Shown here in pieces: positions 1 through 38,054 of a stretch of 38,054 bases of DNA. The notes under the pieces were generated by a model. It did not search any database. It saw only the letters and a program-made list of their open reading frames with translations, and was not told the DNA's origin. The stretch comes from an uncultured Lachnospiraceae bacterium (GTDB lineage: Bacteria > Bacillota > Clostridia > Lachnospirales > Lachnospiraceae), in the NCBI GenBank assembly GCA_948470905.1, contig CAOKQK010000001.1:1-38054 (forward strand), in the 5' to 3' direction. A program made the position numbers and the translations under genes. Within the stretch, counting starts at the first letter, position 1, and each line of letters begins with the position of its first letter.

Positions 1-2
1 TG

Positions 3-188
3 AAACAGCAGTTTATCGGCTTGCAGCATTGTAAATGCGGGATAAGCTGGAAAAAGGACATCGGATTTTTTGAGCGCACCAGCGATATGGTCTTTGCGTT
101 AGAACGCCGGACCATTGGAAAAAAGGTCAAACAGATTCCGGTAACGAAAGACGTCCCCGGAAGAAATTTAAGACGCGTAAGCGGCTGA
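3..188 (+). CDS. C-terminal end of an unrecognised protein (5' truncated)
   Basis: The frame is open from the window edge to a TGA at 186-188 and gives 61 residues. It has a CKC cysteine pair near residues 11-13, and a basic tail rich in Lys/Arg follows an ERRTIGKKVKQIP stretch. I do not recognise the family and no start is visible. The stop lies 65 nt before the preferred start of the ABC exporter, so the two could be co-transcribed. The last codons fall inside an inverted repeat. Calling this a real gene is inference from the open frame at the edge and its position. Confidence 0.45.
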   Translation, partial: KQQFIGLQHCKCGISWKKDIGFFERTSDMVFALERRTIGKKVKQIPVTKDVPGRNLRRVSG

Positions 189-213
189 AATTTCTTCCAG
201 ATAAGGGGGACGT
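151..213 (+). promoter_or_regulatory. Inverted repeat over the upstream stop codon and an exporter ribosome binding site
   Basis: Arms ACGTCCCC (151-158) plus GAAGAAATTT (160-169) pair with AAATTTCTTC (188-197) plus GGGGACGT (206-213). There is an asymmetric internal loop of about 8 nt. The right arm contains the AGGGGG that would serve the GTG at 218, so folding would hide that site and favour the ATG at 254. There is no T-run, so a translational or processing role is more likely than termination. Confidence 0.4.
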
Positions 214-253
214 TGGAGTGGAGAGACGGAACTTTAATAGGGGAGGCGAGGGC

Positions 254-2164
254 ATGTTTCAGGGGATTAGTTTTTTTATCCGATACAGTTTTCGGAATAA
301 GAAGTCTTATCTTTTGTGTCGGCTTGCGGTGGAGATTGTCAGGATTTCCATATCGCTCACAGCTGTCATTGCGCCTAAATATGTGTTGGATGAGCTGTTC
401 GGAGCGCAGAGGATGGAGTATCTTGTACTCTGGGTGGGGATCCTGCTGGGGGTGCCGCTTCTGGGCGGATGGGCGGAAAGCGTTTTGAAAATGTGCGCAG
501 ACAATGCCAGGGAGGAGCTGCGCAGCCAGTTCGAGATTTACATTATGGAAAATCAGATGCAGTGCGATTTTGCGCAGATGGAGAATCCCAGATTCCATGA
601 TCTGAAGTCAAAGGCAGGCCAGTATATCAACGGTCAGTGGAATCAGTTCGGGGTGGTATGCGAGAGGGCATTTTCCCTGTTTGGACATGTGTTTACCCTG
701 CTGGGAGTTCTCTATCTGATCGTGCGGATCCATGTTGTGGTGCTTTTGATCTTTGCGGTCATGACGGTGGTGAATACATGGCTGGGAGCCAGGCTGAAAA
801 ACAAGACCACGCAGTTGATGCGGGGGTTTGCGCCGGTGCTCCGCAGAAGGGGGTATTATGAGGATGTGACGAAAAACCCTGCCTTTGCCAAAGAGATTCG
901 CCTGGGGGGCATTACAGACTGGCTTCTGGGAAAGTATGATCATTATATGCAGCAGTTCTGTCTGGAGACGGTTCCCATCCACCGCCATAATCTGCAGCAG
1001 AAGACCGTGACGGCGGCAACAGGCTTCCTGCAGCAGGCGGTGACATATGGCTATCTGTTCTGGCAGGCGGCTGCCCGTGCCATTACACTGGGTGATTTCA
1101 CCATGTACCTGAATGCCATGAAAACGTTTAACAATGTGATCAACAATACTGTGGACACGGTGCTGGAGATTGTGAAGTATACAGCCTTTTATAAGGATTT
1201 TGAGGAGTTTGACAACTTCCCAAGGCAGATGCGCACCGGAACCATGGACGCGGGGGAGGTCCTGGCGCAGGCAGGCAAGGACAGTGAGCTGGAGTTCAGG
1301 AATGTCTCTTTTCGTTATCCGGGGCAGGCGAAGGATGCGGTGAAAAAGCTGTCGGTAAAAATCCCTCTTGGGCAGAAGATTTCCATCGTAGGGGAAAACG
1401 GCGCCGGGAAGACCACCTTTATCAAGCTGCTGACCAGGCTCTACGATCCCACGGAAGGGCAGATTTTGTTAAACGGGGTGGACATCCGGGAGTTGGAATA
1501 TGAATCCTACATGAAGCTTTTTGCCGTAGTGCCGCAGGATTTCCAGCTTCTGAAGGGAACGATCCGGGAGAATATCTGCATGAGCCGGACGGGCGACATG
1601 GCAGGAGTGAGTGCCCAAGGCGGCGGGTGTAACGTGGATGCAAAGCGTACCATAGGTGACAGGCGGAATGTGGATGCAAAGCACACTCCAGATGACGGGT
1701 ATAATGCAGATGCAAAGCGTACCCAAGGCGATGAGCATATCATAAACGAAGCGTTGGCTGTGACCGGGCTGGGGGAGAAGATCCGGAAGCTGGAAAAGGG
1801 TCTGGATACCCAGGTGTATAAGGATTTTGACCCGAACGGGATCGAGCTGTCGGGGGGAGAGGCGCAGAAGCTTGTCATTTGCAGGGCGTATTATAAGGAC
1901 GCGCCGGTCTGCGTTCTGGATGAGCCTACAGCGGCGCTGGACCCGCGGGCGGAGTATGAGATTTATGAAAATTTCCATACGTTGGTTCGGGGCAAGACAG
2001 CGCTTTTCATTTCCCACCGCCTTGCCAGCTCCCGGGTGTGCGACCGTGTGATGGTTTTTCGCGGGGGAGAGATAGCTGAGGACGGAAGCCACCAGGAGCT
2101 GATGGAGAGGGGAGGGCTTTACAGCGAGCTTTTCGCCATGCAGGCACAGTTTTTTGAGGGGTGA
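254..2164 (+). CDS. ABC exporter, fused membrane and ATPase domains
   Basis: A half-size ABC exporter of 636 residues. The N-terminal part (about 1-320) carries the hydrophobic exporter segments. The ATPase domain has Walker A GENGAGKTTF near residue 380, a Q-loop VVPQDFQ near 427, signature LSGGEAQK near 532, Walker B VCVLDEPTAALD near 552, and H-loop ISHR. About 105 residues separate Q-loop and signature; exporters usually have about 60. The excess is a low-complexity insert with three 12-residue repeats. The ATG at 254 has GGGGAGGCGAG upstream. A GTG at 218 with AGGGGG is an alternative, but its RBS lies in a hairpin. No C39 peptidase domain is seen. The gene lies just upstream of a small peptide gene and a TPR-type regulator, so peptide export is plausible but unproven. 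Confidence 0.88.
   Translation: MFQGISFFIRYSFRNKKSYLLCRLAVEIVRISISLTAVIAPKYVLDELFGAQRMEYLVLWVGILLGVPLLGGWAESVLKMCADNAREELRSQFEIYIMENQMQCDFAQMENPRFHDLKSKAGQYINGQWNQFGVVCERAFSLFGHVFTLLGVLYLIVRIHVVVLLIFAVMTVVNTWLGARLKNKTTQLMRGFAPVLRRRGYYEDVTKNPAFAKEIRLGGITDWLLGKYDHYMQQFCLETVPIHRHNLQQKTVTAATGFLQQAVTYGYLFWQAAARAITLGDFTMYLNAMKTFNNVINNTVDTVLEIVKYTAFYKDFEEFDNFPRQMRTGTMDAGEVLAQAGKDSELEFRNVSFRYPGQAKDAVKKLSVKIPLGQKISIVGENGAGKTTFIKLLTRLYDPTEGQILLNGVDIRELEYESYMKLFAVVPQDFQLLKGTIRENICMSRTGDMAGVSAQGGGCNVDAKRTIGDRRNVDAKHTPDDGYNADAKRTQGDEHIINEALAVTGLGEKIRKLEKGLDTQVYKDFDPNGIELSGGEAQKLVICRAYYKDAPVCVLDEPTAALDPRAEYEIYENFHTLVRGKTALFISHRLASSRVCDRVMVFRGGEIAEDGSHQELMERGGLYSELFAMQAQFFEG
1631..1738 (+). repeat. Three in-frame 36-bp tandem repeats inside the ATPase domain
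   Basis: Three consecutive 36-bp units (1631, 1667, 1703) encode NVDAKRTIGDRR, NVDAKHTPDDGY and NADAKRTQGDEH, residues 460-495 of the exporter. GATGCAAAGC is invariant in all three. The unit length is a multiple of three, so the reading frame survives changes in copy number. The insert sits between Q-loop and signature, in the helical subdomain. Confidence 0.85.
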
Positions 2165-2180
2165 AGCGCAGATGCTCCTT

Positions 2181-2212
2181 GCCCGCGGGAGCAGATGTTC
2201 CCGGGCAGTTTT
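2181..2212 (+). terminator. Probable weak terminator after the ABC exporter
   Basis: GCCCGCGGGA (2181-2190) pairs with TCCCGGGC (2199-2206) with one bulge, followed by AGTTTTG. It lies 17 nt after the exporter stop. The T-run is short, so efficiency is uncertain. On the minus strand the CCCGCGGGCAA box resembles the left end of the intergenic repeat family found elsewhere in the window. Confidence 0.4.
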
Positions 2213-2225
2213 GAGCCCGGACGTC

Positions 2226-2252
2226 AACCAAATCCTGATATGTAACATACAT
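2226..2252 (-). pseudogene. Possible 5' remnant of a holin-like toxin ORF
   Basis: On the minus strand, AAGGAGGGCGATGTA precedes an ATG (2252) that reads MYVTYQDLV. This matches the usual opening of the very small putative holin-like toxin ORFs of Firmicutes. The expected hydrophobic segment does not follow; the frame runs into unrelated sequence shared with the exporter terminator. I read it as a truncated start. It could also be a chance resemblance. Confidence 0.3.
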
Positions 2253-2266
2253 TACATCGCCCTCCT

Positions 2267-2495
2267 TTCTTTCGTCTGGAGGGCTGCTTGAACCCTCCGA
2301 AAAAAACAAGAGGGGTAAAGCCGCCTGTTGAAAAAGCCATTAACTATTTCAAGGACAGCTTCTGTGTGGCTGAATCCAGGACCCGGTATTAAGGATGCTC
2401 CATGCAGACCAGCTGCCCGCCAGGATCACACAGCTGGTTAAACTAAATGGAAACAAAAGAAATTCTCGCCGGTTGCTTTTTGCCTGCGGAAAAAG
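2267..2495. other. Non-coding stretch before the small peptide gene
   Basis: No convincing gene. CCCTCC/GGAGGG pairs near 2261-2300 could form small hairpins. A block at about 2438-2475 (ACTAAATGGAAACAAAAG and flanks) resembles the sequence at 4888-4950 and at 9311-9370, so it may be a diverged copy of a repeat found ahead of other genes in this window. Confidence 0.4.
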
Positions 2496-2511
2496 GAGTA
2501 TCATGATACTC
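2496..2511. promoter_or_regulatory. Perfect 16-bp palindrome upstream of the peptide gene
   Basis: GAGTATCATGATACTC is a perfect palindrome 54 nt before the ATG at 2566. Its position suits an operator for the neighbouring double-HTH regulator. Part of it overlaps an AAGGAG and an alternative in-frame ATG at 2503, so its role could be partly translational. Operator function is inference. Confidence 0.4.
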
Positions 2512-2565
2512 AAAGGCTGGAAACAGTTCTTTTCTACAAAAAACTCAAAAAGGAGCCAGATAAAA

Positions 2566-2718
2566 ATGAAGAAAAACAAAAAACTATGGATTAAGATTAC
2601 GGCGGGTGTACTGCTGGCCTTGCAGTTGTTTGTCATTATTCCGGTCAAGCAGATTTCTCAGTGGGGAGTTTCGGTCTGCGGAGAGATTGAAGACTACTAT
2701 GACCATGAAAAACACTAA
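2566..2718 (+). CDS. Small membrane or exported peptide, candidate signalling peptide
   Basis: A 50-residue ORF. It has a basic start (MKKNKKLWIK), a hydrophobic stretch (about 11-27, ending VIIPV) and a polar acidic tail with a single Cys (VSVCGEIEDYYDHEKH). This is the shape of a secreted pre-peptide or a single-pass micropeptide. AGGAG lies 10 nt upstream. An in-frame ATG at 2503 also has AGGAG but only 4 nt spacing, and would give 71 residues. The stop codon overlaps that of the convergent double-HTH TPR regulator by two bases, and an ABC exporter lies just upstream. The arrangement is that of a peptide-receptor locus. The single Cys followed by acidic residues recalls AgrD-like peptides, but no AgrB is present. 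Function is inferred. Confidence 0.6.
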   Translation: MKKNKKLWIKITAGVLLALQLFVIIPVKQISQWGVSVCGEIEDYYDHEKH

Positions 2719-4643
2719 TAAGCAATAAGAAGATTAAAGTCTTCCATAAAATAGCGTTTTAGCAAAGGAATATTTTTCTGGAAGCCTGTGAAGTAGTTCA
2801 TATTACAGGCCAGTGCGCCGTATAACAGGGCATTTTCCTGCCAGCCGCACTCTCCAAGAGCCTGACAGTAAAAAAACAGGTAAAAACTGTAACTGTCCAG
2901 ATGATACCGCATATACAGCAGATTATTCTTTTCAGGAAAGGCTGCAACTGCGCTGAAATTTTTTGCCTTATAAAGGACATGGCAGTGTATATAGCTTATT
3001 ATAGACTGTAGATTGGTACAGAGCGCTATGTCCATTGGCAGCTTATTCAAATAATTCCTTAGCTGCAGGAGGTAAAGGATACTTGTCTGTGTTCCGTCCG
3101 CCGTGTCCAGCTTACCGTATATATGAGTTATACTGTTTAAAATATTCAGTTCCTGCCAGGATAAACGATAATCCATGATCCGGTGAATGTCAAATTCGGG
3201 CAGAGTACAATGAAGGGCGTCTGTGAGCAGCTGCAGGCGCTCTTTTAGAGAAAGGGTTTTTAAAGCCCTGGCTGACAGGCATTCCTGTTTCAGAAGAATG
3301 TCATTTTCTTTTAACAATCCTTCCATTTTATCAATATTTCTGCTGATCTGTTCTTTCTGGCTTTTTGAACTCATGTGCATGGTTTCAAATTTCAGCCTGT
3401 AAAATGCTGCTTCCCTTTCGCTTCCCCAGAAGGTAAATATCCGCTCGGATACCCCCAGGCGCTGGAGCAGAGCCTCCGTCAGTGCGATATCCGGCTGCAG
3501 GGTCTTGCTCTCAATCTTGGAAAGCTTGGATTTGGAGCATAGCCCATAACAGAGTGCTGACTGGGACAGGTTCTGCTCCAGTCTCAGATCCCGGATGATG
3601 TCCCCTATGGCATAATCATAAGCCTTGTCTGCAGTACTTGCTTTCGCAGGGGATGCCAGCGATGCATCCACAGTCTCCGGAGGGTATTCCTTAAGAGCGG
3701 TCCCGGGAAGCCGGAGCATTTGTTCCGTGACAGGAAAAGCAGTCTCCTGCTGCAGGTATGCAAGACATACGGAAGCATAACAGCTTCCCACATGATGGGC
3801 TGTGTAATAGGAAGCCTTGATCAGGGCGTCAGCCTCGTCCGTCTGCCCGGAACAAAAGCCGCAAAGCCCTGCCAGAAAGGTCAGCTCAAAAAGAGGCGCG
3901 GATTCGTTATTCGTGACCATCTGATGTCTGTGTTCATCTGCAATTCGGAAGGCATCCCCATATTCCGCCGCTGCAAAAAGGCATTTAACACGGACAATGG
4001 CGGCTTCCGCCTGCAGGCGTGTCCTTTCCATGTCGGACAGGCAGGAATAGAGGCCGCTGCCAAGGCAATGCTCTGCATAGTCAACGATTCGGACGCACTC
4101 TTTCCTCCGCCCCAGATAGAATGCCTCCTGTGCCAGAGCAGTTATGATCTCCAGTTCAATCTTTGCCAGAGGAGTGCCGTCAGGAGCCTCCGGTGTAAAA
4201 CAGGGGCGTGTAATGCGGATCGCTGCCAGGAGTATGTCGTAAATGTATTCATGGCGGCAGGCATAAGAACGGAACTGAAGCCTGGCATAGAGGAAAAGCC
4301 ATTCCTGATAGTAGAATCTGCTGCCGGTCCAGCGGAGCTCTTTTATTTTCTGCAGTTCTTTCCACGCAGGCTCCAGCTGCCAGGCATCCAGGTGGATGTG
4401 TGCATATTTTAAGGAACAGTAGCATTCAAAATCATCCCTGTCCGCAAATACAGGGAAGCGCGTATGGGGGAATCCGGCCCGGCGCATGAGGGACTCAAAG
4501 GTAGCAGGGCGGGCATTCATAACACCATTCTCAATCTGTGACAGCGCCTGGACGGAGCAGATTCCATCCGCCATATCTTCCTGAGTCATGCCGCTCAGGA
4601 TCCTTGCTTCATGTATCATGTCTTTTGCACTGCGTATTGCCAT
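2715..4643 (-). CDS. Regulator with two XRE HTH domains and TPR-like repeats
   Basis: A 642-residue cytoplasmic protein. A first XRE-type helix-turn-helix covers about residues 7-58 (SGMTQEDMADGICSVQALS, then QIENG). A helical TPR-like region runs from about 65 to 300. A second, separate helix-turn-helix covers about 343-398 (QNLSQSALCYGLCSKSKLS, then KIESK), followed by another helical region to the C-terminus. HTH plus TPR is the plan of the RRNPP family (Rgg, PlcR, PrgX), which bind exported-and-reimported peptides. Those normally have one HTH and about 280-320 residues, so this protein looks like two such regulators in tandem. AAAGAGG precedes the ATG. It has its own promoter and converges on a small peptide gene, its obvious candidate partner. 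Peptide binding is inference. Confidence 0.8.
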   Translation of the reverse strand: MAIRSAKDMIHEARILSGMTQEDMADGICSVQALSQIENGVMNARPATFESLMRRAGFPHTRFPVFADRDDFECYCSLKYAHIHLDAWQLEPAWKELQKIKELRWTGSRFYYQEWLFLYARLQFRSYACRHEYIYDILLAAIRITRPCFTPEAPDGTPLAKIELEIITALAQEAFYLGRRKECVRIVDYAEHCLGSGLYSCLSDMERTRLQAEAAIVRVKCLFAAAEYGDAFRIADEHRHQMVTNNESAPLFELTFLAGLCGFCSGQTDEADALIKASYYTAHHVGSCYASVCLAYLQQETAFPVTEQMLRLPGTALKEYPPETVDASLASPAKASTADKAYDYAIGDIIRDLRLEQNLSQSALCYGLCSKSKLSKIESKTLQPDIALTEALLQRLGVSERIFTFWGSEREAAFYRLKFETMHMSSKSQKEQISRNIDKMEGLLKENDILLKQECLSARALKTLSLKERLQLLTDALHCTLPEFDIHRIMDYRLSWQELNILNSITHIYGKLDTADGTQTSILYLLQLRNYLNKLPMDIALCTNLQSIISYIHCHVLYKAKNFSAVAAFPEKNNLLYMRYHLDSYSFYLFFYCQALGECGWQENALLYGALACNMNYFTGFQKNIPLLKRYFMEDFNLLIAY

Positions 4644-4689
4644 AAAAATTTCCTCTTTCGTATAGATACAATTGTTTGCTGAGATTGAT

Positions 4690-4722
4690 TACTATTATAG
4701 TATCGTTTTGTATAAAATTCAA
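4690..4722 (-). promoter_or_regulatory. Promoter of the double-HTH regulator with overlapping palindrome
   Basis: Reading the minus strand, TTGAAT (4722-4717), a 17-nt spacer and TATAAT (4699-4694) form a good sigma-A promoter about 50 nt before the regulator start. The palindrome TACTATTATAGTA (4690-4702) is centred on the -10 box and could be an autoregulatory operator. Confidence 0.6.
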
Positions 4723-4782
4723 CCTGAAATGATGTAATATGATAATTTTATAACAGTTGAACCGAAGGCTGGAATGCTGCTG

Positions 4783-4874
4783 ATTCCCGCTCGAGCAATT
4801 CGCCAAAGCCTGTAACGCCTTGGTGAATGCCGCGAGGGTAACATACTCCGCTGCCTGCCGCGGGGTTGTTGGCT
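4783..4874 (+). repeat. Intergenic repeat element, copy 1 (diverged)
   Basis: It has the left box TTCCCGC..GAGCAAT and the right box TTGGTGAATGCCGCGAGGGTAAC, ending in a CCGCGGGG stretch. The central GAAGTAAACTT hairpin is missing. It lies between the divergent regulator promoter and the gene at 5062, and continues directly into the block at 4886. Confidence 0.65.
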
Positions 4875-4885
4875 TTCAAGCTGAA

Positions 4886-4955
4886 ATTTAACTAAATAGA
4901 GACAAAAAAAATTCCAGATAGTTGATGGAAACAGAGAAAAAATCAGCATAAAATT
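4886..4955 (+). repeat. Diverged copy of a leader block shared with 6742 and 9311
   Basis: TTTAACTAAATAGAGACAAA and the following AAATTCC, GTTGATGGAAACAGAG and ATCAGCATAAAAT segments align by eye with the block at 9311-9380 (TTAATTAAATGGAAACATAA, ATTTCT, GTTTGAAACAGGG, ATCATAAAAT). As at 9217, it follows a copy of the intergenic repeat, so the two may form one composite element. Confidence 0.45.
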
Positions 4956-5061
4956 TTTATAAGACTAAAGAAAATACTTGTCCTGGATTCCCGACAAAAA
5001 TTTAGTTTACATAAAAAATCCTTGGGAACTCAGGTTTATTGTGGGAAAGGAGATTTGCTTA

Positions 5062-5676
5062 ATGAATGCGATCAACAGTAACTATCCGCAGGCATATGGT
5101 AATATGCAGCAGGAAGAAATCAGAAATCGAAACCGGGAGTATTCGCACGGTTATAAGAGCATAGAGGAAAAGCCGCAGGAAAATATACAGCCCCAAAATA
5201 CAGATAATGCCGGTATCTCTCCTTTGGAGGTGTATGAGAGCATGAGCGGTAAAGCCAAAATGATTCCGGAGGCAGATCAGGGCGCTGTGGGGGACAATCA
5301 GACAGAGCCTAAAAAGGTCATAGAAATAGGTGTAGTGACTCTCTATGACGTGGGCATTTCCTTTCATTTTAATGAACAGACCGGGGAGGTAAGCTGTGTC
5401 AACGACGAATGCCCAAATTCCGGCGAGCGGGTTTTGTGGAGCAAACAGCTTTCGGATGAAGAAATGACAAAATGCAATGCCCTGTTTGAAAACTATCCGA
5501 ACTATTCCAAGGGATATTTTGAGTATCGGTATAAAGCATATTTGAAGCATGAGAAGTTTTGGGATATGTATTTGGAAGATAAAATTGATTTGAAGGCTCT
5601 GGAATGGGGAAGCTCATATAGTGATGACGAGCTATATGATAGATTTCTTCGGGATATGAAAGACAGTGATATATAA
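5062..5676 (+). CDS. Hypothetical protein, 204 residues
   Basis: I do not recognise the family. The ATG at 5062 has AAAGGAGA 8 nt upstream. The first 100 residues are polar, rich in Gln/Asn/Glu and low in complexity (YPQAYGNMQQEEIRNRN), so probably disordered. The second half (about 100-204) looks folded, with a short beta-like stretch (VIEIGVVTLYDVGISFHF), a CVNDECPNSGERVLW segment with two Cys, and an acidic helical C-terminus. There is no signal peptide or membrane segment, so it is probably cytoplasmic. It is more AT-rich than the exporter upstream, which may indicate accessory DNA. It appears monocistronic. Confidence 0.65.
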   Translation: MNAINSNYPQAYGNMQQEEIRNRNREYSHGYKSIEEKPQENIQPQNTDNAGISPLEVYESMSGKAKMIPEADQGAVGDNQTEPKKVIEIGVVTLYDVGISFHFNEQTGEVSCVNDECPNSGERVLWSKQLSDEEMTKCNALFENYPNYSKGYFEYRYKAYLKHEKFWDMYLEDKIDLKALEWGSSYSDDELYDRFLRDMKDSDI

Positions 5677-5737
5677 AAATTCTGATTTTTAAGACAGAGG
5701 CAGTTTGCCATAAGCGGATGATTATTTTAGAAATTAT

Positions 5738-5797
5738 AGCAACAATACAAATGTAGTTAAGTTGGAAAGGGAAATATAAATATGTTATATTGTTGCT
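5738..5797 (+). promoter_or_regulatory. Inverted repeat and probable promoter before the secreted PPC protein
   Basis: AGCAACAATA (5738-5747) and TATTGTTGCT (5788-5797) are perfect 10-bp arms 40 nt apart. Between and over them lie TTGGAA (5762-5767) and TTATAT (5785-5790) with 17-nt spacing, a plausible though weak promoter. AGAAGGAG then precedes the ATG at 5825. Confidence 0.4.
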
Positions 5798-5824
5798 GTA
5801 ACAAATTATAGAAGGAGTTCACAA

Positions 5825-6472
5825 ATGAATAAGAAACTATTAAGGCCAATATCATTGGGAATACTGTTTTTTGTGATGAGTGGAAGTATGGTGGATGCGT
5901 CAGAACAATTGGCGCGACCTGATGCTTCATATGTTGAAATGTCTCAAGAAGGCGATGTGGTGGCTGTGGGTGAGGTGTTTACTGAAAAACAAATGAGAGA
6001 AATGTGTTCTGCATCTGAGGCAGATATCAGCAGCCTGGCTGCTATTGAGCCTGATCCATATGAGCCTAACAATACCATGGAAACTGCATATCCATATAGC
6101 AAAACGGAGAGAATAACAGGGGCTCTTGCGTTTAATGAAGGTTATCGGTATTCTAATTGCCACGTGGAAGGAGATGAGGATTTTTTCTCAATTAATTTAT
6201 CATCTTCTTATACGTATGATGTTATTCTGAAAAATTTGTATCGCCAGGATCGGCACATTTATATCTGGGAGAGTAATGGTGACGGAACATGGACTAGATG
6301 GAAGAGTAGTAATCAACAGACGGGTCAGCCAGAATGTTGGGGTTTTCGGCCTTCTCGTAGTGGAATTCATTATGTACAGATAGCTGGAGGCGGTCCTGAT
6401 CCGTCTTATTTTTTCTTTGCAGTAGAGAAAAAAGGAACTGTAAATACTGCATTATGGCCAGGTGACTTATAA
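5825..6472 (+). CDS. Secreted protein with PPC-like domain
   Basis: A 215-residue protein with a signal peptide (MNKKLLRPISLGILFFVMSG to about VDASEQ). From about residue 77 comes a bacterial pre-peptidase C-terminal-like beta domain, marked by EPDPYEPNNTMETAYP, DEDFFSINLSSSYTYDVIL and a closing GIHYVQIAGG. Such domains normally accompany secreted peptidases, but no catalytic domain is present here, so it stands alone as a secreted binding or structural protein. The ATG has AGAAGGAG upstream. It is AT-rich compared with the lipoprotein genes. It lies upstream of a solute-binding lipoprotein, separated by an IS remnant, echoing the small-secreted-protein/solute-binding-protein pairs at 21869 and 24638. 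Confidence 0.75.
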   Translation: MNKKLLRPISLGILFFVMSGSMVDASEQLARPDASYVEMSQEGDVVAVGEVFTEKQMREMCSASEADISSLAAIEPDPYEPNNTMETAYPYSKTERITGALAFNEGYRYSNCHVEGDEDFFSINLSSSYTYDVILKNLYRQDRHIYIWESNGDGTWTRWKSSNQQTGQPECWGFRPSRSGIHYVQIAGGGPDPSYFFFAVEKKGTVNTALWPGDL

Positions 6473-6558
6473 TGGAAGAATGCTAGAGTGATATTTCCCT
6501 TTCCCCAATATGGTTTATCCCTATCCAAGTAATTGTATTTTTATTAAAATGGTTTTAA

Positions 6559-6750
6559 TGGGTAGTGTAAAAAAATTGTGTCTTTGGAAAAAGATCCCTC
6601 CTTTTGGTAAGAATCAAGATATGACAATTCTTATCGAAAAGGAGGTTTTTTATGCCTGCAGCAGAGGAGCAGATTCGTCAGATTATTGCAGATAACAACT
6701 TAAAAACCGCGGTGTACAGGATGTGGAACGCAGCTTTCGGCATTGATTAA
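6559..6750 (+). mobile_element. Left-end remnant of an insertion sequence, probably IS256-like
   Basis: GGGTAGTGTAAAAAAATTGT (from about 6561) looks like an IS terminal repeat. A good RBS and an ATG at 6652 open MPAAEEQIRQIIADNNLKT, which resembles the N-terminus of IS256-family transposases. The frame then diverges and stops at 6750 after 32 residues, so nearly all of the transposase is missing. The family assignment rests on short similarity. Confidence 0.5.
6597..6645 (+). promoter_or_regulatory. Hairpin masking the transposase ribosome binding site
   Basis: CCTCCTTTT (6597-6605) plus GGTAAGAAT (6606-6614) pairs with ATTCTTATCGAAAAGGAGG (6627-6645) apart from one bulge and one wobble. The right arm is the AAGGAGG for the ATG at 6652. 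Such hairpins limit transposase translation from read-through transcripts in several IS families. Confidence 0.6.
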
Positions 6751-6993
6751 ATGGAAGCATAAAGATGGTTGTTGGAAACAGGGCAAGAATTATCATAAAA
6801 TGTCAAATGTAGAGGTTATAGAAAAACTTCTATATACAGTAAGGGGAAGGAATAGTGCGGAAGTGCTTGCGAAATATAAGGAGGTATGATAACATGAAGA
6901 AAAATGGTGTTGTGATAATGCTACTGACCAACGCAAAGAGAAGTTGTGCTGCTGATGATTTTCTGCAAAGCTTTTGCACTATTCCTGAATGAA
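6731..6993 (+). repeat. Duplicated leader block, copy 1 (partner at 9298)
   Basis: About 260 nt, from CGCAGCTTTCGGCATT to CACTATTCCTGA, is repeated at 9298-9575 with a moderate number of differences. It contains AATATAAGGAGGTATGATAACATG and a 32-codon ORF (6894-6992, MKKNGVVIMLLTNAKRS...). The second copy lacks that ATG (ATA instead), so the ORF may not be a gene. A 51-codon open frame at 6734-6889 is broken in copy 2 and is also doubtful. Both copies lie directly ahead of lipoprotein genes (7066 and 9593). Confidence 0.7.
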
Positions 6994-7065
6994 ACAGAGT
7001 ATTTCACACGGATGGGCGTCAGTACATGTCTGTCAGTTATGAAAAGGTACAAGGGAGGGCTTGCA

Positions 7066-9195
7066 GTGGGAAGGCTGTACCGGAGATTTGTAAGATGTTT
7101 TAATATTCTATTGGGCTGTATGCTGCTTGCGGCCTGCGGAACCAAAGAGGTCGTACAGCCCTCCCCCTCCAAAGGGGAAGGGCTGTCTTTCTTTTCCGAC
7201 GGGGGAGGGGAGAACCTGGATGTAGCGGTTGAGAGCGCTGCTTTTTACGATGTGATGACGGAGCTTAAGGGGCCGAATGAGGGAAGCAGGTCTGATGACG
7301 GCAAGTTTCTGGGCATGCAGTTTTATCATGGGGAACCGGTACAGCTTTGGGCGTCTGCGCCCTATGAGGAGTCCGGAGGGCAATATGTATCCGTGTACAT
7401 GTACCGCAGTGACGGGACGAGGGAAACCTGTCTGGAGCGGGTCGGGAGACTCACAGGGCAGAAGGTCTTTTTCAGGGATTCGGAAGGATATTGTTACAGC
7501 ATCGGCGTTTCGGCGAAAGGGGACAGTGCTGTCAACAGCATCATCAAGCTGGACAGCTCCGGGAAGTCTCTGTACACGGCAAGGCTGGAAGGGGACCGCG
7601 GGACAGTGGAGATGATGTGCGAGCTGGCGGACGGAGGCCTGGCGGTGCTGGCGGGTAAGGAAAGCGGCCGCGCAGACGAGGGGCTTATTCTGCTGGATGC
7701 GGGAGGGAAGCTTTCAGAGGTTGAGCTGTCAAGGCAGTTTCCCGGACAGTCCTGTTATCTGGGAACATCTGAGGAGGGGCTTCTGCTTCTTGCGGAAGAG
7801 GATCTGTACAAAATAGGGCTCCCGGACGGGAAGCTGGAGAAGATATTTTCTTTCGGTCAGACATCTTACGCAATGGGGCTTAGTGTTAGGAAGCCCTGTG
7901 CGTTCCTTGTGGGCAGGAATGGGGCGCTGGAGCTGCTGCGTACAGACCGTCAGGGCAAGGGTACATGTGAGACCATAAGGCTGACAGAGCTTGACGGAAA
8001 CAGGCAGAAAGTGGTTATAAGGGGCCGTTCCGTGAAAAATGCGCGCTGGCTGAAGGAGCAGATATTAAAATTCAACAATATCAACGATGAGTATGTGGTA
8101 ATATTGGAAGGACCTGAGGATTGGAATGACATGGATTATATTACCCGGACGGGCGTGGAGCTTGCTGCGGGGAAGGGACCTGATATTCTGATGGCGGACA
8201 TGATAGAGTCACCTGACAGCCTGATAGAAAAAGGGTGGCTGGCGGATTTGGCACCCCTGATGGAACAGGCAGGCATCAGGGAGGAGGATTATTTTCCCAT
8301 AGCCTTTGACACATGGAGAACGGGGGACAGTATTTACAGTATCAGAGTTTCCTCTGCCTGTCAGGAACGGCTGATATCCTCGGCGGTGCTGGGGGAACAT
8401 GCCACGGACGCAGGGTATCCCGATATAGAGACAGTGGTGGACGCAATGCTTGCCTATCAGGAGAAAGCGGTATATTATGGGAATGTTTCTGCGGACGGAA
8501 TTCTCCTTGAACTGCTGCAGGGCTCAGAGACTCTCTGGGGAATGGTGGACTGGGAGAGGGGAACCTGCGATTTCAGAGGGGAGCTGTTTGGAAAGCTGCT
8601 GGAGGTGGCAAAGAGGTATCAATATGATACTCAAAATCATTATCCAGCCGTCTGTTCGGACAGGAATTTTGGCATGATGGCCGGTTTATATACCTATCAA
8701 ACGGAGGCGGAATTGAGGGCAGAGGGAAAAGTGCCTGTGGGGACGTTTTTTGACAATGGCAGCCATCCGATAGGTTTGGGCATAATGTCCCGTTCGCTGT
8801 CGGTCAATGCTAATTCCGCCAACAGGGAAGGCGCCTGGGAATTTCTTCGGTTTCTTCTGAGTGAGGAGATACAGGTCAGCCTGCCGGAAATGGATGTATA
8901 TCTGCCAGTCAGAAAGAGTGCATATTGGACGCTTGCGGAGGAAGAAATTCTGAATGGTTCCGGAAATATTTTTGAAAATAAGGAAAAGCCTGTCAGGGAT
9001 TCTCTGCTCAGAGAAAGGGCGGAGGAAATGGAAGTGATTCTTGGCAATGTCCGGGCGCTGCCTTACAAGACACAGGCCATCCTTGAGATTGTCCTGGAGG
9101 AAGCGCAGGCGTATTTTGACGGCGCCAAGGAGATCCCTCAGATAGCGGAAGTCATTGAGAACAGGGTCGGCCTGTATTTGGAGGAGAGAAAATAA
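7066..9195 (+). CDS. Lipoprotein: propeller-like region fused to a family 1 solute-binding domain
   Basis: 709 residues from the GTG at 7066, which has AAGGGAGGG at good spacing. ATG codons at 7039 and 6946 are in frame but have poor sites and would extend the signal peptide oddly. The signal peptide ends in lipobox LLAAC (Cys24). Residues of about 45-310 contain repeated short beta-strand units (KLDSSGKSLYTARLEGDR, LLLDAGGKLSEVELS), suggesting a beta-propeller-like sensor. From about 318 a solute-binding fold begins (WLKEQILKFNNINDEYVV, GKGPDILMADMI, LAPLMEQAGIREEDYFP, NREGAWEFLRFLLSEE) and ends ENRVGLYLEE. It is paralogous to 22243. No permease genes are nearby. The substrate is unknown, probably sugar-like. 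Confidence 0.82.
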   Translation: MGRLYRRFVRCFNILLGCMLLAACGTKEVVQPSPSKGEGLSFFSDGGGENLDVAVESAAFYDVMTELKGPNEGSRSDDGKFLGMQFYHGEPVQLWASAPYEESGGQYVSVYMYRSDGTRETCLERVGRLTGQKVFFRDSEGYCYSIGVSAKGDSAVNSIIKLDSSGKSLYTARLEGDRGTVEMMCELADGGLAVLAGKESGRADEGLILLDAGGKLSEVELSRQFPGQSCYLGTSEEGLLLLAEEDLYKIGLPDGKLEKIFSFGQTSYAMGLSVRKPCAFLVGRNGALELLRTDRQGKGTCETIRLTELDGNRQKVVIRGRSVKNARWLKEQILKFNNINDEYVVILEGPEDWNDMDYITRTGVELAAGKGPDILMADMIESPDSLIEKGWLADLAPLMEQAGIREEDYFPIAFDTWRTGDSIYSIRVSSACQERLISSAVLGEHATDAGYPDIETVVDAMLAYQEKAVYYGNVSADGILLELLQGSETLWGMVDWERGTCDFRGELFGKLLEVAKRYQYDTQNHYPAVCSDRNFGMMAGLYTYQTEAELRAEGKVPVGTFFDNGSHPIGLGIMSRSLSVNANSANREGAWEFLRFLLSEEIQVSLPEMDVYLPVRKSAYWTLAEEEILNGSGNIFENKEKPVRDSLLRERAEEMEVILGNVRALPYKTQAILEIVLEEAQAYFDGAKEIPQIAEVIENRVGLYLEERK

Positions 9196-9216
9196 CGGAG
9201 CAGATTCGTCAGATTA

Positions 9217-9303
9217 TTCCCGCGGGCAATGAGTCATAAGTCCGAGAAGTTTACTTCTCTGGGACCTTGACGAATGCCGTGAGGGTCAAAAAACCCCGCA
9301 GCT
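9217..9303 (+). repeat. Intergenic repeat element, copy 2
   Basis: A near-consensus copy: ATTCCCGCGGGCAATGAGTC, then GAGAAGTTTACTTCTCTGGG, then CTTGACGAATGCCGTGAGGG, then an A-run and CCCCGCAG. It starts 22 nt after the lipoprotein stop. It splits a short match to the IS remnant (CAGATTCGTCAGATTATT, 9200-9217, also at 6672) from the duplicated leader block. Confidence 0.85.
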
Positions 9304-9575
9304 TTCGGCATTAATTAAATGGAAACATAAAGATTTCTGGGCGATTGTTTGAAACAGGGCAGAAATTATCATAAAATGTCAAATGTAGAGGTTAAAGAAA
9401 AAACCTCTATATGTGGTAAGAGTAAGGAATAGTGCGGAAGTGCTTGCGAAATATAAGGAGGTATGATAACATAAAGAAAAAGGGTGTTGTGATAATGCTA
9501 CTGACCAACGCACAGAAGAGTTATGTTACTGTTAATTTCCTGCAGGGCTTTCGTGCTATTCCTGAGTGGGACAAT
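9298..9575 (+). repeat. Duplicated leader block, copy 2 (partner at 6731)
   Basis: Same block as 6731-6993, with an extra TTCTGGGCGATT segment and a better hairpin, AGAGGTT/AACCTCT (about 9386-9409). It leads into the lipoprotein at 9593. The corresponding short ORF lacks a start codon here and reads on to a TAG near 9580. Confidence 0.7.
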
Positions 9576-9592
9576 TATTAGGGGGGTATATT

Positions 9593-10519
9593 TTGAAGAG
9601 GAAAATAATTGTGTCCCTCTTTGCATTTCTTTTGGTTTTGTCCGCCGGATGCGGGCAGTCGGAACGGGAAGTAACCCACAGTTCCATATTAAACAATGCC
9701 TATACTGTCAGTGAGATAGGGCAGGATGTCACTCAGCTGTCTTCCCCTTACGGAATCGTATGCCGGGAAGAAGATGTTCTGGTCTGTGATTATTCCGGGA
9801 ATAAAATCGTAATTCTTGATCCGGAGGGGAATTATCTGGGGGAGGTGGGGACGTCGGGAAGTGCGCCGCTTGAATTCATCAGACCCACAGGTATTACGCA
9901 GACAGATCAGTACATATATGTGATTGATTCAGGCAATGACAGAATCCAGATTCTTGACCAGGATCTGGTTTTTGTGCGTGAGATAGGGCTGCCGGGAACG
10001 TCGCCGTCGGAAGCGGTTTTTTTTATGGATATTGCTGTTACATCGGACGAGGAGATTTATCTTTCCACCAATTTTGTAGAGAAGAAGACCTCCCGCATCT
10101 ATAAGGTATCAGAGGAAAATACAGTGGTGGAGGTGTCCTCCCGTCCCTTTTGGGGTTATCTTGCATCGGCAGGGAACGAGATTTATGGGGTAAGTTCCAT
10201 GGAGTTTTACAAAGAAAAGAATGTCCAGGGGGCACGCTCGGGGGAATGCAGCCTGAAAAATATTACGGCTGGAAAGGATATTTCAGAGCTGCCATATAAG
10301 TATTGTCCCCTGGATTTTGTCGTATACGGGGATAAATATTATTGTCTGTCCGCGATGACGGCCTCTCTGGACCGGCTGGACTCGGAGGGCGTTTATCTGG
10401 ATACCATTGCCCAAATGCCTTCTTTGGCTCTTTATTCCTGGGTTGATGTGTCCTCTGACGGGAAGTTTTATGTTACCAACAGAATGGAAGGTTCGGTTTA
10501 CATTGTGCGGATAAAATGA
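9593..10519 (+). CDS. NHL-type six-bladed propeller lipoprotein
   Basis: 308 residues from a TTG at 9593 with GGGGGGT upstream. It has a lipoprotein signal peptide (LKRKIIVSLFAFLLVLSAGC, Cys20). The remainder is made of NHL-like blades: SSPYGIVCREEDVLVCDYSG then NKIVILDPEGNYLGEVG, and RPTGITQTDQYIYVIDSGN then DRIQILDQDLVFVREIG. These are typical extracellular binding or sensing propellers. It is followed by two FtsX-type permeases and an ATPase, and 125 nt separate it from the first. I infer that it is the surface partner of that ABC complex. The chemistry is unknown. Confidence 0.75.
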   Translation: MKRKIIVSLFAFLLVLSAGCGQSEREVTHSSILNNAYTVSEIGQDVTQLSSPYGIVCREEDVLVCDYSGNKIVILDPEGNYLGEVGTSGSAPLEFIRPTGITQTDQYIYVIDSGNDRIQILDQDLVFVREIGLPGTSPSEAVFFMDIAVTSDEEIYLSTNFVEKKTSRIYKVSEENTVVEVSSRPFWGYLASAGNEIYGVSSMEFYKEKNVQGARSGECSLKNITAGKDISELPYKYCPLDFVVYGDKYYCLSAMTASLDRLDSEGVYLDTIAQMPSLALYSWVDVSSDGKFYVTNRMEGSVYIVRIK

Positions 10520-10644
10520 TCGGGCAGTACGCCGATAGTAAGCACGGAAAATCCTGAGGCAGTATCGCGCGGGGGTACAAGGACTGCATTGTGCTTGGCT
10601 GCGGGGTTTTTGGTTTCGGGACAGTTCCACAGAGGAGTATGGGA

Positions 10645-11766
10645 ATGCACAAGATTGGATATTCAGTTTATCTTTCCTGTCATAACGCTTTTTCTAACAA
10701 AAAGATCTTTGTGATAGTTATTTTGTCTTATTTCGTCGGCCTTCTGATGCCCTTTTACTGTCTGGCAAATATTGAAGTCTTTACAAGTTCCATAAGCACC
10801 ATAGATCTCATAGATTCGGAAAATACTTATACGGCTGCACTGGAGGCGCATTATGGGAACGAGGGCGCCAATATAGAAAATTCGTTATCTTCTCTTGGCT
10901 TGTCTGACTATCTGGTTGTCACGGAGTTTCATGGGTTTATCCAGACGGGAGATACATCGGCAAAGGTTGCCGTGTCAGGGGCCGGGGAGCACCTGGCGGA
11001 CTTTGAGCGGCTCGTGATGATAGAAGGCTCTTTCTCCCTTCGGGAGGCCGCGGATGCGCCGGAGGGGGAATCGGAGTGTGTGGCTGCGCACAGCCTGGCA
11101 AAGCAGTATGGCCTGCATGTGGGAAGCCATATCACGTTAAACGGTATCAGCTACAGGGTTGCGGGTATTGTAAATAATTTCAATCATTATCATACGCTGT
11201 TCATTCCCAGGGCCCATGTCCCTGTGACAGCGGATCTCCTGGCGCATGATCTGTACCTGCGGTACGGGGAGCCCACTGACGCGGGGCAGGTAAGCGCCAG
11301 CCTGAAGAAGGTATTTCCCGACCGTTCCCTCAGGTCTGTCAGGCGGGCTTCGGATGCAGCGGAGCAGATGCTGCGGGACGGCGTATCCCGGTCGGCGGTG
11401 ATACTGCTGGTGGGAGCGGTGTCCGTCCTGATAGCGGTGCTCAATATTTTCCTGGTCATCTCCGGCAAGTATGAAGATAATAAGAAAAATATTGCGGTAA
11501 AGCTGGCTTTGGGCGCAACAAGATCGGATATCGGCACGGAGCTTTTTTTTGAAAATGTCCTGTTTGTATGCATGGCCAACCTGCTGTTGTGGATTACCAG
11601 TCCCGTACTGATCAGAAGCGTTCCGCTCCGCGCCGACTTTGCTTTTTCATGGAGGATTTATCCGGTCATATTGGGGATCAGTGTGGCTGCCGCGGCGGTC
11701 ATGAGCATTTTTTTGAGGAATAAGGTGGTGAAGACATCCCTTGCCGCCCTGCTGAAGGGGGATTGA
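10645..11766 (+). CDS. FtsX/MacB-type ABC permease, first subunit
   Basis: 373 residues from the ATG at 10645, 7 nt after AGAGGAG (an ATG at 10639 is too close). One transmembrane helix lies near residues 18-38 (IFVIVILSYFVGLLMPFYC). Then comes a periplasmic-type extracytoplasmic domain (about 40-245), then three C-terminal helices starting at VILLVGAVSVLIAVLNIFL. The cytoplasmic loop NIAVKLALGATRSDI is the conserved FtsX signature. These mechanotransmission permeases do not transport through the membrane but drive extracellular work such as lipoprotein or peptide extrusion. The next permease starts 2 nt after this stop. Confidence 0.82.
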   Translation: MHKIGYSVYLSCHNAFSNKKIFVIVILSYFVGLLMPFYCLANIEVFTSSISTIDLIDSENTYTAALEAHYGNEGANIENSLSSLGLSDYLVVTEFHGFIQTGDTSAKVAVSGAGEHLADFERLVMIEGSFSLREAADAPEGESECVAAHSLAKQYGLHVGSHITLNGISYRVAGIVNNFNHYHTLFIPRAHVPVTADLLAHDLYLRYGEPTDAGQVSASLKKVFPDRSLRSVRRASDAAEQMLRDGVSRSAVILLVGAVSVLIAVLNIFLVISGKYEDNKKNIAVKLALGATRSDIGTELFFENVLFVCMANLLLWITSPVLIRSVPLRADFAFSWRIYPVILGISVAAAAVMSIFLRNKVVKTSLAALLKGD

Positions 11767-11768
11767 CA

Positions 11769-12989
11769 ATGAGATATTCCATACAGAAAGCTGCCGTAAT
11801 GGTAAGGGAAAATATTAAAATTTATTTATGGGTCATTGTGGAGCTGACGCTGATCACAGGCGTCCTGGTTTTGGCGGATGCCACGCATCGTTCTGCGGAC
11901 AGGGAGATCGGCAGGCTGTCCGAAATCTACCAGGATCAGGAGATTTATCTTATCTACAATTTTTTATCGGAAGAATATTTCGGCGCCGGGGAACGGGCTG
12001 CCTGCGGCATCACCCTGCAGGACTTTATGTTTCTGCGGGAAAGATATTCGGACCGTGGGGCATTTCAGTATTATGTGTATGACCACCTCAGCCTCTATGA
12101 GGACGGGGTATTTCAGGAAATGTACCTTGTGTGGGGTTCGGAGGAGTTTTTTGAGAGGCAGTTCGGAAAAGGGCGTATGGATTTTGGCAGCCTTAAGGGA
12201 TATGCGGGACCAGGGGCAGGCGCGCTGCTGTCCGGAGGGGATGCCATGTTAGTGGCCAGCCCCGGCATGGAGATCAGCATAGGCTCTCAGCCGGATTCGC
12301 TTCTGATCGGTGACGCGGAGTATCGGTTTGAGCCTGCGGATGTGAGCGGTACGATCCCCTTATCTCAGGCAAATATTATAATCGACAGTGCCTGGTGCCT
12401 TTTTCTGCCCATTGAGGAACGTCCTGAGGGTTGGGGGCAGACGAACATAGGCACAACGCTTTCCATATGCTTTGAAGATTTCAGGGAGGCGCCGGAGCTG
12501 ATCCAGGAGATGATATCCCTTCTGATCGAGAGGCATGAGGGGAAATTCAGCTATCGGCACAGCGATGTGCTCAGCGATTATATCAGCCGGGCAGAGGCGA
12601 TACTTAACGAGATAGACCTGTTTTCTTTCATTGCAAAGGTATGTCTGTGTGTTGCTGCTTTTGGGATAGCGGGAATTATGATGATCCTGGTCCGCAGGCG
12701 CAGAAAGGAATATGCCATTTCTTATGCAATGGGAGCTCATAAATGGAATATCTGCATGGAGCTGCTGTTTGAGGTTTTCATGGTCTGCGGCACGGGAAGC
12801 GTATTGGGATGCCTGCTTGGCTTTCTGCTGACCTGTCTGCAGACCCAAAGCGCCTTTCCGGTGCAGTTCTCTGCGGGCTGTGTGTCTGTGCCGGTGCTGC
12901 TTTCCCTGCTGATCCCGCTGTTTACAGGCATTGTCATCCTGCCGGACGTGAATGCGGTGAATCCCATGGAAACCATGAAATGTGAGTAA
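11769..12989 (+). CDS. FtsX/MacB-type ABC permease, second subunit
   Basis: 406 residues from the ATG at 11769 with AAGGGGG upstream; it follows the first permease after 2 nt. N-terminal helix (IYLWVIVELTLITGVLVLA), a long extracytoplasmic domain, and three C-terminal helices. The loop KEYAISYAMGAHKWNICMEL matches the FtsX coupling loop, and the final NAVNPMETMKCE matches the conserved permease end. It resembles the first subunit only in plan. Together they should form a heterodimer with the ATPase at 13003. Confidence 0.82.
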   Translation: MRYSIQKAAVMVRENIKIYLWVIVELTLITGVLVLADATHRSADREIGRLSEIYQDQEIYLIYNFLSEEYFGAGERAACGITLQDFMFLRERYSDRGAFQYYVYDHLSLYEDGVFQEMYLVWGSEEFFERQFGKGRMDFGSLKGYAGPGAGALLSGGDAMLVASPGMEISIGSQPDSLLIGDAEYRFEPADVSGTIPLSQANIIIDSAWCLFLPIEERPEGWGQTNIGTTLSICFEDFREAPELIQEMISLLIERHEGKFSYRHSDVLSDYISRAEAILNEIDLFSFIAKVCLCVAAFGIAGIMMILVRRRRKEYAISYAMGAHKWNICMELLFEVFMVCGTGSVLGCLLGFLLTCLQTQSAFPVQFSAGCVSVPVLLSLLIPLFTGIVILPDVNAVNPMETMKCE

Positions 12990-13002
12990 GGAGCTGTTTG
13001 AC

Positions 13003-13662
13003 ATGATTACTTTATCCAATATCAGTAAGAAATACCAGGGCAGGGGAGTATCCACAGCCGCCCTGAATGATGTGAGCCTGAGGGTGGATCAGGGGGAATT
13101 TGTCATTATCTACGGGAAATCAGGCTGTGGTAAAAGCACTCTGCTCAATATACTGGGCACCATGGACAAGCCCACAGACGGCACCTATCATTTTAAGGAT
13201 ACCGATATCGGCAGCCTGAAATTCAGTGAGCTTTCCCAATTTCGGAACCGTCATATTGGATTCATCTTTCAATCCTTTTACCTGATCAACGAATTTACCG
13301 CCCTGGCAAACGTGGAAATGCCGCTGGGCTATGCCGGGATCGGAAAAGGCGAGCGCAGGCGCAGGGCGGAGGAGCTGCTCAAAATGGTGGGGCTGGAGAA
13401 TAAAATGAAAAACAAACCCTCGCAGCTGTCCGGCGGGGAACAGCAGAGAGTGGCCATTGCCCGCTCCCTTGCCGCAGCGCCCAGCCTGCTGCTTGCAGAC
13501 GAGCCCACCGGCAACCTGGATGAAAAGACCACTGATGATATCATGGCATTGCTGAAGCGGATCAATCAGGAGGGGACGACGGTCATTATGGTGACGCATA
13601 ATGTGGATCTTGCCCATTATGCGGATAAGGTGGTGCATATGGCGGATGGGAGGATTGTGTAA
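13003..13662 (+). CDS. LolD/MacB-type ABC ATPase
   Basis: 219 residues. Walker [10 protein letters not shown] (about 38), Q-loop FIFQSFYLI, signature [14 protein letters not shown] (about 142), Walker [14 protein letters not shown]-loop VTHN. The last motifs and length are typical of the LolD/MacB/FtsE group. The ATG at 13003 has AAGGAG about 9 nt upstream; the in-frame GTG at 12982 overlaps the upstream gene without a site. It is the last intact gene of a four-gene unit (propeller lipoprotein, two permeases, ATPase) and should power the two FtsX-type permeases. Confidence 0.92.
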
Positions 13663-13663
13663 C

Positions 13664-13783
13664 TCATGTCATATCGAATTCCTGGATCAGCTGTATCAGT
13701 ATGGGAAGGCGGGAAAGACCACCATCAACGAGCTGGGTGAGGAGACTTTTGAGGAAGATGTGCCGGTTATAGAGGATTTTTAA
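13664..13783 (+). pseudogene. C-terminal remnant of an unrecognised protein
   Basis: A 39-residue open stretch, ending FLDQLYQYGKAGKTTINELG and then EETFEEDVPVIEDF, follows the ATPase in another frame with no start codon of its own and ends at a TAA. The regular, charged composition looks like genuine coding sequence cut from a larger protein. The strong terminator behind it may originally have belonged to that gene. I cannot name the family. Confidence 0.4.
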
Positions 13784-13829
13784 CAGACGGCAGCAAAACG
13801 GGAGCGCTGCAGCAGGAAGCAAAGGTTTG

Positions 13830-13937
13830 CAGGGCTGTCGCACTGAGCATTGCATGTACAAGACGTGGCATTGGCATTCGGCTGCCTGCGCCTATGTCTT
13901 GTCTGTGCTTTTCTTAGTGCGTCAGCCCTGTTTTTTT
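13830..13937 (+). terminator. Branched Rho-independent terminator
   Basis: AGGGCTGTCGCACT (from 13831) pairs with AGTGCGTCAGCCCT (to 13929), with one T-T mismatch, followed by seven T. An inner stem CAAGAC/GTCTTG lies between. It closes the propeller/FtsX ABC unit. Confidence 0.75.
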
Positions 13938-13950
13938 GATAAAAATTCGC

Positions 13951-14002
13951 TTGACATGAAATGTAAAGCGTACTATACTTTTTGATGTAAAGGGAGCTTT
14001 AC
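13951..14002 (+). promoter_or_regulatory. Promoter and operator boxes of the XRE regulator unit
   Basis: TTGACA (13951-13956), 17-nt spacer, TATACT (13974-13979): near-consensus. GTAAAG occurs at 13963-13968 and again as the palindrome GTAAAGGGAGCTTTAC (13987-14002), covering the spacer and the transcription start. It is a likely binding site for the XRE regulator at 14206, giving autoregulation. Confidence 0.7.
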
Positions 14003-14020
14003 TTTTGCGCAAAATGTTTG

Positions 14021-14114
14021 ATTCCCGCGAGCAATGAGCCACAAGTTCAGGGAAGTAAACGTCAGGGAAGTTTACTTCCCTGGGGGCTTGGCGAGTGCGG
14101 CGGGAGTGTTGGCT
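14021..14114 (+). repeat. Intergenic repeat element, copy 3
   Basis: ATTCCCGCGAGCAATGAGCC, then GGAAGTAAACGTCAGGGAAG with TTTACTTCCCTGGGGGC, then GGCGAGTGCGGCGGGAG. Unlike most copies it lies inside a 5' leader, between the promoter at 13951 and the start at 14206. Confidence 0.75.
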
Positions 14115-14205
14115 GATATGGTATGTCGCATTTGTCTATAGGGAATTTACTCGAATATAGGCAGGTAAGGCAGAATGTCAATTTAAGGAAAAGGCAGGGT
14201 AGGTC

Positions 14206-14406
14206 ATGCAGAATCGCATTCAGGAGATGCGCAAGGCCATGCGGGTGACACAGAATGAACTGGCGGACGCGGTAAACGTAAGCCGTCAGACCATTATTTC
14301 CCTGGAAAATGGCAGGTACAATGCTTCTTTGATGCTGGCACATAAAATTGCAAGGTATTTTGGTGTGGCTATTGAAGAACTTTTTCTTTTTGATGAGGAG
14401 GACTGA
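14206..14406 (+). CDS. Small XRE-family transcriptional regulator
   Basis: 66 residues, almost entirely one helix-turn-helix (MRVTQNELADAVNVSRQTII then SLENGRYNASLMLAHKIARY), ending in the IEELFLFDEED tail typical of these one-domain regulators. It heads a unit with a small membrane protein and a NatA/NatB-like exporter, and probably represses its own promoter through the GTAAAG boxes. The RBS is weak (AAGGCAGGG). The next gene starts 23 nt after. Confidence 0.85.
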   Translation: MQNRIQEMRKAMRVTQNELADAVNVSRQTIISLENGRYNASLMLAHKIARYFGVAIEELFLFDEED

Positions 14407-14429
14407 GGGATGAGGAGGAGTGAAAAGGG

Positions 14430-14915
14430 ATGAGAAACTTGTTTTGCCCCACATGCAGGGCGAAGAACAATGAGGAATACCGGGCCGTGCTGAAAAAACG
14501 TCAGGTGCGTTTTTATCTGTTCATCCTGACCGGTCTGGCAACGGAAGGTCTTGCTCTGCTGCTGGATCTTTGTGCCTGGAGGTCATTTACGGATTACCAG
14601 TGGGGGTATCTGCTGGGGCTGGGTGTGGGTCTTATATTGGGCGGTGTGGTTGGAGTGATCAGGATACGCCGCAGGATGGCAGATGAGGAGATGCTGAAGG
14701 AATGTCGTCTGAGAGAGACGGATGAGAGGGAGCTTGAGATAGGCAGCCTGGCGCTTCGGGCGGCAGCCAGATTCCTGCTGGCAGCGCTGTATGTATTGCT
14801 GGTCGTGGCGGGGGTGTTTGAGAAAGAGGAGCTGATGCGCGTCTGCTTTGGGCTGATCGCTCTATTTTTGTTCAGCTATGTTGTGTCCCGGAAATATTAT
14901 GGAAGTAAGATATGA
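14430..14915 (+). CDS. Small membrane protein with N-terminal CPTC motif
   Basis: 161 residues. An N-terminal FCPTCRAKNNEEY segment has a two-Cys knuckle. Two helices follow at about 28-48 (LFILTGLATEGLALLLDLC) and 58-77 (YLLGLGVGLILGGVVGVI), then a charged loop with RLRETDERELEIGSLALRA, then two more helices to the C-terminus. The plan matches small DUF membrane proteins that often sit between an XRE regulator and an ABC exporter in Firmicutes. I do not know the precise family. AGGAGGAG lies upstream. It may modulate the exporter. Confidence 0.7.
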   Translation: MRNLFCPTCRAKNNEEYRAVLKKRQVRFYLFILTGLATEGLALLLDLCAWRSFTDYQWGYLLGLGVGLILGGVVGVIRIRRRMADEEMLKECRLRETDERELEIGSLALRAAARFLLAALYVLLVVAGVFEKEELMRVCFGLIALFLFSYVVSRKYYGSKI

Positions 14916-14945
14916 ACAGTCTCGGAACGAAATGGAGGAAACCGC

Positions 14946-15722
14946 ATGGAAAAGATTTTGGAGGTGCAGGGGCTGAAGAAAACCTTTCAGCTCTCTGCAA
15001 AGCAGCAGAAAATTGAAAAGACGAAGGAAAAGTTCAAGGCTGCGGTGAACGATCTGTCTTTTACCGCGTACCGGGGAGAGGTGTTTGGGCTTCTGGGTCC
15101 CAACGGGGCGGGCAAGACTACTACGCTGCGTATGCTTGCCACGCTGATCAGGCCGGACCAGGGAGACGCCCTGCTGGACGGCTCCAGCGTGGTGAAAGAG
15201 CCGGAGGCGGTGCGCCGCAAGATAGGATTCCTGACCAGCGAGCTGAAGCTGGAGGAATTCTTTACGCCGAATTATCTCTTTGGCTTTTTCGCAGATCTGC
15301 ACGGGGTATCCGCGGAGGAGAAGCAGCAGCGCAGGGAGCGGCTTTTTTCAAGGTTCGGCATTGATAAATTTGCGGAGGTAAAGGTGGGAAACCTGTCCAC
15401 GGGAATGAAGCAGAAGGTGTCCCTGGTGATCTCGCTGGTGCATGATCCGGACGTGATCATTTTTGACGAGCCCACAAACGGTCTGGATGTACTGACTGCC
15501 AAGGTAGTGACGGATTTCCTCATGGACCTGAAGAACCAGGGCAAGACCATTATCGTATCTACCCATATTTTCAGCCTGATCGAAAAAATCTGCGACAGGG
15601 TGGGGATCATCATAGACGGCCGCATGGCGGAATGTGATTCTCTGGAGGCTGTCTGCGCCGGAAAGAGCCTGGAGGAGAGATTCTTTGAACTTTATGAGGA
15701 AAAGGTGGGGAAAATCGAATGA
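14946..15722 (+). CDS. NatA-like ABC exporter ATPase
   Basis: 258 residues. An ABC ATPase with Walker A GPNGAGKTTT (about 52), signature LSTGMKQKVSL (about 150), Walker B VIIFDEPTNGLD (about 170) and H-loop STHI. The insertion KQQKIEKTKEKFKAAVNDLS after the first strand and the overall plan match the NatA type of ABC-2 exporters. GGAGG precedes the ATG, and its end overlaps the permease start by 4 nt (ATGA). NatAB of Bacillus subtilis exports sodium; the substrate here is not determined. Confidence 0.85.
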   Translation: MEKILEVQGLKKTFQLSAKQQKIEKTKEKFKAAVNDLSFTAYRGEVFGLLGPNGAGKTTTLRMLATLIRPDQGDALLDGSSVVKEPEAVRRKIGFLTSELKLEEFFTPNYLFGFFADLHGVSAEEKQQRRERLFSRFGIDKFAEVKVGNLSTGMKQKVSLVISLVHDPDVIIFDEPTNGLDVLTAKVVTDFLMDLKNQGKTIIVSTHIFSLIEKICDRVGIIIDGRMAECDSLEAVCAGKSLEERFFELYEEKVGKIE

Positions 15723-16897
15723 AAAAAGATATGCTGACAATTATAAAAAAAGAATTTGCCCGGTTTTTCGGGGATAGAAGAATGGTATTTATCACGGTTC
15801 TCATGCCGGGGCTTATGATCTATATTCTCTATACTTTTATGGGTAAGGGATTGATGAGGGAATTTTCCACGGATGATGCTTATGTGGCATCCGCCTATGT
15901 GCAGAATATGCCGGAGGAGCTGTCTTCTGCCCTGAGGGGGCTTTCCGTGGAGTGGGCAGAGCTTGCGGAGGGGGAAACGGAAGCCGCGAAGGCGGCTGTT
16001 ACGGCCAGGGAAGCGGACATGGTCCTGGTATTTCCGGCGGATTTCTCTGCAGTGGTGGCGGAGTATGAGGTGTCTGACGGCGCTGCCCCCAACGTGGAGA
16101 TTTATTACAATTCCACCGAGGCGGAATCCGCAAAGCTGTACAATGTGGTAGGCAGGGTCCTGGACGTCTACGAGCAGAGTATGGCGAACAAGTTTGATGT
16201 GAATGCGGGCAGCGGGACTTATGACCTGGCATCGGAGAAGGACGCCACAGGGCAGATGTTTGCCATGATGCTTCCCCTGCTGCTTATGACCTTTCTGTTC
16301 AGCGGCTGCAGTTCCATAGCGCCGGAGGCCATCGCAGGCGAGAAGGAAAGAGGCACTATCGCAACCCTGCTGGTAACGCCCATGAAAAGAAGCGCGCTTG
16401 CTCTGGGAAAGATCATCAGTCTGAGCGCGATCGCTTTGCTGGCGGGACTTTCCAGCTTTCTGGGAACCATGCTTTCTCTGCCGAATCTGATGGGCGGCGC
16501 GGAGACCGGTATGGATGCGTCGGTTTATGTGTTGTCTGATTATCTGCTGCTTCTTGGCATTATATTGACAACGGTGCTGGTATTGGTGGCTCTGATGTCC
16601 ATCATATCCGCCTGCGCAAAGAACATTAAGGAGGCCGGCACCGCAAATGCTCCGCTTATGATCGTGTCCATGGCAGTCAGCCTCAGCACCATGTTTGGCG
16701 GGACGGGGGAGAAGAATCTGGGACTGTTCTGCATTCCGCTCTATAACAGCGCACAGTGCATGCATGGCATTTTCTCCTTCCAGTATGTTCCGGGGCAGAT
16801 TGTGGTGACAATAGTGAGCAACCTGGTTTGCGCCCTTTTGCTGGCCTGGGTGCTGACGAGGCTATTCAACAGCGAGAAGGTTATGTTTGCGAAATAG
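15719..16897 (+). CDS. NatB-like ABC-2 permease
   Basis: 392 residues with the ABC-2 exporter plan. A first helix lies near 20-40 (MVFITVLMPGLMIYILYTF). A long extracytoplasmic domain (about 45-170) follows, then five helices from about 180 to the end. The loop GEKERGTIATLLVTPMKRS (about 205) is the classic ABC-2 coupling motif. It is translationally coupled to the NatA-like ATPase. It exports an unknown substrate; sodium, a drug or a peptide are all possible for the family. Confidence 0.82.
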   Translation: MKKDMLTIIKKEFARFFGDRRMVFITVLMPGLMIYILYTFMGKGLMREFSTDDAYVASAYVQNMPEELSSALRGLSVEWAELAEGETEAAKAAVTAREADMVLVFPADFSAVVAEYEVSDGAAPNVEIYYNSTEAESAKLYNVVGRVLDVYEQSMANKFDVNAGSGTYDLASEKDATGQMFAMMLPLLLMTFLFSGCSSIAPEAIAGEKERGTIATLLVTPMKRSALALGKIISLSAIALLAGLSSFLGTMLSLPNLMGGAETGMDASVYVLSDYLLLLGIILTTVLVLVALMSIISACAKNIKEAGTANAPLMIVSMAVSLSTMFGGTGEKNLGLFCIPLYNSAQCMHGIFSFQYVPGQIVVTIVSNLVCALLLAWVLTRLFNSEKVMFAK

Positions 16898-16935
16898 GGA
16901 GAAAAAGAGTGTGAGCGACAGATTTCCGGAAGCAC

Positions 16936-16963
16936 TTGTTTTTTTGATCAGCCGGTGTATAAT
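16936..16963 (+). promoter_or_regulatory. Possible promoter of the MATE gene
   Basis: TTGTTT (16936-16941), 16-nt spacer, TATAAT (16958-16963), 53 nt before the MATE start. Only the -10 box is strong. Confidence 0.45.
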
Positions 16964-17015
16964 GTTAAAGGCTGCCGCAGGAGGCGGTAATCGAAGGTGC
17001 GGGAAGGAATGAGTC

Positions 17016-18383
17016 ATGAAAACGTATGAAATGGATCTGAGAAGCGGTTCACTGTGGAAGAAAATCTTTGCATTCAGTGTGCCGCTGATGTTATCCAATA
17101 TTCTGCAGGTATTGTTCAATATGTCAGATGTGGCTGTGGTAGGTAAGTTTGCAGGTCCCATTGCCCTGGGGGCAGTGGGATCGACCAGCATACTGATCAC
17201 GCTGTTTACAGGGCTGCTCATAGGGCTTGCCAGCGGTGTCAATGCGCTCACGGCGCTTCATATCGGTTCCGGGAACGGGCGGGACCTGCAGGAAACGGTA
17301 CATACCTCCCTGATCCTTTGCTTTTCCATGGGTGTGATGATCATGGTCGTGGGGATTATTTTTTCTCAGGGTATTCTTGCGGTCATGCATACGAAAGAGG
17401 AGCTGATCTCCGACGCGGTACTCTATCTGAGAATCTATCTGCTGGGCATGCCTGCCCTGGGGCTGTACAATTTTGGAAATGCAGTGCTGAGCGCTGCCGG
17501 GGATACCAGGCGCCCTCTGTATTATCTCCTTTTTTCCGGGATTGTCAATGTATTGCTGAATCTTTTCTTTGTCATCCTGTGCAGGTGGGATGTGGCGGGT
17601 GTGGCGGCTGCCAGCGTGGTCTCCCAGTATCTGTCTGCGCTTCTGATCCTGGCAGTGCTGTTTCGGAGCCGGGAGGGATTTGCCCTGCGCCTGCATAATC
17701 TCAGGGTGGACAGGGAAAAGATGGGCAGGATCCTGCGGATCGGGATTCCTTCTTCCTTCCAGTATGCCCTTTTTGCCATTGCGAACCTTTTTGTACAGAC
17801 CAGCGTGAATTCCTTTGATCATGTGATGGTAGAGGGAAATTCGGCGGCGGCAAATGCCGATCCGCTGGTCTATGATATGATGGCGGCTTTTTACACGGCT
17901 TGTTCCAGCTTTATTGCCCAGAATTTCGGGGCCGGGAAGCGTGACAGGATCCTGAAAAGCTTTTTGATCTGTCTTTTATATTCTTTTCTTACCGGTCTGA
18001 TTGCAGGTGTGGGGATTTATGTGTTCCGATATCCTTTTCTGGCCCTTTTTACCAATGAGAAAGCGGTTGTGGAAGCGGGGATATACCGCCTGTCCGTGAT
18101 GGCGCTGTCGTATTCCGTGTCGGCGTTTATGGATTGTTCCATCGCGGCGTCCAGGGGACTGGGCAAAAGCGTGCTTCCCACGGTCATTGTCATTATGGGC
18201 TCCTGCGTATTTCGTGTCGTCTGGATCTATACGGTCTTTGCCTGTTTCGGAACCATACAGTCCCTGTATCTGCTGTACGTGTTCTCATGGCTGGTCACGG
18301 CAGCGGCAGAGCTGGCATATTTCGCTGTGGTCTACAGGAAGACGGCGCAGAGGGTTCCTGCTGAGGAAGTCAGCCGGGAATAG
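17016..18383 (+). CDS. MATE family efflux transporter
   Basis: 455 residues with about twelve membrane helices in two similar halves. The start (GSLWKKIFAFSVPLMLSNIL then QVLFNMSDVAVVGKF) and the second half (PSSFQYALFAIANLFVQTSV, AFYTACSSFIAQNFGAGKRD) carry the usual MATE features. These transporters exchange sodium or protons for drugs or metabolites. GGAAGGA precedes the ATG. It has its own likely promoter and ends immediately before the convergent MgtC stop. The substrate cannot be read from sequence. Confidence 0.92.
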   Translation: MKTYEMDLRSGSLWKKIFAFSVPLMLSNILQVLFNMSDVAVVGKFAGPIALGAVGSTSILITLFTGLLIGLASGVNALTALHIGSGNGRDLQETVHTSLILCFSMGVMIMVVGIIFSQGILAVMHTKEELISDAVLYLRIYLLGMPALGLYNFGNAVLSAAGDTRRPLYYLLFSGIVNVLLNLFFVILCRWDVAGVAAASVVSQYLSALLILAVLFRSREGFALRLHNLRVDREKMGRILRIGIPSSFQYALFAIANLFVQTSVNSFDHVMVEGNSAAANADPLVYDMMAAFYTACSSFIAQNFGAGKRDRILKSFLICLLYSFLTGLIAGVGIYVFRYPFLALFTNEKAVVEAGIYRLSVMALSYSVSAFMDCSIAASRGLGKSVLPTVIVIMGSCVFRVVWIYTVFACFGTIQSLYLLYVFSWLVTAAAELAYFAVVYRKTAQRVPAEEVSRE

Positions 18384-19064
18384 CTACAGCTCATTTATCA
18401 TCCCAACGCCCTTTATTTCCTGCAGGCTGTGTAAATAGGCATCTTTGTGGGTGCCTTTGGGAATCTTGAAGGTGGTAACAATCTGAAAATACTGTCCCTT
18501 TGCCTTTGGCTTATCTACCACGAAAGTGTCGATAAAGCAATGGTCTTCTTTTAATTTCCGGGAGATGAGCGTGATCTCCCTTCCGGTGGCGGCTTCGATA
18601 TAAAGAGTCATGTACCGGGAATGCTTATAGACCTTGTTCTCTATGTAGGGCACAAAATGCACGCCCACGAGCCAGAGCGCGGTCAGCAGTACCGCGCCGT
18701 CCACGAATCCGATCCCTATGGCAAGTCCGATGCAGGCGCAGGTCCATATGCTGGCGGCGGAAGTGAGTCCTTTGATCTGATGTCCGGCTACAAGGATGGA
18801 GCCGGCGCCCAGGAATCCCACACCGCTGATGACCTGTGCGGCGATCCTGGAAATGTCGAGCCGTCCGGGATAGAGCGCTTCCAGGTATTGCTCCAGGAGC
18901 ATGACCATTGTGGAGCCAAGGCATACGGTGATAGTGGTTCTGGCCCCGCCGCCCCGTCGCTTCGCGCCCCTGTCGATCCCGATAACCATGCCGACCGCAA
19001 GGGACAGCACCATTCGGAATACAATATTAATCCATGTCCATTCTGAGAATATAAGTGTAAACAT
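18384..19064 (-). CDS. MgtC/SapB family membrane protein
   Basis: 226 residues from the ATG at 19064, which has AGAGGCGG upstream; an ATG 27 codons further upstream (19145) lacks a site. Four to five helices carry the family motifs VIGIDRGAKRRGGGARTTI, QVISGVGFLGAGSI and GLTSAASIWTCACIGLAIG. A soluble C-terminal ACT-like region follows (about 150-226). In other bacteria MgtC proteins are linked to magnesium limitation and to restraint of the F-ATPase. The 3' end abuts the MATE gene. Confidence 0.88.
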   Translation of the reverse strand: MFTLIFSEWTWINIVFRMVLSLAVGMVIGIDRGAKRRGGGARTTITVCLGSTMVMLLEQYLEALYPGRLDISRIAAQVISGVGFLGAGSILVAGHQIKGLTSAASIWTCACIGLAIGIGFVDGAVLLTALWLVGVHFVPYIENKVYKHSRYMTLYIEAATGREITLISRKLKEDHCFIDTFVVDKPKAKGQYFQIVTTFKIPKGTHKDAYLHSLQEIKGVGMINEL

Positions 19065-19230
19065 ATTGACCGCCTCTGCATATCTGAATTGCCTGTCAGG
19101 TTGATTCCTAAATAGATATCCACCAACACACTCCATATTTGTCAATAACAGTTGTACAACATTTACTCCAGGGAAGCTCGCCTATAGGCTGGATGACAAC
19201 TCCTCCATAGAATCCCGATTTCTCAGTACC

Positions 19231-19259
19231 ATTATAACTTGTTTTTAACGGGTACACAA
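19231..19259 (-). promoter_or_regulatory. Probable promoter of the MgtC gene
   Basis: On the minus strand, TTGTGT (19259-19254), a 17-nt spacer and TATAAT (19236-19231). The leader to the start at 19064 would be about 160 nt. Confidence 0.5.
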
Positions 19260-19374
19260 TTCCCAAAAGAGAAAATCATTTCTTTGATTCAATCATAAGA
19301 AGATTCTATGATAGGAAATTCAGTACTTATTACGAATATGGAATTTTGAAGCAGCAGAATATGCAAAATAATGC

Positions 19375-19405
19375 TTGACCGTGACCTTGGGTAATCCTGT
19401 AAGAT
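19375..19405 (+). promoter_or_regulatory. Possible MerR-type promoter with long spacer
   Basis: TTGACC (19375-19380), 19-nt spacer, TAAGAT (19400-19405). An overlong 19-nt spacer is the hallmark of promoters activated by MerR proteins through DNA untwisting. This one lies 65 nt ahead of a MerR-type gene, so autoregulation is likely. Confidence 0.45.
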
Positions 19406-19470
19406 AATGATAAGGAACCGGTTTTTAATTTTTGACAGTTATTTTGCATGCAGGAGAGGACTTAGAGAAG

Positions 19471-20748
19471 ATGAAAAAAGAAAAACTTTATACAGCGGGG
19501 GAGATGGCAAGGCTTGCGGGAGTATCGCTGCGCACGATCCGGTTTTATGACAGAAAGGGCATTCTGAAGCCGGTGGCATGCTCCGAAGCCGGGTACCGCT
19601 ATTATGACAGGGATTCCGTTGTCAGGCTTCAGCGTATACTGATGCTGAAATATCTGGGATTTTCCTTACGGCAGATAGCGGAAATGGCAGAGGAGGGGGC
19701 GGGAGTGGAGGTGCAGCTGGCGCAGCAGAAGGCCCTGCTGAAAATGCACAGGCAGAAGCTGGAGGAGATGATCAGCGCCATTGAGATCATGGAGAAAAGC
19801 GGAGAGGAGGAACGGTGGGATTATCTGCTGCGTCTGCTGAACCTGCTGACAGATGATGAAAAGATAAGGCGGCAGTACGAGAAAGCGGACAATCTGGAAA
19901 GACGGATCCGGCTGCATGATTACAGCACCGCCCCACAGGATTGGATGGACTGGGTATATGAAAGGCTGAACCTGAGCCCGGGCGGCAGCATCCTGGAGAT
20001 AGGCTGCGGAAACGGCATGCTGTGGCAGAAAAATATACAGAAGCTGCCCCGGGATCTGCACTTGGTGCTGACAGACGCATCGGAGGGGATGCTGGAGCAG
20101 GCGCGAGGCAATCTGGCTCCTTATGAAAGCCTGATAAAGGAAAGGCAGATCTGCGTGGAATACCGTGTTGTGGATGCGGAAAGCCTGCAATTGTCGGCAG
20201 ACAGTTATGATCATATCATTGCGAACCATATGCTGTATTGTGTGGAGAACAGGGATGAATGCCTTCGGGAAATTGCAAAGGCATTAAAGCCCACAGGCAC
20301 TTTTGCCTGTTCCACCATCGGGGGGCGGCATATGGAGGAGCTGCATGAGATAGTGAAAGCTTTTGACGAACGTATCGAGATGCCCTATATGAAGCTGACA
20401 GGGGGCTTTCGTCTGGAAAACGGCAGGCAGCAGCTGGAAAAATATTTTTCTGTGGTGGAATGTGAGAGACAGGAGAACAGCCTGCTCGTGAACAACGCAG
20501 ATGCCATCTATGCGTATGTGTACTCGTATCCCGGAAATGCGCCCTGCATTTTGGAGCAGAGGGGGGAGGAATTCCGGCGGATGCTGGAGGAAAGGCTGGA
20601 ACGGGAAGGCGCTTTGCATATCAGGAAAGACCAGGGGATGTTTCTCTGTAAAGGGGGAGCTGCAGACAAAGCCTGCAGAGGGATCGTTGGAGTAAAAAAC
20701 AGTCATGAAACGGATACGCCCGGGAAGGGATTTTCAGCGGTGGTCTGA
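19471..20748 (+). CDS. MerR regulator fused to a SAM-dependent methyltransferase
   Basis: 425 residues from the ATG at 19471. An N-terminal MerR DNA-binding domain (about 1-70) shows YTAGEMARLAGVSLRTIRFY then DRKGILKP and YRYYDRDSV. A dimerisation coiled coil covers about 75-125. From about 135 a class I methyltransferase follows, with motif I ILEIGCGNG (about 174), LVLTDASEGMLEQAR, YDHIIANHMLYCV and ALKPTGTFACSTIG. MerR proteins usually carry ligand-binding C-termini, so here the enzyme domain may serve as sensor (SAM or substrate) or the protein may be bifunctional. The next gene is a paralogue of the methyltransferase half. AGGAGAGGA lies 10 nt upstream. Confidence 0.85.
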   Translation: MKKEKLYTAGEMARLAGVSLRTIRFYDRKGILKPVACSEAGYRYYDRDSVVRLQRILMLKYLGFSLRQIAEMAEEGAGVEVQLAQQKALLKMHRQKLEEMISAIEIMEKSGEEERWDYLLRLLNLLTDDEKIRRQYEKADNLERRIRLHDYSTAPQDWMDWVYERLNLSPGGSILEIGCGNGMLWQKNIQKLPRDLHLVLTDASEGMLEQARGNLAPYESLIKERQICVEYRVVDAESLQLSADSYDHIIANHMLYCVENRDECLREIAKALKPTGTFACSTIGGRHMEELHEIVKAFDERIEMPYMKLTGGFRLENGRQQLEKYFSVVECERQENSLLVNNADAIYAYVYSYPGNAPCILEQRGEEFRRMLEERLEREGALHIRKDQGMFLCKGGAADKACRGIVGVKNSHETDTPGKGFSAVV

Positions 20749-20781
20749 ACCGATGAAAAATCCTTCCAGACGGGCGTACCG
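20711..20781 (+). promoter_or_regulatory. Long imperfect inverted repeat over the 3' end of the MerR-methyltransferase gene
   Basis: CGGATACGCCCGGGAAGG with ATTTT (20711-20734) pairs with AAAATCCTTCC and CGGGCGTACCG (20757-20781), with a few mismatches and a bulge. It includes the last dozen codons and lies just before the RBS of the next methyltransferase. There is no T-run on the + strand, so a processing or attenuation role is a guess. Confidence 0.5.
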
Positions 20782-20802
20782 GAATGAAGGAGGAAGCAGA
20801 AG

Positions 20803-21633
20803 ATGATCAATATTAACAACATGTCAGATAAGGACGTAATAAAGGAACAGTACAAAAACACGGACAATCTCAGAAGACGGAAAAGCCTGCATGAAAAATA
20901 CAGTGTCAATAAGATTGGCTTTCAGAGGTGGATGTTTGAACAATATCCTTTTCGTGCAAAGATCAGGATCCTGGAATTGGGGAGCGGCAGAGGCGAGCTG
21001 TGGGAGTATTATTGGGAAGATCAAGTGCTTCAGAGCTATGAAATGGATATCACAATATCGGATTTCTCCGAAGGAATGGTGGATCATCTGCGGCAGTATC
21101 ATGCGGGCAGAAAGATATCTGTGGAGAAAATCGACATATTGGATATCCCGTTTGAAAAAGACACTTTTGACCTTGTCATCGCAAACTCCATGCTGTATCA
21201 CGTGCGGGACATTGACCGGGCGCTTTCGGAGGTGAAGCGTATCTTGAAAAAGGATGGTTCGTTTTACTGTTCCACACTTGGAATGAACGGAATGACACAA
21301 TATCTGTATCATGCCCTGGATGATCTGGGCATTCCGTGCGGCCATGGGTCCGATCTGTCATTTACGCTGCAGAACGGGATGCAGCTGCTCAGAAAACAGT
21401 TTGACCGGGTGGAGCGGCGGGATTATGAAGATGCCCTGAGGATCGACCGGGTGGAGGATTATGTAGAGTATATATATTCCATGGCTTCCATGCGCGGGCT
21501 TGACCGGAAAAATTATGACAGGCTGCTGGAGTATTTTAACGCCCGAAAATCTGACGGGTATCTGTATGTGCCCAAGGAATACGGGATGTTTGTGGCGGAA
21601 AATGGGCGAGGCGGCATTTCCGGCGAGCGGTAG
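20803..21633 (+). CDS. SAM-dependent methyltransferase, paralogue of the MerR fusion
   Basis: 276 residues. A class I methyltransferase with motif I ILELGSGRGEL (about 56), ISDFSEGMVDHLR, FDLVIANSMLYHVRDIDRAL and VKRILKKDGSFYCSTLG. The opening EQYKNTDNLRRRKSLHEKYS matches RQYEKADNLERRIRLHDYS in the preceding fusion, and the order of motifs is the same. It is therefore a duplicate of the enzyme module without the DNA-binding domain. AAGGAGG precedes the ATG; it starts 54 nt after the fusion gene. The substrate is unknown; a small molecule is more likely than DNA or protein. Confidence 0.85.
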   Translation: MININNMSDKDVIKEQYKNTDNLRRRKSLHEKYSVNKIGFQRWMFEQYPFRAKIRILELGSGRGELWEYYWEDQVLQSYEMDITISDFSEGMVDHLRQYHAGRKISVEKIDILDIPFEKDTFDLVIANSMLYHVRDIDRALSEVKRILKKDGSFYCSTLGMNGMTQYLYHALDDLGIPCGHGSDLSFTLQNGMQLLRKQFDRVERRDYEDALRIDRVEDYVEYIYSMASMRGLDRKNYDRLLEYFNARKSDGYLYVPKEYGMFVAENGRGGISGER

Positions 21634-21672
21634 TCTTGTAGTCTGGCATTCTTAAAATACATGATTACCGTA

Positions 21673-21701
21673 TTGACTTGATAGTGTTATTGCGTTATAA
21701 T
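21673..21701 (+). promoter_or_regulatory. Promoter of the small secreted protein/lipoprotein unit
   Basis: TTGACT (21673-21678), 17-nt spacer, TATAAT (21696-21701). The leader to the ATG at 21869 is about 160 nt and holds no ORF of note. Confidence 0.65.
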
Positions 21702-21868
21702 CAAAACACAAATGAGGAAGCTTCCATCATAATGCTATGATAATTTTATATCGTATTATAATGAACCGGATTGAAAAGTAAGAGTTTCATCAGGTTTGTT
21801 AAGTTCGGCTGCAGCTGAATAGAAACAGGAAACCAGGTCTGTTACATTTATAATGGAGGGATTTTTAT

Positions 21869-22213
21869 ATGAGAAAAAACAGGATTAAAAGTTTAATACT
21901 GACTGCTGCATTTGCGATAGGGGTGGGAGTAACCGGCATTACAGCAACGGCGCAGGCAGCAGAGGAGAGGGGCGTTTTGAAAGCAGCTTGCGACCATTTT
22001 ATGGTGCATTGGAAGGATGAGGTTTCTTATGATACTCGGGACAACAATAGGTTTACCCATACAAAATATATAATGCATTTATACTATTGCGCTATATGTG
22101 GTTATACATCTGGAGATGAGGTGGTAGTTGAGGTCGTTGAAGAAGAACATGATTTGGTGTACAATTATGTAGAAGATAAGTATGAATGTAGACATTGCGA
22201 TTATTGGGAATAA
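21869..22213 (+). CDS. Small secreted protein with two CxxC-type pairs
   Basis: 114 residues. A signal peptide (MRKNRIKSLILTAAFAIGVG then VTGITATAQA) is followed by a mature part of about 85 residues. This contains CDHFMVHW, then YYCAICGYTSGDE and a terminal YECRHCDYWE. Two CxxC knuckles in a secreted protein suggest a metal site or disulfides. I do not recognise a named family. It shares the plan, not clear sequence, with the protein at 24638. GGAGGG precedes the ATG. The solute-binding lipoprotein follows after 29 nt, so they form an operon. It is AT-rich relative to that lipoprotein gene. Confidence 0.75.
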   Translation: MRKNRIKSLILTAAFAIGVGVTGITATAQAAEERGVLKAACDHFMVHWKDEVSYDTRDNNRFTHTKYIMHLYYCAICGYTSGDEVVVEVVEEEHDLVYNYVEDKYECRHCDYWE

Positions 22214-22242
22214 GCTGAAACAGGCAGGGGAGGGCTGCGATA

Positions 22243-24330
22243 ATGAGACATAACCATAAGTTTTTCAGCATTTTCTGTATCCTGTTAAGCGGCCTGATCG
22301 CGCTGGCGGCCTGCGGGGGGAAAGAGAAGGACTTGCAGCCCTCCCCGTCCGGAACGGAGGGGCAGCCCTCTCTTTCTGGCGGAGATAATACAGAGGTGGA
22401 GGTGGACGAGGAGGCTTTCTATGATGTGGCATCTGAGCTGAAGAAGGGGAGATTCCTGGGCATGCAGTATTGGCAGGGAGAGCCGGTGCAGCTGTGGATG
22501 TCGGAGCCAACGGCAGAGGATGGACAGGCAGTTGTCTCTGTGTACATGTATTACAGGGATGGGACGCGGGAAACCTGCATAGAGAGGATAAGCGAGTCTG
22601 CTGCCAGGATGATCTATATCAGGGATGCGGAAGGCTGCTGCTATACTGTGAGCGGAGACGGCGACAATAAAAAGGTTGCCAGGCTGGACAATACTGGCAA
22701 GGCCCAGTACACCGTCCAGCTGAAAGGGAGCCTGAGGGACCTCTGTGCGCTGGCGGACGGAAGGCTGGCGCTTCTGACCTATGGAGGCAGCACGTCAGGA
22801 GGGTATGACCTTTTTCTGTTGGATACAAAAGGAAATCTTACCGCTGTCTTTCAGGCAGAGAGTATGTTGAGTCCTGTTTTGGGGGCGTCAGAGAAAGAAG
22901 TCCTGCTTCTGGAGGGCGATTACGTGTATCGGGTCAACCTCAAGGATGGGAAGAAGGAGCAGATTTATTCCTTCCGGCAGACCGCTTATGACATGAAAAA
23001 GGATCTCGCTGTAGTTAGTGATATACAGGACTTTCACATGGGGACAGATGGCAGCTTCGGAATTCTCCGGGCAGGGCGTCATGGCAGCGGAAAATGCGAG
23101 ACAGTGAAATTGGTGGCAGTGAACGAGAGCAGGAAGGATGTGGTCCTGCGGACCACGTATATCATAGAGCAGGAGACTTGGCTGAAGGAACGGATACTGG
23201 AGTTCAACGATTCTCAGGAGGAATACAGGGTTGTCATTGATGCCTATGAGAATGGGGGCGACCTGGATGATTTTGTCATGTCTACCGGTGTGGAGCTTGC
23301 CACCGGGAAGGGGCCGGAAATCCTGATGGGGAGCGTCCTGGCAGATTCGGTAAGCGGGCTGATAGAAAAGGGCATTCTTATGGATCTTGCACCTTTGATG
23401 GAGCAGTCCGGGATCAGGGAGGAGGATTATTTCCCTGTCACGTTTGACCTGTGGAGGACGGGGGACAGCGTATATTGTCTTTTTTATAATTTGTGGGTGA
23501 AAGAGCAGCTGATGAGCACGGCAGTATTGGGTGATAGGAGGGAGCCTTCCATAGAGGGGCTGGCGGATGCCATGCTGGCATACCCTGAGAATGCGGCATA
23601 TGGTGGTTCCTGGTATTCCGCAGATAATATCCTGCAGGAATTACTGGAAGGTTCGGAGACGCTGTGGGGAATGGTGGACTTGGAAAAGGGAACCTGCGAT
23701 TTTGGCGGGGAGTTGTTTGGGAAGCTTCTGGAGGCGGCGAAGCGCTACCAATATGATGAGAGAAACAACTTTCCTAAAGTTACATCCGATAAGTATTTAT
23801 CCACAATCCATACAATATACTATAATTTTCGCACCAGGGCAGAGGAGGAGGCACGCGGATTCGCGTCTGCAGGTACCTTGTTTGACGATGGCAGCCATCC
23901 GGTTCCGGCAATAGCGCAATCAAGATATAAGTCGCTGATGCTTAATGCCAATGCTGCCAATCGGGACGGAGCATGGGAGTTTGTGAAGTTTATCTTAAGT
24001 GACGAGGCACAGGAAAAATTGGCGGAAAAGGCCGAATTGCCGGTAAAAAAGAGTGTTTTTAAAGCACAGATGGAAAGGGAAATTGAGGATGGGTTGTCAA
24101 AGGATGTTTCGGTAAAAGTTTTCGATGGCCCCCTGACAAAAGAACGGGCGGACGAGATAGAGGAATTCCTTGAGAATGCCCGGGCGCTGCCCTATAAGAC
24201 AGAGCCCATACTTGCCATTATCCGGGAGGAGGCTAAGGAATATTTTAACGGCAATAAAAGCAAAGAGCAGGTGGCAGAAATCATAGAGAACCGGGTGCAG
24301 CTGTATCTGGATGAGCAGAGGAAGAAGTAG
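22243..24330 (+). CDS. Lipoprotein: propeller-like region fused to a family 1 solute-binding domain
   Basis: 695 residues, paralogous over its whole length to the protein at 7066. Signal peptide with lipobox LAAC (Cys24). The N-terminal region (about 50-290) has beta-strand units such as RLDNTGKAQYTVQLKGS and LFLLDTKGNLTAVF. The solute-binding part from about 300 shows WLKERILEFNDSQEEYRVVI, GKGPEILMGSVL, LAPLMEQSGIREEDYFPVTF and NRDGAWEFVKFILSDEAQ, and ends ENRVQLYLDEQ. GGGGAGG precedes the ATG. It is co-transcribed with the small Cys-containing secreted protein. No permease gene is near. It may serve as a receptor rather than a transporter component. Confidence 0.82.
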   Translation: MRHNHKFFSIFCILLSGLIALAACGGKEKDLQPSPSGTEGQPSLSGGDNTEVEVDEEAFYDVASELKKGRFLGMQYWQGEPVQLWMSEPTAEDGQAVVSVYMYYRDGTRETCIERISESAARMIYIRDAEGCCYTVSGDGDNKKVARLDNTGKAQYTVQLKGSLRDLCALADGRLALLTYGGSTSGGYDLFLLDTKGNLTAVFQAESMLSPVLGASEKEVLLLEGDYVYRVNLKDGKKEQIYSFRQTAYDMKKDLAVVSDIQDFHMGTDGSFGILRAGRHGSGKCETVKLVAVNESRKDVVLRTTYIIEQETWLKERILEFNDSQEEYRVVIDAYENGGDLDDFVMSTGVELATGKGPEILMGSVLADSVSGLIEKGILMDLAPLMEQSGIREEDYFPVTFDLWRTGDSVYCLFYNLWVKEQLMSTAVLGDRREPSIEGLADAMLAYPENAAYGGSWYSADNILQELLEGSETLWGMVDLEKGTCDFGGELFGKLLEAAKRYQYDERNNFPKVTSDKYLSTIHTIYYNFRTRAEEEARGFASAGTLFDDGSHPVPAIAQSRYKSLMLNANAANRDGAWEFVKFILSDEAQEKLAEKAELPVKKSVFKAQMEREIEDGLSKDVSVKVFDGPLTKERADEIEEFLENARALPYKTEPILAIIREEAKEYFNGNKSKEQVAEIIENRVQLYLDEQRKK

Positions 24331-24333
24331 GGG

Positions 24334-24382
24334 GGCTGGTCGGTCGGATGTGTGCCGCCTTATGGCGCAAAGCGGAGAGGGG
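24334..24382 (+). repeat. Duplicated intergenic block, copy 1 (partner at 25141)
   Basis: GGCTGGTCGGTCGGATGTGT then GCCGCCTTATGGCGCAAAGC and GGAGAGGG is repeated at 25141-25188 with three differences. Here it follows a lipoprotein stop; the partner lies in a leader that ends in an attenuator-like hairpin. Confidence 0.75.
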
Positions 24383-24416
24383 GCAGGGAGCTGAGATATT
24401 TTTACTACTTTTTCTC

Positions 24417-24541
24417 TTTACAGATAGAAGCGGATGGTATATAATGAAGACATGGAAAGGTTAAAACTGCAGGAAATGATGTATTCCTATTATATATTTG
24501 CAGAATGCGGAATCGGAGGATTTGCTGTCTATACTGCCTGA
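24417..24541 (+). promoter_or_regulatory. Promoter followed by a conserved, apparently leaderless micro-ORF
   Basis: TTTACA (24417-24422), 17-nt spacer, TATAAT (24440-24445). An ATG stands only 6 nt after the -10 box (24452) and opens a 29-codon ORF to a TGA at 24541 (MERLKLQEMMYSYYIFAECG...). The same promoter spacing, ATG position and LQxMxxSxxxFAECG pattern recur at 26836-26984. A leader peptide or a retained duplicate are both possible. The next gene starts at 24638. Confidence 0.55.
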
Positions 24542-24637
24542 TCAAGATATAGACAATAGTTCCGCGTTGGCAGATAGGTTGATTTAGTGTAAAGTGTTTT
24601 TGTTATCAGATTATTAGAATGGAAGGGAGAAAAAATT

Positions 24638-24988
24638 ATGTTTAGTAAAAAGATTTCAAAGAAAGTTACAGCAGTAGCTGCAGGTATTATACTGAGCGTT
24701 ATGAGCAGTGTGCCGGCACTTGCTGGATATGTCTATGAGATAGGGTACAGTGATGATCCGTGTCCAATATGTGGTGAGACATCTGTGTGGGTCAAAGAGG
24801 AATATGTGTCTTCTTCAGATGCTGAAGAAGAACGGGACTGCCCGGATCATAAATACGGTACAGACATAAAAATACGGGATTATACTATTGTCTATTATTA
24901 TTGCCATGAGTGTTATTATGGTTGGACAGAAGATGTATATACTTATTTTTGGGAATGTCATGGTTATGACAAACCGAACCAAAATTGA
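24638..24988 (+). CDS. Small secreted Cys-rich protein
   Basis: 116 residues. Signal peptide (MFSKKISKKVTAVAAGIILS then VMSSVPALA). The mature part contains DDPCPICGETSVWVKEEY, ERDCPDHKYG, YYYCHECYYGW and WECHGYD: six Cys and several His, in knuckle-like CxxC spacing. This suggests a zinc-ribbon-like or disulfide-bonded secreted domain. I know no named family. It has the same plan as 21869 and likewise stands before a solute-binding lipoprotein (25237), here with 248 nt between. GGAAGGGAG precedes the ATG. It is AT-rich compared with its neighbours. Confidence 0.75.
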   Translation: MFSKKISKKVTAVAAGIILSVMSSVPALAGYVYEIGYSDDPCPICGETSVWVKEEYVSSSDAEEERDCPDHKYGTDIKIRDYTIVYYYCHECYYGWTEDVYTYFWECHGYDKPNQN

Positions 24989-25000
24989 ATAAAGCTGTTG

Positions 25001-25085
25001 TTTCATGCGAGTAATGAGCCATAAGCTCGGAGAAGTAAACTTTCAGGAAGTTTACTTCTCTGAGGCATTGGTGAATGTTACAAAG
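25001..25085 (+). repeat. Intergenic repeat element, copy 4 (diverged ends)
   Basis: CATGCGAGTAATGAGCCATAAG, then GGAGAAGTAAACTTTCAGG with AAGTTTACTTCTCTGAGGC, then TTGGTGAATGTTAC. The central hairpin is well kept, the ends are not. It begins 13 nt after the small secreted protein. Confidence 0.75.
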
Positions 25086-25140
25086 GCAACAGAATACTAT
25101 GGGCGCATTTGCCTTACTACATGGTTGTCGGGTTGACTTT

Positions 25141-25223
25141 GGCTGGTCAGCCGGATGCGTGCCGCCTTATGGCGCAAAGCGGAGAGGGAAGCGTTCTGAC
25201 GGACGCTTCCCTGAAAGTTTTTT
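25141..25223 (+). promoter_or_regulatory. Leader with terminator-like attenuator before the lipoprotein at 25237
   Basis: The block duplicated from 24334 (25141-25188) runs into a 12-bp tetraloop hairpin: AGGGAAGCGTTC (25185-25196), TGAC, GGACGCTTCCCT (25201-25212), with one wobble. Six T follow at 25218-25223. The RBS GGAGG and ATG (25237) come directly afterwards. This position, inside a leader and just before the start, is that of a transcription attenuator. I do not recognise a known riboswitch class upstream. Confidence 0.55.
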
Positions 25224-25236
25224 GTGGAGGAAATTG

Positions 25237-26703
25237 ATGAGAAAGATAAAGATTATGAAGGCAGTGATCATATATCTCCTGGTCTGCTGCCTTGGCTTTT
25301 CCGGCTGCGGGCTGAATGAGGATATGGAGAGTGGAAACAGCGAGACTGTCGGGAACGGGTCGGAGCCGACCCCGTCTCCTCCGCCAGCCGATATGAGTAT
25401 AGAAGAATACTTGCGTGCCCCCATGCCCGATCAGGATATTCCGGAAGGAAGGGAGTTTGTTACCCTGGGTACATTTGGTACTGTGCGCAATACATCGCCG
25501 ATGCGAAAAGCTGTTGACGCTTTTAATCAGTCGCAGGAGAAGTATTTCGTCAAGATTGAGATATATTATGATATTGAGCGCTTCCTCCTGGACATTGCCA
25601 GAAAACAGGGAACAGACCTTTACAACTTATATTGGGGCGTCAGCGCGGACAATCTTGCAAAGCAGGGCATTTTGGAGGACCTGACGCCTTACTTTGAGAG
25701 CAGCGAGGTGGTCAGCCGGGAAGATATCGTTGATGCTGTCTGGCGTGCGGGAAGTATTGAGGATAAGTTCTATTTTCTGATCCCGTGTTTTTCCAGCAGT
25801 GGAATCCTTGTAGAAAAGGGCTATGCGAAAGAGGGCGCGTGGAGCGGGAGGGATTATATTGATCTGGGGATGAAGTATCCGGGGCATATGCTGAGTGACA
25901 ATATTCAGGATCCCATAGCACAAATTCTGTCACAGCTGAAAGAGTATATGACTGCATTCATTCATTGGGAAGACAGAACCTGCAGTTTTGACGGTGATGA
26001 ATTTATCGCCCTGCTGGAGGATTTAAAAGCTTTAAGCGCTTACAGCTATGAGGCAGTGGATGAACATGCCACTATGGCGGAGCTGGTTCGCGGAAAAACC
26101 TATCTTACAAAGATAGTAACGGTCGGCATGGATTATGGAATGTATGGATATCGGGATATCGTGGAGGCTTTTGGAGATAATTACGAGATTGCCGGATACC
26201 CCACCGCTGAGGGAGGGTTGAAGTATGCGATGGGATATTATGACCAGATTTATGGGATGAACGTTGCGGCTGAAAACAAAGAGGGGGCGTGGGCTTTCCT
26301 GGAGTACCTGGTTTCCGAGGAGTATCAACAGCCGATGCCGCCTAATTACATTTCAGGTAATGCGACATTGCTGGGTTCTTGTTTTCCGGCAAGGAAGGAT
26401 GCCCTTGAGAGGGGGCTGCAGGCTAACATTGATTATGTGGCAGATCCCAACGAAATGCAGCATTATCATAGGAACGAGTATACCAATGAGAATACGGCGG
26501 AAGGATTTGAAGGTTTTACGGAGGAGGATAAGCAGTCCATTCTCAGTATGATTAATATGTCTTATAGATCGGCTTTTGATAATGATCATGTTCTGTTAAA
26601 TATCTTGACGGAGGAGACAGAAGCATTCTTTCAGGGGCAGAAGTCTGCGGAGGATGTGGCGAAGGTTATACAAAACAGGGTGTCGCTGTATCTGGCAGAG
26701 TAG
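25237..26703 (+). CDS. Solute-binding lipoprotein (family 1), tandem twin A
   Basis: 488 residues from the ATG at 25237 with GTGGAGG upstream; the frame is open further 5' but has no site. Lipoprotein signal peptide with FSGC (Cys24). A Ser/Pro-rich linker follows, then the motif IEEYLRAPMPDQDIPEG. The solute-binding fold shows VDAFNQSQEKYFVKIEIYYD, GVSADNLAKQGILEDLTPYF, EKGYAKEGAWSGRDYIDLG and NKEGAWAFLEYLVSEEYQQP, and ends IQNRVSLYLAE. It is near-identical in plan and highly similar in sequence to the next gene. It lacks the propeller-like region of 7066 and 22243. No permeases are nearby. The ligand is unknown. Confidence 0.85.
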   Translation: MRKIKIMKAVIIYLLVCCLGFSGCGLNEDMESGNSETVGNGSEPTPSPPPADMSIEEYLRAPMPDQDIPEGREFVTLGTFGTVRNTSPMRKAVDAFNQSQEKYFVKIEIYYDIERFLLDIARKQGTDLYNLYWGVSADNLAKQGILEDLTPYFESSEVVSREDIVDAVWRAGSIEDKFYFLIPCFSSSGILVEKGYAKEGAWSGRDYIDLGMKYPGHMLSDNIQDPIAQILSQLKEYMTAFIHWEDRTCSFDGDEFIALLEDLKALSAYSYEAVDEHATMAELVRGKTYLTKIVTVGMDYGMYGYRDIVEAFGDNYEIAGYPTAEGGLKYAMGYYDQIYGMNVAAENKEGAWAFLEYLVSEEYQQPMPPNYISGNATLLGSCFPARKDALERGLQANIDYVADPNEMQHYHRNEYTNENTAEGFEGFTEEDKQSILSMINMSYRSAFDNDHVLLNILTEETEAFFQGQKSAEDVAKVIQNRVSLYLAE

Positions 26704-26796
26704 GCGCATGTCTGATTTGACCTTTAAGGCAGTCAGGGATCAGGGAGGAAGACTTTTTTGTTTGCTTTTGGTGTGTTTTCGACATATGGAGGATGG

Positions 26797-26835
26797 GGGA
26801 CAGGGTGCTGAATTACATTTTCAGCACCCTGTCCC
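26797..26835 (+). terminator. Strong 16-bp hairpin between the twin lipoprotein genes
   Basis: GGGACAGGGTGCTGAA (26797-26812) pairs perfectly with TTCAGCACCCTGTCCC (26820-26835) across a 7-nt loop. Only three T follow, and they form part of the next -35 box. It probably ends transcription of twin A and insulates the next promoter. Confidence 0.6.
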
Positions 26836-26984
26836 TTTACAGGCAGGAGGGCACGGGGTATAATAAAAGCATGTGGAAATTATACCTGCAGGCAATGATT
26901 CATTCCTGTCACATGTTTGCAGAATGCGGAACAGTTTGCTGTATGTTGTGCTACAGCATATGTGTGGTAGGGGAAACGTCTTAA
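26836..26984 (+). promoter_or_regulatory. Promoter with conserved micro-ORF, second copy
   Basis: TTTACA (26836-26841), 17-nt spacer, TATAAT (26859-26864), then an ATG 6 nt later (26871) opening a 37-codon ORF to 26984 (MWKLYLQAMIHSCHMFAECG...). It has the same layout as 24417-24541. The twin B lipoprotein begins at 27012, 27 nt after this ORF. Confidence 0.55.
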
Positions 26985-27011
26985 AGGGTTTTACCGAGGA
27001 GGAAATGTAGT

Positions 27012-28478
27012 ATGAGAAAGAAAACAATATTGAAAACCGTGGTTATATATCTCCTGGTCTGCTGCCTTGGCTTTTCCGGCTGCGGGCTGAATGAGGATAT
27101 GGAGAGTGGAAACAGCGAGGCTGTCGGGAGTGAGTCGGAGCCTACCCCGTCCCCTCCGCCAGCCGATATGAGTATAGAAGAATACTTGCGTGCCCCCATG
27201 CCTAACCAGGTCATTCCGGAAGGAAGGGAGACTGTCACTCTGGGTACATTTGGAGAGGTGACAGCGGTATCTTCCATGTATAAGGCTGTGGACGCTTTTA
27301 ATCATGCGCAGGAAAAGTATTTTGTCTGGATTGAGATATATTATAATTATGACAGGTTTCTTCTGGATATTGCCAGAAAGCAGGGAACGGATTTGTACAG
27401 CTTATATCAGGGTGTCAGCGCGGATACCCTTGTTAAGCAGGGCATTTTGGAGGACCTGACGCCCTATTTTGAGAGCAGCGAGGTGGTCAGCCGGGAAGAT
27501 ATTGTAGATGCTGTCTGGCGTGCGGGAAGTGTGGATGATAAGCTCTATTTCCTGATCCCGTGCTTTCGCAGCAGTGGAATCCTCGTAGAAAAGGGCTATA
27601 CGAAAGAGGGCGCATGGAGCGGGAGGGATTATATTGATTTGGGGATGAAGTATCCAGGGCATATGCTGAGTGACAATATCCAGAAGCCTATGTCGCAAAT
27701 TCTGTCACAGCTGAAAGAGTATATGAATGCATTTATTCATTGGGAAGACAGGACCTGCAGCTTTGACGGTGAGGAATTTACTGCCCTGTTGGAGGATTTA
27801 AAAGCCTTGAGCACATACAGCTATGAGCCGGTGGATGAGCATGCCACCGTAGCGGAGCTGATCCGTGGGAAAACGTATCTGACGGAAATGGTGACGTTCG
27901 GAATGAGTGCAGGGATGTATGATTATCGGAATATTGGAAAAGCTTTTGGCGACAATTATGAGGTTGCCGGAAAACCGACCGCTGACGGAAGCTTGAAGTA
28001 TGGGATGGTCTATGAACAGATCTACGGGATGAACGCCGCTTCCGGGAACAAAGAGGGAGCATGGGCTTTTCTGGAGTATCTGGTTTCCGAGGAGTATCAG
28101 CAGCCGACGCCGCCTAATAACATTCCAGGTTATGTGACATTGCTGGGTTCTTATTTTCCGGCGAGGAAGGACTCCCTTGAGAGGGGACTGCAGGCTAATG
28201 TTGATTATGTAGATCCCTATGAGGAAAATGTAAGACATTATATTATAAACCGATATTCCGGAGAAAAGGCAGAAGGATACGCAGGTTTTACAGAGGAAGA
28301 GAAGCAGGCTGTCCTCCGCATAATTGATAATTCTTACAGATCGTCTTTTGGAGGCAGTGATTATGTCCTGCTCAATATTTTGACCGAAGAGACAGAACCA
28401 TTCTTCCAGGGGCAGAAGTCCGCGGAGGACGTGGCGAAGATCATACAGAGCAGGGTGTCGCTGTATCTGGCAGAATAG
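27012..28478 (+). CDS. Solute-binding lipoprotein (family 1), tandem twin B
   Basis: 488 residues, the same length as twin A and clearly its recent duplicate. Signal peptide MRKKTILKTVVIYLLVCCLG then FSGC (Cys24), the same IEEYLRAPMP linker, the same fold motifs (GVSADTLVKQGILEDLTPYF, EKGYTKEGAWSGRDYIDLG) and the end IQSRVSLYLAE. Differences cluster in places, for example around residues 75-120 and 395-430, which may reflect a different ligand. GAGGAGG precedes the ATG. It has its own promoter at 26836. No permease genes are close. Confidence 0.85.
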   Translation: MRKKTILKTVVIYLLVCCLGFSGCGLNEDMESGNSEAVGSESEPTPSPPPADMSIEEYLRAPMPNQVIPEGRETVTLGTFGEVTAVSSMYKAVDAFNHAQEKYFVWIEIYYNYDRFLLDIARKQGTDLYSLYQGVSADTLVKQGILEDLTPYFESSEVVSREDIVDAVWRAGSVDDKLYFLIPCFRSSGILVEKGYTKEGAWSGRDYIDLGMKYPGHMLSDNIQKPMSQILSQLKEYMNAFIHWEDRTCSFDGEEFTALLEDLKALSTYSYEPVDEHATVAELIRGKTYLTEMVTFGMSAGMYDYRNIGKAFGDNYEVAGKPTADGSLKYGMVYEQIYGMNAASGNKEGAWAFLEYLVSEEYQQPTPPNNIPGYVTLLGSYFPARKDSLERGLQANVDYVDPYEENVRHYIINRYSGEKAEGYAGFTEEEKQAVLRIIDNSYRSSFGGSDYVLLNILTEETEPFFQGQKSAEDVAKIIQSRVSLYLAE

Positions 28479-28480
28479 GC

Positions 28481-28548
28481 GGGGATTAAACTCCCTGGAA
28501 GTAAACTTCTCTGAGGCATTGGCCAAAGCCGTGAGGGTATTGGCCTGA
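28481..28548 (+). repeat. Intergenic repeat element, copy 5 (partial)
   Basis: Only the centre and right part remain: TCCCTGGAAGTAAACTTCTC, TGAGGCATTGGCCAAAGCCG and TGAGGGTATTGGCC. The left CCCGCGGGCAATGAG box is lost. It begins directly after the twin B stop. Confidence 0.65.
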
Positions 28549-28556
28549 TAAATTGC

Positions 28557-28585
28557 TTGCAGAAACAGTACATATTACGTATAAT
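28557..28585 (+). promoter_or_regulatory. Promoter of the polytopic membrane protein gene
   Basis: TTGCAG (28557-28562), 17-nt spacer, TATAAT (28580-28585), about 36 nt before the GTG start at 28622. Confidence 0.6.
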
Positions 28586-28621
28586 ACAAACATATTCTTT
28601 TGGGTGTTTGGAGGAAATGCT

Positions 28622-30655
28622 GTGGTAGGGAAAATGTTTTGGAGAAGTATATTGCTGCTGCTGTCGGGTGCTGCCCTGGGCATACTGCTTTTGACACTGG
28701 CATATATGCTGCCGGTCAATTTGGCAAATAAGGATGCATCATTGGAAACGCTTGACAGCGAAGGCTGGTATCCGAGGGCGTCTGTGACGGCGGCATCTTA
28801 TGATACGTATTTTCATTCCGGCTTTCCGGATGTACTGGACGGGTCAACGGACAGGATCATGCTTCACACAGCCACGGACGTCAGCCAAGGGAATCCGTTC
28901 CTGCGTGCTCTGGATTCGTATAATGAGTATAATGGGCATTATTCTTATTATTGGCATGGCTATGTCTGTATCCTCCGCCCGCTGCTGCTTTTGTTTGAGC
29001 TTTCGGAGCTCAGGATATTTAACGGCATCTGTCAGTTTCTTTTGATCCTGGTCCTGGCATTTGTGGTGGGGAGGGAGAAGGGAATGCCCCATGTACTCAT
29101 GCTCGGCACCTCTTATCTCCTTCTGAATCCTGCGGCGGTATCCATGTGCCTGCAGTTCAGCTGGGTTTTCTATATTGCGTGTCTGGGCACATTGGCGCTG
29201 CTGCTGAAAAGGGAGTATTTCTCGGTCCGTCTGCGCTATGTGTATCTTTTTATTGTGTTGGGGATGCTTACCAGTTATTGTGATCTGCTGACCTATCCTT
29301 TATTTACATGGGGAATGCCTCTTGTCTGGTGGCTGGTCATGGATGAAGCCCCGGTTCCGGGGGATGTTCCGGGAGGAAAAGGTGCGAAGGGGCACGGAGC
29401 GTTTTATGTGAAGCGCGTGATCTGCGCAGGCTTTGCATGGATTGCAGGTTACGCCGGCATGTGGGTGATGAAATGGGTGATTGCAACGCCAGTGCTGGGG
29501 CGTGATATTTTCGGGCAGGCAATGGAAGAAGTGTTTTTTCGCGCAGGGGCTGCGGAGCTGGGCAGGTTCGGGCTGGTGGAGAGGCTGGAGACGGTCAGTG
29601 TCAACTGGAAACATTATGAATATGCTCCATATGCCGTTTTGCTGGTGTGCTGGCTGTTATGGTGGTTTTGGAAAAGCCTGAAAAACGGAGGATACAGGGG
29701 CAGCAAAAGATATGCCTGTTTCCTGATGGGCATTTCCGGCGTCGTGTGGTGTCTTGTCCTTTCCAACCATGTGCAGGGGCATCATTTCTTTACTTACCGC
29801 ATTCTGGGAGTCAGCGTGCTTGCTTTCCTTGCGCTTGTCCTTGACAATGCGATGCCTGCAGCAGGTAAGGTCGGCTGTGGTTTTTGTCAGGGAGCAGGCA
29901 GCAGCGCCGTGATGTCTGAGGCAGGTAAGGTCGGCGGCAGTTCCCGTCAGGGAGCAGGCAGCAGCGACATGCCGTCTGAGGCAGAGGGGCAGTTGCCGGG
30001 CAGCCAGTCAGCCGGGACTGCCTGGAGGGAAAAGAGAAATGTGTGTTGTGTATGGGCGGCGGCTGTGTTGTTTTCCATTCCGTTCACTCTCCTGTTGAGA
30101 GAGGATCTGCTTGTTGTGAATGGCTATGTGGGCTTTAAGACGATACCCATAGAACAGAATGTAATCGTGGAGGCGGAGTTTACGCCGGCTTACAATGATA
30201 TATTGAGTCTGGGATTGGGGCTTGAATGTCCGGGGACGCAGGGAGAGTATGAGATCATATTGTGGGATGGAGGGGAGCCGGAATATCGGGAGGTCATCCC
30301 GATCGGGAAAGACCCCGAGGCGCCCCCTGATAAGCATTATCATTTATTAGAGGTTCAATGGAAGCTGCGCGCAAAAAAGACATACCGACTTACCATAGAA
30401 GTAAAGGGTAACGATGCGCCGGCTTGCCTGTGGGTGACAGAGGACAGGCAGGGACCTTTGGGAGAGTACGGCAGCCTCACGGTGGGGGGTGAGATTGTGG
30501 AGGGACAGCCGCTGTCAGAGGTGTTGTATCATTGCCTCCCTCCATCGAAAAAGACGCTGCTGTTTTATTCCCTGACCTGGACGGGGATATTGGCGGCAGC
30601 AATGTTTACATTCGGGCAGGGACTGCTTTGCCGCACAGGCGGAAATTTTTTGTAA
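28622..30655 (+). CDS. Large polytopic membrane protein, possibly GT-C-like
   Basis: 677 residues from the GTG at 28622 with GGAGG 7 nt upstream. It has about ten or more membrane helices. A long first extracytoplasmic loop follows helix 1 and carries many aromatic and acidic residues (YNEYNGHYSYYWHGYVCILR). Late in the protein a soluble beta-rich domain (about 505-640) precedes a last helix. The plan of many helices with a large first loop recalls GT-C glycosyltransferases, but I cannot identify the catalytic acidic motif with confidence. A cytoplasm- or surface-facing loop (about 414-455) contains two in-frame 20-residue repeats. It follows the solute-binding protein cluster but has its own promoter. 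Confidence 0.65.
   Translation: MVGKMFWRSILLLLSGAALGILLLTLAYMLPVNLANKDASLETLDSEGWYPRASVTAASYDTYFHSGFPDVLDGSTDRIMLHTATDVSQGNPFLRALDSYNEYNGHYSYYWHGYVCILRPLLLLFELSELRIFNGICQFLLILVLAFVVGREKGMPHVLMLGTSYLLLNPAAVSMCLQFSWVFYIACLGTLALLLKREYFSVRLRYVYLFIVLGMLTSYCDLLTYPLFTWGMPLVWWLVMDEAPVPGDVPGGKGAKGHGAFYVKRVICAGFAWIAGYAGMWVMKWVIATPVLGRDIFGQAMEEVFFRAGAAELGRFGLVERLETVSVNWKHYEYAPYAVLLVCWLLWWFWKSLKNGGYRGSKRYACFLMGISGVVWCLVLSNHVQGHHFFTYRILGVSVLAFLALVLDNAMPAAGKVGCGFCQGAGSSAVMSEAGKVGGSSRQGAGSSDMPSEAEGQLPGSQSAGTAWREKRNVCCVWAAAVLFSIPFTLLLREDLLVVNGYVGFKTIPIEQNVIVEAEFTPAYNDILSLGLGLECPGTQGEYEIILWDGGEPEYREVIPIGKDPEAPPDKHYHLLEVQWKLRAKKTYRLTIEVKGNDAPACLWVTEDRQGPLGEYGSLTVGGEIVEGQPLSEVLYHCLPPSKKTLLFYSLTWTGILAAAMFTFGQGLLCRTGGNFL
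29861..29980 (+). repeat. Two in-frame 60-bp tandem repeats in the membrane protein
   Basis: Units at 29861 and 29921 begin GCAGGTAAGGTCGGC and share GTCAGGGAGCAGGCAGCAGC. They encode AGKVGCGFCQGAGSSAVMSE and AGKVGGSSRQGAGSSDMPSE. The start of a third unit (GCAGAGGGGCAG) follows at 29981. The small-residue-rich insert lies in a loop between membrane helices. Confidence 0.85.
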
Positions 30656-31069
30656 GATAAGGATCAGGAACTTGTGAGCAATTACTTAAGTTTTCAGTCC
30701 AATACGCCGAAATACACAATAAGTAAACAGGATCTACAGGTTATATTTGAAGTTGGCTGAAAAGGATTTCGGCGGAATCTGTAAGCTTTTCTGCCCTGTT
30801 CATGGAGGAACGGGGGCATGGAGAAGTTTCTTTGTCGTGTAAGTCTCAAAACGGTTCATCCGAAATCCCACTCTTTATTCCCGCGGGCAATGAGTCAAAG
30901 TCCGAAGGGCCTTGACGAATGCCGCGAGGGTCAAAAATCCCGTCAGCTTGCTGCGGAGTTTTTGATTGCCGCGGACAATGAGGAAAACATTTCAGCCTGC
31001 CGCGGAGAAGATGGCTGAAAAGATTCAGCTCGTATGCGGAGATAGAATGTCATCAAAGGGGTGTGGAGA
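30656..31069. other. Intergenic region holding repeat copy 6
   Basis: I see no gene. It contains the intergenic repeat at 30877-30970. A small hairpin TTTCAGCC (30990-30997)/GGCTGAAA (31013-31020) lies just before the coiled-coil gene. Confidence 0.5.
30877..30970 (+). repeat. Intergenic repeat element, copy 6 (central hairpin deleted)
   Basis: ATTCCCGCGGGCAATGAGTC, then AAAGTCCGAAGGGCC, then TTGACGAATGCCGCGAGGGT, then AAAAATCCC, CAGCTTGCTGCGG and a T-run. The GAAGTTTACTTC part is absent, as in a clean internal deletion. The right end forms a terminator-like unit. Confidence 0.8.
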
Positions 31070-32377
31070 ATGATCATCAATAACAGCATGGGACGGTCCG
31101 GCATGCCTTATTACAGGAACAGAGCTGGCCAAGGGGCAGATACGAATGGCAGTTGGATGAACGCCTCCCAGAGGACGGGAGGAAATGATGAGTCGGGGTT
31201 AAGTGCGGCTAAGAGTGCCGCCGAAAAGAAAAGGATGCTCTCCAGGGACAAGGAGGACGAGCAGGAGCTGTCAAACCTAAGCAGGCTTCTGGAGCAGTCG
31301 CGTAATTATACCGAGTCCCTGCGAAAAGCCCGAACGGAAAAGAAGAACACGAACCAGAAGCTGAAAAAGCTGCGGTACAACTATAAATCCATTTCTTCAC
31401 AGCTGCTGCGCAGCAGGACGTCTATAGATGCAGCCAAGGTGGCCAGGAAGGCAAGGCGGCAGCTTGTGATGCTGAAAGGCAAGCGTCTGCATGAAAGGCA
31501 GAAGTATGACAGCTATGAGCTGGAGGCGGCGATCAACCATGCCCAGTCCATGGTGCGTGTAGCAAGGAAGAAGGTAAAGAATCTTCAGGAAGAGGAGATG
31601 GTGAAAGTAAAGGGCGGTCCCTGTGCAGGTGAGCTGGAGGAAAGGAAAGAGCAGGAGAACGAGCTCACTGACGAGGAAAGGGATTACCTGGAGCGGCTTG
31701 CTTCCGGCGGGACAGGGAGCGGAGCGGCTGAGAGCAGCGGGGCAGACGGTATGGGGAATGAGACCGGCAGCAGTGTTGTCTCTCAGGAGGATGTACACCA
31801 GGCAAGGCAGGAGCAGGCACAGACCTATGAGGAAGTGATGAGTCAGTCCGACCTCCAGGAAGAACTGCGGATGCTGGAGCTGCAGCATGCCATGGAGGCG
31901 GCCGATTCCATGACGGATGCCATGTCCGATCTGACGGATGATATGTGGGATTCCATGAGGGACCTGCTGGAGGAGCTTGGACTGTCTGAGCTGGAGGAAG
32001 GTACATCCAGAGTAGAAGTGGAGATGGATCCGGCGGATTATAAGATGATGAAGCTCAAGCACAGGCTGGAGGAGATGAGGGCTATTGCGGAGGCGGATTC
32101 CAAGTATCTGAAAGCGATGTTTAACAAACTGGAAAAATCAAAGGCTGCTGCTGCGCAGGCGGTGTCCCAGGCAAATTCTGACAATAATTCCGGGGCAGTT
32201 GGCAGTTCCTCCGGGGGGATGGTGGTCGCGGCAAACGGCGGCGGGGCGGCACCGGCGGCAGCGCCGGCAGCGGCATCCGTACAGCCCCAGGCGATAGATG
32301 TGGTGTCCGCGCCTGACGCTGTGGCGACTGTTACAGCGGCGCCGGTGGCTGGCGGAAGCGTGGATGTGTCGGTGTAG
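31070..32377 (+). CDS. Coiled-coil protein, 435 residues, unknown function
   Basis: From the ATG at 31070 with GGGGTGTGGAG upstream. The first 40 residues (MIINNSMGRSGMPYYRNRAG...) are polar. Long charged helices with heptad character run from about 65 to 180 (LRKARTEKKNTNQKLKKLRY, ARKKVKNLQEEEMVKVKG) and from about 255 to 375. A Gly/Ser spacer separates them and the C-terminus is Ala/Pro/Val-rich and low in complexity. There is no signal peptide or membrane helix. I do not recognise a family; it looks structural or scaffold-like. A membrane-anchored Mrr-type nuclease follows after 125 nt, with which it may be co-transcribed. Confidence 0.75.
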   Translation: MIINNSMGRSGMPYYRNRAGQGADTNGSWMNASQRTGGNDESGLSAAKSAAEKKRMLSRDKEDEQELSNLSRLLEQSRNYTESLRKARTEKKNTNQKLKKLRYNYKSISSQLLRSRTSIDAAKVARKARRQLVMLKGKRLHERQKYDSYELEAAINHAQSMVRVARKKVKNLQEEEMVKVKGGPCAGELEERKEQENELTDEERDYLERLASGGTGSGAAESSGADGMGNETGSSVVSQEDVHQARQEQAQTYEEVMSQSDLQEELRMLELQHAMEAADSMTDAMSDLTDDMWDSMRDLLEELGLSELEEGTSRVEVEMDPADYKMMKLKHRLEEMRAIAEADSKYLKAMFNKLEKSKAAAAQAVSQANSDNNSGAVGSSSGGMVVAANGGGAAPAAAPAAASVQPQAIDVVSAPDAVATVTAAPVAGGSVDVSV

Positions 32378-32502
32378 CGGAAGCCGGAAGGAACAGGGGG
32401 TGTATGAGCCTGGCGAAGGCGAATGCAGCAGAGTCATGGAAGCGGCGGCTATGCAGACGACAGGCGGTTTAGATAAGAAATTGGGAGAACGGGCAGGTTA
32501 AT

Positions 32503-32955
32503 ATGCAGACTTATATTTTGGCAGGCTGCGGCATTTTTGCCGCAGCCGTTGTGCTTGTCCTGGCGATCAGGCTGGTCCGGAGGGCGCGGAAAAACCGTCC
32601 CTGCGAGATGGATCTGATGGAGGGACATGAATTTGAATATTATTGTGCGGAGCTGCTGAAAAAAAGCGGCTTTCAGGAGGTGGAGGTCACAAGGGGCAGC
32701 GGCGATTATGGTATCGACATCCTGGCGGAGAAGGACGGTGTCACCTATGCCATCCAGTGTAAGCGTTATCATGCGCCGGTGGGAGTGAAGGCGGTGCAGG
32801 AGGCTTACGCAGGGCGGGATTATTATGACAGGATGGTGGGAGCCGTGCTGACGAACCAGTATTTTACCCAGCCTGCTGTGGAGGCGGCGCGGAAGCTCAA
32901 GATCCTGCTCTGGGACAGGGGATATCTGGAGAGCATGATGGAGGATTGTGAGTAA
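32503..32955 (+). CDS. Membrane-anchored Mrr-type restriction endonuclease-like protein
   Basis: 150 residues. An N-terminal membrane helix (AGCGIFAAAVVLVLAIRLV) is followed by a basic RRARKNR stretch. Then comes a compact Mrr-type nuclease fold: EFEYYCAELLKKSGFQEVEV, GSGDYGIDILAE (catalytic Asp near 67-71), AIQCKRY (QxK, near 84-87) and VVEAARKLKILLWDR-like end helices. All catalytic positions of the PD-(D/E)xK family appear to be present. Membrane-tethered Mrr domains occur in Firmicutes. They cut, or are proposed to cut, foreign or modified DNA, but this is not shown here. The RBS is weak (GGGAGAACGGGCAGGTTAAT). Confidence 0.82.
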   Translation: MQTYILAGCGIFAAAVVLVLAIRLVRRARKNRPCEMDLMEGHEFEYYCAELLKKSGFQEVEVTRGSGDYGIDILAEKDGVTYAIQCKRYHAPVGVKAVQEAYAGRDYYDRMVGAVLTNQYFTQPAVEAARKLKILLWDRGYLESMMEDCE

Positions 32956-32961
32956 GGGTTT

Positions 32962-33078
32962 ATCCCCGCGGGCAATGAGTCATAAGTCCAAGGAAGTAAA
33001 CTTCCTTAAAGTTTACTTCTCTGGGACCTTGACGAATGCCGCGAGGGTCAAAAACTCCGCAGCTGCGGGGTTTTTGAT
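32962..33078 (+). repeat. Intergenic repeat element, copy 7 (fullest copy)
   Basis: ATCCCCGCGGGCAATGAGTC, then GGAAGTAAACTT, CCTTA, AAGTTTACTTCTC, then CTTGACGAATGCCGCGAGGG, then the terminator end. GAAGTAAACTT/AAGTTTACTTC is a perfect 11-bp hairpin. It fills nearly the whole gap between two convergent genes. Confidence 0.88.
33050..33076. terminator. Bidirectional terminator at the right end of repeat copy 7
   Basis: An A-run, CTCCGCAGCTGCGGGG with the palindrome CCGCAGCTGCGG (33057-33068), and TTTTT. It works in either direction for the nuclease gene and the convergent DUF885 gene. Confidence 0.75.
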
Positions 33079-33091
33079 TAGGAGCTGCTGT

Positions 33092-34912
33092 TCACGGGGT
33101 GGACAGCAGTTCTTCTTCCAGTGTCGCGAAGTCCGAGGGACCGCAGTCCAGATAAAAGGTATGGAAGCGCAGGTCGGTGTATTCGTTTTGCCATAATTCT
33201 TTTGCCCTGTCCTGGAGGGACAGGATTTCCAGGTACCCAAGGTAATATTTCAGATAATTGCAGGGCTCCTGGGCTATATATGTATAGACCGACCTTATTA
33301 CTGAACTGTCGGTGAATCCAAAGCTCTCAAGTGTCTTTGCTATCTGGCTGTAAGATGCGTTTTCATAGTGGATCATTATGTCCAGCAGGGAATAAAGGCA
33401 CAGCTGCAGGCTGCGGTTGTGTTTTTCCAGCTGTGCGTTCAGGGCGGCGTCCGGCTGGCTGTGTTCTTTAAGGAGCGCAGAGGCGTAATCGTAGGACAGG
33501 AATTCCACATACAATGCCCAGCCTTCCAGATAACCGCCGTACCAGAGCAGCTCTCTGGCGGGGCGGATCTGTCTGGCAAGGGAGGAGCGGTTATAGTAGG
33601 CTGTCTGGTACAGGTGTCCCGGATAGCCTTCGTGAGCCAGGGTGGTATACAGGTCAAGGCCGCCGGGGGTCTTGCTGCGGTTGATGTAGATGGAGTTCTC
33701 GTCTGCGTTGTCCAGCGGGGCTGTCAGGTAGTAGGCGGGGGCGGTATAGTCTTCCAGGCTTTCCGACACGGGTTTGACAGCGGCGGTGACGGAGCCTCCG
33801 GGGATGGAGGGAAAGCTGCCGGACATGCGGGTCTGCAGATCCAGAAGCATCTGTGAGGCGTCCTTGTAGGGAAAGGAAGCGGAAGGGGCGCCGGAGTAAT
33901 TTTTAAGCAGTCCGGGATTTTTGGTGATAAGCTTTTTGATCTCATCGTATTCATGGGTAAAGCTTTGGACCAGAAGCTCCTCGATGTCGTCAATGGGGCG
34001 GTAAGATCCGGTCTCGGAGATGACCAGATTTTCGTAATAGGATCTGCCCTCCGGCGTGGCGCCCAGCCCGCAGAGCTGGACGGAGGTGTCCTCCAGGAGC
34101 AGCAGCCCGTCTCCCAGTGCGGCATAGGCGGGCAGAAGCACTGTCTTAAGGAGGCGGTCGTTCTGTGTGATGTAATGCTCCGCTTCTTTTTCGGTAATCT
34201 GGTCTGCCTGGAACAGGGAATCCAGCCTTTCCCTGAAGGTGGTCTGAAGGAAGTGGGTTCCTGCCTCCAACTCACTGGCTGTGACAACAGTGTCACATTG
34301 CTCACGGACGCTTTTCAGGGATGCAGCGGGTGTGGGCAGGCCTGCCGCCGCTTTGTCCTGTTCGTATAAAAGCAGGGAGGCAAAGTATTCGTCGGTCTGG
34401 TCCAGGAGGGCGAGATAATCCTCCACGTCCCGCTTGCTGCGGAAAGTATATTCCGCCAGAAGGACCGGCAACTGGGACTGCATTCCGGAGGAGGGAGAGA
34501 GGGGGGCGCTGTAATAGGGGAAATTGCTCATTTCCAGAGAATTTTCCAGGGAGCGGGTCATGAGCTTCCAGAGATAAGCGTCAGGCTCCGAAAGCTTGTC
34601 GGCGTGTATCTCATACAGCGCTGCCAGGGTGTTCTCCAGGGCGGCCCGGCCATGCTTCGACGCCTCCGGATCATATCCTCCAAGGGTCGGCGTGTAGTCG
34701 TAAATGCCGAAAGCGGCAGGGTCTGCAAGGTTGTAGTGCATGCTTAAGGTATTTGCCTTCATCTCGTTTACGAACAGTTCGGAGGTAATGTTGGCAAAAC
34801 GTTTTTCGTCCCTTTTGTACGCAAAAAGGAAAAGGGTCATGCAGGAAAACAACAGCAGAAAGCAGGCGGCAAAACCGAGCTGTTTTATGGATAGGGAAGA
34901 ATGTTTTTTCAA
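33092..34912 (-). CDS. DUF885 family, probable zinc peptidase, membrane-anchored
   Basis: 606 residues from a TTG at 34912 with AAGGTG upstream. One N-terminal membrane or signal segment (LGFAACFLLLFSCMTLFLFA) is followed by a long helical extracytoplasmic domain. The diagnostic motif is AHEGYPGHLYQTAYY (about 420), an HExxH-like zinc site as found in DUF885 proteins, which are predicted metallopeptidases. The length is typical. It is convergent with the Mrr-type nuclease and separated from it by repeat copy 7. No cleavage site for release is obvious, so it is probably tethered to the membrane. The substrate is unknown. Confidence 0.82.
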   Translation of the reverse strand: MKKHSSLSIKQLGFAACFLLLFSCMTLFLFAYKRDEKRFANITSELFVNEMKANTLSMHYNLADPAAFGIYDYTPTLGGYDPEASKHGRAALENTLAALYEIHADKLSEPDAYLWKLMTRSLENSLEMSNFPYYSAPLSPSSGMQSQLPVLLAEYTFRSKRDVEDYLALLDQTDEYFASLLLYEQDKAAAGLPTPAASLKSVREQCDTVVTASELEAGTHFLQTTFRERLDSLFQADQITEKEAEHYITQNDRLLKTVLLPAYAALGDGLLLLEDTSVQLCGLGATPEGRSYYENLVISETGSYRPIDDIEELLVQSFTHEYDEIKKLITKNPGLLKNYSGAPSASFPYKDASQMLLDLQTRMSGSFPSIPGGSVTAAVKPVSESLEDYTAPAYYLTAPLDNADENSIYINRSKTPGGLDLYTTLAHEGYPGHLYQTAYYNRSSLARQIRPARELLWYGGYLEGWALYVEFLSYDYASALLKEHSQPDAALNAQLEKHNRSLQLCLYSLLDIMIHYENASYSQIAKTLESFGFTDSSVIRSVYTYIAQEPCNYLKYYLGYLEILSLQDRAKELWQNEYTDLRFHTFYLDCGPSDFATLEEELLSTP

Positions 34913-34976
34913 AGGATCACCTTAATATCAGACGTTGCTATATTATATTGAGGTTCCTAGGGGGTTATGCTTTATC

Positions 34977-35020
34977 CCTGTTTTCTTTTGCAAAAGCCGT
35001 TGAGTGCCGCCGGATTTTAT
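34977..35020 (+). repeat. Exact 44-bp repeat, copy 1 (partner at 35888)
   Basis: CCTGTTTTCTTTTGCAAAAG, CCGTTGAGTGCCGCCGG and ATTTTAT are identical at 35888-35931. It includes the palindrome CTTTTGCAAAAG and TTGAGT. Here no -10 box follows at the right distance, so it is unlikely to be an active promoter. Confidence 0.85.
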
Positions 35021-35094
35021 TATCCTGCATGCCGGTCAGAGCCATTTGTTCTTTTAGTGAAACAGGCGCATCACTTGGAAAGGAGCCTGTTACC

Positions 35095-35235
35095 ATGATT
35101 ATTAAAGACAGCATCTTCCTTGTGGTTTTAGCCGTTTCGGATTCCCAGCTGGGCATAATAGGCTGGAGCCCGGTTGTTTTATTCCCGCGGGTAATGAGTC
35201 ATAAGTCCGAGAAGTTTACTTCTCTGGGACCTTGA
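35095..35235 (+). CDS. Possible small peptide whose end runs into repeat copy 8
   Basis: A 46-codon ORF with GGAAAGGAG 8 nt before the ATG. The first 30 residues (MIIKDSIFLVVLAVSDSQLG...) include a hydrophobic part; the last 16 are encoded by the intergenic repeat (RVMSHKSEKFTSLGP). It may be a small gene whose 3' end was replaced by the repeat, or no gene at all. Confidence 0.25.
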   Translation: MIIKDSIFLVVLAVSDSQLGIIGWSPVVLFPRVMSHKSEKFTSLGP

Positions 35236-35259
35236 CGAATGCAGCGGGGACTTTGATTT
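35181..35259 (+). repeat. Intergenic repeat element, copy 8
   Basis: ATTCCCGCGGGTAATGAGTC, then GAGAAGTTTACTTCTCTGGG, then CTTGACGAATGCAGCGGGGA and CTTTGATTTA. It ends 18 nt before the ATG of the next gene, so its right end serves as that gene's 5' leader. Confidence 0.85.
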
Positions 35260-35276
35260 AGTAAGGTAAGAAGTAA

Positions 35277-35759
35277 ATGAGACGAAAAAGGATCATAATA
35301 TTATTTTTGGGAATATTTTTTTTCTCTTTGTGTATTTTTCTATGTCCTCAGCGTTATCAAGGGCATGTCACGGTCTATAGCTTGGATGGGGAAGTTTTGG
35401 AGCTGGAGCTTGATGTGGTTTTGCATAAAAAGCGACTGCATATCGGCACTCCCGGAGGAACGAATGCCGGTGACAGAATAACATTTACAGACAAATTATA
35501 TGGAACAATTATGATGGATGGGCAGACCTATTGGAGCCAGTGGAACTTGTGGGATGAACGGAATATGTCTCGTAATGGTCCGGCATCTTCGTATATGTTT
35601 TTTACAGGCACGGACAGTTTATTTAATGATCCGGCATGCACTTATATTATTATGTATATGGAACCCGGTTTTCAACATATGAGCTTCTGGGTTATCCGGA
35701 AGAATGGGGAAGATACCATGTATTATGAATCGGCATGCGGCACGCCATCTTCAGCTTGA
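35277..35759 (+). CDS. Small membrane-anchored or secreted protein, unknown
   Basis: 160 residues. A basic start and hydrophobic stretch (MRRKRIIILFLGIFFFSLCI) are followed by a beta-rich extracytoplasmic part (QGHVTVYSLDGEVLELELDV, KLYGTIMMDGQTYWSQWNLW, ASSYMFFTGTDSLF, MSFWVIRKNGEDTMYYESAC). There is no lipobox; the segment looks like an uncleaved anchor or signal. I do not recognise the family. AAGGTAAG precedes the ATG. It is AT-rich compared with araA and the DUF885 gene, in keeping with the other small secreted genes in the window. Confidence 0.65.
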   Translation: MRRKRIIILFLGIFFFSLCIFLCPQRYQGHVTVYSLDGEVLELELDVVLHKKRLHIGTPGGTNAGDRITFTDKLYGTIMMDGQTYWSQWNLWDERNMSRNGPASSYMFFTGTDSLFNDPACTYIIMYMEPGFQHMSFWVIRKNGEDTMYYESACGTPSSA

Positions 35760-35819
35760 CCGGAGAGCAGCATATTGCAGGACATGCTGTGAAAGCTGCT
35801 GTAAAAAACAGTACTGATC

Positions 35820-35859
35820 AATAGCCGCAACGATACCTAAAGGTGTCGTTGCGGCTATT
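35820..35859. terminator. Strong hairpin after the small secreted gene
   Basis: AATAGCCGCAACGATACC (35820-35837) pairs with GGTGTCGTTGCGGCTATT (35842-35859) with one mismatch across a TAAA loop. No T-run follows on the + strand, so it is terminator-like but may need help or act in RNA stability. Confidence 0.6.
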
Positions 35860-35887
35860 GGCGTTGTCGTGCTTTGATGGATCACTT

Positions 35888-35931
35888 CCTGTTTTCTTTT
35901 GCAAAAGCCGTTGAGTGCCGCCGGATTTTAT
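35888..35931 (+). repeat. Exact 44-bp repeat, copy 2, within the araA promoter
   Basis: Identical to 34977-35020. Here it supplies the -35 box and most of the spacer of the araA promoter. The palindrome CTTTTGCAAAAG (35896-35907) lies just upstream of the -35 box, where an operator could be. Confidence 0.85.
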
Positions 35932-35939
35932 GATATACT
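35911..35939 (+). promoter_or_regulatory. Probable promoter of the araA-kinase unit
   Basis: TTGAGT (35911-35916), 17-nt spacer, TATACT (35934-35939). The leader to the araA start is about 130 nt. Confidence 0.55.
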
Positions 35940-36076
35940 TTATATAATATTTGTCTTGGTGCGGGGGCTTTGCCGGACCTTATGACAAGAGGGAAACGGG
36001 GAAGGGGCTACACAGGCACTGAGGCTTAAGATGGGACAAATTGCCGTCGGCGGCATATAATAAGGAGGACACAAAA

Positions 36077-37573
36077 ATGAAGGCATTAAAAAAGTATCAA
36101 TTTTGGTTCTGCACAGGTTCGCAGGATCTGTACGGGGACGAGTGCCTGCGCAAGGTCGCGGCCCATTCCAGAGAGATGGTGGAGGGGCTGAATGCGTCAG
36201 GGGCGCTGCCTTATGAGCTGGTGTGGAAGCCCACGCTGATTGATCAGGCTTCGATCAGGCGCACCTTTAACGAGGCGAACAACGATGAGAACTGCGCGGG
36301 CGTCATTACCTGGATGCATACCTTTTCTCCTGCGAAAATGTGGATCATTGGCCTGCAGGAGTACCATAAGCCGCTGTGTCATTTACATACGCAATACAAC
36401 GAGGAGATCCCCTACGATACCATTGACATGGATTTTATGAACGAGAATCAGTCGGCCCACGGTGACAGGGAGTACGGGCATATCGTCACCCGCATGGGCA
36501 TTGAGAGGAAGGTCATTGTAGGACACTGGCAGAACCCGGCTGTGGCACAGAAGCTTGCAGGCTGGATGCGCACTGCGGTGGGGGTGATGGAGTCTTCTCA
36601 CATCCGTGTCTGCCGTATCGGTGACAACATGAACAATGTAGCCGTGACAGAGGGCGACAAGGTTGAGGCGCAGGTGAAGTTTGGCTGGGAGATCGACCAT
36701 TTTAATGTGAATGATGCTGTGGCATATGTGGATGCCGTTCCCAAGGCGCAGGTGGACGCCCTGGTGGAGGAATACTATGGCAAATATGTGATTTTGACAG
36801 AGGGCAGGGATCCTGAGGAGTTCAGGCAGCATGTTGCCGTGCAGGCACAGATTGAGATCGGGCTTGAGAAATTCCTGGAAGACGGCGACTATCACGCGAT
36901 CGTTACGCATTTCGGTATGCTGGGGGGCTTAAGGCAGCTGCCGGGTCTTGCCATCCAGAGACTGATGGAGAGAGGTTACGGCTTCGGTGCGGAGGGTGAC
37001 TGGAAGACTGCAGCGATGGTGCGTCTGATGAAGATTATGACTGCCGGCATGAAGGACGCAAGGGGAACTTCGTTCATGGAGGATTATACCTATAATTTTG
37101 TGCCCGGAAAAGAAGGTATCCTGCAGGCGCATATGCTGGAGGTGTGTCCGACCATTTCTGACGGCCCTGTCAGCATCAAGGTACAGCCGCTTTCCATGGG
37201 CAGCCGCGAGGATCCTGCCCGTCTGGTGTTTACCAGCAAGACAGGACCTGCTGTGGCGACTTCCCTGGTGGATATGGGCAACCGTTTCCGGCTGCTGGTA
37301 AATGCGGTGGATTGTAAGAAATGTGAGAAGCCCATGCCCAAGCTCCCGGTGGCGACGGCGTTCTGGACGCCCCAGCCGGATCTTGAGACAGGTGCGGAGG
37401 CATGGATCCTGGCCGGGGGCGCCCATCATACAGCATTCTCCTATGACCTGAGCGTGCAGCAGATGGTGGACTGGGCAGACGCCATGGGGATTGAGAGTGT
37501 GGTCATCGACAAGGGCACCACGATCCCGGCGCTGAAAAACGAGCTGAGATGGAACGCATGCTGCTATAGATAA
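36077..37573 (+). CDS. araA: L-arabinose isomerase
   Basis: 498 residues, the usual length for the enzyme. It converts L-arabinose to L-ribulose in the cytoplasm, the first step of arabinose use. Family motifs are clear: FWFCTGSQDLYGDE at the start, GVITWMHTFSPAKMWI, HTQYNEEIPYDTIDMDFMN, GAEGDWKTAAMVRLMK, GTSFMEDYTYNF, HMLEVCP and GGAHHTAFSYD. The Glu and His residues of these last motifs correspond to the metal and active-site residues known from Escherichia coli AraA. AAGGAGG precedes the ATG at 36077. An FGGY kinase follows after 148 nt, so this is the start of an arabinose operon. Confidence 0.95.
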   Translation: MKALKKYQFWFCTGSQDLYGDECLRKVAAHSREMVEGLNASGALPYELVWKPTLIDQASIRRTFNEANNDENCAGVITWMHTFSPAKMWIIGLQEYHKPLCHLHTQYNEEIPYDTIDMDFMNENQSAHGDREYGHIVTRMGIERKVIVGHWQNPAVAQKLAGWMRTAVGVMESSHIRVCRIGDNMNNVAVTEGDKVEAQVKFGWEIDHFNVNDAVAYVDAVPKAQVDALVEEYYGKYVILTEGRDPEEFRQHVAVQAQIEIGLEKFLEDGDYHAIVTHFGMLGGLRQLPGLAIQRLMERGYGFGAEGDWKTAAMVRLMKIMTAGMKDARGTSFMEDYTYNFVPGKEGILQAHMLEVCPTISDGPVSIKVQPLSMGSREDPARLVFTSKTGPAVATSLVDMGNRFRLLVNAVDCKKCEKPMPKLPVATAFWTPQPDLETGAEAWILAGGAHHTAFSYDLSVQQMVDWADAMGIESVVIDKGTTIPALKNELRWNACCYR

Positions 37574-37640
37574 GATGGATTAAAAAGATCCGCTGCCCCC
37601 ACGCGGCAGAAGGAGAGGAAGTTTGGAAGTAAACATCCAT

Positions 37641-37673
37641 ACAATGGAATCTTTCAGAAAAGAATTCCATTGT
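37641..37673 (+). promoter_or_regulatory. Perfect 10-bp hairpin between araA and the kinase gene
   Basis: ACAATGGAAT (37641-37650) pairs with ATTCCATTGT (37664-37673). No T-run follows. It could limit read-through or protect the 3' end of the araA message, tuning the ratio of the two enzymes. Confidence 0.45.
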
Positions 37674-37721
37674 CAGGAATTTTGAATTAATGTCCGTCTC
37701 GGCGGACAGAGAGGTGTAAGT

Positions 37722-38054
37722 ATGAGCGAGACAGTCAAAAAGACAATACAGGATGGCAGGGCTGTCCTGGGTATTGAATTTGGTTCCACCCGCATCAAGG
37801 CAGTGCTGACAGATGAGACGCATCAGCCTGTTGCCATGGGGACGTGGGATTGGGAGAACCGTCTGGAGAACAACATATGGACCTACAGTCTGGAGGACAT
37901 CTGGAAAGGGCTCCAGGGCTGCTACAAAAGCCTTGGGGAGGATGTGGAGGAAAAGTACGGTGTGGCGCTGACGAATCTGGCGGCGCTGGGTTTTTCCGGC
38001 ATGATGCACGGATATATGCCTTTTGACAGGGCAGGTGAGCTGCTGGTGTCCTTT
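37722..38054 (+). CDS. FGGY-family carbohydrate kinase, N-terminal part (3' cut by window)
   Basis: The first 111 residues of an FGGY sugar kinase. The phosphate motif GIEFGSTRIKAVLTD (about residues 17-31) and GFSGMMHGYMPFD (about 90) are typical. Placed directly behind araA it is most likely the L-ribulokinase of the arabinose pathway, making L-ribulose 5-phosphate. It differs in style from classic AraB, so I leave the symbol open. GAGAGGTG lies upstream of the ATG. The rest lies outside the window. Confidence 0.85.
   Translation, partial: MSETVKKTIQDGRAVLGIEFGSTRIKAVLTDETHQPVAMGTWDWENRLENNIWTYSLEDIWKGLQGCYKSLGEDVEEKYGVALTNLAALGFSGMMHGYMPFDRAGELLVSF

What the first reader, a model, noticed from the sequence alone, without database searches (positions are those of the whole stretch)
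254..4722. Possible peptide-signalling locus: ABC exporter, 50-residue peptide and a regulator with two HTH-TPR units
Seen: a 642-residue protein has two separate XRE helix-turn-helix motifs (about 7-58 and 343-398), each followed by TPR-like helices. It converges, with overlapping stop codons, on a signal-peptide-like 50-codon gene. A 16-bp perfect palindrome lies before the peptide gene and another sits on the regulator's -10 box. An ABC exporter lies just upstream. Known: RRNPP receptors are single HTH-TPR proteins paired with small exported peptides. Inference: a tandem-duplicated receptor could read one peptide at two sites or integrate two signals. I know of no described system with this plan.
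Basis: partly seen in the sequence, partly recalled or inferred. Interest (0 to 1): 0.72.

Follow-up and report, generated by a model that had tools for sequence, protein, structure and literature searches.

The report
Two-headed receptor with convergent pheromone gene
In gut bacteria of the family Lachnospiraceae a signalling receptor appears duplicated head-to-tail into one protein with two DNA-binding heads, and its gene usually ends against a small gene for an exported-type peptide, so it is probably a new layout of bacterial peptide communication.

Summary
In detail: a 642-aa protein with two XRE HTHs, and a 50-codon signal-peptide-like ORF converging on it with overlapping stops. Relatives show what it is. 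Its halves are homologous beyond the HTHs (hhalign E 5e-43 with 34 family members) and match PlcR by profile. Among two-unit-length relatives 30 of 47 (28 of the 40 with both HTHs detected) have a convergent signal-like ORF, against 2 of 204 neighbouring genes; in a second set 23 of 36 (15 of 21) against 0 of 46. Two informative peptide pairs show purifying selection. The ABC exporter is not a conserved part. Best explanation: a tandem-duplicated RRNPP-type pheromone receptor with a convergent propeptide, controlling RiPP or lipoprotein genes. Binding, export, direction of regulation and two-signal integration are not shown, and no structure could be predicted. New variant of a known kind.

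The parts
2715..4643 (-). tandem HTH-TPR-like regulator, 642 aa (stop included)
   Evidence: Pfam; relatives 36-47% identical over the whole length
4482..4616 (-). first XRE HTH (residues 10-54)
   Evidence: Pfam HTH_3; conserved in A1
3444..3608 (-). second XRE HTH (residues 346-400)
   Evidence: Pfam HTH_31; conserved in A1
3639..4643 (-). unit 1, HTH plus TPR-like helices (about residues 1-335)
   Evidence: homologous to unit 2; PlcR and PrgX by family profile, best stretches in the N-terminal 60-140 residues
2718..3638 (-). unit 2, HTH plus TPR-like helices (about residues 336-642)
   Evidence: PlcR aligned over most of the unit
2566..2718 (+). convergent 50-aa propeptide gene, signal-peptide-like, stop codon overlapping that of the regulator
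   Evidence: counterparts in 12 of 14 full-length subfamily loci, the window included
2443..2472 (+). operator at the peptide promoter: left arm CTAAATGGAAAC intact, right arm degenerate
   Evidence: the exact left arm occurs once in the 3.7 Mb genome; 4 of 100 shuffles reach the score of the whole site
4892..4921 (+). second operator, between the regulator (249 bp upstream of its start) and the divergent ORF 4978-5676
   Evidence: (18 of 24 arm positions, 0 of 100 shuffles reach it)
6747..6776 (+). operator-like repeat (left arm only) upstream of a 32-codon ORF (6895-6993) and the solute-binding-protein gene 6946-9195
9315..9344 (+). operator-like repeat upstream of 9566-10519; the only place in the own genome that fits the degenerate operator pattern
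254..2164 (+).
   Evidence: no match on that side of 13 of 14 other loci

Best explanation
The locus is a peptide-pheromone module whose receptor is a tandem duplication of a PlcR/Rgg-like (RRNPP-type) HTH-TPR protein. The small convergent gene makes a propeptide that is exported (inferred, Sec-type) and trimmed near its variable C-terminus (in about half of this subfamily a motif like G[VI]xxCG[DE]). The peptide is taken back up and binds one or both TPR-like units (inferred). The loaded receptor, probably as a dimer carrying four HTH heads, binds the composite operator CTAAATGGAAAC-N6-GTTTCCATTTAG (inferred) and activates the propeptide promoter (positive feedback), with further sites at its own promoter and at cargo genes. 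In this subfamily the cargo is often a radical-SAM RiPP cluster or solute-binding lipoproteins. Shown by computation: the tandem homology, the PlcR-like sequence, the systematic convergent propeptide ORF, purifying selection on the peptide in two pairs, and the shared operator with a preferred distance to the -10. Not shown: export, peptide binding, DNA binding, and the direction of regulation.
For: Halves homologous: hhalign E 1.9e-21 in the subfamily, 4.9e-43 over 262 columns in 34 family members. PDB: subfamily profile to PlcR E 1e-4 (domain 0.006), collinear 343-595 with 6-248; family unit 2 to PlcR 1.1e-25 over 10-302, ComR 9.5e-8 in the HTH region; family unit 1 to PlcR 3.9e-13 and PrgX 5e-6. 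Pfam RNPP_C in 8 of 34 unit-2 and 1 of 34 unit-1 sequences. Convergent signal-like ORF in 30 of 47 two-unit-length genes (28 of 40 with both HTHs detected, 2 of 7 with one) against 2 of 204 controls (Fisher 2e-24), and in 23 of 36 (15 of 21 and 8 of 15) against 0 of 46 (Fisher 2e-11). Single-HTH gene pairs: 4 of 6 and 7 of 11 have it after the second gene. Peptide dN/dS 0.31 (p 0.008) and 0.28 (p 0.006) in the two informative pairs. Operator: in 13 of 27 upstream regions no shuffle of 100 reaches the observed score, at both promoters in L054, L055, L107 and L134. Best -10 match 26-27 nt away in 6 of 9 peptide promoters (7 of 3000 shuffle sets do as well), with no -35 better than 3 of 6 bases. 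In L140 the RiPP-type operon lies on the other side of the regulator and still has an operator that begins 91 bp upstream.
Against: No structure prediction was possible, so TPR folds rest on sequence profiles, in which designed TPR proteins rank above PlcR; the subfamily unit-2 profile alone gave PlcR only 0.008 beside chance hits, and unit 1 alone only the PlcR HTH. 17 of 47 and 13 of 36 two-unit-length genes have no convergent ORF by the filter; in the subfamily 2 of 14 full-length genes (L133, L145) have none. The shared peptide/regulator operator is visible only in this subfamily and one or two others: over 50 loci the mean best shared 24-mer was 17.2 against 16.7 for mismatched loci (from which the window and L105 dropped out). 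In 14 of 27 subfamily upstream regions at least 1 of 100 shuffles reached the operator score, among them the window's peptide site (4), and in 9 of these the site is not credible (20 or more). Half of the exact 12-mers in G156 and 2 of 7 in G047 lie elsewhere, and the reversed control pattern also occurred twice in G156. No dedicated export or processing gene is conserved. Three of six peptide pairs gave no significant selection signal and one was marginal.
Confidence: 0.74

Rival explanations
1. The small convergent ORF is not a pheromone but an effector such as a secreted bacteriocin, RiPP precursor or membrane-active peptide, and the two-HTH protein is its dedicated regulator.
For: Radical-SAM enzymes with exporters, and in three loci an M16 peptidase, lie beside 7 of 15 subfamily loci, and the peptide promoter is the target with the most regular geometry.
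Against: The convergent ORF also occurs in the window and other subfamily loci without a radical-SAM neighbour of this kind. It has a Sec-like N-terminus. In L055 and L107 the radical-SAM operon carries its own pair of leader-type small ORFs.
Confidence: 0.12
2. Same receptor and peptide, but the regulator is a repressor relieved by the peptide (as known for Rgg3 or PrgX) rather than an activator. This overlaps with the best explanation in all but the direction.
For: At some regulator promoters the operator lies close to the best -10 match (12 nt in L054 and L105), as an autorepressor would; PrgX is among the profile hits.
Against: At peptide promoters the operator ends 26-27 nt before the best -10 match in 6 of 9, with no -35 better than 3 of 6 bases, which suits activation; the best natural PDB match of both family profiles is the activator PlcR.
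Confidence: 0.22
3. The two-HTH protein is an XRE regulator with an unrelated input, and the small ORFs are chance or terminator-linked.
For: 17 of 47 and 13 of 36 genes have no such ORF.
Against: Enrichment against genes in the same loci, repeated in a second set, purifying selection in two pairs, and a shared C-terminal motif in about half of the subfamily peptides.
Confidence: 0.04

Closest known systems
PlcR-PapR (RRNPP, Bacillus cereus group)
   Same: HTH plus TPR regulator with a short signal-peptide-bearing propeptide gene next to it (recalled); best natural PDB match of both family profiles; an operator box upstream of the target -10 (recalled for PlcR).
   Different: PlcR is one unit (293-residue chain); here two units are fused in one chain. 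PlcR's box is about 16 bp and papR lies downstream in the same direction (recalled); here the repeat spans 30 bp and the peptide gene is convergent.
Rgg/SHP Group III (streptococci)
   Same: The peptide gene overlaps the end of the regulator gene and is transcribed convergently (PMC13361665, passages).
   Different: Rgg is a single HTH-TPR unit (recalled), and SHPs go through PptAB and not Sec (PMC10075063 passage); here subfamily peptides of 43-76 aa have Sec-like signal segments.
Rgg/SHP-controlled RaS-RiPP clusters (streptococci)
   Same: A peptide-sensing regulator beside a radical-SAM RiPP cluster; PMC13361665 reviews both (title and passages only).
   Different: Here two-HTH proteins in Lachnospiraceae; lipoprotein genes take the place of the cluster in some loci.
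RRNPP candidates from RRNPP_Detector
   Same: Adjacent receptor and Sec-type propeptide genes.
   Different: That method requires a receptor of 250-500 aa (PMC10075063, passages), so proteins of about 600-700 aa are excluded by design.

Membership tests
RRNPP peptide receptors | XRE-type HTH at the N-terminus of the receptor unit | tested here: met
   both units of the window protein; HTH families match all 7 members of A1
RRNPP peptide receptors | TPR-like helical domain homologous to PlcR/Rgg/ComR | tested here: met
   by profile only, clearest for unit 2; fold not predicted
RRNPP peptide receptors | receptor of 250-500 aa (the detection rule of RRNPP_Detector) | tested here: not met
   642 aa with two units; each unit alone, about 306-336 aa, would fit. 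A search rule rather than a biological definition
RRNPP peptide receptors | adjacent propeptide gene of 10-100 aa with Sec-type signal | tested here: met
   signal judged by charge and hydrophobicity, not SignalP
RRNPP peptide receptors | peptide binds the TPR domain and changes DNA binding or activity | not testable with these tools
   needs a binding or reporter assay
Rgg/SHP Group III | peptide gene convergent with and overlapping the regulator gene | tested here: met
   window; exactly 4 bases of overlap in 16 of 30 and 7 of 23 of the genes that have a convergent ORF
Rgg/SHP Group III | short hydrophobic peptide without Sec signal | tested here: not met
   window peptide 50 aa with a hydrophobic signal-like segment followed by a polar acidic tail

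The most novel reading that the evidence does not exclude
Lachnospirales use a whole class of single-chain, two-unit pheromone receptors that work as built-in heterodimers. The two TPR-like units differ in sequence and could hold different peptides, for example the cell's own pheromone in one and a paralogous or foreign peptide in the other. The two HTH types read different halves of each 12-bp operator arm (inner GGAAAC, outer CTAAAT), so one molecule performs two-input logic on promoters of RiPP and other cargo. Gene pairs coding the two units separately, with one shared peptide, would be the unfused form.
Probability: 0.3. Interest if true: 0.86.

Novelty: new variant of a known kind. Interest (0 to 1): 0.74.

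Why it matters
The search tool behind a large RRNPP survey requires receptors of 250-500 aa, so this class would be missed by design. In a sample of 393 genomes of the order, 70 match the two-unit profile (single-unit hits included) and 30, by my count of the listed rows, have an unbroken match over at least 500 of its 607 positions; only three candidates per genome were scored, so this is a lower bound. No paper in the searched library holds both 'RRNPP' and 'Lachnospiraceae', although these are common gut bacteria. The loci give testable parts: propeptides with variable C-termini, an operator sequence, cargo operons including RiPP clusters, and members in records named Falcatimonas sp. MSJ-15 and Butyrivibrio sp. 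MC2013. A fused two-pocket receptor would make two-signal logic in peptide communication directly testable.

Tried and rejected
ABC exporter as part of the module: rejected. Of 14 other subfamily loci only the truncated L137 has a match on the peptide side (a 265-aa ABC-type ORF, 26%); two loci reach less than 1.6 kb on that side (L054, L133). Plasmid collection: no match; phage collection: 3 unannotated gut records matching part of unit 2 at 27%. Operator copies elsewhere in G156 and G047 were read: the G047 places C1 and C38 share their flanks and may be one repeated element; the targets remain unclear. The degenerate operator pattern gave 23 hits in 8 genomes against 2 for the reversed control; in G254 the only hit is away from the locus.

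Rows dropped or mixed. The 47 genes are 33 frames (13 frames left out as short or duplicate loci: L086-L088, L096, L101, L102, L104, L125-L129, L139; 2 under 500 aa) plus 14 added by hand; in 7 of the 14 (L034, L035, L112-L114, L116, L121) only one HTH passed my profile. Split: subfamily 11 of 12 (the miss is contig-end L136), other two-HTH 17 of 28, one HTH detected 2 of 7. The 36 were taken by profile match and length, not by HTH count: both HTHs detected in 21, of which 15 have the ORF, fewer in 15, of which 8. L230 is probably the Butyrivibrio locus already seen as L147 (identical peptide); L211/L212/L217, L206/L208 and L240/L241 are close relatives, so counts are not fully independent. 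L060's hit (255 nt away) is counted but weak. The 14 full-length subfamily loci exclude truncated L137 and contig-end L136, and were scored with a looser filter. Controls are ORFs of at least 250 aa in the same loci, kept away from locus ends, not matched for function. The 23 operator sites were picked by hand, mostly on the left arm; the 9 peptide promoters leave out L108, L140 and L147, where I had no site. In some searches six peptide pairs were tested; L217 was compared over 63 codons because of a length difference.

Papers. Passages seen through 'find': PMC10075063, PMC12700828, PMC9765709, PMC13361665, PMC3150281. All others: search listing only. That I know of no two-HTH RRNPP receptor in print rests on searches of an open-access library without bioRxiv.
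Full report
Observation. The window is the first 38 kb of contig C1 of genome G000. The 642-aa ORF (2715-4643, minus) has two XRE HTH domains, and the 50-aa ORF 2566-2718 (plus) ends against it with a 4-bp overlap. The genus is one that holds records named Acetatifactor: contig lengths of G275:C2 and G291:C10 equal those of CATKYJ010000002.1 and CANQEH010000010.1 (inference).

Relatives. In the genus as held, 9 of 138 genomes, G000 included, have a relative at E <= 1e-30. Others are in G156 (contig length as JAILHH010000026.1, Acetatifactor sp. RUI119), G047 (as NZ_JAHLQC010000013.1, Falcatimonas sp. MSJ-15), G470 and Butyrivibrio sp. MC2013. Identity to the window protein is 36-47% for most, 28-30% for the most distant (L140, L147). 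Both HTH domains are conserved.

The protein is a tandem duplication of one RRNPP-type unit. Unit 1 and unit 2 align by hhalign at E 1.9e-21 in the subfamily and 4.9e-43 over 262 columns with 34 family members, so the homology extends beyond the HTH. Against the PDB the subfamily profile finds PlcR at 1e-4 (domain 0.006), collinear 343-595 with 6-248. Subfamily profiles of the single units are weaker: unit 1 hits only the PlcR HTH (4.4e-5), unit 2 PlcR over 13-265 at 0.008 beside chance hits. Family profiles are clear: unit 2 to PlcR 1.1e-25 over 10-302, unit 1 to PlcR 3.9e-13 and PrgX 5e-6; chains titled 'Transcriptional regulator' (4yv6, 5w4m; recalled to be Rgg) also match unit 1, and designed TPR proteins rank first in both. 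Pfam's RNPP_C matches 8 of 34 unit-2 and 1 of 34 unit-1 sequences, and TPR families match a few of each. The window protein itself has no Pfam TPR hit, and no structure could be predicted.

A wide family. An HTH profile made from the subfamily found 48 distinct frames with two HTHs and 37 with one in the loci held by then; the two-HTH frames are mostly 590-700 aa. The 34-member alignment matched 70 of 393 genomes of the order at E <= 1e-20, single-unit hits included; 30 have an unbroken match over 500 or more of 607 positions by my count of the rows, in families f1, f5, f11 and f16. Single-HTH genes also occur as overlapping or adjacent pairs.

The peptide gene is systematic. I scanned 500 bp on either side of 47 two-unit-length genes for ORFs of 28-85 codons with an SD, a basic start and a hydrophobic stretch. 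Convergent at the 3' end: 30 of 47, against 2 of 204 other genes of at least 250 aa in the same loci (Fisher 2e-24). Other orientations: 3 of 47 (one each) against 11, 7 and 5 of 204. Split: 11 of 12 in the window's subfamily, 17 of 28 other genes with two HTHs detected, 2 of 7 with one detected. A second set of 36 found by the profile search gave 23 of 36 against 0 of 46 controls; 15 of 21 with both HTHs detected, 8 of 15 with fewer. An overlap of exactly four bases occurs in 16 of the 30 and 7 of the 23. Gene pairs coding one unit each have the ORF after the second gene in 4 of 6 and 7 of 11, two of the latter being near-identical. In the subfamily 12 of 14 full-length loci have it by a looser filter; in L133 and L145 another gene abuts the regulator and none was found, nor in truncated L137.

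Selection and motif. L106 and L134 peptides (76 codons, no indel) differ at 11 synonymous and 12 nonsynonymous changes on 54 and 174 sites, dN/dS 0.31, p 0.008; without the last 12 codons 0.13, p 0.003. L211/L212: 0.28, p 0.006. L211/L217 was marginal (0.29, p 0.045, not independent of the last). L212/L217, L206/L208 and L240/L241 were not significant (10, 4 and 3 changes). Pooling four pairs gives p 5e-5. The C-terminal ends change fastest in L106/L134 and L211/L212, as expected of a mature signal. Six of 12 subfamily peptides share a C-terminal motif (GVSVCGE window, QISVCGE L105, GIMPCGD L106/L134, GVRPCGD L132, GIQLYGD L135); L108 fits in part (GVKPCAM), and L054, L055, L107, L140 and L147 poorly or not (by eye).

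Operator. CTAAATGGAAAC-N6-GTTTCCATTTAG is perfect at both promoters of L055 and nearly so in L054. The exact 12-mer occurs 1, 4 and 7 times in G000, G156 and G047, 8 of the 12 at these loci; the reversed control occurs 0, 2 and 0 times. Against shuffles of each upstream region, 13 of 27 regions had no shuffle of 100 reaching the observed score (both promoters in L054, L055, L107, L134); the window's regulator side had 0, its peptide side 4; nine regions had 20 or more, thus no credible site in that span, and L147's regulator side had 15. Over 23 hand-picked sites the left arm matches at 88-93% of positions (inflated by the picking), the right inner arm at 76%, the right outer arm at 52%, which suggests two sub-sites per arm (inference). 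In the window further copies stand at 4892, 6747 and 9315.

Promoter geometry. In 6 of 9 subfamily peptide promoters with a site, the best -10 match begins 26-27 nt after the operator; 7 of 3000 shuffle sets reached 6 in any 2-nt bin. No -35 matches more than 3 of 6 bases. At the eight regulator-side sites other than L137's the distance varies from 12 to 41 nt. This favours an activator of the peptide promoter with a feedback on the regulator, by inference.

Cargo. Radical-SAM enzymes with ABC exporters lie divergent from the regulator in L054, L106, L108 and L145; M16 peptidase, radical SAM and MFS in L055 and L107. In L140 the M16-radical SAM-MFS operon is on the peptide side, with an operator that begins 91 bp before it. 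Thus 7 of 15 loci have a radical-SAM neighbour of this kind. The window, L105 and L135 have solute-binding-type genes instead, L133 on the other side; L132, L134, L137 and L147 have neither.

Verdict. The tandem receptor with a convergent propeptide is well supported as a recurrent genetic unit; its RRNPP-type working is the most economical reading but is not shown. I did not find a two-HTH RRNPP receptor described, and RRNPP_Detector's 250-500 aa limit would exclude it.

Noticed in passing
window 6729-6996 and 9297-9573: A duplicated promoter/leader region (86% over 175 nt) with an operator-like repeat and a 32-codon ORF MKKNGVVIMLLTNAKRSCAADDFLQSFCTIPE; the second copy reads ATA in place of the start codon.
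   Followed up: partly
window 6653-6751: A 32-codon ORF with a strong SD, MPAAEEQIRQIIADNNLKTAVYRMWNAAFGID, with part of it repeated at 9197.
   Followed up: no
window about 1620-1735: Imperfect tandem repeats (N-V/A-DAK-R/H-T) inserted in the ATPase domain of the ABC transporter.
   Followed up: no
L055 10478-10842 and L107 12742-13081: Two pairs of related leader-type small ORFs directly before radical-SAM genes, probably RiPP precursors (EEENxGxGxEIVI endings).
   Followed up: partly
L054 6507-8419; L107 6946-8196: AAA_21 and RloB-like genes in L054, the former with a relative (33% identity) in L107, possibly a defence pair next to the module.
   Followed up: no
G346 (several contigs: L112-L116): One genome with at least five relatives of two-unit length, two of them (L112, L115) with a convergent peptide.
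   Followed up: partly
L137 3770-5221: A relative cut to about 483 aa, with operator-like repeats on both sides but no peptide ORF.
   Followed up: no
phage records MT837634, MT837704, MT836677: Unannotated human-gut phage records with a 27% match to part of unit 2.
   Followed up: no
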